Positions 1 through 49,133 of a stretch of DNA of 49,133 bases are shown here, in pieces. Position 1 is the first letter of the stretch. Every line of letters starts with the position of its first letter. The translations under genes and the position numbers were made by a program. Source of the stretch: Imperialibacter sp. EC-SDR9 (GTDB lineage: Bacteria; Bacteroidota; Bacteroidia; Cytophagales; Cyclobacteriaceae); contig NZ_LR701610.1 in NCBI RefSeq assembly GCF_902498805.1, forward strand, positions 1 through 49,133, read 5' to 3'. The notes under the pieces were generated by a model that saw nothing but the letters and a program-made list of their open reading frames with translations, made no database searches and was not told the DNA's origin.

Positions 1-127
1 TTGGCGTATGAACATGCATAAAGCTAGCAAAAGCCTCTCTGGGACACCCAAGACACCGTCAAAAACCCCTCTATTTTAACTTAATTGAGGATTTTCGATA
101 ATCTTATAAAAAAGTGCGGAAGTCAGG

Positions 128-151
128 AGGGGGCCAAATGGCCCCTTTTTT
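128..151 (+). terminator. Rho-independent terminator
   Basis: A GC-rich stem (GGGGCC at 130-135 with GGCCCC at 140-145, loop AAAT) is followed by six T residues on the plus strand. It would end a plus-strand transcript entering from left of the window. No coding region could be recognised in bases 1-127. Confidence 0.7.
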
Positions 152-197
152 AGTAATACACACGCTTCAGTCGCAAATCAAAATGCAAAACACCATT

Positions 198-983
198 TTA
201 ATTGTCTTTGGCACCGTCGTCGACCCAGCAAGCTATTGTTTGAATTTCCAAATCAGTTAATGAACCCACCTTTGGCATTGTTTTGTTGCCCGTTTTCACC
301 TTTATAGTGGCAGCATTTTCCTGAATAGCTCCAAATGAAGTGAAGTTTGGTATGCCGGCGGTTCCATTATGGCATGTGGCGACGGCGCAATTGGTGGAGA
401 TAATTGAAGAAACCTGATCTTTGAAACTCACGCCTGACAACACCAAAACCTCTTTGTCTTCTTCACAACCAATCTCATCCTTAACTGTGACAATGTGAAG
501 TCCGCTTGAAACCCCGGTGAACTCACTTGCGCTGCCGAAGGCACCATCATCCAGCCTGTACTGGAAATTGCCACCATCACCCGTGGCTTCAACGGCAATT
601 GCACCAGTCGACGCCCCACAGGTCGAGGAAGTGGAAGTAGCTTCGATGGTGAGGCCGCCTTCATCAGAGAGACTTGCAGTCACAGTCTTCATGCAGTCAT
701 TGGCGTCCCTCACGGTTACTGTGTAGGCACCTGCCTCTAACCCGGTAAAAAGCCCACTGCTTTGAAACGATTGCCCGTCGATAGAAAACTCATAGCTCCC
801 GGCTCCATCAGTTGCCGCTGCTTCTATTTCCCCTATTCCTTGTCCGCAAACATCGTTTGACGACCCTGCAATGGATACGACAAGGTCGCTGACAGTGCAG
901 TCTGGGGTGGCATCTTCGTCGCCTCCCCCGCAAGAGGAAAGAAATACGGCGAGTCCTGTTAATAAAAGTAAATTTCTTCTCAT
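198..983 (-). CDS. Lipoprotein with two SprB-like repeats and a C-terminal cytochrome c-like segment
   Basis: The 261-residue protein starts with a lipoprotein signal: a hydrophobic stretch ends in LSSC, with Cys18 as the likely lipidated residue, followed by GGGDED. Two repeats of about 75 residues follow, at roughly 33-105 and 112-182. Both carry the pattern G.G.Y.Y.(I/L)D.G.F..S..F.G...G...V.V.D..GC, which is typical of SprB/gliding-adhesin type repeats. The last 75 residues contain CAVATCH near residue 197, a CX4CH variant of the CXXCH heme motif, and a later Met-Pro that could supply an axial ligand, as in cytochrome c-like tails of Bacteroidota and Planctomycetes lipoproteins. The start codon lies four bases after the stop of the anti-sigma-like gene, so the two are probably co-transcribed. 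Heme binding is inferred only. The lipoprotein call is firm; the role is unknown. Confidence 0.8.
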   Translation of the reverse strand: MRRNLLLLTGLAVFLSSCGGGDEDATPDCTVSDLVVSIAGSSNDVCGQGIGEIEAAATDGAGSYEFSIDGQSFQSSGLFTGLEAGAYTVTVRDANDCMKTVTASLSDEGGLTIEATSTSSTCGASTGAIAVEATGDGGNFQYRLDDGAFGSASEFTGVSSGLHIVTVKDEIGCEEDKEVLVLSGVSFKDQVSSIISTNCAVATCHNGTAGIPNFTSFGAIQENAATIKVKTGNKTMPKVGSLTDLEIQTIACWVDDGAKDN

Positions 984-987
984 AGTC

Positions 988-2379
988 TTAGTTTATGGTT
1001 TTTTTTAAAAAATGATATTTGGCTGTGACCAGGGTTCCTGTGGTGAACAAATGCACATCACCGTAACCAACTCCACCCAGCGGGGCTTTTACAAAAGGCT
1101 CTAGCTGCACTGAAAAATGCCTGGTCAGATAGGTCTCGATGCTGAATGAAGCTGAAACCACGCTGAGGGGATGGTTGCTCCAATTTTCGCCGGACCAACC
1201 TTTGTAGCGCCCCTCCACGCCGTCCTCGTAGACGTAGCTATAGTTTTCTGACAGCATCCAGTAAGATGACATACCTGCGCTCACCCAAATCCGGGTTCTG
1301 CCAATATTAACCACCTGCAAGCTGACAGTTATGGGTACGTCCAGCACACTACACGAAGCGTCTGTGCGAATCGGTTCTATCCCACCGGGCCAGCCCGACC
1401 CAAACGGTGGGTTGTAGTCGCCTGCACCGGCGGCATATACCTTGTCGAACTTATACACACCACCGGATAGCTTCCATCGCCTGCCAGGGCTATACTCAGC
1501 TAAAAACCCAAACCCCTTACCTATTTCTTTCAAACTAGGGTGAAAGCCGATACTGCTTACATCCGGAGAGGCGGCCAGTCCAACCGCAAACCGGTAAAAA
1601 CCTTCGTCAGGAATTGCCTCTGGTGGATTGGGCGCATACAGCGGTGCCAGGTTAAGGGCTGCCTTGTAACCGACCAGCGGGGAATGTGCCAATGGCTTGC
1701 TGCTCAGGTGGGTGATTACCGCCGGACGCTCTCCATCTTTGAGACCTATTTCTGAAAAATCATTTACGTTTCCCACACCGGGGTGATCTGCTGTTTGCAG
1801 TGTTTGGGGCACCACTTTGTTTCCATTTGATACTTGTGACTTGTCGGCATCAAAGATGGCTCCGGCTGGCTCTTTTGCTCTTGTTTGCTGAGAAGAGGAT
1901 CCTCTTTGCTCCGCCCGGTCTTCACTGGCAATACCCGCTGCCCTCGAAGCCGAAACTTCTCCGTTTCTATCTGACAGCTCCTCTATGCCGGGAAATTTGG
2001 CGTCGGTTTCCGTTGGCTGATTCTCGTTTAAAATTTTCGGCTTGCTTACGCTTTCCTCTGTTGCCGGGCTATCCATTTGAAGAGTTGATGCGCCACTATT
2101 TTTTGGTTGGATTACTCTTCCGATCTCTCCATTTTTGCTCTCCCGGTTATCAAAATACTCTTTAAGAAACCACCCTGATAAGAAAGCGATGACGGTAAGC
2201 ACTACTACTGCTGCAACAGCCTTCAGCCCTACAAAAGAACTCCCTCCTCCTCCTGTAGAAATAGCAGATGCGTCGAGCCGGGCCTCCATCAGCAGCCAGT
2301 CTTCTTCCCTGAAAGGAAAGTCCTTTTGGCCAAGTCTCTTCTTGAAAAAGTTTTCGATATTTTGCTCCTTATCAGACAT
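988..2379 (-). CDS. Anti-sigma-like membrane protein with C-terminal beta-barrel-like domain
   Basis: The start at 2379 (MSDKEQ) is preferred over the ATG at 2391 because it overlaps the sigma-factor stop by eight bases, the usual translational coupling. The first 40 residues (FFKKRLG, then FPFREEDW) match the cytoplasmic N-termini of Bacteroidota proteins encoded directly after ECF sigma factors. One transmembrane helix lies at about 50-70 (VAAVVVLTVIAFLSGWFL). A long Ser/Glu/Lys-rich linker follows to about 250. The final 200 residues alternate aromatic and polar strands (GFLAEYSPGRRWKLSGGVY, later VSASFSIETYLTRHFSVQLEPF), as in outer-membrane barrel or opacity-type domains. I infer that it binds the sigma factor inside the cell and senses or spans the envelope through its C-terminus. 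No classical FecR or zinc anti-sigma motif is visible. Confidence 0.75.
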   Translation of the reverse strand: MSDKEQNIENFFKKRLGQKDFPFREEDWLLMEARLDASAISTGGGGSSFVGLKAVAAVVVLTVIAFLSGWFLKEYFDNRESKNGEIGRVIQPKNSGASTLQMDSPATEESVSKPKILNENQPTETDAKFPGIEELSDRNGEVSASRAAGIASEDRAEQRGSSSQQTRAKEPAGAIFDADKSQVSNGNKVVPQTLQTADHPGVGNVNDFSEIGLKDGERPAVITHLSSKPLAHSPLVGYKAALNLAPLYAPNPPEAIPDEGFYRFAVGLAASPDVSSIGFHPSLKEIGKGFGFLAEYSPGRRWKLSGGVYKFDKVYAAGAGDYNPPFGSGWPGGIEPIRTDASCSVLDVPITVSLQVVNIGRTRIWVSAGMSSYWMLSENYSYVYEDGVEGRYKGWSGENWSNHPLSVVSASFSIETYLTRHFSVQLEPFVKAPLGGVGYGDVHLFTTGTLVTAKYHFLKKTIN

Positions 2380-2929
2380 TTTCCGATTCAAAGAAGTTTT
2401 TCAATTGTTCCTGAAGTCTCTTTCTGGCTTTAGCATAGTTAGATTTTGACGTTCCAACAGATATCCCCAGCTGCCTGGCTATTTCCTCATGCTTGTAGCC
2501 CTCAATGGCATATAAGTTAAACACCGTCCGATACGCTGGTGAGAGATTTTTCAATATCCCAAGTATCTCTTCATGCGAAATACCTGATATTACCGTGTCA
2601 GCGCTTTCCGCCGACTCCGCTTCTTCGAGGTCCTTCATCTCATTAAATCGAAGATCCTTCCGTGTTCGGTCGATGGCTGCATTGATCATGATCCTCCGCA
2701 GCCAGGGAACGAACGGCCTGGAAAGATCGAACTTGCCGATGTACTTAAATATTTTCATAAAGCCGTCATTCATAATTTCCACCGCATCTTCCCTGCTTTC
2801 TGCGTAGAGTACACAAATATTCATAGCATAGCTGTAGAATGACTGATAGAGCTCTTTTTGCTGAGCCCTTCTTCCATTCATGCAGCCTTTAATAATTCGC
2901 TTCAGCTCGCTATGATCAGAATCTTTCAA
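2372..2929 (-). CDS. ECF-type RNA polymerase sigma factor
   Basis: The product has 185 residues, a normal ECF length. Region 2 is recognisable around residues 27-95 (the YAMNICVLYAESREDAVEIMNDGF segment, then the region 2.4-like RPFVPWLRRIMINAAID). Region 4 is a helix-turn-helix at about 118-170 (LSPAYRTVFNLYAIEGYKH, then EEIARQLGISVGTSKSNYAKAR). It would direct RNA polymerase to a small regulon that probably includes its own operon. It is the first gene of a three-gene minus-strand operon with the anti-sigma-like barrel protein and the SprB/heme-like lipoprotein. The sigma call is firm; the regulon is unknown. Confidence 0.95.
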   Translation of the reverse strand: MKDSDHSELKRIIKGCMNGRRAQQKELYQSFYSYAMNICVLYAESREDAVEIMNDGFMKIFKYIGKFDLSRPFVPWLRRIMINAAIDRTRKDLRFNEMKDLEEAESAESADTVISGISHEEILGILKNLSPAYRTVFNLYAIEGYKHEEIARQLGISVGTSKSNYAKARKRLQEQLKNFFESENV

Positions 2930-3152
2930 TGACGGTGGTTGAGGTCTTTATAAACAGTACATGGTAACTAGTTGAAAAGGTTGCCTGCTAAAAAAACTAT
3001 ACTTCTTACAGTCAAAACAACAGAAGCGTTGCCTCACCGGAGGATATCATACAATACCGGGAGAAAAATTGTCACCTCTTCTCTAATTTAATGAGAGTCG
3101 ACTTTTAGAATGTACGGGTGTTTTACTAATATTGCAATCCCTTTTGGGGAAT

Positions 3153-3227
3153 CGAGGTGTAGCGCAGCCCGGTTAGCGCACCACGTTAGGGACGTGGGGG
3201 TCGGAAGTTCGAATCTTCTCACCTCGA
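3153..3227 (+). tRNA. tRNA-Pro, anticodon AGG
   Basis: A full cloverleaf folds. The acceptor CGAGGTG (3153-3159) pairs with CACCTCG (3220-3226) and the discriminator is A3227. The D arm is GCGC...GCGC. The anticodon stem CCACG/CGTGG encloses the loop TTAGGGA, with AGG at 3188-3190. The T stem GGAAG/CTTCT (one G-U pair) encloses TTCGAAT. CCA is not encoded. The body resembles bacterial proline tRNAs (TAGCGCAG...GGTTAGCGC). An unmodified A34 for proline is uncommon in bacteria, so the base at 3188 deserves attention. Confidence 0.93.
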
Positions 3228-3228
3228 C

Positions 3229-3256
3229 AAAAGGCCAGCAGAAATGCTGGCCTTTC
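3229..3256 (+). terminator. Terminator of tRNA-Pro (copy 1)
   Basis: An 11-bp perfect stem (AAAGGCCAGCA at 3230-3240, TGCTGGCCTTT at 3245-3255) with a GAAA tetraloop lies directly after the tRNA. It recurs with each downstream tRNA-tail copy. Confidence 0.75.
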
Positions 3257-3448
3257 TGTTTTATTCAAAGCCAAATTATTGCAGGGACGTGGACGTCGGA
3301 AGGCTGGGCGCCCCCGTACGAATCTTCTCACCTCGACAAAAGGCCAGCAGAAATGCTGGCCTTTCTGTTTTATTTAAAAGCCAAATTATTGCAGGGACGT
3401 AGACGTCGGAAGGCTGGGCGCCCCCGTACGAATCTTCTCACCTCGACA

Positions 3449-3476
3449 AAAGGCCAGCCATTGTGCTGGCTTTTTT
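3449..3476 (+). terminator. Terminator (copy 3), also facing the ridA-like gene
   Basis: The hairpin GGCCAGC-CATTGT-GCTGGC is followed by TTTTTT on the plus strand and preceded by AAAA. It could therefore also terminate the minus-strand gene that ends at 3476. Confidence 0.6.
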
Positions 3477-3892
3477 CATTCAACAGTGGCTATGCACTTT
3501 AGCTCAATTGCAATAGGCGTGGGCAAAGCAGTTACTTCCACCGTGGTTCGGCAGGGCTGGTTGTCTTTGAAATATTCTGCGTAAAGGCGGTTGTAGGCAG
3601 CAAAGTCGTCTTTCATGTTGGTGAGAAATACAGTCACATCCACCAGGTTTTCCCACTTGCTACCCGATGATTCAAGAATCAGTCTTACATTGTTAAAAAC
3701 CGAACGGCACTGCACTTCAATGTCGTAGGAGACTATATGTCCGGCCTCGTCTAGTTCGACGCCCGGGATTTCCTTCGTCCCCTTTTTCCTGGGCCCCACC
3801 CCAGAGAGAAAAAGTAAGTTTCCTACCTTGCGGGCATGTGGATAAAGCCCTACCGGTTCGGGAGCTCCTTCTGCGTTGAAAGCATTTTTCAC
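3476..3892 (-). CDS. RidA/YjgF/Rid family protein (enamine/imine deaminase-like)
   Basis: The 138-residue product covers the whole Rid fold: GNLLFLSGVGPR near 25-35, FNNVRLILESSGS near 66-78, the DVTVFLTNM strand near 85-93, and the carboxylate-binding Arg115 in CRTTVEV. The last motif, with P-(T)-P-I-A-IELKCIA, is the family signature. Rid proteins hydrolyse reactive 2-aminoacrylate-type enamines or act as 2-aminomuconate deaminases. The substrate cannot be decided here. The start overlaps the stop of the upstream aminopeptidase gene by four bases (ATGA), so the two form an operon. Confidence 0.92.
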   Translation of the reverse strand: MKNAFNAEGAPEPVGLYPHARKVGNLLFLSGVGPRKKGTKEIPGVELDEAGHIVSYDIEVQCRSVFNNVRLILESSGSKWENLVDVTVFLTNMKDDFAAYNRLYAEYFKDNQPCRTTVEVTALPTPIAIELKCIATVE

Positions 3893-5181
3893 GACCTGTT
3901 CATCAAATCCTCGATCTCCTCTGCATGGCAGGGCGCACCTGCCAGCAAGTTGATATGGCCCTCTCCGGTGATCACAATATTGTCTTCAATTCTGATTCCA
4001 AGCCCTTCTTCACGGATATAAATCCCCGGCTCAACTGTGAAAACCATTCCCGGTTCAAATACCTTGTAAATACTGGCTACGTCGTGTACATCGATACCCA
4101 GATGGTGGCTTGTACCATGCATAAAGTATTTCTTATAAGCAGGCCACTCAGGGTTCTGGTTCTTAATATCTGTCTTGTCGAGCAAACCAAGCCCCAAAAG
4201 TTCGCCCTCCATAATTTTCCCAACCTCCTTATGGAACTCAGGTATCACGCCACCAGGCGTCAACATATCAATGGCCTCGTTCTTGACACGCAGCACCGCA
4301 TCATACACCGCCCTTTGCCGTTTAGTAAACTTACCACTTACAGGCACAGTGCGGGTAAGATCAGCATTATAGTTGCCGTATTCAGCGCCAACGTCCATCA
4401 ACAGCACATCACCGGATTTAAGTTGCTGGTTGTTTTCGATGTAGTGCAACACACATGAATTGGCGCCCCCTCCTATAATAGGGGTATAGGCAAAGCCTCT
4501 GGAGCGATGAAGAACAAACTCATATATATACTCCGCCTCCACTTCGTATTCCCACACACCTGGCTTGATCAGCCCCAGCATTTTTCGAAAGGTGTTAGCG
4601 GTGATATCACAGGCGTGTTTGATGATTTCGATCTCCTTCTCTGATTTTATGCATCGCAAGTCATATAGTATCGGAGCAAGTCTTTCGTAGTTGTACAAGG
4701 GATAGTGCTCCATGCACCATTTTACAAAGCGCTGATTGCTGGTGGTTACTTCTGAAGCTGCCCTTATATGCTCATTCGATTCCAGGTAAATGTTGGTGCT
4801 CTCCGCCAGAATGGTGTACAACACTTTATGAAATTCATGCGACCATTTCACCGTTGTGATACCGCTAATCTCACGGCCTTCCTCTTTTGTAAACTTGTGC
4901 CCCTCCCAAATCGCTATCTCTTCGCTCGTCTCCCGTAGAAAGAGCACCTCTCTGAGGCTCTCATCCGGGAAATCAGGTGCGAGCAGCACGATGGTATCCT
5001 CCTGATCGATTCCGGTAAGATAGAAGAGATCAGCGTTTTGCCTGAAGCCCATGGTGCCGTCGGCATTGGTTGGCATAATATCGTTGGCTCTCACAATAGC
5101 CACACTATTGGGCTTCAATCTTTTCTGTAGCTTTTCTCTGTTGTAAGTAAAAAGCTCCTTTCCTGCCGGGCGATATCTCAT
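3889..5181 (-). CDS. pepP: Xaa-Pro aminopeptidase, M24B family (PepP-like)
   Basis: The start at 5181 gives MRYRPAGKELF, the standard N-terminus of this family; the longer frame to 5235 would add 18 unrelated residues and overlap the divergent protease gene. The 430-residue protein has an N-terminal AMP_N domain (RANDIMPTNADGTMGFRQNADLFYLTGI) and a C-terminal pita-bread metallopeptidase domain. All five metal ligands are visible: Asp in LLMDVGAEYG, Asp in NADLTRT, His in the HGTSHHLG motif, Glu in FTVEPGIYI and Glu in RIEDNIVIT. It removes N-terminal residues from peptides with proline at position 2 and is probably cytoplasmic. It is translationally coupled to the RidA-family gene. Confidence 0.95.
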   Translation of the reverse strand: MRYRPAGKELFTYNREKLQKRLKPNSVAIVRANDIMPTNADGTMGFRQNADLFYLTGIDQEDTIVLLAPDFPDESLREVLFLRETSEEIAIWEGHKFTKEEGREISGITTVKWSHEFHKVLYTILAESTNIYLESNEHIRAASEVTTSNQRFVKWCMEHYPLYNYERLAPILYDLRCIKSEKEIEIIKHACDITANTFRKMLGLIKPGVWEYEVEAEYIYEFVLHRSRGFAYTPIIGGGANSCVLHYIENNQQLKSGDVLLMDVGAEYGNYNADLTRTVPVSGKFTKRQRAVYDAVLRVKNEAIDMLTPGGVIPEFHKEVGKIMEGELLGLGLLDKTDIKNQNPEWPAYKKYFMHGTSHHLGIDVHDVASIYKVFEPGMVFTVEPGIYIREEGLGIRIEDNIVITGEGHINLLAGAPCHAEEIEDLMNRS

Positions 5182-5213
5182 TCTATTAGTTAGATTTAAT
5201 TCATCATTGGACA

Positions 5214-6695
5214 ATGTCTGACTCAAAGATAGCACATCGGAAACATTTCAGAAGATGGTACGGGCTGTTAAAAGTCTCGTTCATCGGTCTTTTGCTGCTC
5301 GAATTCCTGCCTGTTCGTGCGCAAGACAAGTATTGGTATTTCTTTAGCGAAGATATTTCGAAAACTGAAAGCCGAAAAATACTTGAAAACCACCAACTGG
5401 AACCGGTGACCTGGAGCAAGTGGTTTCACGCATGGTCGGCCCATGGAGCTCTTGGTCACGTGGTGGATGGCGTAGACAGCAGCAGAATCGTGACTCCGCT
5501 GAAACTGCTGCGAAGTTCATTTGACGAGCCTGCGCTGGGCTTTGCCCTGGAGCAAATTGGTGCCAAAGCGATTATCGAGGATGGACTGACCGGAAAAGGT
5601 GTTAAAATTGGCATCATCGATGGCGGCTTTCTGGGGGCTGACGAGAATGCATCTCTGGCATCGATTATTGCAGATGGCAGGCTAAAAGCATTTCGCAACT
5701 ATCTACAGCCGTCAGATACCATTCCGTTCGGTGGCTCCCGAAGTTTGGATGATCAGCATGGCACTGAGGTGTGGGAGCTGACGGGCGGATACAATGCTCA
5801 AAAGCGAATTCAGTTTGGCCTGGCCACGGGTGCTGACTACTACCTGGCCCGCACAGACCACGGAGCCCGGGAGCAGCGGCAGGAAGAAGATTTCCTCATC
5901 GCAGCCCTGGAGTGGATGGACAGCCTGGAGGTAAAGCTGGTCAATATTTCGTTGGGCTACAATACCAACTACGACAACCCGGCAGAAAACTACACGCCTG
6001 CAATGATGGACGGAAAAACCGCATTGGCTAGCCTTGCCTGCCAAAGGGCAACAGAAGAAGAAGGGATGCTCATTGTGGTGGCAGCGGGAAACGACGGCGA
6101 CAGCGACTGGAAGGTGGTTGACGTACCGGCAGATGCCCCAGGTGTGCTGTCGGTTGGCTCGACCGATCTAAAGTTCTGGCGAAAAATGCCCTTCAGCTCA
6201 ACGGGTACTGACTTTACCCAGTTTTTAAAACCCGACATAAGCTGCTTTGCCTCATCCGGCACGTCGTTTTCTGCACCAGTGATCACCGGCCTGGCTGCCT
6301 GCTTGTGGGAGAAGTCTCCGGCTCTGACAAATACTGCCCTCAAAGCACTTATTTTACAATCTGGCCACCTCGCCGGGGCTCCAAACAATTATATTGGCTT
6401 TGGTGTGCCCAGTTCAAACTGGCTGCTCTCGAAAATTACCCAGGGCCTGACGGAGATGACCGAACCACAGTTCGTCGCTCCAATATCAGCGAATAAGAAG
6501 AAGTCAATTAGGCTAGAGAGCGAAGGCAAAAAGAGCATAGTCCTTTATCATAAAAAGGACAGGTTCAACGTGATAAAACAGGAGTTTTTCAGCATCGAGG
6601 CAAACAGCCTTCAGGTGAAGCAGTTTGAAAATTCAAAGTTCACCACGGTAGTGGTTGATCACGAACTGGTGATGGAGGTGGAGTGGCTTAAATAG
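5214..6695 (+). CDS. Secreted subtilisin-like serine protease (S8)
   Basis: The 493-residue protein has a signal peptide (basic HRKHFRRW, then a hydrophobic VSFIGLLLLEFLPVRAQ) and a short N-terminal propeptide to about 110. The S8 domain has the catalytic triad Asp136 in GIIDGGF, His182 in DQHGTEV and Ser351 in SSGTSFSAP. The oxyanion Asn293 lies in AAGNDGD. No T9SS sorting domain is seen, since the C-terminus ends in a short beta-rich tail. It is probably periplasmic or exported without surface attachment. Its start is only 32 bases from the divergent pepP start, so the two promoters must overlap coding sequence. Confidence 0.93.
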   Translation: MSDSKIAHRKHFRRWYGLLKVSFIGLLLLEFLPVRAQDKYWYFFSEDISKTESRKILENHQLEPVTWSKWFHAWSAHGALGHVVDGVDSSRIVTPLKLLRSSFDEPALGFALEQIGAKAIIEDGLTGKGVKIGIIDGGFLGADENASLASIIADGRLKAFRNYLQPSDTIPFGGSRSLDDQHGTEVWELTGGYNAQKRIQFGLATGADYYLARTDHGAREQRQEEDFLIAALEWMDSLEVKLVNISLGYNTNYDNPAENYTPAMMDGKTALASLACQRATEEEGMLIVVAAGNDGDSDWKVVDVPADAPGVLSVGSTDLKFWRKMPFSSTGTDFTQFLKPDISCFASSGTSFSAPVITGLAACLWEKSPALTNTALKALILQSGHLAGAPNNYIGFGVPSSNWLLSKITQGLTEMTEPQFVAPISANKKKSIRLESEGKKSIVLYHKKDRFNVIKQEFFSIEANSLQVKQFENSKFTTVVVDHELVMEVEWLK

Positions 6696-7104
6696 ACCGA
6701 TAAGTGGTAAAAGAGAGCAGGCATAAAAGTATTTACAAAACGAATTTATCGCAGTGAGCACCAAACTTCATCTGGCTGAGGGTGGCCTCTACCAACCAAA
6801 ACACATTACTAAAAGTGCTCAACCTCCCGAAAGGGCGATATTCTTCTTTCACAAAGGACTTATCACCTATCGCTAAGTTAATCAACGTGCTGAAAGATCT
6901 AAAGACCGCTCTCAAACATTATGGATTAAAAATTTCCAGGAAATAATACTACGATGTCTCCCTGTTGTGACCCTGGCTTAGGTAAGAAATTACAGTTCTT
7001 TCCAGTTTGGTAGGCTATATTTTTACGACTATAGGCCTCCAATATCAGAGCTGGCTGGTCATAGAAGTTCTTTTTAGGCAGGCGAGACCTTAATTTGAAC
7101 TCAA

Positions 7105-7317
7105 ATGCCTTTTGTCGAACAGTTAGAACAGTATCAAATCGAAAATTTGGGTCTCATTGATACTATACTTACTCTTCACTCTGCTTCCCTGCATGATCAA
7201 CAGACAGAACACTTTCGCAAGTTGGTCATGCAGCGGCAAAACCTTCGCTCTATACTAAACTCTATGCATTCCAGATTAACACGGAAGCACACTCTGTTAT
7301 TGGTTTCAGCCGGATAG
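7105..7317 (+). CDS. Small hypothetical protein
   Basis: A 70-codon frame begins with ATG and encodes a mostly helical, Gln/Leu/His-rich peptide (FVEQLEQYQIENLGLIDTIL, then FRKLVMQRQNLRSILNSM). It has no recognisable domain, signal peptide or promoter. It may be part of the decayed material in this stretch rather than a living gene. Confidence 0.25.
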   Translation: MPFVEQLEQYQIENLGLIDTILTLHSASLHDQQTEHFRKLVMQRQNLRSILNSMHSRLTRKHTLLLVSAG

Positions 7318-7345
7318 TGTAATTGAAAATTGAGTGGTCGAGTTA

Positions 7346-7376
7346 GGGGTGTTTTTTTGAAACCTAAAAACACCCC
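7346..7376. other. Strong hairpin downstream of the ChW lipoprotein gene
   Basis: GGGGTGTTTTT at 7346-7356 pairs perfectly with AAAAACACCCC at 7366-7376 across a nine-base loop. It lies 57 bases after the stop of the minus-strand lipoprotein gene. The downstream U-run expected of a terminator on that strand is missing, so it may instead protect the mRNA 3' end. Confidence 0.5.
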
Positions 7377-7432
7377 AAAAAAACCGTATCTCAGCCTCTT
7401 TCTATTCAAAGTAAAGGTTCGTCGGACAGTAA

Positions 7433-8176
7433 TTAATATTGTAATATATAGAATGCGAATGCTTCCATTCTTTTGTTAGTTACACCTGAAAACTGTCCAT
7501 CGCTCTTCCAAGGTTGATTCCATCCGACAGTAGCGTTATGTGCCTTGTACCACGTTGAAAAAGACGGATTAGTAGACCAAATTTTAAGCCCAATAGTTGC
7601 TTTGGACTGCCCCCTGGTGCCAGTAAACTGCCCCCAAGTTGCATTTGCAGACCATGTCAAATCTCCATACCTAAGTGCATAGTAAACAGCTGGTCGAGTT
7701 GGAACTAGAGCCGCCGAAGTTGTTAACCACATTCCCTCAAGCTTTTTTGACTGACCGGTATGCCCAACATATTGAGTGGGCTGCTCAACTCCTAAGTACT
7801 CAGCCTGGCTGAAGGGCCCAATGTCTCCATAATCCTGTTGATGACAATATCCAAATACATCATTAGGCCCGTATTGCGTATCATTCATTCTCCCATTACT
7901 CTCACCTTTTGGTAAATAGGCACTGTTTAGCTGACCAGTTGAAGCGTCATAAAGTTTGAAGACTTGACTGGCTTTTGCCAACTTGCCCTTGCCTATCAAA
8001 TCAATTTCTATTGATTTAAGTAAATCAACAGGGAGTGCCTTAACAAGTTCACCATTAATATCTCTTATTCTGAATTCTGTGTCTATTTCCTCGATTTCAA
8101 TTTCAGCAAAATCGTCATCGACATGACAAGATACAAACACCAACCCCATTAATACTAACATTAAATAGTTTTTCAT
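7433..8176 (-). CDS. Lipoprotein with three ChW-like repeats
   Basis: The 247-residue protein has a lipoprotein signal (LMLVLMGLVFVSC, Cys17). The N-terminal 85 residues are acidic and poorly conserved. Three segments of 40-45 residues then resemble the clostridial hydrophobic-W (ChW) repeat, whose pattern is Y..H.Q..GW......G...GT.GQS.R.EA..I. They are YCHQQDYGDIGPFSQAEYLG then GHTGQSKKLEGMWL (about 108-153), YYALRYGDLTWSA then GTRGQSKATIGLKI (about 163-202), and YKAHNATVGWNQPW then SDGQFSGVTNKRMEAFAFYI (about 207-245). The third is the closest match. ChW repeats are known mainly from secreted Firmicutes and Actinobacteria proteins and are thought to act in surface binding. I assign the repeats by eye only; no catalytic domain is present. 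Confidence 0.7.
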   Translation of the reverse strand: MKNYLMLVLMGLVFVSCHVDDDFAEIEIEEIDTEFRIRDINGELVKALPVDLLKSIEIDLIGKGKLAKASQVFKLYDASTGQLNSAYLPKGESNGRMNDTQYGPNDVFGYCHQQDYGDIGPFSQAEYLGVEQPTQYVGHTGQSKKLEGMWLTTSAALVPTRPAVYYALRYGDLTWSANATWGQFTGTRGQSKATIGLKIWSTNPSFSTWYKAHNATVGWNQPWKSDGQFSGVTNKRMEAFAFYILQY

Positions 8177-8289
8177 ATAGCTGTTCTTTAGTTAAAATTT
8201 TACAATTATATATGCAATAAATGGCATATACTATACCTCTTAATAAAAAATTTTTAACTGATAACAACCTTCCAACTATAACTTGAATA

Positions 8290-8880
8290 TAGTTAAGTGC
8301 AGATTAAGCACGGGCGAGTTAGCAACCATTTCATCTTCTTGGTCATGTTGTGTAAGATTGCCTTCAAAGTATCGATGCCCTCTTTTTTCGCAGCAAGGAG
8401 TTGGAAAAACCAGCTACCTCAACCACATACGCCCTTTTAATCCCTGCTTTAGTACCTTTTCAATAACTACACTCTTTTCTTGCCTACAGCTCCTCTGTCC
8501 GGCTTATCTTCCTTCCGGCCGGCCACCAATGAGTATTTCGTCTAATTCACAGGTACCAGTTATTGTGAACTGGACGCTACTGGCCATCACCTTTCTTACC
8601 TCGGCCATAATTAATCAAGCTGCGGTTTGCTAAATCCTGTATTTTCTGGCCATCACCCGATGAAGAGCAGCCTTTTGCAGTAGTAGACATCTCAAAAAGA
8701 AGTTTGAGCGCTTTTCGCAAGACCAAGCTTTCCCTTATAAAATGAAGCATCAGATGTCGCTGAATTAATATTTCTGTAACCTTTGCAAACCCGACCGTGG
8801 TCTTTTTTTCTTCATCTAGAACTTCGAATCGTTAAATGCTACAAACAAAGTCCTCCCAATTTGATAGCGGACAGGATTCT
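8290..8880 (-). pseudogene. Decayed IS1595-family (ISXO2-like) transposase
   Basis: Translating the minus strand in all three frames recovers, in the right order, pieces of an IS1595 transposase separated by frameshifts and stops. The zinc-ribbon tail VCKGYRNINSATSDASFYKG lies at about 8726-8790. LVLRKALKLLFEMSTTAKGC lies at about 8665-8730, followed in another frame by MARKYRI near 8640. VRKVMASSVQFTITGTCELD at about 8540-8600 is directly followed by EILIGGRPEGR and, after a stop, a VVIEKVLKQGLKGRMW-like segment. The order LRKW/MSTTxKG/SSxQ...G..E.DE..IGG..GK is the core of the family. No terminal inverted repeats or intact flanks were found. The plus-strand frame over the same bases is antisense noise. 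Confidence 0.7.
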
Positions 8881-9248
8881 TTGCACTTTTTATCATTTAA
8901 AACCTATTTATAAAATCTGCTAAGTTCAGGCCTTTAAATTGCCTCTATTCAAGCTAATTTAGCCAGCATGCTACCCATAATAGTGTTAGCTAAATAGCTA
9001 GTGATAGAGTCTTACTAGACGCCAAAACCTAGGAATTGGCTTGATATGGCCAAAAAGGAGGTTAATGTAATGACGAGGGAACGTCCTACAAGAAGGATAA
9101 GAAGCTGAAAACTTGAAAAATTAAATCAATTATTGGTCTAGAAAAGGAAATGAAGCGAAGAAAAAAATTCAGTAGTAGTCATCTACCAGCCAGGGTGCAG
9201 ATCAAAAATTTTTTAAACATTATGTCGCATAATTAATTTGTACATAAA
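8881..9248. other. Non-coding stretch, possible mobile-element debris
   Basis: This AT-rich stretch carries many stops in all frames. A plus-strand run near 9050-9180 is rich in Lys/Arg codons in several frames but cannot be assigned to a family. No promoter or RNA structure could be supported. Confidence 0.35.
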
Positions 9249-10370
9249 CTAGGAGATGATGCTGTCATTGACGGCCCAAGAATTAAATGACAAATTTCCT
9301 TCGGTATGAATTGACTGAGTTTTCATTCTAGAAACCCAACTTTCTGGTGCTAGAAATCGATCATAGTATTCAATCACTCCTTTTCGTAATTCATCAATCT
9401 TGCTTTCCGAAAAATTAAGAACCTCCCTGATTTTTGTATGCACATTCTCCGTTCCCTCGAAGGTGATACAATTAACGCCTGGAGTAAGTGATGGATGAAA
9501 ATATTCAGGGTATTCAAGTATTGGAATCACGCCAACCGCCATGGCTTCAATAACATTGTGACACATCGGCATGTGCGCACCCGGACAGGCTAGAAAAAAA
9601 TCAAAACGACTAAGCCCCGGTAACCACTCCACAAAAGGAATAAAAACCGCCTCGCTCCTTGCAATAGTAAGTGCGTTTGAAAAACCATCACTCGACAATA
9701 CTTCCTTATCTTTATTAATAATTCTTAGCTCATTCTGCATCAAAGTACTTTCGAGGAAAGATAACAACTCGTATCTCGGCACTTTACCAAAATAAGAGTC
9801 CACTCTTCCTGAAGAGTACTGCTTTTTATTCACATTCCCCGCAAAAATAATTCGGCCAACTTTCTCATTTTGTCGAAGATCAATCAATCCCAAATCTATC
9901 TCATTCGCATAAATCTGTGGATGCATCATATAAGGAAACGGCAAATAGTTCTCGCCTAATGACTTATTTTTTGATCTAGTTCCGAGGTTAACTATAATAA
10001 TTGTCTGCTTCGTAAAGGGGAACCACAGCGCATCTCTATCGAAAGGCAGGTTGCTTACAATTCCGAAGTCTTCTGCCAAAAGCAACTCTTTATACTTCGT
10101 CAGTCTCGACAGGAACGAAAAGTTGTTGCTCAAGTAAACTTTGAAACCCGCTCTTTTCAGAGCTATGAACAATAAGTAGGCATACCTACCTCTGTCATAA
10201 TGCCAATACTCACTTTTATAATTGATTACAACCGCCCGCCCATCATGAGATTGTTCATCTATTCCAGTTATTGACCGATTGAGCATCAACGATCGGTATC
10301 TTCGATGGCTTTTTACATCTATATTATTGAGTACTCTTTTTATGGTTCGTTCTGCTGACTTGAGGTTCAT
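9249..10370 (-). CDS. Exostosin-like glycosyltransferase
   Basis: The 373-residue cytoplasmic protein has no signal peptide. The C-terminal half has the pattern of exostosin (GT47-like) glycosyltransferases: RFDFFLACPGAHMPMCHNVI, with EAMAVGVIPILEYPEYFHP straight after (about 255-300), where the Asn/Glu residues and the GxxPI(L/I) segment form the nucleotide-sugar pocket. The N-terminal half has an HYDRGRYAY...ALKRAGF(K/Y)V pattern typical of the acceptor Rossmann domain. It probably adds a sugar during surface polysaccharide or O-antigen assembly. The donor and linkage are unknown. It is encoded divergently from the fucosyltransferase-like gene. Confidence 0.75.
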   Translation of the reverse strand: MNLKSAERTIKRVLNNIDVKSHRRYRSLMLNRSITGIDEQSHDGRAVVINYKSEYWHYDRGRYAYLLFIALKRAGFKVYLSNNFSFLSRLTKYKELLLAEDFGIVSNLPFDRDALWFPFTKQTIIIVNLGTRSKNKSLGENYLPFPYMMHPQIYANEIDLGLIDLRQNEKVGRIIFAGNVNKKQYSSGRVDSYFGKVPRYELLSFLESTLMQNELRIINKDKEVLSSDGFSNALTIARSEAVFIPFVEWLPGLSRFDFFLACPGAHMPMCHNVIEAMAVGVIPILEYPEYFHPSLTPGVNCITFEGTENVHTKIREVLNFSESKIDELRKGVIEYYDRFLAPESWVSRMKTQSIHTEGNLSFNSWAVNDSIIS

Positions 10371-10617
10371 TGAGTATAGTTAGTTTTGACAAACTAAAGT
10401 TTTTGGAAGAGCTGGCTGCGACTGTACTTGTCAATAACCAAGGGTCACGCCATCACAAATCTCCACCAAAGTAAGTGATGTACCTCTCTAGTCCAACTCA
10501 ATATCTTGAAGCAATTTTTCATTCAATCTTTTTTAAATAAAATGTGCTACTCGGAAAATATTTATACTTTTAAAAAAAGATTACAAACTTCAAATAGCCC
10601 AAAGCTTTCCTCACTTC

Positions 10618-11517
10618 ATGGTAATTCTTGGCAAAAAATATGGCCGCCTAGCCAACCGACTATGGATTTTCAGTTATTTTGTATCGAACGCCATAGAGTA
10701 TAAGTATTCATTGATATACAGAAATTTCGACGAATACATCAAACACTTCCCGAGTTGTAAGGAAAATGACTTTTTAGGCTATCCTATCAAAACTACACTT
10801 CACAAACTTAAGCTTGTAGACACCCTTTGGTATTGGTTTATGCAAGCCAAAATTGAGATTTTAGTTCGCATTAAGCCCGAAGGTAAAAAGCACTTTATTT
10901 ATCACCTGGCCAAGCATGAGTTCCTTGATTTGAACTCTGAAACCTACTTGCAACTGGTAGGAAGAAAACAAGTAATAGTCAGAAACGGTGGTTTTCGCTA
11001 TCAGGATGATAGAAACCTGAATAAGCATAAGAAGGAAATTCTTAAAATTTTTCAGCCAGAGGATCGATACCTGCAAAATATCGACGCCCTATTTTCTAAG
11101 TACAGAAATCACAAAAAAGTCTTGATAGGAGTGCATATGCGCAAATATGACTACAGAACATTCAGAAAGGGAATATTCTTTTATACGGATGATATTTATC
11201 TTTCAAACATGGCCTATCTACAGTCCCACTTTGCAAGCAAAGGAAAAGAAGTTCAGTTTTTGGTTTGTTCAGACGAAGCGCTTGATGAAAACTTTTTTCA
11301 AGGATATGATGCTTTTTTAGGGGCCGGCAATCTAATTGAAGACCCATACTCCTTTGCTAAATGTGATTATCTAATTGGGCCTCCAAGCACATATACGATG
11401 TGGGGTTCATTTTACGGGAATAGCGAACTAGCGTTTATTGAACCGGACACAAAGCTTGTCGACATTGAGAAGTTTCACGTTATGGATGGCATTGGATTTA
11501 TTTTCAACTACCACTGA
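10618..11517 (+). CDS. Fucosyltransferase-like glycosyltransferase (GT11/O-fucosyltransferase superfamily)
   Basis: The 299-residue protein opens with GKKYGRLANRLWIFSYF, matching the GRLGNQLF nucleotide-sugar-binding start of alpha-1,2-fucosyltransferases. The middle has IGVHMRKYDY (about 176-186), equivalent to the HxRxGDY motif that binds GDP-fucose, although the Gly is replaced. The C-terminal region FAKCDYLIGPPSTYTMWGSF matches the final donor-binding motif (D.ligp.STfs.Wa.f). I infer transfer of fucose or a related deoxysugar to a surface glycan. It is the only plus-strand gene in this glycan cluster and has its own promoter region within the 250-base divergent gap. Confidence 0.72.
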   Translation: MVILGKKYGRLANRLWIFSYFVSNAIEYKYSLIYRNFDEYIKHFPSCKENDFLGYPIKTTLHKLKLVDTLWYWFMQAKIEILVRIKPEGKKHFIYHLAKHEFLDLNSETYLQLVGRKQVIVRNGGFRYQDDRNLNKHKKEILKIFQPEDRYLQNIDALFSKYRNHKKVLIGVHMRKYDYRTFRKGIFFYTDDIYLSNMAYLQSHFASKGKEVQFLVCSDEALDENFFQGYDAFLGAGNLIEDPYSFAKCDYLIGPPSTYTMWGSFYGNSELAFIEPDTKLVDIEKFHVMDGIGFIFNYH

Positions 11518-11565
11518 TAGTTAAAACTAGGGTGAGATTTTTCTGGCTAGTACTTACTGTGGGGA

Positions 11566-12321
11566 TTAGTCTGCTGGTTTCCACCCTTTTTCAGGTTTGT
11601 TACTGCGAAAGCGATCTGAAATAAATCTCAACTGCACGACCCTCGAAATCGTAGTTTGCACTTTCCATGCCTTTTTGTGGTGTTCAATATCAATGACAGA
11701 TTCCAGAGGCAGTGCTTTAGATCCAATCCACATTCCGCCCTCCTTGGTGCGATAGTCTTGCAACAAAAGTTGATGTGGAATATCCCGCATGTACTTGAGG
11801 TAAGACTCCCTATTGGCATCGTGAATAACCACAACGCCATCATCTGCGATCATCTCAAACGCCTTTTTGGCGCAGTGTTTTCGGGCTCTTCCGTCAATAA
11901 GTATAAAATCATAAGGTTTTCCTTTCTCAGGCGATTCTATATAACTCTTGTATTGATCAAACGTTCCTTCTCCCTTAGCACCAGGAACGTCTGAAGGTAC
12001 ATATCTTATTTCAACATTATCTCCTTTATTCTTTTTTCTAACCACAGCTGCCCACTCCTCAATATGTTCAATACTTGTCCACTTAAAAGACCCTTTTAAC
12101 AGCCCCGTGAAGTATGAAGTACTATAACCGCAGCCCCATTCGAGGCTATTTTCAGGTCTTCTGTTTTTCAAGATTTCCCACAACACTTCTATTTCTTTTT
12201 GCTTCATCCATGGTAGCTCAAGGTCTCTTTTCACCTTTCTGATTAACCTATTACGTGTATGGAGAAGAAATTGTATTAGACCTGATTTCCCAGACCTATA
12301 CTGTAGTGAATACGAAGGCAT
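11566..12321 (-). CDS. Class I SAM-dependent methyltransferase-like protein
   Basis: The 251-residue protein has the SAM-binding motif LEWGCGYSTSYF (about 57-68). The acidic ribose-binding residue follows in SIEHIEEW (about 84-91). Motif IV-like residues are in YDFILIDGRARKHCAKKAF, and the beta5 strand is DDGVVVIHDANRE. The DGR(A/E)R..C segment is typical of methyltransferases encoded among glycan genes. It probably methylates a sugar or lipid-linked glycan in the cytoplasm. It lies in the same orientation as the downstream GT4 and GT2 genes but 166 bases away, so it may be transcribed separately. Confidence 0.8.
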   Translation of the reverse strand: MPSYSLQYRSGKSGLIQFLLHTRNRLIRKVKRDLELPWMKQKEIEVLWEILKNRRPENSLEWGCGYSTSYFTGLLKGSFKWTSIEHIEEWAAVVRKKNKGDNVEIRYVPSDVPGAKGEGTFDQYKSYIESPEKGKPYDFILIDGRARKHCAKKAFEMIADDGVVVIHDANRESYLKYMRDIPHQLLLQDYRTKEGGMWIGSKALPLESVIDIEHHKKAWKVQTTISRVVQLRFISDRFRSNKPEKGWKPAD

Positions 12322-12487
12322 AAATTTTTAAGATTACGAAGAATGACCATACTTTCCCATTAAACCATTACATAGCATATTAATAAAAATACTTAAGCTT
12401 ACAAGACTGTTCCGTGTTCAGTGAGCTTCATCAATACCGGCTTTTGCGTTTAGCGCCGAGTAGCGAGAGAAATAGGTAGGTGTGAGC

Positions 12488-13615
12488 TTACTTGGATTCG
12501 TCTGCCACAGTCTGTAGGAGATGGAAGAGCTTATCAGCCTGAGTGTGAATATTGTAGTCCTGTTCTATGCGCAGACGGGCCTTTCTCCCCATCTCAGCGG
12601 CCAAATCTGAATCTTGTGCGAGCCTCAGCATTTGTCTGGCCATTCCCTCAATATCATGCTCTGCCACCAAATAGCCTGTCTCACCTTCAACTACGGCGTC
12701 CTTAATTCCTCCATGTAAAGTACTAACTACCGGAAGTCCACACGCCCCTGCTTCAAGAATGCTATTGGGCGTACCTTCCATGTCGCCGTCTCCGGACTGG
12801 ACAGAATGTTGGACAAATACTGTTGCCCTGTTCATGAAATCGATAATCTCCGCATGAGGCATGCCCCCGGCAAATACTACTGACTCTTGAATGCCTAGTT
12901 CATCAATAAGCTGAACACATTTGTCGAATTCTCCTGACTTGTCGCCTACCATTATTAACTGACACTCTGGCATTGACTTAAGCACGATTGTAAAGGCTTT
13001 GATCGTGGATTGTGGAGACTTCTTTTCAACAAATCTCCCAACAGTCAGGAATACTGGCCGGTCAGTTTTGGGTTTGTCCGATGGCTTGAAAATGGACAAA
13101 TCAACGCCATAGGGTATGATGTAAATCTTGTCGGCACTGGCTCCCACCTCTATCAACTTTTTCTTCATCTCGGTAGATACGGCGACAATGGCAGCGGCAT
13201 ACTTGAACAACCGCTGGTAGCCATATGCATACTGCTTGAAAACCTTGCTCTTGGAAGCATCTCTTCCGTGAAAATGAGCGACTAGAGGAATGTTTGCTTG
13301 CTTACAAACAGGAACAAAGTGTGAAGCCGTTGTTCCAAAATTGACCAGCACCACCTGAATTTTATTAATCTTCAAAAGCCTTGATATCCCATAATTTCCA
13401 AAATAGTTGCTTTGATGCCCGGTAATCCACTTATAAACCTGATGAATGAGCCAAAATGGATATGGCGACAGCAGCTTTCCATCGTCGGAACGCTGCGGAA
13501 GTCTGCCCGAATAAATAGGAAATACTTCAGCTCGCTCTGACAGTCCCTTGATCTGATTTCTAATGAATGTCTGGGTTAAGACATTCTTATGGGAGCGAGC
13601 GATACAAATTCTCAT
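12488..13615 (-). CDS. GT4-family glycosyltransferase
   Basis: The 375-residue protein has the GT-B fold of family 4. The N-terminal acceptor domain includes HFHGRDASK (about 115-123). A hinge follows at IYIIPYGVDLSIFKP (about 165-180), then LTVGRFVEKKSPQSTIKAF (about 192-210). The donor-site E-x7-E motif lies in GTPNSILEAGACGLPVVST with the acidic residues of MEGTPNSILEAG (about 278-300). The GDMEGTPNSILEAGA block resembles colanic-acid type transferases (WcaL/AmsK). It transfers a hexose from a nucleotide sugar to a lipid-linked glycan on the cytoplasmic face. It is 57 bases upstream of the GT2 gene in reading order. Confidence 0.9.
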   Translation of the reverse strand: MRICIARSHKNVLTQTFIRNQIKGLSERAEVFPIYSGRLPQRSDDGKLLSPYPFWLIHQVYKWITGHQSNYFGNYGISRLLKINKIQVVLVNFGTTASHFVPVCKQANIPLVAHFHGRDASKSKVFKQYAYGYQRLFKYAAAIVAVSTEMKKKLIEVGASADKIYIIPYGVDLSIFKPSDKPKTDRPVFLTVGRFVEKKSPQSTIKAFTIVLKSMPECQLIMVGDKSGEFDKCVQLIDELGIQESVVFAGGMPHAEIIDFMNRATVFVQHSVQSGDGDMEGTPNSILEAGACGLPVVSTLHGGIKDAVVEGETGYLVAEHDIEGMARQMLRLAQDSDLAAEMGRKARLRIEQDYNIHTQADKLFHLLQTVADESK

Positions 13616-13671
13616 TTTCTATATTGAAGTGGAGGGTTTCGGTTTACTAGCTATCAATTTAACAGGTTTTG

Positions 13672-14490
13672 TCAAACATTTTCTCTGACAATCCCAAACT
13701 CAGTCCTCTTCTTGCCGGAGTCCCTGGTATTCTTTCGTATGGCTCTGTTTTTCAACACCGACTCCTGGGTTCTATAACCTCTTTTATGGTCAAGGTGAAC
13801 GACAATCGCACTGTATCTTATTTGAACACCACTTATCCCCATGTTTACAAGCCTTTCCCCAAGCTCCCGATCCTGGCCGCCATACTGCATCCTTTCGTCG
13901 AACCCATTGGCTTCCAGAATGATACTCTTCCAGCCAGACGAATTATGACCATTCCAGGTAGGTTTGGTTCTAGTCAACCCGTTTAACAGGTATCGAAAAA
14001 GTCCCTTTGCCGATAGCTTCAGCGTTTTGATGCTTCCCTTCAGGCCATGCGCCTTAAGCCAACGTACTTTAAAGCACCTTTGCGTCAAAATATCTTCCTT
14101 CGCAATCGTTATGCTCGTTTGCATGGGAAGCAAAAAATACCCCCCGCTCAAAAAATGACCCTGCTTTCTCCTTTTTAAATGGACCTCAACAAAATCTTTT
14201 CTGGGAATGCAATCACCATCGGTGAAAATCAAATAGTCGGCTTCAGCCGCCACAATGGCCTTGTTAAGAATCCGTGACTTCTGAAAGCCATCGTCTTCCT
14301 GCCAAATATGTTTGACGGGCACTCCCATTTCCGGGCGCAGCCTTTCAATCAACTCTTTGGTTTCCTGCCCCGAGCCATCGTCGGCAATCACTATTTCGAA
14401 GTCTTTTGTCGTTTGCACGCTAAAACCCCATAGCACCTTTTCAAGCCAGGCGGGTGAGTTGTATGTACTGAAGATGACCGAAGCCTTCAT
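13672..14490 (-). CDS. GT2-family glycosyltransferase with galactosyltransferase-like C-terminus
   Basis: The start at 14490 gives MKASVIFSTYNSPAWL, the standard GT-A opening; the longer frame adds an unconserved 18-residue leader. The UDP-sugar-binding residues are in IVIADDGSGQETKELI (about 32-47) and DYLIFTDGDCIPRKDF, where D-x-D binds the metal. A C-terminal Glyco_transf_7-type segment follows (NGFDERMQYGGQDRELGERL, about 213-232). The protein has 272 residues. It is likely part of the same surface-glycan pathway as the adjacent GT4 gene. Confidence 0.92.
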   Translation of the reverse strand: MKASVIFSTYNSPAWLEKVLWGFSVQTTKDFEIVIADDGSGQETKELIERLRPEMGVPVKHIWQEDDGFQKSRILNKAIVAAEADYLIFTDGDCIPRKDFVEVHLKRRKQGHFLSGGYFLLPMQTSITIAKEDILTQRCFKVRWLKAHGLKGSIKTLKLSAKGLFRYLLNGLTRTKPTWNGHNSSGWKSIILEANGFDERMQYGGQDRELGERLVNMGISGVQIRYSAIVVHLDHKRGYRTQESVLKNRAIRKNTRDSGKKRTEFGIVRENV

Positions 14491-14548
14491 GCTTTCACTT
14501 TTGATGGCAAAATGTAACAAAGGCCTCAAATTTACCAACGTCACATTA

Positions 14549-15526
14549 CTAACTCCTCACATTGCTAGGACTTTCGCCAAAATATTTCTTGAAGGCAGTG
14601 GAGAAGTGATTGGCATTCCGATAACCAAGTTTATCCGCTACAAGGCTTATGGTGGTGCTTTTTTGTGAAAGTAATTGCCGTGCAAACTCCATGCGAAGCT
14701 CCTGGATATAGCCAAACACAGTCCTTCCGAAGTGAGCTTTGAACCCACTTTTTAGTTTACATTCATTAATTCCAAACTCCTTACCAATCGCTTTCAAGCT
14801 TAAATCGTCCTGGAAGTGCAATTGAAGATACTCTCGTATGGCATGCATCAATTCAACATCTTTGGCCGCAGGCTGGTGAAAGTCAGATGTTTCATACTCC
14901 CTTTGCCAAACCTCAATTTGCAAAGCCAGCAACTCGAAGACCTTCGACTCAATAAACAAGCGCCTGGCAGCTCCCTTTAGCGAGCAAAACCTGATGGACT
15001 GAATAATTGACTTTACTTGCACGGTAAGAGGCAAACTTGTTCTAAAGCCAGGAATCCCATTTTCCTTTAAAATACAATCCGCAAAACGATCATAAAGCGG
15101 GTCACCCTCGCCGATCAGCGAAAGTAACTTTTCCGCCTCAATGGTCATATGAAAAATGTTGTATGAGCTGCCGCTATTAAAATAATGAGCCTTGGCTGGA
15201 TCCGGATCGAAAAAGAAGTTGTAGTACCCTTTCCCAAGGTCATAGCGTTGCCCACAGTGCCTGGAGGCTACGTTTCCTTCAAAATTAAAGCAAAAGCTAA
15301 AAGTGCGCCTGGGCTCTTCATAAGAGATTTCCAATGCACTGGAAAATTCAGCTAACAAAAATGAAGTTTGGATTCCTTCGAAAAAATGATTGGTGCAAAT
15401 GTGGCTGCCAAAATCGGCCTTGAGCTTGAACTCTACATCGAGGCTAGATTGCACTTTGGGCTCAGCCTCAGGGGCAAATGGAAATACATCCGCATAAGCC
15501 AATTTCAAAAAATTATTGGATGGCAT
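14549..15526 (-). CDS. AraC-family transcriptional regulator
   Basis: The 325-residue protein has a C-terminal AraC/XylS double helix-turn-helix (about 228-325). The first helix pair is DLSLKAIGKEFGINECKLKSG. The second ends with the signature LVADKLGYRNANHFSTAFKK followed by YFGESPSNVR. The N-terminal 220 residues are a cupin-like sensing domain of the type found before such HTHs in Bacteroidota (FCFNFEGN...GKGYYNFFF). It is divergent from the cytochrome gene with a gap of only 91 bases, so it probably regulates that gene or itself from this gap. Confidence 0.92.
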   Translation of the reverse strand: MPSNNFLKLAYADVFPFAPEAEPKVQSSLDVEFKLKADFGSHICTNHFFEGIQTSFLLAEFSSALEISYEEPRRTFSFCFNFEGNVASRHCGQRYDLGKGYYNFFFDPDPAKAHYFNSGSSYNIFHMTIEAEKLLSLIGEGDPLYDRFADCILKENGIPGFRTSLPLTVQVKSIIQSIRFCSLKGAARRLFIESKVFELLALQIEVWQREYETSDFHQPAAKDVELMHAIREYLQLHFQDDLSLKAIGKEFGINECKLKSGFKAHFGRTVFGYIQELRMEFARQLLSQKSTTISLVADKLGYRNANHFSTAFKKYFGESPSNVRS

Positions 15527-15617
15527 AAAAAATACTTTTTGCGTAGCAAACCCTCCGTTTTACGTAGCACCATGGCAAAGGTTTGCCCGTTAACCGCCTA
15601 GTCACAACAAATTTTTT

Positions 15618-16493
15618 ATGCTAAAGAAAACATTTAAATGGGTCGGTATTGTTCTGGCCTGCATTTTTTCGCTGTTGATAATCGCTTACGCTTACATCTA
15701 TTTGAGCACCGAGGCGAGGTTCAATAAAAAGTATTCGTTTCGGGAAGATCCTGTTACACTGTCTACAGACTCCGCTGTACTATCCAGAGGAGCCCACCTG
15801 GTGGCGATCAAAGCATGCGACGATTGCCATGGACCCGATTTGGCTGGCAAGGTGTTTATTGACGACCCATTACTTGGGAGAATCGTTTCCTCGAACCTCA
15901 CATCCGGTAAAGGCGGTCGCCCGTCGGACTACGGCGTAGCTGATTGGCTCAAAGCGCTTAGGCACGCAGTAAACAAGGAGGGCAAACCTTTATTGTTTAT
16001 GCCATCGCACGAAATCGTTCAGCTTAGCAAAGCGGACATAGTCGCTATTTTGTCATACCTCCAGACAATTCCACCTGTAGATAGCGACCTGCCAACACAC
16101 GACATCCGCTTTCTTGGAAGAATACTCACCCATTTTGATAAGGTCCCGTTGCTGCCCGTCGACATGATCGATCATAACATGGGCTGGCCCAAAGAAGTAG
16201 AGGAAAATGTATCGGCTGCTTTTGGCAAGTATCTGGTAGCTGTATGCACCGGATGCCACAGAGAGAACCTCAAAGGGGGAGGACCAATCGCTCCCGGATT
16301 GCCCCCTGTTGCTGATATCACCTCCACAGGCAGAGCTGGTCAAATGACAGAAGAGCAGTTCATGAATACCCTAAGAACCGGAATTACTCCAGAAGGAAGA
16401 ACTCTTGATCCAAAAGAAATGCCCTGGCCCATTACCTCAAAGTATACAGAAACAGAGCTAAAAGCCATTTATGCTTATCTCAAATCAATATAA
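15618..16493 (+). CDS. Di-heme cytochrome c protein
   Basis: The 291-residue protein has an N-terminal membrane anchor or signal (VGIVLACIFSLLIIAYAYIYL, about 9-29) and two cytochrome c domains. The first heme site is Cys67-Cys70-His71 (CDDCHGPDLAGK) and the second is Cys210-Cys213-His214 (CTGCHRENLKGGG). Candidate axial Met residues follow in FMPSHEIV and EMPWPI. It resembles cytochrome subunits that pass electrons from periplasmic dehydrogenases to the respiratory chain, but no dehydrogenase gene is adjacent. It is followed by a strong terminator. Confidence 0.9.
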   Translation: MLKKTFKWVGIVLACIFSLLIIAYAYIYLSTEARFNKKYSFREDPVTLSTDSAVLSRGAHLVAIKACDDCHGPDLAGKVFIDDPLLGRIVSSNLTSGKGGRPSDYGVADWLKALRHAVNKEGKPLLFMPSHEIVQLSKADIVAILSYLQTIPPVDSDLPTHDIRFLGRILTHFDKVPLLPVDMIDHNMGWPKEVEENVSAAFGKYLVAVCTGCHRENLKGGGPIAPGLPPVADITSTGRAGQMTEEQFMNTLRTGITPEGRTLDPKEMPWPITSKYTETELKAIYAYLKSI

Positions 16494-16566
16494 GAGAACG
16501 TCATTTTTTTGTCTGTACGTCGGAAATCAATGAGCATGTTTGCGTAGTGTGAACCGGCAATTTTTT

Positions 16567-16598
16567 TGGCCAGGAAACTTCCTGGCCATTTTTTTTGA
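16567..16598 (+). terminator. Terminator of the cytochrome c gene
   Basis: TGGCCAGGAA (16567-16576) pairs perfectly with TTCCTGGCCA (16579-16588), followed by ten T residues on the plus strand. Confidence 0.85.
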
Positions 16599-16672
16599 AC
16601 TTTCTTTCATAAAACGCATTATAACTCCATCGGCATTGTTGATACCGTTAACCTTCATAAAGAGAAAAACAT

Positions 16673-16680
16673 TAGTTTTG
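16673..16680 (+). promoter_or_regulatory. Bacteroidota -7 box before the M16 peptidase gene
   Basis: TAGTTTTG matches TAnnTTTG and sits 17 bases before the ATG. No clear -33 TTTG was found at the expected spacing. Confidence 0.45.
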
Positions 16681-16697
16681 CAGGCTGACAAATGTAA

Positions 16698-17948
16698 ATG
16701 GCTGAATTCGACCTTATTACTTTACCTAACGGTATTAGATTAATCCACAAGCAGGTAGCTTCAACAAAAATCGCTCACGTTGGCATCATGCTGGACGTTG
16801 GGAGCAGAGATGAGTCGCCCGACCAACTCGGCATCGCCCACTTCTGGGAGCATATGGCTTTTAAGGGCACCAAAAAAAGGAAGTCGTTCCACATCCTTAA
16901 CCGACTCGACTCTCTCGGAGGAGAGCTCAATGCCTACACCACCAAAGAAAAGATTTGCTTTTATGCCAGCGTCCTCGACCTTCACCTGGAAAAGGCGCTC
17001 GAGCTTCTTACCGATATCACTTTCAACTCCACCTTTCCCGAAAAGCAAATCGAAAAAGAACGAAATGTGATCCTGGAGGAAATGTCGATGTATAAAGACA
17101 ATCCGGAAGACGCCATCATGGATGATTTTGACGAGGTTGTTTTTGCAAAGCACCCGCTGGGACACAATATACTCGGCACTCAGGAAACCGTCGGAGGGTT
17201 CAGTCAAAATGATTTCAGAAGGTTTTTAGAAGAAAACCTCGACTCTGAAAGAATGGTCGTTTCCACGGTAGGCAATTTTTCTTTGAAGAAAATAGAACGG
17301 CTGGTGCGAAAACACCTCAACGACTCGCCAACTTTTAGTTCTTCTAAGCAGCGGAAGTTGTTTGGCCCTTATCGCCCATCGTCTCTATCAGAAGTGAAGC
17401 CCATCACACAGGCTCAATGTGCCATAGGCCGACCTGCCTACAAAATAGCCGACGAACGAAGAATTCCCTTTTTCATGCTGGCCAATATTCTGGGAGGGCC
17501 CGGGATGAATTCCCGACTGAATATGTCGCTCAGAGAAAAGTATGGCTACGTGTATTCCATTGACGCCAGCTATAACCCTTATGTCGACACAGGGTTGTTC
17601 TCAGTATTCTTCGGCACTGACCCCAGGCATATTTCCAGAAGCTTCCAGCTGATCCAAAAAGAGTTTGCCATGCTGAGAGAAAGAAAACTCGGAGAGGTAC
17701 AATTTCACAAAGCCAGGGAGCAGCTCATGGGGCAACTGGCCATGAGCGAAGAAAACAATGGCAGCATGATGCTGATGATGGCCAAAAGTCTGCTGGATAT
17801 GGGCTCTGTTCCCAGTTTGGAAAATGTGTTTCAGGACATTCGAAAGATCACCAGGGAGCATATCATAGAACTTGCCAATGAAATGCTGGTTGACGATGAC
17901 ATGAGCACACTGGTGTTTGTGCCAGAAAATGGCAAAGTCAACCACTAG
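16698..17948 (+). CDS. M16-family zinc peptidase
   Basis: The 416-residue protein is a single-chain pitrilysin-family peptidase like bacterial PqqL/mitochondrial-processing-peptidase homologues. The inverted zinc motif is His48-Phe-Trp-Glu51-His52 and the third ligand is Glu128 in VILEEM, at the expected spacing. The inactive second domain starts near 165 and contains GGPGMNSRLNMSLREKYGYVYS (about 266-287), the conserved RxR/Y substrate-binding region. No signal peptide is present, so it is probably cytoplasmic. It degrades peptides; the substrate is unknown. Confidence 0.94.
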   Translation: MAEFDLITLPNGIRLIHKQVASTKIAHVGIMLDVGSRDESPDQLGIAHFWEHMAFKGTKKRKSFHILNRLDSLGGELNAYTTKEKICFYASVLDLHLEKALELLTDITFNSTFPEKQIEKERNVILEEMSMYKDNPEDAIMDDFDEVVFAKHPLGHNILGTQETVGGFSQNDFRRFLEENLDSERMVVSTVGNFSLKKIERLVRKHLNDSPTFSSSKQRKLFGPYRPSSLSEVKPITQAQCAIGRPAYKIADERRIPFFMLANILGGPGMNSRLNMSLREKYGYVYSIDASYNPYVDTGLFSVFFGTDPRHISRSFQLIQKEFAMLRERKLGEVQFHKAREQLMGQLAMSEENNGSMMLMMAKSLLDMGSVPSLENVFQDIRKITREHIIELANEMLVDDDMSTLVFVPENGKVNH

Positions 17949-17959
17949 CAACAACTATC

Positions 17960-18433
17960 CTACTCTTTGAGAAATTGATACCTCATACCCCAGCTCACGG
18001 CCGGTATCACATAGTACCACTCCCCATCAGGCACAATTTTTGGCGAAAATTCCCCAAGCAGGTAAAAATTAGGAGCATTCTTAAATGGAGCTGTCCGTAT
18101 GCCCAAAGGAATAGTAACGAACCCAAGCCCACCTTCGCCGCCTTCCCAGGGACTATAGCCGAGTCCAAGACCCAGGGATAACGCTACCTGATCGTTGTGC
18201 ATGATGTTAGCATTTCCTATCACCTGAGGTATTCCTTTATACTCGGCTACCCGAGCATCCTCAAAAAGTGTGTAGTAGGGCTTGGTGCTTAACCGAAATT
18301 CTCCCCAAATCTTCCTCTCGAAATTGGTGCTTACTGCTATCTCTCTTCCGCTGGAAAAAAAGGCTAGTCCGCCCTGAGCGAAAGCTGAAATAGCAAATGA
18401 AACAAGAAACAGAGCAGTTAGTATAGTTTTCAT
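17960..18433 (-). CDS. Small secreted outer-membrane beta-barrel-like protein
   Basis: The start at 18433 gives MKTILTALFLVSFAISAFAQ, a clean signal peptide with cleavage after AFAQ; the longer GTG frame adds residues encoded by an inverted repeat. The mature part (about 138 residues) consists of alternating amphipathic strands (LSLGLGLGYSPW, GLGFVTIPLGIRTAPF, YYVIPAVSWGMRYQF) and ends in an aromatic-containing strand, as outer-membrane barrels often do. No family name can be assigned. Its start codon lies at the 3' end of a perfect 20-bp inverted repeat (18431-18478). Confidence 0.75.
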   Translation of the reverse strand: MKTILTALFLVSFAISAFAQGGLAFFSSGREIAVSTNFERKIWGEFRLSTKPYYTLFEDARVAEYKGIPQVIGNANIMHNDQVALSLGLGLGYSPWEGGEGGLGFVTIPLGIRTAPFKNAPNFYLLGEFSPKIVPDGEWYYVIPAVSWGMRYQFLKE

Positions 18434-18478
18434 AATAATTGCATTGAATTGAATCACCAATTCAATGCAATTATTATG
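18431..18478 (-). repeat. Perfect 20-bp inverted repeat enclosing the start codon
   Basis: The arms at 18431-18450 and 18459-18478 are exact reverse complements around the eight-base loop GAATCACC. In the minus-strand mRNA the last three bases of the second arm are the ATG of the outer-membrane protein gene. The hairpin begins 16 bases after the stop of the FG-GAP lipoprotein gene. It lacks a U-run, so it is not an ordinary terminator. Confidence 0.9.
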
Positions 18479-18493
18479 CCCATTGAGCGGTAT

Positions 18494-21400
18494 TTATTGA
18501 TTAGGTGATGAAACAACCCTGGAATCGCCGTTGAAATCAAATATTTCAACTTGCGTTACCCCTTCAGGCACCCTGATAGTCCGTGAAGACTGCGACAGAA
18601 ACCCTGATCCATAAGTCAATTCGACCCTCTCAGTTTGTCCACCGCTATGCTTCAGTAAAGCATAAAAGTCAGTTGGGTTCGTTTTTACAACTGTGCCTTT
18701 GAATGCGTCATTCGGCAAGCCAAATACCTTCAGGTCTCCCCGGTTTTGACTGGCAACAAAAATATCGTTGCCCGCAACAGAGCTCAGTCGCACAAGTGAT
18801 TTAGCATCGCCCTCTACTAAGAAGCCGCTCTTAGCTGAAAGTACTGGCGAGAAATTGCCCTTACCGTCTCCAAATAGCAGCAGCCCAGTTAGTGCGTCGT
18901 ATCGACCAGGAAATACCTCGTTGCCATAGTCATTGCCAACCATCAGCACATCCAGATGACCGTCGCTATTGACATCGGTTGCTACCATGCCATTGATAGG
19001 GGCTATCTGCGCCCGGATAGGTAGCGCCGTCATTTTGAAAGTGCCATTGCCCAGGTTTTCAATATAGCTTGATTTCATGTAGTTCGCCTCCAATATCAGG
19101 GCTCCTTCCAACTGCTGTTTCGTAAACAGCTCAGCCATGGTGATTTTACCAAATTGCTTGTACCTGGAGAACATTTTGCGGAACATGGGGCTCTGCGAGT
19201 TCATCTCATCCCAGAAATGGAGAGGAAACTCTTTCATCTCCCCATTGTCAGTTTTAAAGTAGCAGCTCATAATCAAGTCAACGCTGGCATTGCCATCAAA
19301 GTCTTTGGCATAAGCCCTCAAAGGTTGCTCTGCTGTTGCCCGGTAGTAGTTGTTTTCCCCAAGGTTACCCGCCACATAGTCGGTATCACCGTCTTTGTCA
19401 AAGTCGCCGGACACAATACTGTTCCACCAACCCTTTTTCTCAAGAAGCCCTGTGCTCAGATCAACTTTGTAGGCACCATCCTCGTTTTTCACAAAAGTGA
19501 TTGGCATAAACTCACCAACCAACACCATATCCACCAGGCCGTCCGCATTGTAGTCGGTCCAGAGCATGTCTGTTATCATACCTGCGTCAGCAAGAAAAGG
19601 CGCCTTCGATGCCGTAATATCAACAAGACGCCCGCCCTGATTCTCCAAAAGCACGCTTTGAGAAGGATAAGGATACGATGCCGGCACTACCCGGCCACCA
19701 ACAAAAACATCCAGGTCACCGTCTTTGTCAAAATCGGCTGCCCGGGCAATCGACCCACTGAACTGAAGCTTCGAAGAAACTCCGTCTACTTGCAGCTTGA
19801 AATTGCCTCTTCCGTCGTTCAAGTAGAGGTGATCGGCATACTTGTCAGACGGGAATACGTACTCACCCCCACCTGAAACAGCATATAAATCGAGGTCTCC
19901 ATCAATATCGATGTCAAATAGCAGAAGGCCCATGTACTCGTTTTGCTCCACCCCTTTCTTTTCGACGCCAATCTTCTCCTGAAACGAACCGTCTGGCTTT
20001 TGAAGAAAAAACTGAATGCCCTGATTCGCTGAGCCACCTGAAATAAAGTCTTCAAGCCCATCCCCGTTGATGTCGCCTACAGCTATTGCTGGCCCGTATT
20101 GAGTAAACTTGTGAGGCAGGGTTCTTTGAAGGTTAAAATCTATTTTATCTTCTTCTTCATGGGTAAAAGCCACCTGTAGCGATTTTGTCACGTCGGCAAG
20201 TACCGTTGGTTTACCGCCTAAGGCGGGCATCTCCCTGGCAAGATTGTCTCCTGCAGAAGCTGATGAGTAATCTACCGTCAGCACCTGGTCGACCGCCACG
20301 TTAGTGAGGACGCTGGACTTGCCATCGTACCAATCGACGACAACCGAGTCGACCGACGTCGTTTTCCCCATCCCAAAATGAGCAATATCTTCTACAGAAG
20401 ACAGAAAGCCTCTATAGACTGAATGGTCATGATATTGCATTTGTCCATTGCCATACTTTAAAGTAATCTTCGTGCCAAGTCCTGCTTGATTCTCTTTATT
20501 GCCCTTAAGTTTGACTCGCAGAAAGTGAATCGAATCCTGCTTCGTATTGGCTTTGCTGTTCAATGTATTTTCGTACACCAGGGCCACGTCGTCAATGGTG
20601 TTTACAACGTAATCAAGGTCTCCGTCATTGTCCAGGTCGGCAAACGCTGCACCATTGGAGAAAGTGGGTTTATAAAGCCCCCATTTTCTCGTTGCATCGG
20701 AGAAGGTCAGGTCTCCATTGTTCTCAAAAGCGAAGTTTGAAATCTTTACAACCGGGATGGAATCGACCAACATATCCGGCCCTGCGATGTTACCTACATC
20801 CGCCCGGTAGCTCGCAAAATCCTTGTCGGTAATGTCTTTGGGAAAGCCATTGGTAATCAAAAGATCTCTGTCGCCGTCGTTGTCCACATCAGCAAGCAAT
20901 GGCGACCAGCTCCAGTCTGTCTCAAATATTTCCGACATGAATCCTATCTCGCTGAAAGGAATGCCTGCGCCATTATTGAGCTGCAACATATTGCGCACAT
21001 GCTGGTACTCATAGTCGAACTTTTCATTGTTCACATATACCTGATAAACATTCTTTCCTATCGTCGTCTTCTTGCGAAAGTTGGTCTCTGGCAGCATATC
21101 GAGCGTTACTATGTCGACCCAACCATCGTTGTTGATATCAGCAATGTCATTGCCCATAGAAAACTGGCTTGAGTGCCTAACATATTCACCCAGCTTATTG
21201 GTAAATGTGCCATCGCCATTGTTGATGTAGAGCAGGTCGTTGCTCAAAAAGTCGTTTGACACATAAATATCAGGCCACGAGTCATTGTTGACATCGGCAA
21301 TGGCTATCCCGAGGCCAAATCCCTCGTAAAGGATGCCCGCTTCCTTGTTGGCTATTGAAAAGGTGCCATCGCCGTTGTTCTTGTAGAACCTGTCAGTGTT

Positions 21401-22042
21401 CGGTGCTGTTCCGTCCACTATTTTGGGCCTGTAGTTGGTTGGAATTCGCCCGCTTTGCACATTGGTAAGCACGTATAGGTCAAGGTCTCCGTCTTTGTCA
21501 TAGTCCAAAAAAGCAGCGTTTGTGCTCCAGCCATTGTCGTTAACACCATATTGTCTGGCCATTTCTTTGAAAGTAGGGACGCCACCCGGCGAGCCTCCCT
21601 GGTTCACAAACAACATGTTCTCTCTCCTCAAAGAATCGCCGTACATGGTGGCGCACACATAGATATCCAACCAACCGTCGGCATTTATATCCACTAAAGC
21701 GATGCCCTGGCTCCACTTGTCCGGCGCTCCTATTCCCGCTTCGGCAGAAACATCATCGAACGCCAGACCTCCCTTGTTAATGAAGAGCTTGTTGCTGGTT
21801 TGGTTGCCTGTAAAAAAAAGGTCTGTCAGACCGTCGTTATTAAAGTCGCCGGCCCCCACTCCACCCCCGTTGTAGATGTACTCGTTGGTGAGGATATTAA
21901 AGGTGTCCGATTCTATGATCGTGTTGGAAAAGTCGATGCCGGTATGGGTTGCCTGTAGCTCCCGGAAGAGTGTATCAGGCTGGGTATCACATGAGGCCAA
22001 AAGAAAAGAAGTCAGACCAATAACTGTAAGCGCTCTAAACAT
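18494..22042 (-). CDS. Large lipoprotein with FG-GAP/VCBS repeats and ASPIC/UnbV domain
   Basis: The ATG at 22042 is preferred over the TTG at 22069: it opens a lipoprotein signal (MFRALTVIGLTSFLLASC) and is preceded by a -7 box. The mature protein has about 1165 residues. Many calcium-binding loops of the type D.(N/D).DG..D (for example DFNNDGLTDLFF, DYDKDGDLDLYV, DINGDGLEDF) form FG-GAP beta-propellers before and after an ASPIC/UnbV domain at about 500-585 (AGLGTKITLKYGNGQ, then GFLSSVEDIAHFGMG). Such proteins are found beside SusC/SusD pairs and are probably surface-exposed glycan or protein binders. It is read in the same direction as susC-susD but after a terminator. Confidence 0.92.
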   Translation of the reverse strand: MFRALTVIGLTSFLLASCDTQPDTLFRELQATHTGIDFSNTIIESDTFNILTNEYIYNGGGVGAGDFNNDGLTDLFFTGNQTSNKLFINKGGLAFDDVSAEAGIGAPDKWSQGIALVDINADGWLDIYVCATMYGDSLRRENMLFVNQGGSPGGVPTFKEMARQYGVNDNGWSTNAAFLDYDKDGDLDLYVLTNVQSGRIPTNYRPKIVDGTAPNTDRFYKNNGDGTFSIANKEAGILYEGFGLGIAIADVNNDSWPDIYVSNDFLSNDLLYINNGDGTFTNKLGEYVRHSSQFSMGNDIADINNDGWVDIVTLDMLPETNFRKKTTIGKNVYQVYVNNEKFDYEYQHVRNMLQLNNGAGIPFSEIGFMSEIFETDWSWSPLLADVDNDGDRDLLITNGFPKDITDKDFASYRADVGNIAGPDMLVDSIPVVKISNFAFENNGDLTFSDATRKWGLYKPTFSNGAAFADLDNDGDLDYVVNTIDDVALVYENTLNSKANTKQDSIHFLRVKLKGNKENQAGLGTKITLKYGNGQMQYHDHSVYRGFLSSVEDIAHFGMGKTTSVDSVVVDWYDGKSSVLTNVAVDQVLTVDYSSASAGDNLAREMPALGGKPTVLADVTKSLQVAFTHEEEDKIDFNLQRTLPHKFTQYGPAIAVGDINGDGLEDFISGGSANQGIQFFLQKPDGSFQEKIGVEKKGVEQNEYMGLLLFDIDIDGDLDLYAVSGGGEYVFPSDKYADHLYLNDGRGNFKLQVDGVSSKLQFSGSIARAADFDKDGDLDVFVGGRVVPASYPYPSQSVLLENQGGRLVDITASKAPFLADAGMITDMLWTDYNADGLVDMVLVGEFMPITFVKNEDGAYKVDLSTGLLEKKGWWNSIVSGDFDKDGDTDYVAGNLGENNYYRATAEQPLRAYAKDFDGNASVDLIMSCYFKTDNGEMKEFPLHFWDEMNSQSPMFRKMFSRYKQFGKITMAELFTKQQLEGALILEANYMKSSYIENLGNGTFKMTALPIRAQIAPINGMVATDVNSDGHLDVLMVGNDYGNEVFPGRYDALTGLLLFGDGKGNFSPVLSAKSGFLVEGDAKSLVRLSSVAGNDIFVASQNRGDLKVFGLPNDAFKGTVVKTNPTDFYALLKHSGGQTERVELTYGSGFLSQSSRTIRVPEGVTQVEIFDFNGDSRVVSSPNQ

Positions 22043-22066
22043 ATCGATGAACTTTTTACTTGATTG

Positions 22067-22074
22067 CAAATTTA
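22067..22074 (-). promoter_or_regulatory. Bacteroidota -7 box before the FG-GAP lipoprotein gene
   Basis: On the minus strand the sequence is TAAATTTG (TAnnTTTG), 24 bases before the ATG at 22042. It supports that start and separate transcription from susD. Confidence 0.5.
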
Positions 22075-22182
22075 GGGCTAAATGTCATTTTGAGTAATTT
22101 TTTAACGGTTACTTAGGCGTGAAAAGAGAACAAAAAATATGGCTGGCTAAGAATAAAGACCACTTTGAAATGGTTGCAAAAA

Positions 22183-22213
22183 AAAAGAGGTGACGATAAC
22201 CGCCACCTCTTTT
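22183..22213 (-). terminator. Terminator after susD
   Basis: AAAAGAGGTG (22183-22192) pairs with CACCTCTTTT (22204-22213). On the minus strand the stem runs directly into a long T tract, 27 bases after the susD stop. Confidence 0.85.
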
Positions 22214-22239
22214 CATCTATTCAAATTATTTAATGCGAA

Positions 22240-23979
22240 TTAGTATCCGTCATTCTGCACAAGCACACCATTCATCAGGTCAATTTGACCCTGAGGAAGA
22301 GGAAGCAGAACGTCTTTAGGATCAAACGAAGCTCCGCCCATAGCATTGATAAGGATTTTGCTTTCGTAGGCGAGATATGCGTTTAGGTCTTGAGCTGCAA
22401 TTCCCCAGCGAACAAGGTCATAGAACCTTTGTCCTTCGCCGGCAAGTTCCAGCTTACGCTCCATTCTCACAGCCTTCTCTGCAGCAGTCTTATCTGTCCA
22501 TGGTGTGTCATAGGTGCCAATTACATAATTGGCAGCAAAGCCTGAACCGTCATACTCAGTCACCCAAGAGGCGTCGTTCGCAGCTCTCTCTCTTACCATG
22601 TTCACATACTCACGTGCTTTTTCAAGGCTACCTACCTCAATTTCGCACTCGGCAGCCATCAGCAGCACGTCAGCAAAACGAATGATATTGATGTTCATTG
22701 CAGCATAGCCTGGTGTCCATGAACTGTTGTCCTGGTATGTTCCTACGTCTGTCTTGTAGTAGACATACTTCTTAGGAGAGTAAGGGCCAGCGTTGGCCTG
22801 GTTACGAATCCAGTCAAACCCAGGGTGCTCCTGCCAGTCAAGGTAAGGAATACCACGGCGACCAATGGTGAAGTCAATTCTAGGATCAAGATTGCCTGCG
22901 TCTTCAGTAAATGCTTCATCAGACTGTAGGCCCTGATCAGTTTTCACCTCATTGGCAGGGCTATTAAATGCTCTGTCGAACAAGGGAAGACCGATTGCGT
23001 CAGTTCTGTAGTGATTGGCTAGCTCGAAAGTAGGAGCAAAAAAACCACAACAGTTGCCAGGACCATTTGCACCCGTATTGTAAGGCCAGTTAAGGTCAAA
23101 CTCAGGGTTGGCATTGTTCACACTACCAGTGTTGGCAGCTGACTGATACGCCCAAATTGACTCTTCGTGATTGTCATTTTCAGCTTTGAAGATATCTGGA
23201 AACGACGCCACCAAACCTACAGTTTTACCATTGCTGGTTTTACCGCTTGTAATTACCTCATTGAACAAAGCCAAAGCAGCTGCGTGGTTATTCTGAAACA
23301 AGTTGATTTTACCCAAATAAGCAGCAGCGGCAGTTTTGTTTACACGACCTGCCTGATCTTGCGTTTCCGGTAGGTTATCGTAAGCAAATTGCATGTCAGC
23401 CACAATCTTGGGATAAAGATTCTGATCATTTCCAACTTCATCGATACCGGTACCATAATCGATTGTTTCATCAATGTAGGGTGTGTCATCAAAGTTAATT
23501 TTCAACTGAAAGTAGAAATGAGCTCTCAAGAACCGAGCCTGCGCCTCTACACTAGTTTTGAACTCATCAGAAACCCCCTCGTCAGCATCCGCAAGAAGCG
23601 CCATGACATTGTTGCATCTGGCCACACCTTCGTACCATGATGTGTATGCTTCATTGATTACTCCCTGAGTAGGAAGGTACTCATACCGCTGAATTGGGTT
23701 GATGTCAGAGAAATCACCAGGGTCAGTGCCCTTGTTGTGTTCCCCACCACGGATGCTGCCCCAAACCCAATTGGAAGCAGACCCCATCCTACGGTTTCTG
23801 CCATTCACCTGTGAATAAGCAGCTATCAAAGACCCATCTATGCCTTTGGCAGAAGTAAGCTGAGCCCTTGAAAGTGTTCCCGTAGGGGCAATTTCAAGAA
23901 ACTCGTCCTTACAACCGATCACCAGAACCGTTAAGGCAACAAACAGGCCTGCGGCTCCTTTTATTATGTTTTTTTTCAT
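22240..23979 (-). CDS. SusD/RagB-family nutrient-binding lipoprotein
   Basis: The start at 23979 (MKKNIIKG) gives a lipoprotein signal ending at VIGC (lipidated Cys near 24), followed by KDEFLEIAPTGTLS, the usual SusD N-terminus. The 579-residue length is normal. The TPR-like helices (SVEAQARFLRAHFYFQL, TAAAAYLGKINLFQNNHAAAL) and the C-terminal block LLMAAECEIEVGSLEKAREYVNMVRERA, ending in LLPLPQGQIDLM, are family hallmarks. It caps the SusC channel and captures an oligosaccharide or other ligand at the cell surface. No adjacent glycosidase indicates the substrate. Confidence 0.96.
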   Translation of the reverse strand: MKKNIIKGAAGLFVALTVLVIGCKDEFLEIAPTGTLSRAQLTSAKGIDGSLIAAYSQVNGRNRRMGSASNWVWGSIRGGEHNKGTDPGDFSDINPIQRYEYLPTQGVINEAYTSWYEGVARCNNVMALLADADEGVSDEFKTSVEAQARFLRAHFYFQLKINFDDTPYIDETIDYGTGIDEVGNDQNLYPKIVADMQFAYDNLPETQDQAGRVNKTAAAAYLGKINLFQNNHAAALALFNEVITSGKTSNGKTVGLVASFPDIFKAENDNHEESIWAYQSAANTGSVNNANPEFDLNWPYNTGANGPGNCCGFFAPTFELANHYRTDAIGLPLFDRAFNSPANEVKTDQGLQSDEAFTEDAGNLDPRIDFTIGRRGIPYLDWQEHPGFDWIRNQANAGPYSPKKYVYYKTDVGTYQDNSSWTPGYAAMNINIIRFADVLLMAAECEIEVGSLEKAREYVNMVRERAANDASWVTEYDGSGFAANYVIGTYDTPWTDKTAAEKAVRMERKLELAGEGQRFYDLVRWGIAAQDLNAYLAYESKILINAMGGASFDPKDVLLPLPQGQIDLMNGVLVQNDGY

Positions 23980-24044
23980 GGTCATCATTCTTTTATATTT
24001 TTCAAAAACATCAATATTAAATTGATCGTTTAATCAAATTGTTT

Positions 24045-27000
24045 TTAGAAGCCGAGTTGAATACCGCCCGTGAATCCCTTTGTGATAGGATAGTTTCCTA
24101 CATCAACACCAAAGTTGATATCAGCGTTACCACCAACTGATGGATCAAGTCCCTCATACCCTGTAATAGTCATCAGGTTGTTAGCAGAAACGAACACTCT
24201 CAACTGAGTCATTTTCAACCTTGACAACAAGTCAGCCGGCATTTTGTAACCTAGAGTGATGTTCTGCAATCTTAAGTACGATCCATTCTCTACATAGTAA
24301 GAATTGGCTTGAGTGTTGGTGCTAAAGTTTGAAGACTTGTCAAACACTGGCTGATTGCTACCTGTATTGGTAGGGCTCCAGCTATCCTTTACACGTTCAG
24401 CAATGGCTGCACCTGCAAATGATGGATAGAAATCAGTGAACCAACGTGACTGGTTCCAAATCTCGTTACCTATAGAAGTGTAGAAATAGGCAGCAAGGTC
24501 AAAGTTTTTGTATCCAAGAGAGAAAGTAAGACCTCCTGTGAACGGAGCAACAGGACTACCCAGGAATTTTCTATCATCCTCTGTGATTTTTCCATCACCA
24601 TCCAAATCTCTGTAACGGAAGTGGCCTGGAGCTGCTCCAGCCTGAAATTCAGTACTTCCATCTCCGTCAAGTGAATTGGCTGAAGTAACTTCAGCAGCTG
24701 ACTGCCACAAACTTTCAACCTCATACCCCCAGAAGCTTGACAAGGTGTAACCAACAGGGTTACGGATTGGAGCAATTCCTCTATAGGTAGTTGTACCATC
24801 AGTAAAGAACAGAAGGTCACCATCCAGTTTCACGATCTCATTCTTAAGAAGAGATCCTGTCACATTCACTTCATAAGTAAGGTCTGAAGTAAGGTTGCCT
24901 CTGTTGATCAACTGCAAGTCGATACCCTGGTTCCTCATTTCGCCAATGTTAACCGATGGTGCAGCCGCATAAACGCCTAAAGGAAGTGGTACTGGTAGGT
25001 TGAACAAAAGGTCTTTGGTGTCTTTTCTCCAGAAGTCAACAATTACGTCCAACTTGCCATCGAACAATGTACCGTCGATACCAATGTTTTGCGTAACGGA
25101 AGTCTCCCACTTGGCAGCAGCGTTACCAATTCTACTTCTGTAGAAACCAGCTGCATTACCGTTAGATCCAGCAATATCATAAGAAGAGTTGGCGATTGTA
25201 GTTGCATACAAACTGTACTGGTTGTTAGGGTTCACGTTATTGGAGTTACCCATAGTGCCGTAACCACCTCTGATTTTCAAATCATCAATAAAGGTAAGTG
25301 ATGACATGAAGCTTTCAGAGGAAAGCCTCCAGGCTGCAGAAAAGGCAGGGAATACACCGTACCTGTTTTCAGCACCAAAGCGGGAAGAACCATCACGGCG
25401 AATCACCGCACTAAAGATATACTTATCGTTCAGGATATAATTCGCTCTACCAAAATAAGAAGAGAAGTTAACCCCCTTGTCATAGTAACTATTGGGTGGG
25501 TTCCTTGATCCTAGTGTGGAAATCGTCACGAAATCTGGATCCTGAGAAAATGGATTCAAACCGTCAGCGCTCATACCACGAGATCTGCCAGTGTTCAATG
25601 CTTCCTGACCTACCAAGAGGTCTATATTGTGTACACCGAATGTCTTCTTATAGTTTGCCGTGTTGGTAAAGTTCCACTGAAAACCCCAGTTAGCACTTTC
25701 ACTGTAGCTAAATGCTGAGTTGTTCTCAGAGTTCTCATACTGACGACGGCCATAGCCCCAGCTATAACCTGCTCCATACTGACCACCTACGTTGGTTCTC
25801 AGTGTCAAGCCTGGAATCGGATCGTACTCAAGATAGACGTTACCAAAGCCGCTTCCATTGAAGCCTCTGTTGTTTTTCTGACCGTCTCTTGTTGCTACAG
25901 GGTTACGTGGGTTGTTGAAACCTTTAGAAGCAGTACCAGCATAGCCGCCGAACTCGTCATATACAGGGATGATGGTTGGCATACGGAAAGCTGAAAGGAT
26001 ATCGTTTTCATCATCCGCTACGCCTTGTCCGCCTTCATTTCCTTGCTGAGCAAGCACCGAACGATAAGTGAACTGCATGTTTTCACCAAAACGCAGATTA
26101 GGAAGCAGGTCAAACTCAGAGTTAGCCCTGAAGGAATATCTTTTGAATTGGTTGTACGTTACGATACCAGCCTGATCCTGTGCACTCAAAGAGAAGTAGA
26201 AACGGCTTCTGTCGGTACCACCATGCAATCCCAAAGTTTGTCTTTGAAGTGGCGCTACTCTTGTAATGGCATCATACCAGTCAGTTCCTGCGCCAGTAGC
26301 CGCTCTTGTGATCTGATAAACAGAACCCGCAGCGGGATCCACATTGTACATTGCAGCTTCTGCGGCGGTATAGGTGCCTATACGGCCAGACTCACCACCA
26401 ACGCTCAAGAAATCAGGCAATACTGGTGAAGAACCAGTACCAAACTGAGGATGGCTGAAAACTGGCTCACGGCTTTCAATGCGTGCCTGGTTGCGCTCAG
26501 CATTCCATGTCCACTCAGCAAAGTCAGCAGGGTTCATCATTTCAATTCCCTTTCCAGGAAATGTCATACCAAACATGCTGTTGTAATCAATACTGATCTT
26601 CTTAGCTGTCTTAGAGCCTTTCTTGGTAGTGTATACAATTACACCATTAGCCGCTCTTGCACCATAGATAGAAGCAGCAGCCGCATCTTTCAAAACCGTA
26701 GTTGACTCGATGTCATCAGGGCTAAGGAAGTTGGTGTCTCCTACAGGAACACCGTCTACTACGTAAAGAGGAGCGTTACCACCGAATGCGCCGAAACCCC
26801 TTACCCTGATCTGGCTGGTTGAACCAGGCTGACCATTGGTAATTACGTTTACACCGGCAATACGACCAGCCAATGACTGCTCTACGTTACCCGTTGGGAT
26901 AACTGCGATGTCTTTCGGCTTTACAGTTGAGATAGAACCGGAAGTTTCACGGCGGTTATCAACTGTGTAACCAGTGATTACCAGTTCCTGAAGCTGCTTT

Positions 27001-27311
27001 ACGTCGAGCGCAAGAGGAACATCAATCACACTTCTTGACCCTACTTCCACTTCCTGGGTAACGTACCCAATGAAGGAGAAAGAAAGTCTCGCACCAGAGC
27101 CAACCGAAAGGGAATAGTTTCCGTTAAGGTCAGTCACTGTACCATTGGAAGTTCCTACTTCCAATACGCTCACACCAGGGAAACCTTCCCCAGTTTCGGA
27201 ATCTGTTATCTTTCCTGTTACTTGTCTGTTCTGTGCAGAGGCATCAGGAGCCACTGCTAGCAGAGCCAGGCAGATCAAAGGAAAAATGTACTTCAGTAAT
27301 CCTTTTTTCAT
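24045..27311 (-). CDS. SusC/RagA-family TonB-dependent outer-membrane transporter
   Basis: The start at 27311 gives MKKGLLKYIFPLICLALLAV, a signal peptide ending ASAQ; the frame extends 23 codons further upstream but without signal features. The 1088-residue protein has a carboxypeptidase-regulatory-like N-terminal domain (QVTGKITDSETGEGFPGVSV), the SusC motif LQELVITGY before the plug, a plug domain (GNVEQSLAGRIAGVNV, then PLYVVDGVP) and a 22-strand barrel to the C-terminus ending GFTGGIQLGF. It imports the ligand delivered by SusD, using TonB energy. It is first in the susC-susD operon, with 65 bases between the two coding regions. Confidence 0.97.
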   Translation of the reverse strand: MKKGLLKYIFPLICLALLAVAPDASAQNRQVTGKITDSETGEGFPGVSVLEVGTSNGTVTDLNGNYSLSVGSGARLSFSFIGYVTQEVEVGSRSVIDVPLALDVKQLQELVITGYTVDNRRETSGSISTVKPKDIAVIPTGNVEQSLAGRIAGVNVITNGQPGSTSQIRVRGFGAFGGNAPLYVVDGVPVGDTNFLSPDDIESTTVLKDAAAASIYGARAANGVIVYTTKKGSKTAKKISIDYNSMFGMTFPGKGIEMMNPADFAEWTWNAERNQARIESREPVFSHPQFGTGSSPVLPDFLSVGGESGRIGTYTAAEAAMYNVDPAAGSVYQITRAATGAGTDWYDAITRVAPLQRQTLGLHGGTDRSRFYFSLSAQDQAGIVTYNQFKRYSFRANSEFDLLPNLRFGENMQFTYRSVLAQQGNEGGQGVADDENDILSAFRMPTIIPVYDEFGGYAGTASKGFNNPRNPVATRDGQKNNRGFNGSGFGNVYLEYDPIPGLTLRTNVGGQYGAGYSWGYGRRQYENSENNSAFSYSESANWGFQWNFTNTANYKKTFGVHNIDLLVGQEALNTGRSRGMSADGLNPFSQDPDFVTISTLGSRNPPNSYYDKGVNFSSYFGRANYILNDKYIFSAVIRRDGSSRFGAENRYGVFPAFSAAWRLSSESFMSSLTFIDDLKIRGGYGTMGNSNNVNPNNQYSLYATTIANSSYDIAGSNGNAAGFYRSRIGNAAAKWETSVTQNIGIDGTLFDGKLDVIVDFWRKDTKDLLFNLPVPLPLGVYAAAPSVNIGEMRNQGIDLQLINRGNLTSDLTYEVNVTGSLLKNEIVKLDGDLLFFTDGTTTYRGIAPIRNPVGYTLSSFWGYEVESLWQSAAEVTSANSLDGDGSTEFQAGAAPGHFRYRDLDGDGKITEDDRKFLGSPVAPFTGGLTFSLGYKNFDLAAYFYTSIGNEIWNQSRWFTDFYPSFAGAAIAERVKDSWSPTNTGSNQPVFDKSSNFSTNTQANSYYVENGSYLRLQNITLGYKMPADLLSRLKMTQLRVFVSANNLMTITGYEGLDPSVGGNADINFGVDVGNYPITKGFTGGIQLGF

Positions 27312-27939
27312 AAAAATGTAGTTTAAGTGAAGTTGTATATAATTGTTTGAAAAAGGCATCGTTGAATTCGGGCAAGCCATTTCAGCTCAGATACATTCTA
27401 CTGCATCTGAACAAACCAATAGTCAGTTACGAACAAAGAGGTACTGAAAGTGAAATGGAAAAGCTTGCGCCTGGAACTGTCGCAGAAGGTGCACTCGGAA
27501 ATGGCGCACAGCGTTTGGGGCACTTGTAACTAAGAACCATAAAACAAATAATTTAAGTAGGTATTGTTCTGAGCAATTGTCGAATTTAAAGAAATTATTT
27601 GTTAACGTGTCAAGTTTTCCCAAGAAAATTTGACTGCAATCGATTGCGGGAAATCCGTTTAAATCGTTTGCGTAACCGTTTTCGACTAATTATTCCTTAA
27701 ATCCGCTCCCAGATTTATTTCGGGGATCAATATAAAACAGATTTTATACTTTTCCGATATTCCCAAAAAAATCTCACATAACTATTTGGCAATGAAAATG
27801 TGAATTATTCAAGGCTTGAGTTCCATTGTTAAAACGAGCAACCAACTCCCTCGCTATTATTGAAAAAATCATGTAAAACGATCTCGAAAGCCTACTTTTG
27901 AATTAATTGTTACGCTAGCAAATATTTTACAGCCGTATT
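27312..27939. other. Divergent intergenic region between susC and the O-methyltransferase gene
   Basis: This 628-base AT-rich region has no convincing gene. It must carry the susC promoter, but no TAnnTTTG box was found on the minus strand. The plus-strand box for the methyltransferase gene lies near its right end. No riboswitch or small RNA fold was recognised. Confidence 0.5.
27893..27900 (+). promoter_or_regulatory. Bacteroidota -7 box before the O-methyltransferase gene
   Basis: TACTTTTG matches TAnnTTTG and lies 39 bases before the ATG. No exact -33 element was seen. Confidence 0.5.
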
Positions 27940-28584
27940 ATGGATTTCATAGATGCTGACCTCTTCCGCTATATTGAAGGGCACACTGAACCCGAGCCAG
28001 AGCTGCTCGGAAGATTGAACAGGCATACACATCTTAATGTGCTCAGGCCACGAATGCTTTCGGGGCACTTCCAGGGCCGGGTGCTCTCAATGTTTTCACA
28101 CATGATCAAACCCACATCAATTCTTGAAATTGGTACCTACACCGGCTATTCGGCCATTTGCCTTGCCGAGGGGCTACAGCAAAATGGAAAGCTGACCACC
28201 ATAGATATTAATGGGGAGCTTGAAAGCATTGTAAGGAGATTCATAGGCGATTCGCCATACGGAGAGCAAATCAAGTATATTATTGGTGATGCCATGGTAG
28301 AGGTTCCAAAACTGGATGCGACTTTTGACCTTGTATTCATTGATGCTGACAAAGCAAACTATACTAACTACTTTGACCTGGTGATTGACAAAGTGAAGCC
28401 AGGCGGATACATAATGGCCGACAACGTGCTCTGGAGCGGCAAAGTACTGGAGAAGAACAGAAAAAAGGATGACCCCGATACGCTCACTATTCTGGCATTT
28501 AACAAAAAAGTGGCCGACGATCCCCGGGTGCAAAACGTATTGCTTCCAATCAGAGATGGCCTTATGATGCTCAGGAAGATATAG
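27940..28584 (+). CDS. Class I O-methyltransferase (caffeoyl-CoA OMT-like, family 3)
   Basis: The 214-residue protein has the family's SAM motif SILEIGTYTGYSAICLAEGL (about 67-86). The ribose-binding acid is in KLTTIDINGELE, and the metal-binding region is FDLVFIDADKANYTNYFDLV followed by GGYIMADNVLWSGKV. These Asp and Asn residues match divalent-metal-dependent O-methyltransferases. It has the usual bacterial length and no signal peptide. It methylates a catechol or similar hydroxyl group; the substrate is unknown. Confidence 0.93.
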   Translation: MDFIDADLFRYIEGHTEPEPELLGRLNRHTHLNVLRPRMLSGHFQGRVLSMFSHMIKPTSILEIGTYTGYSAICLAEGLQQNGKLTTIDINGELESIVRRFIGDSPYGEQIKYIIGDAMVEVPKLDATFDLVFIDADKANYTNYFDLVIDKVKPGGYIMADNVLWSGKVLEKNRKKDDPDTLTILAFNKKVADDPRVQNVLLPIRDGLMMLRKI

Positions 28585-28685
28585 TTGCTTTAACTATTAC
28601 TTTGCTGTGGGCAATGTAATGAGTTGGAGTCCAGCAAGATATACTTCGATGTTTGACGATAACTACCTGAATACTAGTAGCTTAC

Positions 28686-28715
28686 TTTGGAATTGGCTAT
28701 TCATTTGTAACTTTG
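28686..28715 (+). promoter_or_regulatory. Bacteroidota-type promoter before the lytic transglycosylase gene
   Basis: TTTG at 28686-28689 and TAACTTTG (TAnnTTTG) at 28708-28715 are separated by 18 bases, close to the Bacteroidota -33/-7 arrangement. It overlaps the ATG at 28713 and so argues for the ATG at 28740 as the start. Confidence 0.6.
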
Positions 28716-28739
28716 TTTCGAATATTTCCCAACTGGTGT

Positions 28740-30689
28740 ATGCTGGCAAAGTGCCATTTTCGATTCCTTCTCCTAATTATTATCTTCTTCCCGGCAATTG
28801 ATGGGCTGGCCGATACCGCCGCACCAAGGGTTCCATCTCAAATGGACTTTGCTGGCATGAAGCTCAAAATTACAGATGCAGCACGGTCTGATATCCAGCA
28901 GCAAGTAGACGCCCTGAGGGCTTCCGACAGATACTTCCGCTTAAGGCTTGATTTGGTGTTGCTGTACTTCCCCATTATCGAAAGAGTAATGAAGGAAGAA
29001 AACCTGCCCGACGATATTAAATACCTGGTGATACAGGAGAGCGGCCTGGTTTCTGATGCGGTTTCTTCTTCCAATGCGGTTGGGTTCTGGATGTTCAAAG
29101 AGCCAGCAGGCCGGGAAGTGGGCCTACGCATCGACAAGTATGTGGACGAACGGCTCAATATTGTTTCCTCTACCAGAGGAGCCTGTAAGTACATTAAGCG
29201 GCATAACTTCTTCTTTAATAACTGGGTTTACTCGGTGATAGCACACAATACAGGGAAGACCGGCGCTGAAAAGCACGTGAACAAATCCAATTTCGGCGCC
29301 GACAAGATGACCATTGATAAGGACACACACTGGTATTTTAAGACTTTTCTGGCTCACATGATCGCCTTTCAGGACGAATTGGGCGGACGTCCTTCATCGG
29401 GCCTGGAGTTGAGAGAATATACGAAGGGAGCGGACAAGCCGCTTGACAAAATATCGAAAGAGCTGAAGGCAGACGAGGCACTGGTATTTCAATACAACAA
29501 ATGGTTAAAGAGAGGCCCGGTACCCAGTGAAAAGGAATACTCGGTGATCATTCCTGTGCAAAAAGGCGATAAAGTGGATCTCATTGCCAAAAATGAGCAA
29601 AAGCAAAGCCCGGCAGCCTCACCTTCTGCCGATAGCGAGGAAATAGTGGCGCCGGACGAAAATGCCATCTTGATTCAGGAAAAGTACCCTGATTTGAAAA
29701 AAACCATCGACAGTCGTATTGCTTCATTCATAGTGGAAATAAATGGGATTCCGGCCATTATCGCTACAAAACGTGATGACCTGAAAACGCTGGCGGCCAA
29801 ATCGGGGGTGGACGTGACAAAGCTTGAGAAGTTCAATGACTTGCGTCCAAACCAGGCCCTTGAAGAAGGGCAGGTCTATTACCTGAAAAACAAACATTGG
29901 AGGTCTAACATTTACTATCATACCGTTAGGCAAGGAGAAACGCTCTGGGAGGTCTCGCAGGAGTACGGCATTAAGCTCAATCAACTGGCAAGAAAAAATA
30001 GAATGTTTACCATCGACAAACCTGAGGTGGGCCGGGTGCTTTGGCTCAGGCAAAGACGACCCTCTTCAGTGGATGTAGAGATAAAAGATAACAGTGAAGA
30101 CTATTTGCCGGCCATTGTCAAAAGTGAGCCTGCACCGCCCCCACGCAGGGAACCAGCGGTAGTGGTGCGGGAGGAAGAAATACAAGTGACAGAGGCCGTA
30201 GAGCCTTTTGATGAGGAGCCCGCTTTGGCGACGGAAGAGCTGACGTTCGAAGATCAAAAAGAGCCCGAACCTGTTCTCAATGCCTCAAGTGTTGAACAAG
30301 AAAAGCAAGAGGAGCGGGTTTTGACTCCTGCCAACGAAGCCGCCCGGGATATTCATGTTGTAAACAAGGGTGAAACCCTGTACGGTATTGCCCGGCACTA
30401 TGGAGTCACCAAAGCTGAGCTACAGCAATGGAATGACCTTTCCGACAACAGTATACTTTCGATAGGACAAGAGCTTCTGTTGATCAAGCGAGACACCAGT
30501 GATGTAAAGGAGGTTTTAAATCCGTCGGTGCTACCAGCCAACAGGGTGACGGTGCATGTGGTGCAACCCGGCGAAACGATGTATTCCATTGCCAGAAAAT
30601 ACGATATCGCTATAGAAAAACTGATGAAAATGAACGATAAATCAAATTTTGTCCTTTCGATTGGTGAAAACCTAAAAGTTACTGATTGA
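28740..30689 (+). CDS. MltD-like lytic transglycosylase with LysM domains
   Basis: The start at 28740 gives a signal peptide (CHFRFLLLIIIFFPAIDGLAD). The protein has 649 residues. The SLT domain at about 75-210 contains the catalytic Glu in VIQESGLVSDAVSSSNAVGF (near residue 99), then WMFKEPAGREVGL and an AHNTGKTGAEKH segment. Three clear LysM modules follow: HTVRQGETLWEVSQEYGI (about 402), VVNKGETLYGIARHYGV (about 538) and VVQPGETMYSIARKYDI (about 604). A weaker one lies near 340 (IATKRDDLKTLAAKSGV). An acidic Pro/Glu-rich linker separates the first LysM from the last two. It cleaves peptidoglycan to 1,6-anhydro-muropeptides in the periplasm. Confidence 0.95.
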   Translation: MLAKCHFRFLLLIIIFFPAIDGLADTAAPRVPSQMDFAGMKLKITDAARSDIQQQVDALRASDRYFRLRLDLVLLYFPIIERVMKEENLPDDIKYLVIQESGLVSDAVSSSNAVGFWMFKEPAGREVGLRIDKYVDERLNIVSSTRGACKYIKRHNFFFNNWVYSVIAHNTGKTGAEKHVNKSNFGADKMTIDKDTHWYFKTFLAHMIAFQDELGGRPSSGLELREYTKGADKPLDKISKELKADEALVFQYNKWLKRGPVPSEKEYSVIIPVQKGDKVDLIAKNEQKQSPAASPSADSEEIVAPDENAILIQEKYPDLKKTIDSRIASFIVEINGIPAIIATKRDDLKTLAAKSGVDVTKLEKFNDLRPNQALEEGQVYYLKNKHWRSNIYYHTVRQGETLWEVSQEYGIKLNQLARKNRMFTIDKPEVGRVLWLRQRRPSSVDVEIKDNSEDYLPAIVKSEPAPPPRREPAVVVREEEIQVTEAVEPFDEEPALATEELTFEDQKEPEPVLNASSVEQEKQEERVLTPANEAARDIHVVNKGETLYGIARHYGVTKAELQQWNDLSDNSILSIGQELLLIKRDTSDVKEVLNPSVLPANRVTVHVVQPGETMYSIARKYDIAIEKLMKMNDKSNFVLSIGENLKVTD

Positions 30690-30811
30690 TTTTTTTTCTC
30701 CCCTTAACAGCGTAAATTTAAAGTTAAAATCTCAGTCAGTCAGCTTTTTCATTTTGTTACTCGTTTCTTTTTATCACACAACCTGACAGTTTAGCCCAGA
30801 GCTTTTATTAA

Positions 30812-31237
30812 GTGGAAGAATTTGAACTAAATAATACCCCGAAAGTGAACCTTGTCATGCTGGTGGATGACAATGACACAGACAATTTTCTCAGTAAGAA
30901 GATAATGGAGCATGTCAATTTTTCCGAAAACATACTGATAAAAAATACGGGGAAAAGCGCACTTGAATACCTACACCAAAACCAGAACGACCCCGAAAAA
31001 ATACCCGACATCATTTTCCTTGATATCAATATGCCCATTGTGGATGGCTTCGTGTTCCTTTATGAGTATGAAAACTTCCCCCCTCAGCTACACGAAAAAA
31101 TCAAAGTGGTCGTATTGTCAAGTTCCAACAACAAAAGGGACATCAACCAGTTTTTGAACAACAGGTTTGTTCACCAGTTTATTTCCAAGCCATTGAGTGA
31201 AAAAGCCCTGATGGAGCTGGCCGCCACAGAGGCCTAA
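30812..31237 (+). CDS. Single-domain response regulator (CheY-like)
   Basis: The frame starts with GTG at 30812; the next in-frame ATG lies inside the first beta strand and would truncate the fold. The 141 residues form one receiver domain: the acidic pair Asp19/Asp20 in VMLVDDNDTD, the phospho-acceptor Asp71 in IIFLDINMP, Ser103 in VVLSSS and Lys126 in FISKP. There is no output domain. It probably relays phosphate or acts by protein contact for an unlinked histidine kinase. Its stop codon overlaps that of convergent dnaX by three bases. Confidence 0.93.
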   Translation: MEEFELNNTPKVNLVMLVDDNDTDNFLSKKIMEHVNFSENILIKNTGKSALEYLHQNQNDPEKIPDIIFLDINMPIVDGFVFLYEYENFPPQLHEKIKVVVLSSSNNKRDINQFLNNRFVHQFISKPLSEKALMELAATEA

Positions 31238-32918
31238 AAATCGGTATCTAAATAAAGCTTTTCTTTCAGTTTAAGCAGCAAAGGCTGCTTCTCGGCCAGG
31301 TAGTTGAACTTCTCCTTGTCAGTATAGAGTCTCTGCTTTAATTCTGCCTCTTTAATCGTTATCCGCAGTGTGATAGTTGGGTTCGAAAGCTCCTTTCTCA
31401 AAAACTGAACTAGCTCAGTTTCCTCTACTTTCAAAAATTTACGTTCAATGTCTGTAGACAGCTCTATTTCAACCACCGACTCCTCTCTCTTCAGCAATGG
31501 CTTCTTGAAAATCATCTTCAGTGAGTCGGAAATTTTGCCCGCTGATTTCTGCAGCGCAAATTTCTGCCAGGCTTCGGCGAGTTGGTCTAGCGTGTAATCG
31601 GACGAAGGATGCTGACTAACAGCCTCAGCCTCGTGGGCGTCATCCGGCTTCGCTTCCTGCACTACTTCCTTCCTTTCCGCCTTGACGGGAAAAATGCTCG
31701 GGGTTTCTTTCTTCTCCGTGCCGCTCTTGTAGGTGGTTACAACCGGACGAGGTGCAGCTGTTCCTACTACACCATTGGTTTCGATGGGCTTTTCAGCTGT
31801 TAGCTCACTTTTTTTTTTGCCCCATTTTCAGGGGCGGGCAAGCTGGCTAGAGAAAACGCTGCGTTCAAATGCGTCAGCTTCATAAGCGCCAGCTCCACGT
31901 GAAGGCGTTGGTTTTTGCTGGCCTTATATTGTATGTCGCACTGGCTCAAAATGTTCAGCCCCGAGAGCAGGAAAGAAAGAGAGGTTTTCGAAGATTGGTC
32001 GCTATATTTTGTTTTGATGCTCTGCGCCACCTGCAAGAGTGAAATCGTTTCCTTGTCTTTGCAAACCATCAAATTGCGAAGATGCTCGCTGAGCCCATTG
32101 ATAAAATTGTGCCCATCAAAGCCGCTTCTGATTATTTCATCAAAAATGAGCAGTACGCCTGACAGGTTTTCTTCCAAAAAGAAATCTACAACCTTAAAAT
32201 AATAGTCGTAGTCAAGAATGTGGAGGTTCTTGATGGTGTCCTGATAGGTGATTTTGTTGCCAGACGAAAAGGTGACAATCAGGTCGAAAATGGAAAGTGC
32301 ATCTCTTAGAGCACCATCTGCTTTCTGCGAGATCAGGTGCAGCGCTTCTTCTTCAGCCTCAATCCCTTCATTCTTGGCAATTTTTTGCAACTGAGTCGTA
32401 ATGTCCGAAATCTCAATCCGGTTGAAATCATAAATCTGACAACGGGAAAGGATGGTGGGGATCACTTTGTGCTTCTCTGTGGTAGCCAAAATAAAAATGG
32501 CATAAGACGGTGGCTCCTCCAGGGTCTTCAAAAACGCATTGAAGGCCTGGGTGGAGAGCATGTGCACCTCATCGATGATATATACTTTGTAGTTGCCCTG
32601 CTGGGGTGGGTACCGCACCTGATCGATCAGGTTCCTGATGTCGTCGACCGAGTTGTTGGAAGCGGCATCAAGTTCGTAAATGTTCAGGTTGTTGCCAGTA
32701 GCCAGCGGATTAGCGTTGTCGAATCCGTTGATCATACGGGCGACAATACGGGCGCAGGTAGTTTTGCCTACGCCTCTGGGCCCGCAAAACAGCAATGCCT
32801 GGGCCAGATGATTCTGGTCGATGGCGTTTTTAAGGGTGGTGGTGATATGCTCCTGACCTACAACCTCATCAAAACCAAGGGGACGATATTTTCTTGCTGA
32901 TACTACAAAGCTTTCCAT
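31234..32918 (-). CDS. dnaX: DNA polymerase III subunit gamma/tau (clamp loader), long form through a -1 frameshift
   Basis: The start at 32918 gives MESFVVSARKYRPLGFDEVV, the standard DnaX N-terminus. Frame 0 holds the AAA+ ATPase: Walker A GPRGVGKTT at 46-54, Walker B in VYIIDEVHML, and sensor residues in ILATTEKHKVIPTILSRCQI. It ends after 372 residues at ...KKKVS (stop 31800-31802). A run of ten A residues (31809-31818 on the minus strand) precedes the stop. Shifting to frame -1 there opens an uninterrupted reading frame (SELTAEKPIETNG...) through a linker and a C-terminal DnaX domain (YTLDQLAEAWQKFA...) to 31234, giving about 561 residues. The gene thus encodes short gamma-like and long tau-like forms. 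The zinc-binding cysteines of E. coli DnaX are absent, as is common in Bacteroidota. Confidence 0.88.
31800..32918 (-). CDS. dnaX: DnaX short form (gamma-like product)
   Basis: This is the in-frame product of dnaX if no shift occurs at the A10 run. It has 372 residues with the complete AAA+ and collar-like helical domain III (RLHVELALMKLTHL), ending two residues after three Lys codons. Its size relative to the long form matches the gamma/tau ratio of other dual-product dnaX genes. Confidence 0.7.
   Translation of the reverse strand: MESFVVSARKYRPLGFDEVVGQEHITTTLKNAIDQNHLAQALLFCGPRGVGKTTCARIVARMINGFDNANPLATGNNLNIYELDAASNNSVDDIRNLIDQVRYPPQQGNYKVYIIDEVHMLSTQAFNAFLKTLEEPPSYAIFILATTEKHKVIPTILSRCQIYDFNRIEISDITTQLQKIAKNEGIEAEEEALHLISQKADGALRDALSIFDLIVTFSSGNKITYQDTIKNLHILDYDYYFKVVDFFLEENLSGVLLIFDEIIRSGFDGHNFINGLSEHLRNLMVCKDKETISLLQVAQSIKTKYSDQSSKTSLSFLLSGLNILSQCDIQYKASKNQRLHVELALMKLTHLNAAFSLASLPAPENGAKKKVS
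31809..31818 (-). promoter_or_regulatory. A10 slippery run in dnaX
   Basis: Ten consecutive A residues on the coding strand (GGGGC-A10-GTGAGC) sit just before the frame 0 stop, preceded by a GGGG that could act as an internal Shine-Dalgarno-like stimulator. The site suits either ribosomal -1 slippage or transcriptional slippage, as known for dnaX in E. coli and Thermus. Confidence 0.75.
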
Positions 32919-33407
32919 GGGGCACTCTCTATCGAGCAGGCAATTTATCCTGAATCGGAAATTAAATGAAATGAAAGAGGAGTTAATATAAGGGAGGAGG
33001 AGAAAAGTTATCCACAATTAGAGCCACTTAAATATTGGCTGAATTAACAAATTGCACTAACAGCATCGCTCTTATTACGCCTGTGATGAAGCTTAGAATA
33101 TAACCGTCCGCATGTTCTGCATCTTAATTGACCAATTGTTCTGACAGAAATGTGACTTTTACCGTTTAGAAAAACAAGGCTTTTTAAAGCCTTGAGCAAT
33201 GCCTCTCAAAATTAAATCGCAAGATTTGCGAGACATACAGCTATTAGCAGAACGTAATTGAGCGAAAACCATTGGAGAAAATCACATAGCACTTAAATAC
33301 ACTTTTCTGATACATAGAAATGCTTTAGATTGATTTAAAATATTCAAAGGATATCGCAAGCGGTTCATGTTGTCAAATCAATTATAACAAGCGACTCAAA
33401 TACAACT
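32919..33407. other. Intergenic region between dnaX and the PARIS-like gene
   Basis: This 489-base AT-rich region has no gene. It holds a 9-bp hairpin (CAAGGCTTT/AAAGCCTTG, 33175-33194) and a small inverted repeat TCGCAA-GAT-TTGCGA (33217-33231) that could be an operator for the downstream defence gene. No TAnnTTTG box was found before that gene. Confidence 0.4.
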
Positions 33408-35318
33408 ATGAAAGAAGAACTGAAGCCTTTCATTGATTTTTTTTCCAGTGCAAAAAGAGATCTAAATCTCGAGCGAGAGGTTGCTTTCGAAGTTGGGTGC
33501 TCCGAAGCAGCGCTTCAGATTTTAGATGAGGCTATATTTGCGTCAGGCATTGTTGAGGAAAAATTTACGATCGGGCATCTAAAAATAAACCACGTCAACC
33601 AGTTTCATCCCAATATTAGCTCCATCCAAGGTGCGCTTCGATTCAGGGGACAACCTGATTCAAGTTTCGTTCGCCAACAAGATGACGACTGGAAAAATGA
33701 TGCTAAGAAGTTAATTCAACAAGCTAGTGCGCAGATATCTTTTCAACTTCAACAATTAAATTTCAACCTAGCCTTCTTTGAAAAAATTGGGTATCTGAGT
33801 GGTCACATAGTAGCTATCGGTGCAAATGGCAGCGGTAAAACTACTTTGTCAAACTTATTTAAAACCTACCTCGGAGACAATGGGGTCGTTATTTCAGCAC
33901 AAAGAATTCTTTTGGTACCCAATTTCGATTCCATATCGAATCCCACTTATACCGCAAATGAGCTAAGAGACTCACAAGCACGTGATAAAACCAACAAGCA
34001 CCATGGTGAATTTGGCCACTTACAAAATGAGTTTGCAATTTTATTAAAAAATCTACTGGCTGATAATATATCAGCTGCCACTGCTTACAGGAAAAGAGCA
34101 TTCGAATTGTCAGAGGAGGGTGGTGCTATCAGGGAACCAACCCCGACCAATCTTGACAAGACATTTACTATTTGGAATACTTTAATTGAACACAGAATTA
34201 TTGACTGTGCTGACGGAATGAACATAACCGCCAAGCCTCAAGAGGGCAAAGATTACCCTGCCGTTCAAATGAGCGATGGAGAAAAGGTTATGCTGTATCT
34301 CATTGCCCAAGTTTTGCAGGCACCAGCCAATGGGTTTATCGTCATAGATGAGCCGGAGATGTATCTCCATAAGACTATATTAAAAAAACTTTGGGATACG
34401 CTTGAAGCAGAGCGGCAGGATTGCCTTTTCATCTATTTAACGCACGATCTTGATTTTGCCACGAGCAGATCCACAGCAAAAAAAATATGGATAAAGTCGT
34501 TTAGTCATCCTGATAGATGGGAAATAGAAGATATTCCTGAAAATGAAATTCCAGAAACTCTACTATTTGAACTGCTTGGTAGTAGAAAAAATATACTATT
34601 CTGTGAAGGCCAAAAGGGTAGTATTGATGAAAAAGTGTTGTCGATAATTTTACCTGAATTTACTGTAATGCCAGTTGGATCTTGCTTTGAAGTGATCAAT
34701 CATACAAAGGCTTTTAACAGCTTGCGAAACGTGAATACTCGAGCTTTTGGCATCATAGATTCGGATCATCATGATCAAACACGGTTAGTCAAGTTGGTTA
34801 GCGATAAAGTCTTTTCACTCAAAGTCGCTGAGGTTGAAAACTTGTTCCTAGACGAGAAGTTTTTGAAGTTGATGGCTGCTCAGCTATTAGTTGACAAAGA
34901 TTTAGTTCAAAACATAAAGCATGATATTATAGCAGAGTTTAATAAGCTAAAAGAAACTCAAACTGCTCACTATATCAGCACCAAGATAAATTACTATTTT
35001 AAGGATTCACACGTCTCAAGAGGTAATAGACTTGAAGAGGTAGAGAGTAATTTCAAAAAATTTACTGAAAGAGTGGATGTAAACAAGTGGTATAAGGCAC
35101 GCATTGAACTTTTAGACAAAATCGTAATGAACGGAGAATATGAGTCCGTTATTTCTATATTTAATAATAAAGGGCTGCACCCAGTGGTGTCTCGACACTT
35201 CAAGATTTCAGATTTCACAGAACGTTGTATTAAACTTTTGCAAAGCTCCAAAGACTCTCGAGAATGCATTTTAGCCCATATGCCGACCGAGATAAGAGAG
35301 GCCGGGACAAGCCGATAA
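33408..35318 (+). CDS. Fused AAA/ABC-type ATPase-DUF4435 (TOPRIM) protein, merged PARIS-like defence gene
   Basis: The 636-residue protein joins two domains. The N-terminal ATPase has Walker A AIGANGSGKTT (about 136-146), a signature-like MSDGEKV (288-294), Walker B FIVIDEPEMYL (310-320) and an H-loop THDLD (345-349), the AAA15/ABC ATPase plan of AriA. The C-terminal part from about 395 reads ILFCEGQKGSIDEKV (Glu400), MPVGSCFEVI and GIIDSDHHD (Asp451, Asp453), the acidic residues of a DUF4435 TOPRIM domain as in AriB. In PARIS, AriA senses phage anti-restriction proteins and releases the AriB nuclease, which cuts host tRNA; merged forms are known. The gene stands alone, is AT-richer than its neighbours and lies 203 bases outside the 3' end of ssrA, a common insertion spot. 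OLD-type nucleases are the main alternative, but the DUF4435 motifs favour PARIS. Confidence 0.82.
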   Translation: MKEELKPFIDFFSSAKRDLNLEREVAFEVGCSEAALQILDEAIFASGIVEEKFTIGHLKINHVNQFHPNISSIQGALRFRGQPDSSFVRQQDDDWKNDAKKLIQQASAQISFQLQQLNFNLAFFEKIGYLSGHIVAIGANGSGKTTLSNLFKTYLGDNGVVISAQRILLVPNFDSISNPTYTANELRDSQARDKTNKHHGEFGHLQNEFAILLKNLLADNISAATAYRKRAFELSEEGGAIREPTPTNLDKTFTIWNTLIEHRIIDCADGMNITAKPQEGKDYPAVQMSDGEKVMLYLIAQVLQAPANGFIVIDEPEMYLHKTILKKLWDTLEAERQDCLFIYLTHDLDFATSRSTAKKIWIKSFSHPDRWEIEDIPENEIPETLLFELLGSRKNILFCEGQKGSIDEKVLSIILPEFTVMPVGSCFEVINHTKAFNSLRNVNTRAFGIIDSDHHDQTRLVKLVSDKVFSLKVAEVENLFLDEKFLKLMAAQLLVDKDLVQNIKHDIIAEFNKLKETQTAHYISTKINYYFKDSHVSRGNRLEEVESNFKKFTERVDVNKWYKARIELLDKIVMNGEYESVISIFNNKGLHPVVSRHFKISDFTERCIKLLQSSKDSRECILAHMPTEIREAGTSR

Positions 35319-35407
35319 GGCCCGTAAACGCCGCCACTGTCAGGCGCACTGCCGCTTTCCATCCATCAGCTCCCCGGAGTGGCGCCGGAGAGGACTGAGC
35401 GTTAAGA

Positions 35408-35426
35408 ATCGCTCCAGTGGAGCGAT
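35408..35426. repeat. 19-base palindrome between the PARIS-like gene and ssrA
   Basis: ATCGCTCCA-G-TGGAGCGAT is a perfect inverted repeat with 9-base arms. It is a possible REP-like unit or a recombination or terminator element. No second copy was noticed in the window. Confidence 0.5.
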
Positions 35427-35521
35427 GTTAAATAATGGGACAGCTGCCACAAAAGCTGCCCCATCCGTTTCAAAAAACCATAAAATCAGGCCCAAAAGCC
35501 CAAAAACAAACATTTCTACAG

Positions 35522-35923
35522 TGGAGCCGGAGGGAGTCGAACCCTCGTCCAGATAAGGGAAAAATGTACCGTCTACATGCATAGTTACCGATTGAATTTT
35601 CGACTGCTTGCCGGTAGGCAACATACCAACGCACAGCTTAGCCACTTAATTTCGCAGGTGCTTAGTAGCCTCGCACCCACTAGTTCAACCATGTCGACAC
35701 CCAAAATCAGCACCGGAAGAACGAGGCACTGGTGGATGTGGCTGGGGAATCTCGCTAGAGACTCAACCCTTTAAGCCTTTACCTCAACGTTAAGTTAAGA
35801 TTAAGCAGCCATGGCGTAATTAGATTCGCCAATTGTTGTTTGAGTGAATTGCTCACGGATGTACACTCATCACCCGGCACGCAAGCACAAAATCCGTCCT
35901 TACTGTCAAAACCAGTCGGCCCC
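35522..35923 (-). ncRNA. ssrA: tmRNA (ssrA)
   Basis: The 5' end GGGGCCGACTGG (from 35923) pairs with the 3' end CGGCTCC-A (to 35522) to form the tRNA-like acceptor, with one G-U pair. The T arm GGAGG/CCTCC-type stem encloses GTTCGACTC. CCA is not encoded. The 402-base length is normal. The mRNA-like part at 35801-35830 encodes GESNYAMAA followed by TAA. tmRNA rescues ribosomes stalled on broken mRNA and tags the peptide for proteolysis. The AMAA ending and the tag length fit Cytophagales. Confidence 0.96.
35801..35830 (-). other. tmRNA tag-peptide reading frame
   Basis: The resume codon GGC at 35830 begins a nine-codon tag, GESNYAMAA, ending with TAA at 35803-35801. The terminal hydrophobic-Ala-Ala is the ClpXP-type degradation signal. 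Confidence 0.9.
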
Positions 35924-36146
35924 GGAATTCATATTTTGCAAATAAGGGTACAAATATAGCGTATTAAAAGTTCGCTATACGCCAGCGCCTCTAATTGTTT
36001 TTGATAACGAAACACAATTGCTTTTCGCCAATTTAAATGGCCTGGGCGTTGTCTCCCACTCCTGCGTGCCGCACACCTGCCATCCCTTTTTGCTTGATAC
36101 TGAACAAATATTTGCTGACTATTCTCTGGGAAATACAAACAACACC

Positions 36147-38405
36147 ATGCCGCACAAAAACATCAACCGAAGAAATTTTCTTCAGCAGGGCGCTATTATA
36201 ACAGGAGGCGTAGCCCTTACACCACTTGTTGGCTATGCCTCTCCAAAAACCGTTACAGCACAAAGTGAATTGGCCGATGAGCCCATGTGGTACCAAAGGC
36301 CTCTTCGAATGCTGCAAACGGTGCTCCGTGAGCCTGATGCCACCAACTACAATGCGCAGGCAGTGGTGGACTATATGCTCAAAACTGACTGCAACACCCT
36401 GGTGGTAAACGCCGGTGGCATCGTCGATTTCTTCCAGAACCCACTGCCCGCTGCCAACATTAACACGTTCATGGGTAAGAACGACATCCTGAGAGACATC
36501 ACAAATGCCTGTCATAGTGCAGGAATCAAAGTGATAGGTCGTGTCGACTTTCGTGGAGTAGAGGAAAAGATATTCCGGCAATTTCCCGACTGGTTCAGCT
36601 ATGAGGAAACAGGCAAACCTATACAGCTTGGCTACACAAAGCCTCAGCTTTATGCCTCCTGCTACACCAGCTACCACCGGAATGAACATGCCGAAAAGTT
36701 CATCAAATACATCGTCGGGGAATATGATATTGACGGCATTTGGCACAACAGCATTGGCGTGGGTGGCATCTGCCATTGCTCCCGCTGCAAGGCGGCATAC
36801 AAGGCAAAGACAGGAGCCGATCTGCCGGTTTATGCTACTGCCTCAGACGAAGATTTGAAACAATATATGGTTTGGAAATCAGAGGTGGCCGACCAACACA
36901 TGCGACGAATGAAAGAAACGGTAAAGGCTTTTGGAAAAGAAAAGGCCTATTCGGCTGAAGTTTTCAGCATGTTTGAGTCGGGCGGGAAGGTCGACTCCGG
37001 GATTGACCTCTACAACGCCAGGGAGCATTTTGATTACCTTGTGAGCGTGGCTTTTCTCACGGAAAATTCGGAGCACATTCATTACGAAGACCTGAACTAT
37101 GCCAATACCATCGTCAGGTTCCTTAAATCAATGGCACCGGAAAAAGAGGCTGTGATTCTATACGGTGGCAATGGCACGGCGCACCGCTATGTGATGGATC
37201 CTCCACAGGATTTGAAAATCTGGCTTTGGGAGGGATTGTCAGCCGGAGGCAGGTTTTGGAACTGTAGTTTCACCGGCCAGTACCCCGACGCCACACACGA
37301 CAGAAGGAACGCCTACAACCACCAGGACACTTACAGCTTTATAAAAAAGTACGAGCATTTGCTTGCTCATCAGGTGCCGGTGGCCAATGTGGGCATTTAC
37401 TACTCCAGGCCCACAAGGCTATTTTACAGAAACAAGCCACCAGAAGGAGACAGCTTCGATGAAGCCATCAAGGGAATAGAAAGGGTGCTGGCAGAAAATC
37501 ACATCCCCTATCATTTTATTCCGGACGACCAGATAAGCACTGACCGACTGAAAAAGTACAAGGCCATTATCATGCCCGACGTCAAATGTCTTTCCGAAAA
37601 TGAAGTAGCACTCCTTCAAAACTTTGTAGCCGGAGGCGGAAAGCTTCTGGCTACGTACGAAACCAGCCTTTACAGCGAGGATGGATTACCAAAAAAAGAC
37701 TTCGGGCTAGCGGATGCTTTTGGTTGCCATTTTACCGGGAAGAAAGTGAACACAAGAAAAGACTGCTATCAATACATTAACGACCCCAGTCACCCGATAG
37801 TAAGTCCCGATAGTGGTAAAACTGAACTGCTTATCAACGCTGGGTTTACCCTTTTGTGCGAGGCGGAACCAAGTGCTAAGAAAATTTGCACATATACCCC
37901 TTTGGTGCACAACCAGCCCCCGGAAAAGGCCTGGACGAATGAGTGGGCAAAAGAACTCCCCACTGTTCTGGAGCATGACTATCAAAAAGGAAAGGTGATC
38001 TATTTTGCTAACCAACCAGACCAGGTTACCCACGCCATGGGGCACCCCGACATGAGCAACCTTATACTGAGGGGCATTCAATACCTTGCCGGAGAAGCGA
38101 ACCTGCCAGTGACCACAAATGCCCCTGAGAGTGTTCATCTGGGGCTCACAAAGTCGGCCAAAACGGAAGGTGAGTATATACTCTCGCTAGTAAACACTAC
38201 TTCCGGCCAGGGTAGGCCGGTCAGGCGACTGGTGCCTGTAAATGAAATTAAAGTTGTTCTCAACCTCCCCGGAAGTTCTTTGAAAAAATTCGAGGTGATG
38301 AAATCGCAGGGAGAATGCAAAGTGGAAGTAAGGAATGGCAAAGTCGAAGTGGCTGTTGAAAAACTGGAGGATTATTTCAGCCTATTTGTGAAAATGGGCA
38401 TATGA
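36147..38405 (+). CDS. Tat-exported glycoside-hydrolase-like protein (GH42/GHL6-like with beta-galactosidase trimerisation domain)
   Basis: The start at 36147 gives MPHKNINRRNFLQQGAIITG, a twin-arginine signal (RRNFLQ); the 43 codons upstream are unlike a leader. The 752-residue protein begins with a TIM-barrel-like domain (about 45-400) with strands such as NTLVVNAGGIVDFF and IKVIGRVDFRG, and a CHCSRCKAAYKAKTG segment that is usual in this group. A glutamine-amidotransferase-like beta-galactosidase trimerisation domain follows (about 420-640: NVGIYYSRPTRLFY, KYKAIIMPDVKCLSENEV, LLQNFVAGGGKLLATYETSL). A C-terminal beta-sandwich ends it. It resembles secreted glycosidases of uncertain specificity. 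Catalytic acids cannot be placed by eye, and it may be a carbohydrate-binding relative. Confidence 0.8.
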   Translation: MPHKNINRRNFLQQGAIITGGVALTPLVGYASPKTVTAQSELADEPMWYQRPLRMLQTVLREPDATNYNAQAVVDYMLKTDCNTLVVNAGGIVDFFQNPLPAANINTFMGKNDILRDITNACHSAGIKVIGRVDFRGVEEKIFRQFPDWFSYEETGKPIQLGYTKPQLYASCYTSYHRNEHAEKFIKYIVGEYDIDGIWHNSIGVGGICHCSRCKAAYKAKTGADLPVYATASDEDLKQYMVWKSEVADQHMRRMKETVKAFGKEKAYSAEVFSMFESGGKVDSGIDLYNAREHFDYLVSVAFLTENSEHIHYEDLNYANTIVRFLKSMAPEKEAVILYGGNGTAHRYVMDPPQDLKIWLWEGLSAGGRFWNCSFTGQYPDATHDRRNAYNHQDTYSFIKKYEHLLAHQVPVANVGIYYSRPTRLFYRNKPPEGDSFDEAIKGIERVLAENHIPYHFIPDDQISTDRLKKYKAIIMPDVKCLSENEVALLQNFVAGGGKLLATYETSLYSEDGLPKKDFGLADAFGCHFTGKKVNTRKDCYQYINDPSHPIVSPDSGKTELLINAGFTLLCEAEPSAKKICTYTPLVHNQPPEKAWTNEWAKELPTVLEHDYQKGKVIYFANQPDQVTHAMGHPDMSNLILRGIQYLAGEANLPVTTNAPESVHLGLTKSAKTEGEYILSLVNTTSGQGRPVRRLVPVNEIKVVLNLPGSSLKKFEVMKSQGECKVEVRNGKVEVAVEKLEDYFSLFVKMGI

Positions 38406-38491
38406 CGTAACTTATTTCAGCATATTTATTTTAGTTAGCTGAATTTAATTCGCTTATATTCATTCTCTGTTTATCAACCGACGAATAGAAC

Positions 38492-41344
38492 TTGACAACA
38501 CCTGCTTTGTACCGGACAAAAGAATTAATTCTGGTTTTATATTTATTGTTGAATTTCTTCATTTCACCAGCTCAAAGTATCACGGGCGTGGTGATTGACA
38601 GTGCCACCGGAAGCCCCCTCCCCTTTGCGAATGTATTTGTCGACAACACTACCATAGGCACAGTAACCGACGCCGACGGCAAGTACGTTTTGAAAGGAGT
38701 CAGCCCTGGCAAAATGACTTTGGCTGCTTCCTTCGTTGGCTATATTACCAAGGCGGTATCGATTGACCTCAAAGAAGGAGAGCCACTACAGAAGGACTTC
38801 TCCCTGACTCCTCAGGAAAAACAGCTCGACGAGGTAGAGCTTACTTCGAGAAGGGATAGAAAGTGGGAAAAACAACTGGAAAGGTTTGAAGAAGTATTTA
38901 TCGGCAGCAGATACGACCCACTGGTAAATAAAACCAAAATTCTGAACCCCTGGGCCATTGACTTCGAAGAAGGAAAAACCAGCAATGGGATGCGCTATTT
39001 TTCCGCCACCTTCAACCAGCCTTTGGAAGTTGAAAACCTGGCCCTGGGTTACAAGCTGATTTATCATTTGAATGTGTTTAGCCAAACCCGAAACGGTACC
39101 TTGTATCAAGGCCCGGTACAGTTTATTGAGATGGACACCCTCTTCGAAGACCTGTCAAAAAAATGGGTGGACAACAGGCAAAAAGCCTATCAGTCTTCAT
39201 TGCGGCATCTCTTCAAGTCGATGATAAGAAACGACCTCAGCGCACAACATTTTGATATTTATCAATCAAAAAGTTTCGGGCTTACATATATCCGAACCAA
39301 TAGTTTCGACTACGAAAGAGGCAATTCCATTGAGGCTTTCTCTTTGGACAGGGCCATCAGGCCAGGACAGCAAATTGGCGAGTTCAAGATCGTTTCTTCC
39401 AAACGTTTGGAGGTGCACTACACTGGCATGTCGTGGCCAAACACCTATTATCACGACGTTTACCATCCCATTAGCTGGATCACCCTTAAGGGGGGCTCCA
39501 CCGAGGTGACGAGTAAAGGCGTGCCTCTCGATCCCTCAGATATTGTCATCTCGGGGCACATGGCCAGGGCCAGGGTAGCTCATTTGCTCCCTCACAATTA
39601 CACCCCGGGCGACACAGTGTCGGCATTTAGTTCGACGGAGGAAATCATGATCGCCCAGCAGCAATACAAGCAGAATAGCCTTCGTGAGAAACCCCATCTG
39701 ATTACGGACAAGCCGTACTATTACCCTGGCGAAACTATTTGGTTCAGTGGCCAAATGCTGTACCAGAACGCCCTGATGGCCGACACCCTGAGCCGGGTGC
39801 TTTATGTTGATGTGATCAACCCATTCCGCCAGATAGTAAAAACGGAGGTATTTCCGATTGAGAATGGTAAAGTCACCGGACAACTAGCTCTTCCGTCATA
39901 TATACAAGCCGGCGATTACAACCTAAGGGCCTACACACGATGGATGCAGAACTTCCCTTCGAGCGACATCACTTACCAGCCATTGCCAATAATTAATCTT
40001 TACGAGACGGTAGAAAATACAACGGTGCTCGGCGCTAACATGACCGATCCTGATTTACTGATCACCATCAGCACTGACAAAGACCGTTACCGACCCCGCG
40101 ACAAAGTGCAAGTGTCTCTGAGCGTAATGGACGCTGACGGAGGGGCTATCTCCTCCAATCTGACTGTGTCGATTACTGACACACTTCGGGTAGCCTCGGT
40201 CCCAACAAGCCCAACGCTACAGCAAGCCTATAACTGGGTGCTCAACGGACGACCTACCCCCTACTTTACCCAACCGCAACATCAAATCGAATATGGCGTC
40301 AGTGTGAGTGGACAGTTTCTCAACAAAAAAGGAGAACCTGAAGCCGCCAATATTACCATCGTGCAAGGCGAATACGAAGACTATGGGGTGGTAGCAGCCG
40401 ACTCGACCGGCAAGTTTTGGGCAAGTGGCTTGCAATTCAACGACAGCTCAGCCATGGCGATGGCTGCGATCAATGAAAAGGGCAGACCATACGGATCGGT
40501 GGTGCTGGCAAAGCAAGCTGTACCAGAAGTAAAAGCACAGCTTACCAACCTCAACCTGACTGTTAAAGAACAGGAGCTGCCGCAGCCCATCTTTTCTCTC
40601 CCCAACGATGTCGACTATACATTGCTCAATGAAGTGGTGGTAGAAAGCTCCAAGATTGAACCTCTGTCAGAAAGGAACTATGGCTTTGGCCCTGGCGATA
40701 AAACTTTTACCCAGGAGGATATTCAGAGATCTTCCGGGCAGGGAGTGATGTCTATTATTGAAAGAGGCATGCCTGGTTTTAATAGAAATGGCATGTATCG
40801 GAAAAACTATGGAACAGCCAGAGGAAACTATTATCCTACGCCGTTGGTCATTATCGATGGTCAGCGATTTCAGGAACAGGCACCTCCGGAGCCAGGCAAT
40901 ACCGGAGTTGATTATTTAGACCGGCTCAATCCCGCTGATATTAAAAGCGTCACAGTCTACACCTACAACGCCGGAGTCTTTGGTATGGCTGGGTTTGACG
41001 GAGTTATTATGGTAGAAACTAACCTTGGAGGAGAAAGAAAACAGAATGAAAAACCCACCATCTTCAACAAAGACGGCTTCAGTCTTTACACGATAAAAGG
41101 TTACACTCCAGCACAGGAATTCAGAGCACCCAATTATTCTCAGCGAAAGGAAAGCCATAGCGAGCCTGACACCCGCACCACCATTTACTGGAACCCTGCA
41201 CTCACAACAGACAGTGAAACAGGTAAAGCCGGATTTTCTTTTTATGCCGCCGACTCTCCAACGGTTTACCGGATTGTAGTGGAAGGAATGACGGAGGATA
41301 ATACGCCGGTGAGGGAAGTGAGGTACTTACAAGTCAGCAAATAA
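38492..41344 (+). CDS. Macroglobulin/TonB-plug surface protein with regulatory-like N-terminus (paralogue 1)
   Basis: No ATG precedes the signal peptide, so translation probably starts at TTG 38492 (LILVLYLLLNFFISPAQS leader). A carboxypeptidase-regulatory-like beta-sandwich lies at about 30-105 (ITGVVIDSATGSPLPFANV). An unassigned alpha/beta region extends to about 380. A macroglobulin MG2-type domain opens with ITDKPYYYPGETIWFSGQML (about 400-420). A TonB-plug-like segment contains TPLVIIDGQRFQEQ (about 785) and VTVYTYNAGVFGMAGFDGVI. The final block IYWNPALTTDSETGKAGFSF resembles the A2M domain strand set, but no thioester is present. The protein has 950 residues and no barrel. It is 31 bases upstream of a paralogue with the same plan. 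It may be a periplasmic or surface partner of TonB-type transport; its role is unknown. Confidence 0.8.
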   Translation: MTTPALYRTKELILVLYLLLNFFISPAQSITGVVIDSATGSPLPFANVFVDNTTIGTVTDADGKYVLKGVSPGKMTLAASFVGYITKAVSIDLKEGEPLQKDFSLTPQEKQLDEVELTSRRDRKWEKQLERFEEVFIGSRYDPLVNKTKILNPWAIDFEEGKTSNGMRYFSATFNQPLEVENLALGYKLIYHLNVFSQTRNGTLYQGPVQFIEMDTLFEDLSKKWVDNRQKAYQSSLRHLFKSMIRNDLSAQHFDIYQSKSFGLTYIRTNSFDYERGNSIEAFSLDRAIRPGQQIGEFKIVSSKRLEVHYTGMSWPNTYYHDVYHPISWITLKGGSTEVTSKGVPLDPSDIVISGHMARARVAHLLPHNYTPGDTVSAFSSTEEIMIAQQQYKQNSLREKPHLITDKPYYYPGETIWFSGQMLYQNALMADTLSRVLYVDVINPFRQIVKTEVFPIENGKVTGQLALPSYIQAGDYNLRAYTRWMQNFPSSDITYQPLPIINLYETVENTTVLGANMTDPDLLITISTDKDRYRPRDKVQVSLSVMDADGGAISSNLTVSITDTLRVASVPTSPTLQQAYNWVLNGRPTPYFTQPQHQIEYGVSVSGQFLNKKGEPEAANITIVQGEYEDYGVVAADSTGKFWASGLQFNDSSAMAMAAINEKGRPYGSVVLAKQAVPEVKAQLTNLNLTVKEQELPQPIFSLPNDVDYTLLNEVVVESSKIEPLSERNYGFGPGDKTFTQEDIQRSSGQGVMSIIERGMPGFNRNGMYRKNYGTARGNYYPTPLVIIDGQRFQEQAPPEPGNTGVDYLDRLNPADIKSVTVYTYNAGVFGMAGFDGVIMVETNLGGERKQNEKPTIFNKDGFSLYTIKGYTPAQEFRAPNYSQRKESHSEPDTRTTIYWNPALTTDSETGKAGFSFYAADSPTVYRIVVEGMTEDNTPVREVRYLQVSK

Positions 41345-41375
41345 TGGCACAAAATATCCTTCAAAATATTAAAAA

Positions 41376-44201
41376 ATGGTGCCGTCATTACTTTTGAAAC
41401 ACCTATCGAAAATAGCACCACTTCTGCTTTTCGGGCTCCTCCTGTCATTAAATTCTGTTGCCCAGAGCTTCGTCTTATACGGCACTGTGTATGACAAATC
41501 CACCAATAAACCCCTTCCTTTTGCCAATGTGTTTATCAACAACACCACAAGCGGTGCCGTCAGTAATGGTGAAGGAAAGTTCAGCATCCCCATTCCTGGC
41601 CCGGGATACATTGAAGTAGTTGCTTCCTTTGTTGGCTACGTCACCAGTTACGAGAAGGTAATGGTTAGCGGCAATCAACATGTAAAAATATCCTTTGCGC
41701 TCGAACCTCTTGAAAAGCAACTCAATGAAGTAGAACTCAAGTCAAAAAGAGACAAGAAGTGGGAGAGGCAGTTAAAAAGGTTCGAAGAGGTTTTTATTGG
41801 CTCCTACAACGACCCTTTGTCTTCGCAAACAAAAATACTAAATCCATGGGTGCTGGATTTTGACGAGGGCAAACTCAAAGGTGGGCAGAGGTACCTCGCC
41901 GCTACCTGCTATCTACCACTCGAAATTGAAAACACCGGCCTGGGCTACAAAATCATCTATCACCTGGAGGGTTTTCAGCAAACGAGAAGTGGTTTTAACT
42001 ATGAGGGTCCCATACAATTTATAGAAATGGATTCCACCGAAGCTATGTCGAAGACATGGGATACTAACAGGCAAGAGGTATACCTCGGCTCGGTGAGGCA
42101 CATGTTCAAAGCACTTATCAACGACCGGTTAAAGCATGAAGGATTCGAGGTTTACACTGTGAAACCAGAGGGCAAGCATCATGTAAGAACAAAGCGGCTG
42201 GAAGTTGATAAGGAGTTTATGCTCGACACCATTTCGAGGTCCAAAATGCTAAAGCCCGGAGACCGAATAGGAGACTATAAGGTTCGGTCACAACCCCCTC
42301 TGGAAGTTCATTATTTCAAAAAAATATGGCCCAACCTTGTCTATGCCGATGCCTACTATCCGGTAAGCTGGCTCACTTTCAAAGACTCGACGGTTGCAGT
42401 AAGCATCAAAGGTGCGCCGTATGACCCGAGTGAGTTGATAATTGCGGGCTATATGGCCAGAGACCGGGTGGCCCGAATGTTACCTTACAATTTCACCCCC
42501 GATAAAAGTTATACTTCATTCGACCCCGAGCCTTCTGAGATTGCCGTCAGGGGCATTAAATACAATGCCCTGCGGGAACGCCCGTATGTTCAAACTGATA
42601 AACCTTACTATTATCCGGGGGAAACCATCTGGTTCAAAACCCAGATGCTTTTTCAAAACCCCCTTATGACCGACACTTTGAGCAGAGTCGTTTACGTCGA
42701 CCTGTTGAACTCAGACAAAGCCATCATTCAAAGCAGTGCCTTGCCGATCAAGGATGGAGTTAGTCATGGACAACTACAACTCCCCGGTAATCTGACTCCC
42801 AGCCAGTACACCCTTCGATCCTACACGAACTGGATGCGCAATTTTGATGATAAGGACATTTTTTATCGATCAATCCCTGTGCTCAACCTTTACGAACAGG
42901 TGCAAAACACTGAAGCAAGACCTTCAAGAATAAAGAACCCAGATATAATGGTCTCTTTAAACACGGAGAAGGTGGTTTACAAACCAAGAGAAAAAATCGC
43001 TGTACAAGCTGTTGTCACCGATTCTGATGGAGTCCCATTGATGGCGAATTTGTCTGTTGCCGTAACTGACACCTTGCACGTGGCTTCAGTGCCGTCCTCC
43101 ACTACCCTGGAAGACGCATATGAATGGACCTATCAGGCCTCCAGCGCTCAGCCCAAAAGCCCACCCGACTATCAAATAGAATATGGCATTAGTGTAAGCG
43201 GAGAATTCAGAAACAAAAAGAAACTACCGGAGCAGGCATCGGTTACCATTGTGCAGGGAGAGTATGAGGACTATGGCATTGTTGAAACAGACAGCGCCGG
43301 GAGGTTTTGGGCCAGCGGGCTGCAGTTTGAAGATAGCGCTCAGGTGGCCTTCGGGGTAATAGATGCCAAGGGACGTCCTTTCGGCTCGGTAACAATCGAT
43401 GAAAAAGTCCCGCTTAGGGCACCAGACTCTCTGCCTGTGATGCACCTGAACATAAAAGAAACTGCGATACCTCAACGCATTTTCGTTTTGCCAGATGAAG
43501 ATGAGTACACGCTGTTGCAGGAGATAGTGGTAGAGGACACACCTATTGAACCGATGTCGGAAAGTCAATACGGCTACGGCGCTGGCGACAAGACTTTTAC
43601 GGAAAAAGATTTTGAAAAAAATCCCCAACTCACCGTATTTGAATTCCTTGGAAGAAATGGCACTGGGCGAACTAGCTTCCAACGGCACAATTGGGGCATC
43701 AAGGCAGCACCGCCTCTTGTTATCATTGATGGATCGAGATATGGTGGAATCTACGGAGAAACGCCATGGCAATACCTGGAGTCGCTGACAGTTGACATGA
43801 TCAAAAGCATCAATGTGTACACTTACGGCGCAACCATTTTTGGCATGACAGGATCCGGCGGCGTGATCATGATTGAAACAAAGCGCACGGAAAGAAAGGC
43901 AGACGAAACACCCACCATTTTCAATAAAGACGGCTTCAGCCTGTACACGATAAAAGGCTACGCCCCAGCCCGGAAATTCAAAGCACCAGACTATTCTCAA
44001 CCAAAGGAAAGTCATAACGAGCCTGACACCCGCTCGACCATTTATTGGAATCCTTCCCTCACCACCGATAGTGAAACAGGTAAAGCCGAGTTTTCCTTTT
44101 ATGCCGCCGACACACCTACAGTTTACAGAATTGTAGTGGAAGGCATGACAGAGGACAATACGCCGGTGAGGGAGGTGAGGTATTTGACGATTGAAAAATA
44201 A
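41376..44201 (+). CDS. Macroglobulin/TonB-plug surface protein with regulatory-like N-terminus (paralogue 2)
   Basis: The 941-residue product starts at an ATG and has a signal peptide (LLLFGLLLSLNSVAQ). The domain order is the same as in paralogue 1: regulatory beta-sandwich (FVLYGTVYDKSTNKPLPFAN, about 30-48), unassigned region, MG2-type domain (VQTDKPYYYPGETIWFKTQM, about 405), plug-like segment (PPLVIIDGSRYGG, about 778; INVYTYGATIFGMTGSGGVI) and an A2M-like tail (IYWNPSLTTDSETGKAEFSF). Identity to paralogue 1 is high throughout and strongest in the last 90 residues. The pair is a tandem duplication, probably co-transcribed. Function is not established. Confidence 0.8.
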   Translation: MVPSLLLKHLSKIAPLLLFGLLLSLNSVAQSFVLYGTVYDKSTNKPLPFANVFINNTTSGAVSNGEGKFSIPIPGPGYIEVVASFVGYVTSYEKVMVSGNQHVKISFALEPLEKQLNEVELKSKRDKKWERQLKRFEEVFIGSYNDPLSSQTKILNPWVLDFDEGKLKGGQRYLAATCYLPLEIENTGLGYKIIYHLEGFQQTRSGFNYEGPIQFIEMDSTEAMSKTWDTNRQEVYLGSVRHMFKALINDRLKHEGFEVYTVKPEGKHHVRTKRLEVDKEFMLDTISRSKMLKPGDRIGDYKVRSQPPLEVHYFKKIWPNLVYADAYYPVSWLTFKDSTVAVSIKGAPYDPSELIIAGYMARDRVARMLPYNFTPDKSYTSFDPEPSEIAVRGIKYNALRERPYVQTDKPYYYPGETIWFKTQMLFQNPLMTDTLSRVVYVDLLNSDKAIIQSSALPIKDGVSHGQLQLPGNLTPSQYTLRSYTNWMRNFDDKDIFYRSIPVLNLYEQVQNTEARPSRIKNPDIMVSLNTEKVVYKPREKIAVQAVVTDSDGVPLMANLSVAVTDTLHVASVPSSTTLEDAYEWTYQASSAQPKSPPDYQIEYGISVSGEFRNKKKLPEQASVTIVQGEYEDYGIVETDSAGRFWASGLQFEDSAQVAFGVIDAKGRPFGSVTIDEKVPLRAPDSLPVMHLNIKETAIPQRIFVLPDEDEYTLLQEIVVEDTPIEPMSESQYGYGAGDKTFTEKDFEKNPQLTVFEFLGRNGTGRTSFQRHNWGIKAAPPLVIIDGSRYGGIYGETPWQYLESLTVDMIKSINVYTYGATIFGMTGSGGVIMIETKRTERKADETPTIFNKDGFSLYTIKGYAPARKFKAPDYSQPKESHNEPDTRSTIYWNPSLTTDSETGKAEFSFYAADTPTVYRIVVEGMTEDNTPVREVRYLTIEK

Positions 44202-44202
44202 A

Positions 44203-44230
44203 AGAGAAGCCGAAATTGATCGGCTTCTCT
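44203..44230. terminator. Bidirectional terminator between convergent genes
   Basis: AGAGAAGCCGA (44203-44213) pairs perfectly with TCGGCTTCTCT (44220-44230) over a six-base loop. It begins two bases after the paralogue 2 stop and 27 bases from the RCC1 gene stop. Confidence 0.8.
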
Positions 44231-44256
44231 TCTTGGTGCCTCAATTGGCCTGCCGC

Positions 44257-47200
44257 TCACTGCTTCACGAACCTGCCAACACTAATGCCGTCTGTAAACT
44301 CCAACTTCAAAAAGTAAACTCCTGATTGCAGTTTATTCAAATTGAGGTGCAACTGAGTTTGTGCCTTCTCAAACGAAATCTCTATGATTTGCTGTCCGCT
44401 CATGGAATAAACTTCAATGTATTGAAGCATTTGGATTCTCTCAGAGTTGAGCGAGATTGTTAATTGGTCACTTACAGGGTTTGGATACATTTGCAATGAA
44501 CTGAACTCTGCTTCCAGTCCCTGCACTACTTCTTCCTTTCCCACCATCGTCATAGTCAGCGAAATATCCTCGGTAAGATTAATGGTCTCTGCCTCTTCAA
44601 AAGTGAGCGCCGACGGATAATAAGTGATAGAGAACAAACTTGCTTCTGACTGGAGTGGGCTAACTTGCAGTACATAATTTCCTTCCTTCAATCCACCAAT
44701 TTCTAAAGAGCCCTCGCTGATGGATTCCTCACCAGCTACTGCACCCTCAGTTGTTAATAGGGTTGCGGTTCCTGTCTCGAGCACCACTCCTTCGGCTTTA
44801 TTGACCATGAGTGTAATTGACAGAAATGGTTTTACCAACAGCGTTTTACTGATACTGGCTGGCAGATTAGTGGCATCGCCTGCCTGAAGAGCCTTAACTG
44901 ACAGTTCTCCTGGGCCAGTAAAGGTTAGCTGGTTTCCATCAAAGCTTGCCGATCCACTAACTAGTTCAAAGCTGACAGGCAAACCCGACGAGGCAGTTGC
45001 AGAAAGCATGAGAGGTGACTGGTCGGGGTATACGCTGGAAGGTAGATCAAAAGTAATGGTCTGTTCACTTTTCAGGTTAGCCGTAGAAATAGAAAACGCT
45101 TTGCTAAATACTCCTTCTGAGGCATCCTTTGATTGAATTCTGACAGAATAGGCTTCCTTTTTGTTATCGGCTATTGCTTCATTCGTTAGCAGCTTGTTGT
45201 CAGCAATGCTAAACAAGGAATTGTCGGTGCTACCGTCGCCAGTGACTAATTCATACGTGTGTGTATCGCCTTCATCCTGATCAGTCGTGCTTAGAAGACC
45301 AATCTGGAATCCCCCAACTATCTGTTCGGTAATCTCGCTGGCAGAAAGAAGGATGTCTGATGGGAGGTCACTAGCATTGATAATAGTCAGTGCAAAAGCC
45401 TGGCTGAAGCTCTTGCCGTCGCTATCCTCGCTTTGCACTCTGATTGTATAGGCAGACTTCGTTTCAAAATCAAGTACTGTACTGGCCAACAGTTTGTCGC
45501 CACTAATGGTAAAACTAGCGTTGTCGGTGTCACCTTCACCAGTAACCAGGGTGTAAGTATGGTTGTCGGTTTCATCCTGATCGTTGACGCTCAATGTAGC
45601 CAACTCACTGCCAATAGGGAGGTTCTCAGTAAATTCACTGGCGCTAAGTGAAATGGCCGTAGGTGCATCGTTGGCATCGATGATAGTAATAACGAAAGCA
45701 TCGCTGACCACAGCCCCAACTTCATCCCTTGTCTGAATTCTTACGCTGAGGCTGGCTTTTGCTTCGAAGTCAAGCACCGCTGCTGTTTGTAGCTCATTTC
45801 CTTGAATAACGAAGCTGGCATTGTCAGTGCTTCCTTCGCCTGCAACCAGTGTATATGTATGAGTATCTCCTTCATCAGAGTCTGTCGAAGAAAGGAGGCC
45901 TACCTTGGTGTTTTCTGGCAGGTTTTCTGCGATTTCGGTACCATCAAGCGCCAACGCCGTTGGTGCACTATTCACCCTGTTAATTGTGAAGGCCTTGGCA
46001 AAGGTATTACCATACTCATCGGTTGCCTGAATTCTGACAGAGTAAACCGGCTTGGCCTGTAAATCGAGCATTGTGGCAGTCACAAGACTACTTCCGGAAA
46101 TGGTAAAACTTGCGTTGTCAGCGCTTCCTACCCCTGCTGCAAGAGACAACGTTGGCATGTACTCACCACTTTCATTTATGATAGAAAGCACACCCACTTC
46201 TGTGCCATTTGTGTGGGCTTCAGGAATTTCATTGGCGGAAAGTTGAAGATCCATCACTGTTTTGACTTGTTGGGGAGATTTTTTAAATGCTGCACCATTT
46301 CCCAATTGGCCGCTCAAATTTCCGCCCCAAGCCCAAAGAGTTCCATCTGACTTAATTGCCATTGAATAACCATTTCCGGCAACAGTTTCTACCCAATCGG
46401 TCGCATCACCTACTTGGGTAGGAGAGCTTCTATCAGTCGTCGTGCCATCGCCTATTGCACCGCCATTTTCACCCCAGGCCCACAACGTACCATCGTTCTT
46501 TAATGCGGTATTGTGATAAAAGCCTGGCTCAATATTTGTCCAATCACTATCAGTGCCAATTTGCACTGGACTTGATCTATCTTCGGTTGTTCCATCCCCT
46601 AACTGACCGGCAAAGTTGTAGCCCCAGGCCCATAATGTTCCATCAATTTTTACCCCAAATGAATTGTAAAACCCACATCGAACTATTGACCAGTCGCTAT
46701 CAGTCCCAACTTGGGCAGGGGTGTTGGTACTAGTATTGGTTCCGTCTCCCAGTTGGCCGTAGTCGTTGAAGCCCCAAGACCAAAGGGTACCATCTTCCTT
46801 TAGCGCTATTGTGTGATACCTTCCTTCGCTTACAAAAGCCCAGTCAGTATCCGAACCGACCTGTGTCGGACTAGTTTTATAGATAGTAGTTCCATCCCCC
46901 AGGCCACCATAGGGGTTATTACCCCACGCCCAAAGTGACCCGTCGTCTTTGATTGCAAATGACGAGTAATGCCCAGCAAAAACACTTTTCCAATCAACAT
47001 CTGTTCCGACTTGGACGGGCAAGGATCTATTAGTTGTTGTACCATCACCCAACTGACCGTTTGAATTCCACCCCCAAGACCATAGAGTCCCATCCGACTT
47101 CAATGCCAACACGTGACTTCTTCTAATGCTAATTGACTCCCAGCTTTCCCCTTCAGATACCTGAACTGGAACAGATTCATAATTTAATAACCCAGTACCA

Positions 47201-48750
47201 AATTGGCCTAACGAATTACTCCCCCAGCCCCATATAGTTCCATCTGTTTTTACGCCCAACGAAGTAGAAGTACCTGCATATACTTTTGTCCAATTCAACT
47301 CGTCGTTTGTTTTCCCTGGCACTATTTGCAAGCTGCCTGTCCCCTCACCGGCTTCACCATTACGATTTGTTCCCCAGGCCAATACAGTTCCATCATTCTT
47401 TACTCCCAACGAATGCCAATAACCGGCCGAAATTGTTGTCCATGATGTTTCGGAGCCGACTTGAACAAGATTTAAAACTGAGTTTGACGTTCCAACTCCT
47501 AGTTGGCCGTTGATATTCCCGCCGACTGCCCACAAAGTACCATTGCTTTTAGTGGCTAATGTATGATCATCCCCTTCCACGACGGCTTTCCAGTTATCGT
47601 CTGATCCTACCTGGAAAGGTGTCAACAAATCGTTTGTCGAACCGTCTCCAAGTTGACCAGTCGAATTAGCACCCCAGGCCCATAAAGTACCATCTGACTT
47701 AATTGCCATGGTGTTTGAATTGCCTGTGGTCACAAGCGACCAGTTGGTGTCTCCGTTAACTCTAATGGGTGACTTCCTTTTTCCCACCTTCCCTTCCGCA
47801 CATAGATAAAGCGTAATAGGGCCCGGCAAAGGTTCCAGGCCTTCCGAAGAAATAGTTGAACCAGCGGGGTTTACTATTGTGAAGGTTATTTCGGAATCCC
47901 AGTCACCAGAAACAAACTCGAACGAGAGGCTAACTGCACCATTAGGCATTGAAACTACCTCCGATCCTTCAAAGCCATCATCCAGCGTGTAAAGAGATTC
48001 GTTTCCGTCTATTATGACTTTTATAGAAGCGCCATTCCAGCCATCACCGTAATCGTCCTCAAAGTTAATTACATAATCCCCTGTTGGGTTTGAAATCGAC
48101 GGTTCTGTACAGTTAACAGTTGCCTCATCACCAAGGAAGTTGTGTCGGTTATCTCCCCAAATCCATAACGTACCATCGGTTTTTATGGCGGCTGAATGAT
48201 AGTACCCAGCGCTTACACTTGCCCAGTCAGTATCGGCACCTACTTGAATGGGTTCGGATTTATCATCCAGGCTTCCATCACCCAGTTGGCCAAATTCATT
48301 TCTACCCCATGCCCACAATGTGCCATCCGCCTTGATAGCAAGCGAATGCTCTTTGCCTGCACTTATCGCCTTCCAATTTGAGTCTGCCCCAACTTGAGTT
48401 GGAGTAAGGTTATCGTCGGTAGTTCCATCCCCCAGTCGGCCAAATTCGTTCTTGCCCCAAGCCCACATTGTGCCGTTCGTTTTGATAGCCAGGGAATGTG
48501 ATTCGCCTGCTTCAATCTCGAACCAGTTGTTATCACTGCCAATCCTTGTTGGGGTGGATTCATCGTCGTTCGAGTCAGTACCAAGCTGACCGTTGGCATT
48601 GCTGCCCCAAGTCCAAAGGCTTCCGTCTTTCTTTATCAACAAGGCATGGTTAGCGCCCGCTGAGATCTTTTGAGCATATGTGTCAGTCGTCCAAATCAAA
48701 GACAGGCAAAGACCCATTGCCAGACAACACAGTATTTTTCTTTTATGCAT
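44257..48750 (-). CDS. Giant T9SS-secreted protein with 14 RCC1 blades and cadherin-like repeats
   Basis: The start at 48750 (MHKRKILCCLAMGLCLSLIW) gives a signal peptide ending YAQ; the frame extends 17 codons further without signal features. The protein has about 1497 residues. RCC1-type blades with the core DGTLWAWG.N..GQLGDG run from about 30 to 830, and I count 14, enough for two seven-bladed propellers. Blade 4 is split by an insert of about 110 residues (about 210-320) with the DYGDGWNGASIKV motif common in Bacteroidota secreted proteins. Four cadherin-like repeats follow (about 833-1227; TD.DE.DTHTY.LV.GEGSTDN.SF.I), then an Ig-like strand set and a C-terminal T9SS sorting domain (about 1420-1497; MYPNPVSDQLTISL, then LQSGVYFLKLEF). 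It is probably displayed on the cell surface as an adhesin or binding scaffold. Confidence 0.93.
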   Translation of the reverse strand: MHKRKILCCLAMGLCLSLIWTTDTYAQKISAGANHALLIKKDGSLWTWGSNANGQLGTDSNDDESTPTRIGSDNNWFEIEAGESHSLAIKTNGTMWAWGKNEFGRLGDGTTDDNLTPTQVGADSNWKAISAGKEHSLAIKADGTLWAWGRNEFGQLGDGSLDDKSEPIQVGADTDWASVSAGYYHSAAIKTDGTLWIWGDNRHNFLGDEATVNCTEPSISNPTGDYVINFEDDYGDGWNGASIKVIIDGNESLYTLDDGFEGSEVVSMPNGAVSLSFEFVSGDWDSEITFTIVNPAGSTISSEGLEPLPGPITLYLCAEGKVGKRKSPIRVNGDTNWSLVTTGNSNTMAIKSDGTLWAWGANSTGQLGDGSTNDLLTPFQVGSDDNWKAVVEGDDHTLATKSNGTLWAVGGNINGQLGVGTSNSVLNLVQVGSETSWTTISAGYWHSLGVKNDGTVLAWGTNRNGEAGEGTGSLQIVPGKTNDELNWTKVYAGTSTSLGVKTDGTIWGWGSNSLGQFGTGLLNYESVPVQVSEGESWESISIRRSHVLALKSDGTLWSWGWNSNGQLGDGTTTNRSLPVQVGTDVDWKSVFAGHYSSFAIKDDGSLWAWGNNPYGGLGDGTTIYKTSPTQVGSDTDWAFVSEGRYHTIALKEDGTLWSWGFNDYGQLGDGTNTSTNTPAQVGTDSDWSIVRCGFYNSFGVKIDGTLWAWGYNFAGQLGDGTTEDRSSPVQIGTDSDWTNIEPGFYHNTALKNDGTLWAWGENGGAIGDGTTTDRSSPTQVGDATDWVETVAGNGYSMAIKSDGTLWAWGGNLSGQLGNGAAFKKSPQQVKTVMDLQLSANEIPEAHTNGTEVGVLSIINESGEYMPTLSLAAGVGSADNASFTISGSSLVTATMLDLQAKPVYSVRIQATDEYGNTFAKAFTINRVNSAPTALALDGTEIAENLPENTKVGLLSSTDSDEGDTHTYTLVAGEGSTDNASFVIQGNELQTAAVLDFEAKASLSVRIQTRDEVGAVVSDAFVITIIDANDAPTAISLSASEFTENLPIGSELATLSVNDQDETDNHTYTLVTGEGDTDNASFTISGDKLLASTVLDFETKSAYTIRVQSEDSDGKSFSQAFALTIINASDLPSDILLSASEITEQIVGGFQIGLLSTTDQDEGDTHTYELVTGDGSTDNSLFSIADNKLLTNEAIADNKKEAYSVRIQSKDASEGVFSKAFSISTANLKSEQTITFDLPSSVYPDQSPLMLSATASSGLPVSFELVSGSASFDGNQLTFTGPGELSVKALQAGDATNLPASISKTLLVKPFLSITLMVNKAEGVVLETGTATLLTTEGAVAGEESISEGSLEIGGLKEGNYVLQVSPLQSEASLFSITYYPSALTFEEAETINLTEDISLTMTMVGKEEVVQGLEAEFSSLQMYPNPVSDQLTISLNSERIQMLQYIEVYSMSGQQIIEISFEKAQTQLHLNLNKLQSGVYFLKLEFTDGISVGRFVKQ

Positions 48751-48980
48751 CGCAATTATTTTATCTACATTTAAGCGTTGTGAGTTATCAGTGCCATCCA
48801 TTTCTTGCTACAGTCGATAGATTGCGACAAATATGGATATTGATAAGGTATGAAAAATAGGACTGACAATTGGATAAAAAAATATTCAACAGCAAAAAAG
48901 CATAGAAATCTATCTTTTTGACTCGAAATAACTGCTACCAAAGGAATACGGCTTCAAAGGCTGTCGGTGTGCTATGAAAC

Positions 48981-49006
48981 AAAAAAAGGCCGCTGTAAGC
49001 GGCCTT
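48981..49006 (-). terminator. Terminator on the minus strand
   Basis: AAGGCCGCT (48986-48994) pairs with AGCGGCCTT (48998-49006). On the minus strand the stem runs into seven T residues. It would end a minus-strand gene lying right of the window. Confidence 0.7.
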
Positions 49007-49083
49007 CTCGACTTTGGCCTTTTACTAGATAAGCAATAAATAAGCTCAATATTTTGATTTTGAGTTTATTTTTTGTGATTTTT

Positions 49084-49107
49084 ATATCTAGTTATATGAC
49101 TAGATAT
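49084..49107. repeat. AT-rich inverted repeat
   Basis: ATATCTAGT (49084-49092) and ACTAGATAT (49099-49107) are perfect reverse complements with a six-base loop. It could be an operator for a gene beyond the right edge. Confidence 0.45.
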
Positions 49108-49133
49108 TTAGATATGGGGTTTCCAACAAAGAT

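What the first reader, a model, noticed from the sequence alone, without database searches (positions are those of the whole stretch)
33408..35923. Merged one-gene PARIS-like defence system placed beside ssrA
One 636-residue protein carries both an ABC-type ATPase (AriA-like) and a DUF4435 TOPRIM nuclease-like domain (AriB-like, Glu400, Asp451, Asp453). It is AT-rich, isolated, and sits 203 bases from the tmRNA 3' end, a favoured insertion site. PARIS itself is known, including merged forms; a Bacteroidota representative with ssrA linkage and a short ATPase part would widen the family. PARIS cuts host tRNA, so a link to a ribosome-rescue gene is functionally suggestive, though position alone does not prove it.
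Basis: partly seen in the sequence, partly recalled or inferred. Interest (0 to 1): 0.72.

Follow-up and report, generated by a model that had tools for sequence, protein, structure and literature searches.

The report
One-gene PARIS-type anti-phage defence protein
A bacterium carries a single gene that fuses both halves of a known anti-virus defence system (PARIS); its place beside a ribosome-rescue gene looks accidental, but it belongs to a branch of the family with an extra, fast-changing front part that may be the virus sensor.

Summary
The gene is real and the family call holds. Window 33408-35318 (+) encodes a 636-residue merged AriAB (PADLOC AriAB E 9e-116; Pfam AAA_21 and DUF4435 over cut-offs). 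Glu400 and Asp453 are present in 53 of 53 aligned rows, Asp451 in 52. Merged PARIS is published (Rousset 2022, passages). The ssrA idea is not supported: the genes are convergent, no copy of the ssrA end flanks the gene, no integrase, and 0 of 54 and 1 of 20 surveyed loci of relatives hold a tmRNA. The slot varies: the one congener held has another gene there and no copy of this one. Proteins with it form one clade (36 rows, support 100/100, tree built without it), and it is less alike than both catalytic domains in 630 of 630 pairs. It may be the trigger sensor (inference). Unless its chain is cut, a fused effector cannot be released as in two-gene PARIS, so activation is testable. Solved AriB was not reached by sequence or fold.

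The parts
33408..35318 (+). merged AriAB (PARIS) gene, 636 aa, stop codon included
   Evidence: ORF; PADLOC PDLC02982 AriAB E 9.2e-116; PHROG 25246 E 2.8e-157
33408..33797 (+). N-terminal helical domain (residues 1-130), found in the long-form clade, no family match
   Evidence: predicted helices 2-28, 33-54, 60-76, 93-126; clade; low conservation; nothing covering it
33801..34574 (+). ABC-type ATPase domain (AriA-like), residues 132-389: Walker A 138-145, signature 289-292, Walker B 314-317, His346
   Evidence: Pfam AAA_21 45.3 bits (best stretch 275-347) and ABC_tran 25.3 bits (134-316); conservation
34587..35255 (+). DUF4435 / Toprim domain (AriB-like), residues 394-616; E400, D407, D451, D453, E477
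   Evidence: Pfam DUF4435 36.1 bits; PADLOC AriB E 3.6e-9; model pLDDT 93.7, pTM 0.87
35377..35426 (+). single remnant of a repeat that occurs three times at the same place in the congener
35486..35503 (-). terminator-like hairpin behind ssrA
   Evidence: consensus match only; 5 such sites found, 2.5 expected in shuffles
35519..35923 (-). ssrA (tmRNA), convergent neighbour, not part of the system

Best explanation
It is a stand-alone, single-chain PARIS defence gene, probably acquired horizontally, in a variable intergenic slot next to ssrA. Most likely mechanism: the ABC-type ATPase domains assemble and hold the C-terminal Toprim nuclease inactive; a phage protein binds the sensor part (possibly the extra N-terminal helical domain); the assembly rearranges so that Toprim domains of neighbouring chains pair and cut host tRNAs, which stops translation and phage growth. 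Shown here: the domains, the conserved active sites, the clade, the variable site. Taken from published two-gene PARIS: trigger sensing, tRNA cleavage, growth arrest. Inferred: that the merged form does the same without releasing its effector, and that the N-terminal domain is the sensor. The ssrA neighbourhood is position only.
For: PADLOC AriAB E 9.2e-116, AriB E 3.6e-9; AAA_21 and DUF4435 scores over the 27-bit thresholds that Rousset et al. used for two-gene PARIS (passages, scores; their separate profile for fused forms was not available here). All 36 long-form members match PADLOC AriAB at 1e-10 and both Pfam families at 0.01. K144, H346, E400, D407, D453, E477 in 53 of 53 rows. A basic residue at 434 in 47 of 53 rows and 36 of 36 long forms, 34 residues after E400; in E. 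coli AriB K60, needed for defence, is also 34 after E26 (PMC12409363, sections read). Absent from the congener, which has a different gene there. The nearest relative among 59 related genomes, 61%, is in another family of the order, while the two own-family members with good matches are at 54% and 45%; the tree agrees.
Against: No function was tested. The C-terminal profile does not reach solved AriB, and the C-terminal model's best PDB match is an OLD Toprim region, weak (6njx, E 0.06, probability 0.80); AriB is not among the 50 rows printed. The full-length model's best PDB matches are retron PtuA and OLD/GajA, with TM-scores to the query of 0.26 or less in the 50 rows printed. The A2 profile does hit solved AriA (E 3.3e-6), but ABC-F and retron ATPases score better (9.4e-10, 2.1e-9), and the single sequence does not reach AriA. 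No NCBIfam cut-off is reached. Residue 438 (offset of AriB K64) is Ser here though K/R in 31 of 36 long forms. Only one congener genome was available.
Confidence: 0.68

Rival explanations
1. It works like a class 1 OLD protein: a single-gene ABC ATPase plus Toprim that cuts DNA, not tRNA; the PARIS label reflects domain order only.
For: Single gene with ATPase then Toprim; the best, weak fold match of the C-terminal model is an OLD Toprim region (6njx), and OLD 6p74 is second for the full model. A 2023 review says it is unclear whether single-gene AriAB fusions differ from class 1 OLD proteins (PMC10568477, passages).
Against: PADLOC AriAB 9.2e-116; the best non-PARIS model is mad3 at 3.3e-14, the retron ATPase-Toprim model 7.7e-6 and GajA 6e-5 (25 of 42 rows shown). 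Pfam gives DUF4435 and no other Toprim-named family at E up to 1. Basic residue at the AriB K60 offset in 47 of 53 rows.
Confidence: 0.2
2. The gene is functionally tied to ssrA, for example regulated with it or protecting or using tmRNA when tRNAs are cut.
For: Adjacency of about 200 bases; PARIS acts on tRNA (literature).
Against: Convergent orientation and a terminator-like hairpin between; tmRNA in 0 of 54 and 1 of 20 loci of relatives; in the congener the slot holds a different gene.
Confidence: 0.03
3. It is cargo of an integrative element that used the ssrA 3' end as attachment site and has since lost its integrase. (Not exclusive of the best explanation: it concerns how the gene arrived.)
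For: The gene lies on the 3' side of ssrA; the congener has other cargo there plus three repeat units whose first bases resemble the ssrA end by eye; one remnant here, none elsewhere in either genome at 3 or fewer mismatches. Another relative (G002) has an ssrA 3'-end copy 3.9 kb downstream.
Against: No copy of the last 22 nt of ssrA at 4 or fewer mismatches elsewhere in the window or in the congener's stretch, so the repeats themselves fail that test; no integrase; relatives often sit beside ordinary genes such as cobW genes, thrC, an ATP synthase gene.
Confidence: 0.2
4. A decayed or silent copy with no activity.
For: Residue 438 is Ser where 31 of 36 long forms have K/R.
Against: Full-length open frame and the tested catalytic residues intact.
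Confidence: 0.05

Closest known systems
PARIS, single-gene AriAB fusion of the AAA_21 + DUF4435 type (Rousset et al. 2022, PMC9122126)
   Same: Same two domains fused in one protein; same PADLOC AriAB model.
   Different: Carries an extra ~125-residue N-terminal helical domain that no PADLOC, Pfam, NCBIfam or PHROGs match covers in this protein.
Two-gene PARIS of E. coli (AriA hexamer + AriB tRNase; PMC12409363; AriA in 8ux9, 8v45)
   Same: ABC ATPase with a profile match to AriA (E 3.3e-6, though other ABC ATPases score better); Toprim acids; basic residue at the K60 offset.
   Different: AriB is released to dimerise in the two-gene system; a fused effector cannot simply be released. No sequence or fold match to solved AriB was obtained.
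Class 1 OLD nucleases (6p74)
   Same: Single gene, ATPase then Toprim.
   Different: DUF4435-type Toprim; OLD-like models match far more weakly; DNA cleavage untested here.
PHROG 25246 (phage 'ABC transporter' family)
   Same: E 2.8e-157 over residues 109-622.
   Different: The match begins after most of the N-terminal domain; a family built from phage proteins.
Protein of Oenococcus phage phi9805 (two records of one phage)
   Same: 29.5% identity over residues 114-621.
   Different: Phage-borne; the only phage hit of 50,697 records searched at 1e-10.

Membership tests
PARIS (merged AriAB) | AAA_21 or AAA_15 ATPase domain at or above threshold | tested here: met
   AAA_21 45.3 bits, threshold 27
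PARIS (merged AriAB) | DUF4435 domain at or above threshold | tested here: met
   36.1 bits, threshold 27; PADLOC AriB E 3.6e-9
PARIS (merged AriAB) | Both domains fused, matching the curated AriAB model | tested here: met
   PDLC02982 E 9.2e-116 over residues 132-624
PARIS (merged AriAB) | Score with Rousset's own profile for AAA_21 + DUF4435 fusions | not testable with these tools
   profile not held; its thresholds are quoted
PARIS (merged AriAB) | Intact ATPase motifs and Toprim acids | tested here: met
   K144, H346, E400, D407, D453, E477 in 53 of 53; D451 in 52; E315 in 51
PARIS (merged AriAB) | Similarity to solved AriA | tested here: inconclusive
   8ux9 and 8v45 AriA by profile at 3.3e-6 and 4e-6, but ABC-F and retron ATPases score better; the single sequence does not reach AriA
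PARIS (merged AriAB) | Similarity to solved AriB | tested here: inconclusive
   not reached by profile; best fold match is OLD Toprim, weak
PARIS (merged AriAB) | Phage defence triggered by an anti-restriction protein, tRNA cleavage | not testable with these tools
   needs experiment
Class 1 OLD | OLD-type Toprim family and OLD ATPase as best profile | tested here: not met
   searches give DUF4435 and AriAB as the covering families; GajA (OLD relative) only 6e-5
ssrA-integrated mobile element | duplicated ssrA 3' end flanking the cargo | tested here: not met
   no copy at 4 or fewer mismatches in 22 nt within the window
ssrA-integrated mobile element | integrase gene in the insert | tested here: not met
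   no other ORF over 122 aa between dnaX and ssrA

The most novel reading that the evidence does not exclude
The gene belongs to a distinct clade of one-chain PARIS, not described in the papers I could search, in which a fast-evolving N-terminal helical domain is the phage-trigger sensor, and in which the Toprim effector is switched on inside the assembly without being released, unlike two-gene PARIS. The clade travels as a lone gene among ordinary genes, in hosts labelled with six phyla.
Probability: 0.3. Interest if true: 0.6.

Novelty: new variant of a known kind. Interest (0 to 1): 0.36.

Why it matters
Two-gene PARIS is switched on by releasing AriB from AriA. A single-chain form has to solve the same problem without release, or by cutting its own chain, so it is a simple test of whether release is needed. 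If the N-terminal domain is the sensor, comparing variants in laboratory systems would show which phage proteins each one reads. As a locus beside ssrA the case is ordinary.

Tried and rejected
First scan of genome contigs with the single sequence: 12 pattern matches, no relative; the scan with alignment A1 gave 62 loci. Functional ssrA link: disfavoured on orientation, hairpin and lack of conservation. Clean 'empty site': not available, because the congener's slot holds another gene and repeats. Sequence and fold routes to solved AriB gave nothing firm. N-terminal domain: no match covering it in Pfam, PADLOC, NCBIfam; PHROGs with the domain alone E 0.27; best PDB profile hit E 0.019, taken as chance. 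Viral fold library: the 50 rows printed are mostly ABC/SMC-type ATPases. Plasmids: 52 of 72,556 records matched, none over 80% of the query. A literature search for six fusion phrases found 0 papers; DUF4435 is in 5 papers, two of which I opened for passages. All these cover open-licence papers only.

Rows left out of the 53-row alignment A3 (window plus 52 of the 75 loci L115-L189 examined): split frames L129, L140; L135 (742 aa); truncated L142; fragments L153, L154, L160, L165, L167; L147, L159, L184 (taken as near-copies by length and score only); weak or odd L169-L176, L186, L188, L189. A5 and A6 also left out L137. The A1 search was seeded with long forms, so the long/short ratio says nothing about abundance. 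At E 1e-3 the AriAB model also rings in 6 of 14 control genomes, so I count only strong matches.

Full report
Observation. The ORF at 33408-35318 (+) is open for 636 residues, and ssrA lies at 35519-35923 on the other strand. The gene is at 38.9% GC against 45.2% for the window; 7.2% of 473 equal-sized stretches of the window are as low. So the described feature is there; it is AT-rich, but not exceptionally so.

Family. Pfam finds AAA_21 (45.3 bits, cut-off 27) and DUF4435 (36.1 bits, cut-off 27). PADLOC finds AriAB PDLC02982 at 9.2e-116 over residues 132-624 and AriB at 3.6e-9. PHROG 25246 matches at 2.8e-157 but is named only 'ABC transporter'. No NCBIfam family reaches its cut-off; the best, an ABC-F family, has 34 of 380 bits. 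Rousset et al. 2022 (PMC9122126, passages) found two-gene PARIS with these two Pfam families at 27 bits each, and fused forms with profiles of their own, which I could not run; they report both forms together in 5.2% of genomes. The protein is therefore a merged AriAB, a form already in print. With the AriAB model, 11 of 390 genomes of the order have a match at 1e-30 or better (counted from its list) and 9 of 395 of the phylum at 1e-25, with 0 of 14 controls.

Active sites. In the 53-row alignment A3, K144, H346, E400, D407, D453 and E477 are present in 53 of 53, D451 in 52, E475 in 51, E315 in 51. AlphaFold2 gives pLDDT 89.4 and pTM 0.61 for the whole chain and pLDDT 93.7, pTM 0.87 for residues 390-636. 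E400 follows the first strand of the domain and D451/D453 follow the third, the usual Toprim arrangement (recalled). I had no coordinates, so I did not measure whether the acids cluster. Position 434 is K or R in 47 of 53 rows and in 36 of 36 long forms. It lies 34 residues after E400; in E. coli AriB K60, needed for defence, lies 34 after E26 (PMC12409363, sections read). Offset 38 (AriB K64) is K or R in 31 of 36 long forms, but Ser here.

Results against a plain AriB label. The C-terminal profile does not find solved AriB. The best fold match of the C-terminal model is an OLD Toprim region at E 0.06, and the whole model is nearest to retron PtuA and OLD proteins with low TM-scores. AriA is found by the A2 profile (3.3e-6), but several other ABC ATPases score better, and the single sequence does not find it. 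[quoted passage not shown] I therefore keep a DNA-cutting rival at 0.2.

Before the Walker A motif lie about 125 residues predicted as four long helices at high confidence. No match in Pfam, PADLOC or NCBIfam covers them, PHROGs and PDB profile searches give nothing convincing. Relatives come in two forms: Walker A near residues 113-142 or, with few exceptions, near residue 30. A tree built only from residue 132 onward separates 36 long from 17 short rows on one branch, support 100/100, in 100% of 200 bootstrap trees. So the domain was gained, or lost, once among these rows. Long forms carry labels from Bacteroidota, Pseudomonadota, Elusimicrobiota, Planctomycetota, Spirochaetota and Bacillota; some are metagenome bins, and two rows (L152, L162) have long branches. 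Among all 630 pairs of the 36 long forms the N-terminal part (1-122) is less alike than both other domains in 630 of 630; means 17%, 50% and 44%. Pairs are not independent, and the alignment of so divergent a part is unsure. Fast change outside the active sites fits a sensor in an arms race, but also a loosely constrained helical spacer. I did not find this clade described in the searches (listings of open-licence papers, passages or sections of four of them).

Place in the genome. Of 59 genomes searched, own included, 8 had any match at 1e-3. Only G052 (61%) and G024 (54%) have near-full-length relatives; G025 has one lacking the N-terminal part and G033 a distant one. The one congener (G001, complete) has none. 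There the order LysM protein, response regulator, dnaX, ssrA, glycosyl hydrolase is the same (92-97% protein identity; families), but the dnaX-ssrA gap holds a different 246-residue gene with no Pfam match at 1e-5 and three repeat units spaced 118 and 119 bases. One remnant of the repeat remains in the window; no other copy was found in either genome at 3 or fewer mismatches. The 246-residue gene is absent from the window's genome. The slot is thus variable. I looked at ssrA in 17 stretches, window and congener included. In eight other genomes of the family dnaX lay in the stretch too (G002, G010, G016, G017, G024, G025, G030, G036) and is divergent from ssrA in 8 of 8; in the other seven stretches no dnaX was found; in this genus the two genes run the same way. 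A local inversion would bring the ssrA 3' flank, the side where elements usually integrate (general knowledge), between dnaX and ssrA. G002 has a copy of the ssrA end 3.9 kb downstream, which looks like such an integration; 16 of the 17 stretches, the window among them, have none, though the stretch of G025 reached only 1.3 kb.

Is ssrA linkage a trait of these genes? In 54 loci of named genomes (up to 8 kb flanks, many shorter) 0 have a tmRNA and 4 have a tRNA (L144, L153, L160, L163). Five loci occur in both sets; G025 is one of them, and its flank in the first set ends before the tmRNA. I listed the neighbours of 15 relatives and gave 20 ORFs beside ten of them to Pfam. 8 of 20 have no match at 1e-5; the rest are ordinary genes (a cobW pair, thrC, ATP synthase gamma, OMP decarboxylase, SHOCT, DUF3667), one SUKH, one YhcG-type nuclease, one AAA_21 + DUF4276 pair and one IS200-like transposase; no integrase among them. 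The picture is a lone gene among ordinary genes. The tree does not follow the hosts: the window protein groups with Flavobacterium, Taibaiella and unclassified Bacteroidota rows, away from the Cyclobacteriaceae (L141) and Shiella (L118) rows. This suggests transfer; it does not prove it.

Mechanism. Published two-gene PARIS: an AriA hexamer holds three AriB; phage triggers release AriB, which dimerises and cuts tRNA (PMC12409363, introduction read). In a fused chain, release needs cleavage of the chain or must be replaced by rearrangement. I think rearrangement within the assembly is more likely, because there is no partner gene beside it; I did not look for a processing site. This is inference. 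The convergent ssrA has its own terminator-like hairpin (consensus match only), so I see no sign of joint expression.

Verdict. An ordinary find as to family and place; a modestly interesting variant as to architecture.

Noticed in passing
L040:10051-10400 and window 35377-35426: Three repeat units spaced 118 and 119 bases in the congener, their first bases resembling the ssrA 3' end by eye (not within 4 mismatches of 22), each with a hairpin-like palindrome; one remnant in the window; no other copy found in either genome.
   Followed up: partly
L046:10223-14168: ssrA 3' end repeated 3.9 kb downstream (85 bases, 80%) with four ORFs between, one J-domain-like by eye: looks like a small element integrated at ssrA.
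   Followed up: partly
window 31800-35923 and L040: ssrA and dnaX run the same way in this genus but are divergent in 8 of 8 other genomes of the family where both lay in the fetched stretch: a local inversion.
   Followed up: partly
L116:10092-11908: A two-gene AAA_21 + DUF4276 cassette lies directly behind a merged AriAB, followed by a gene that looks like threonine synthase by eye; L149, from another branch, has its AriAB directly behind thrC. Possible defence hotspot.
   Followed up: no
L041:5017-6853: An AriAB whose frame overlaps the end of a short ORF that looks by eye like a piece of a restriction enzyme, and which lacks the N-terminal domain.
   Followed up: no
L116:6562-7068: An OMP decarboxylase match that covers only positions 71-220 of 221 in a 169-aa ORF next to AriAB; the gene may be cut short.
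   Followed up: no
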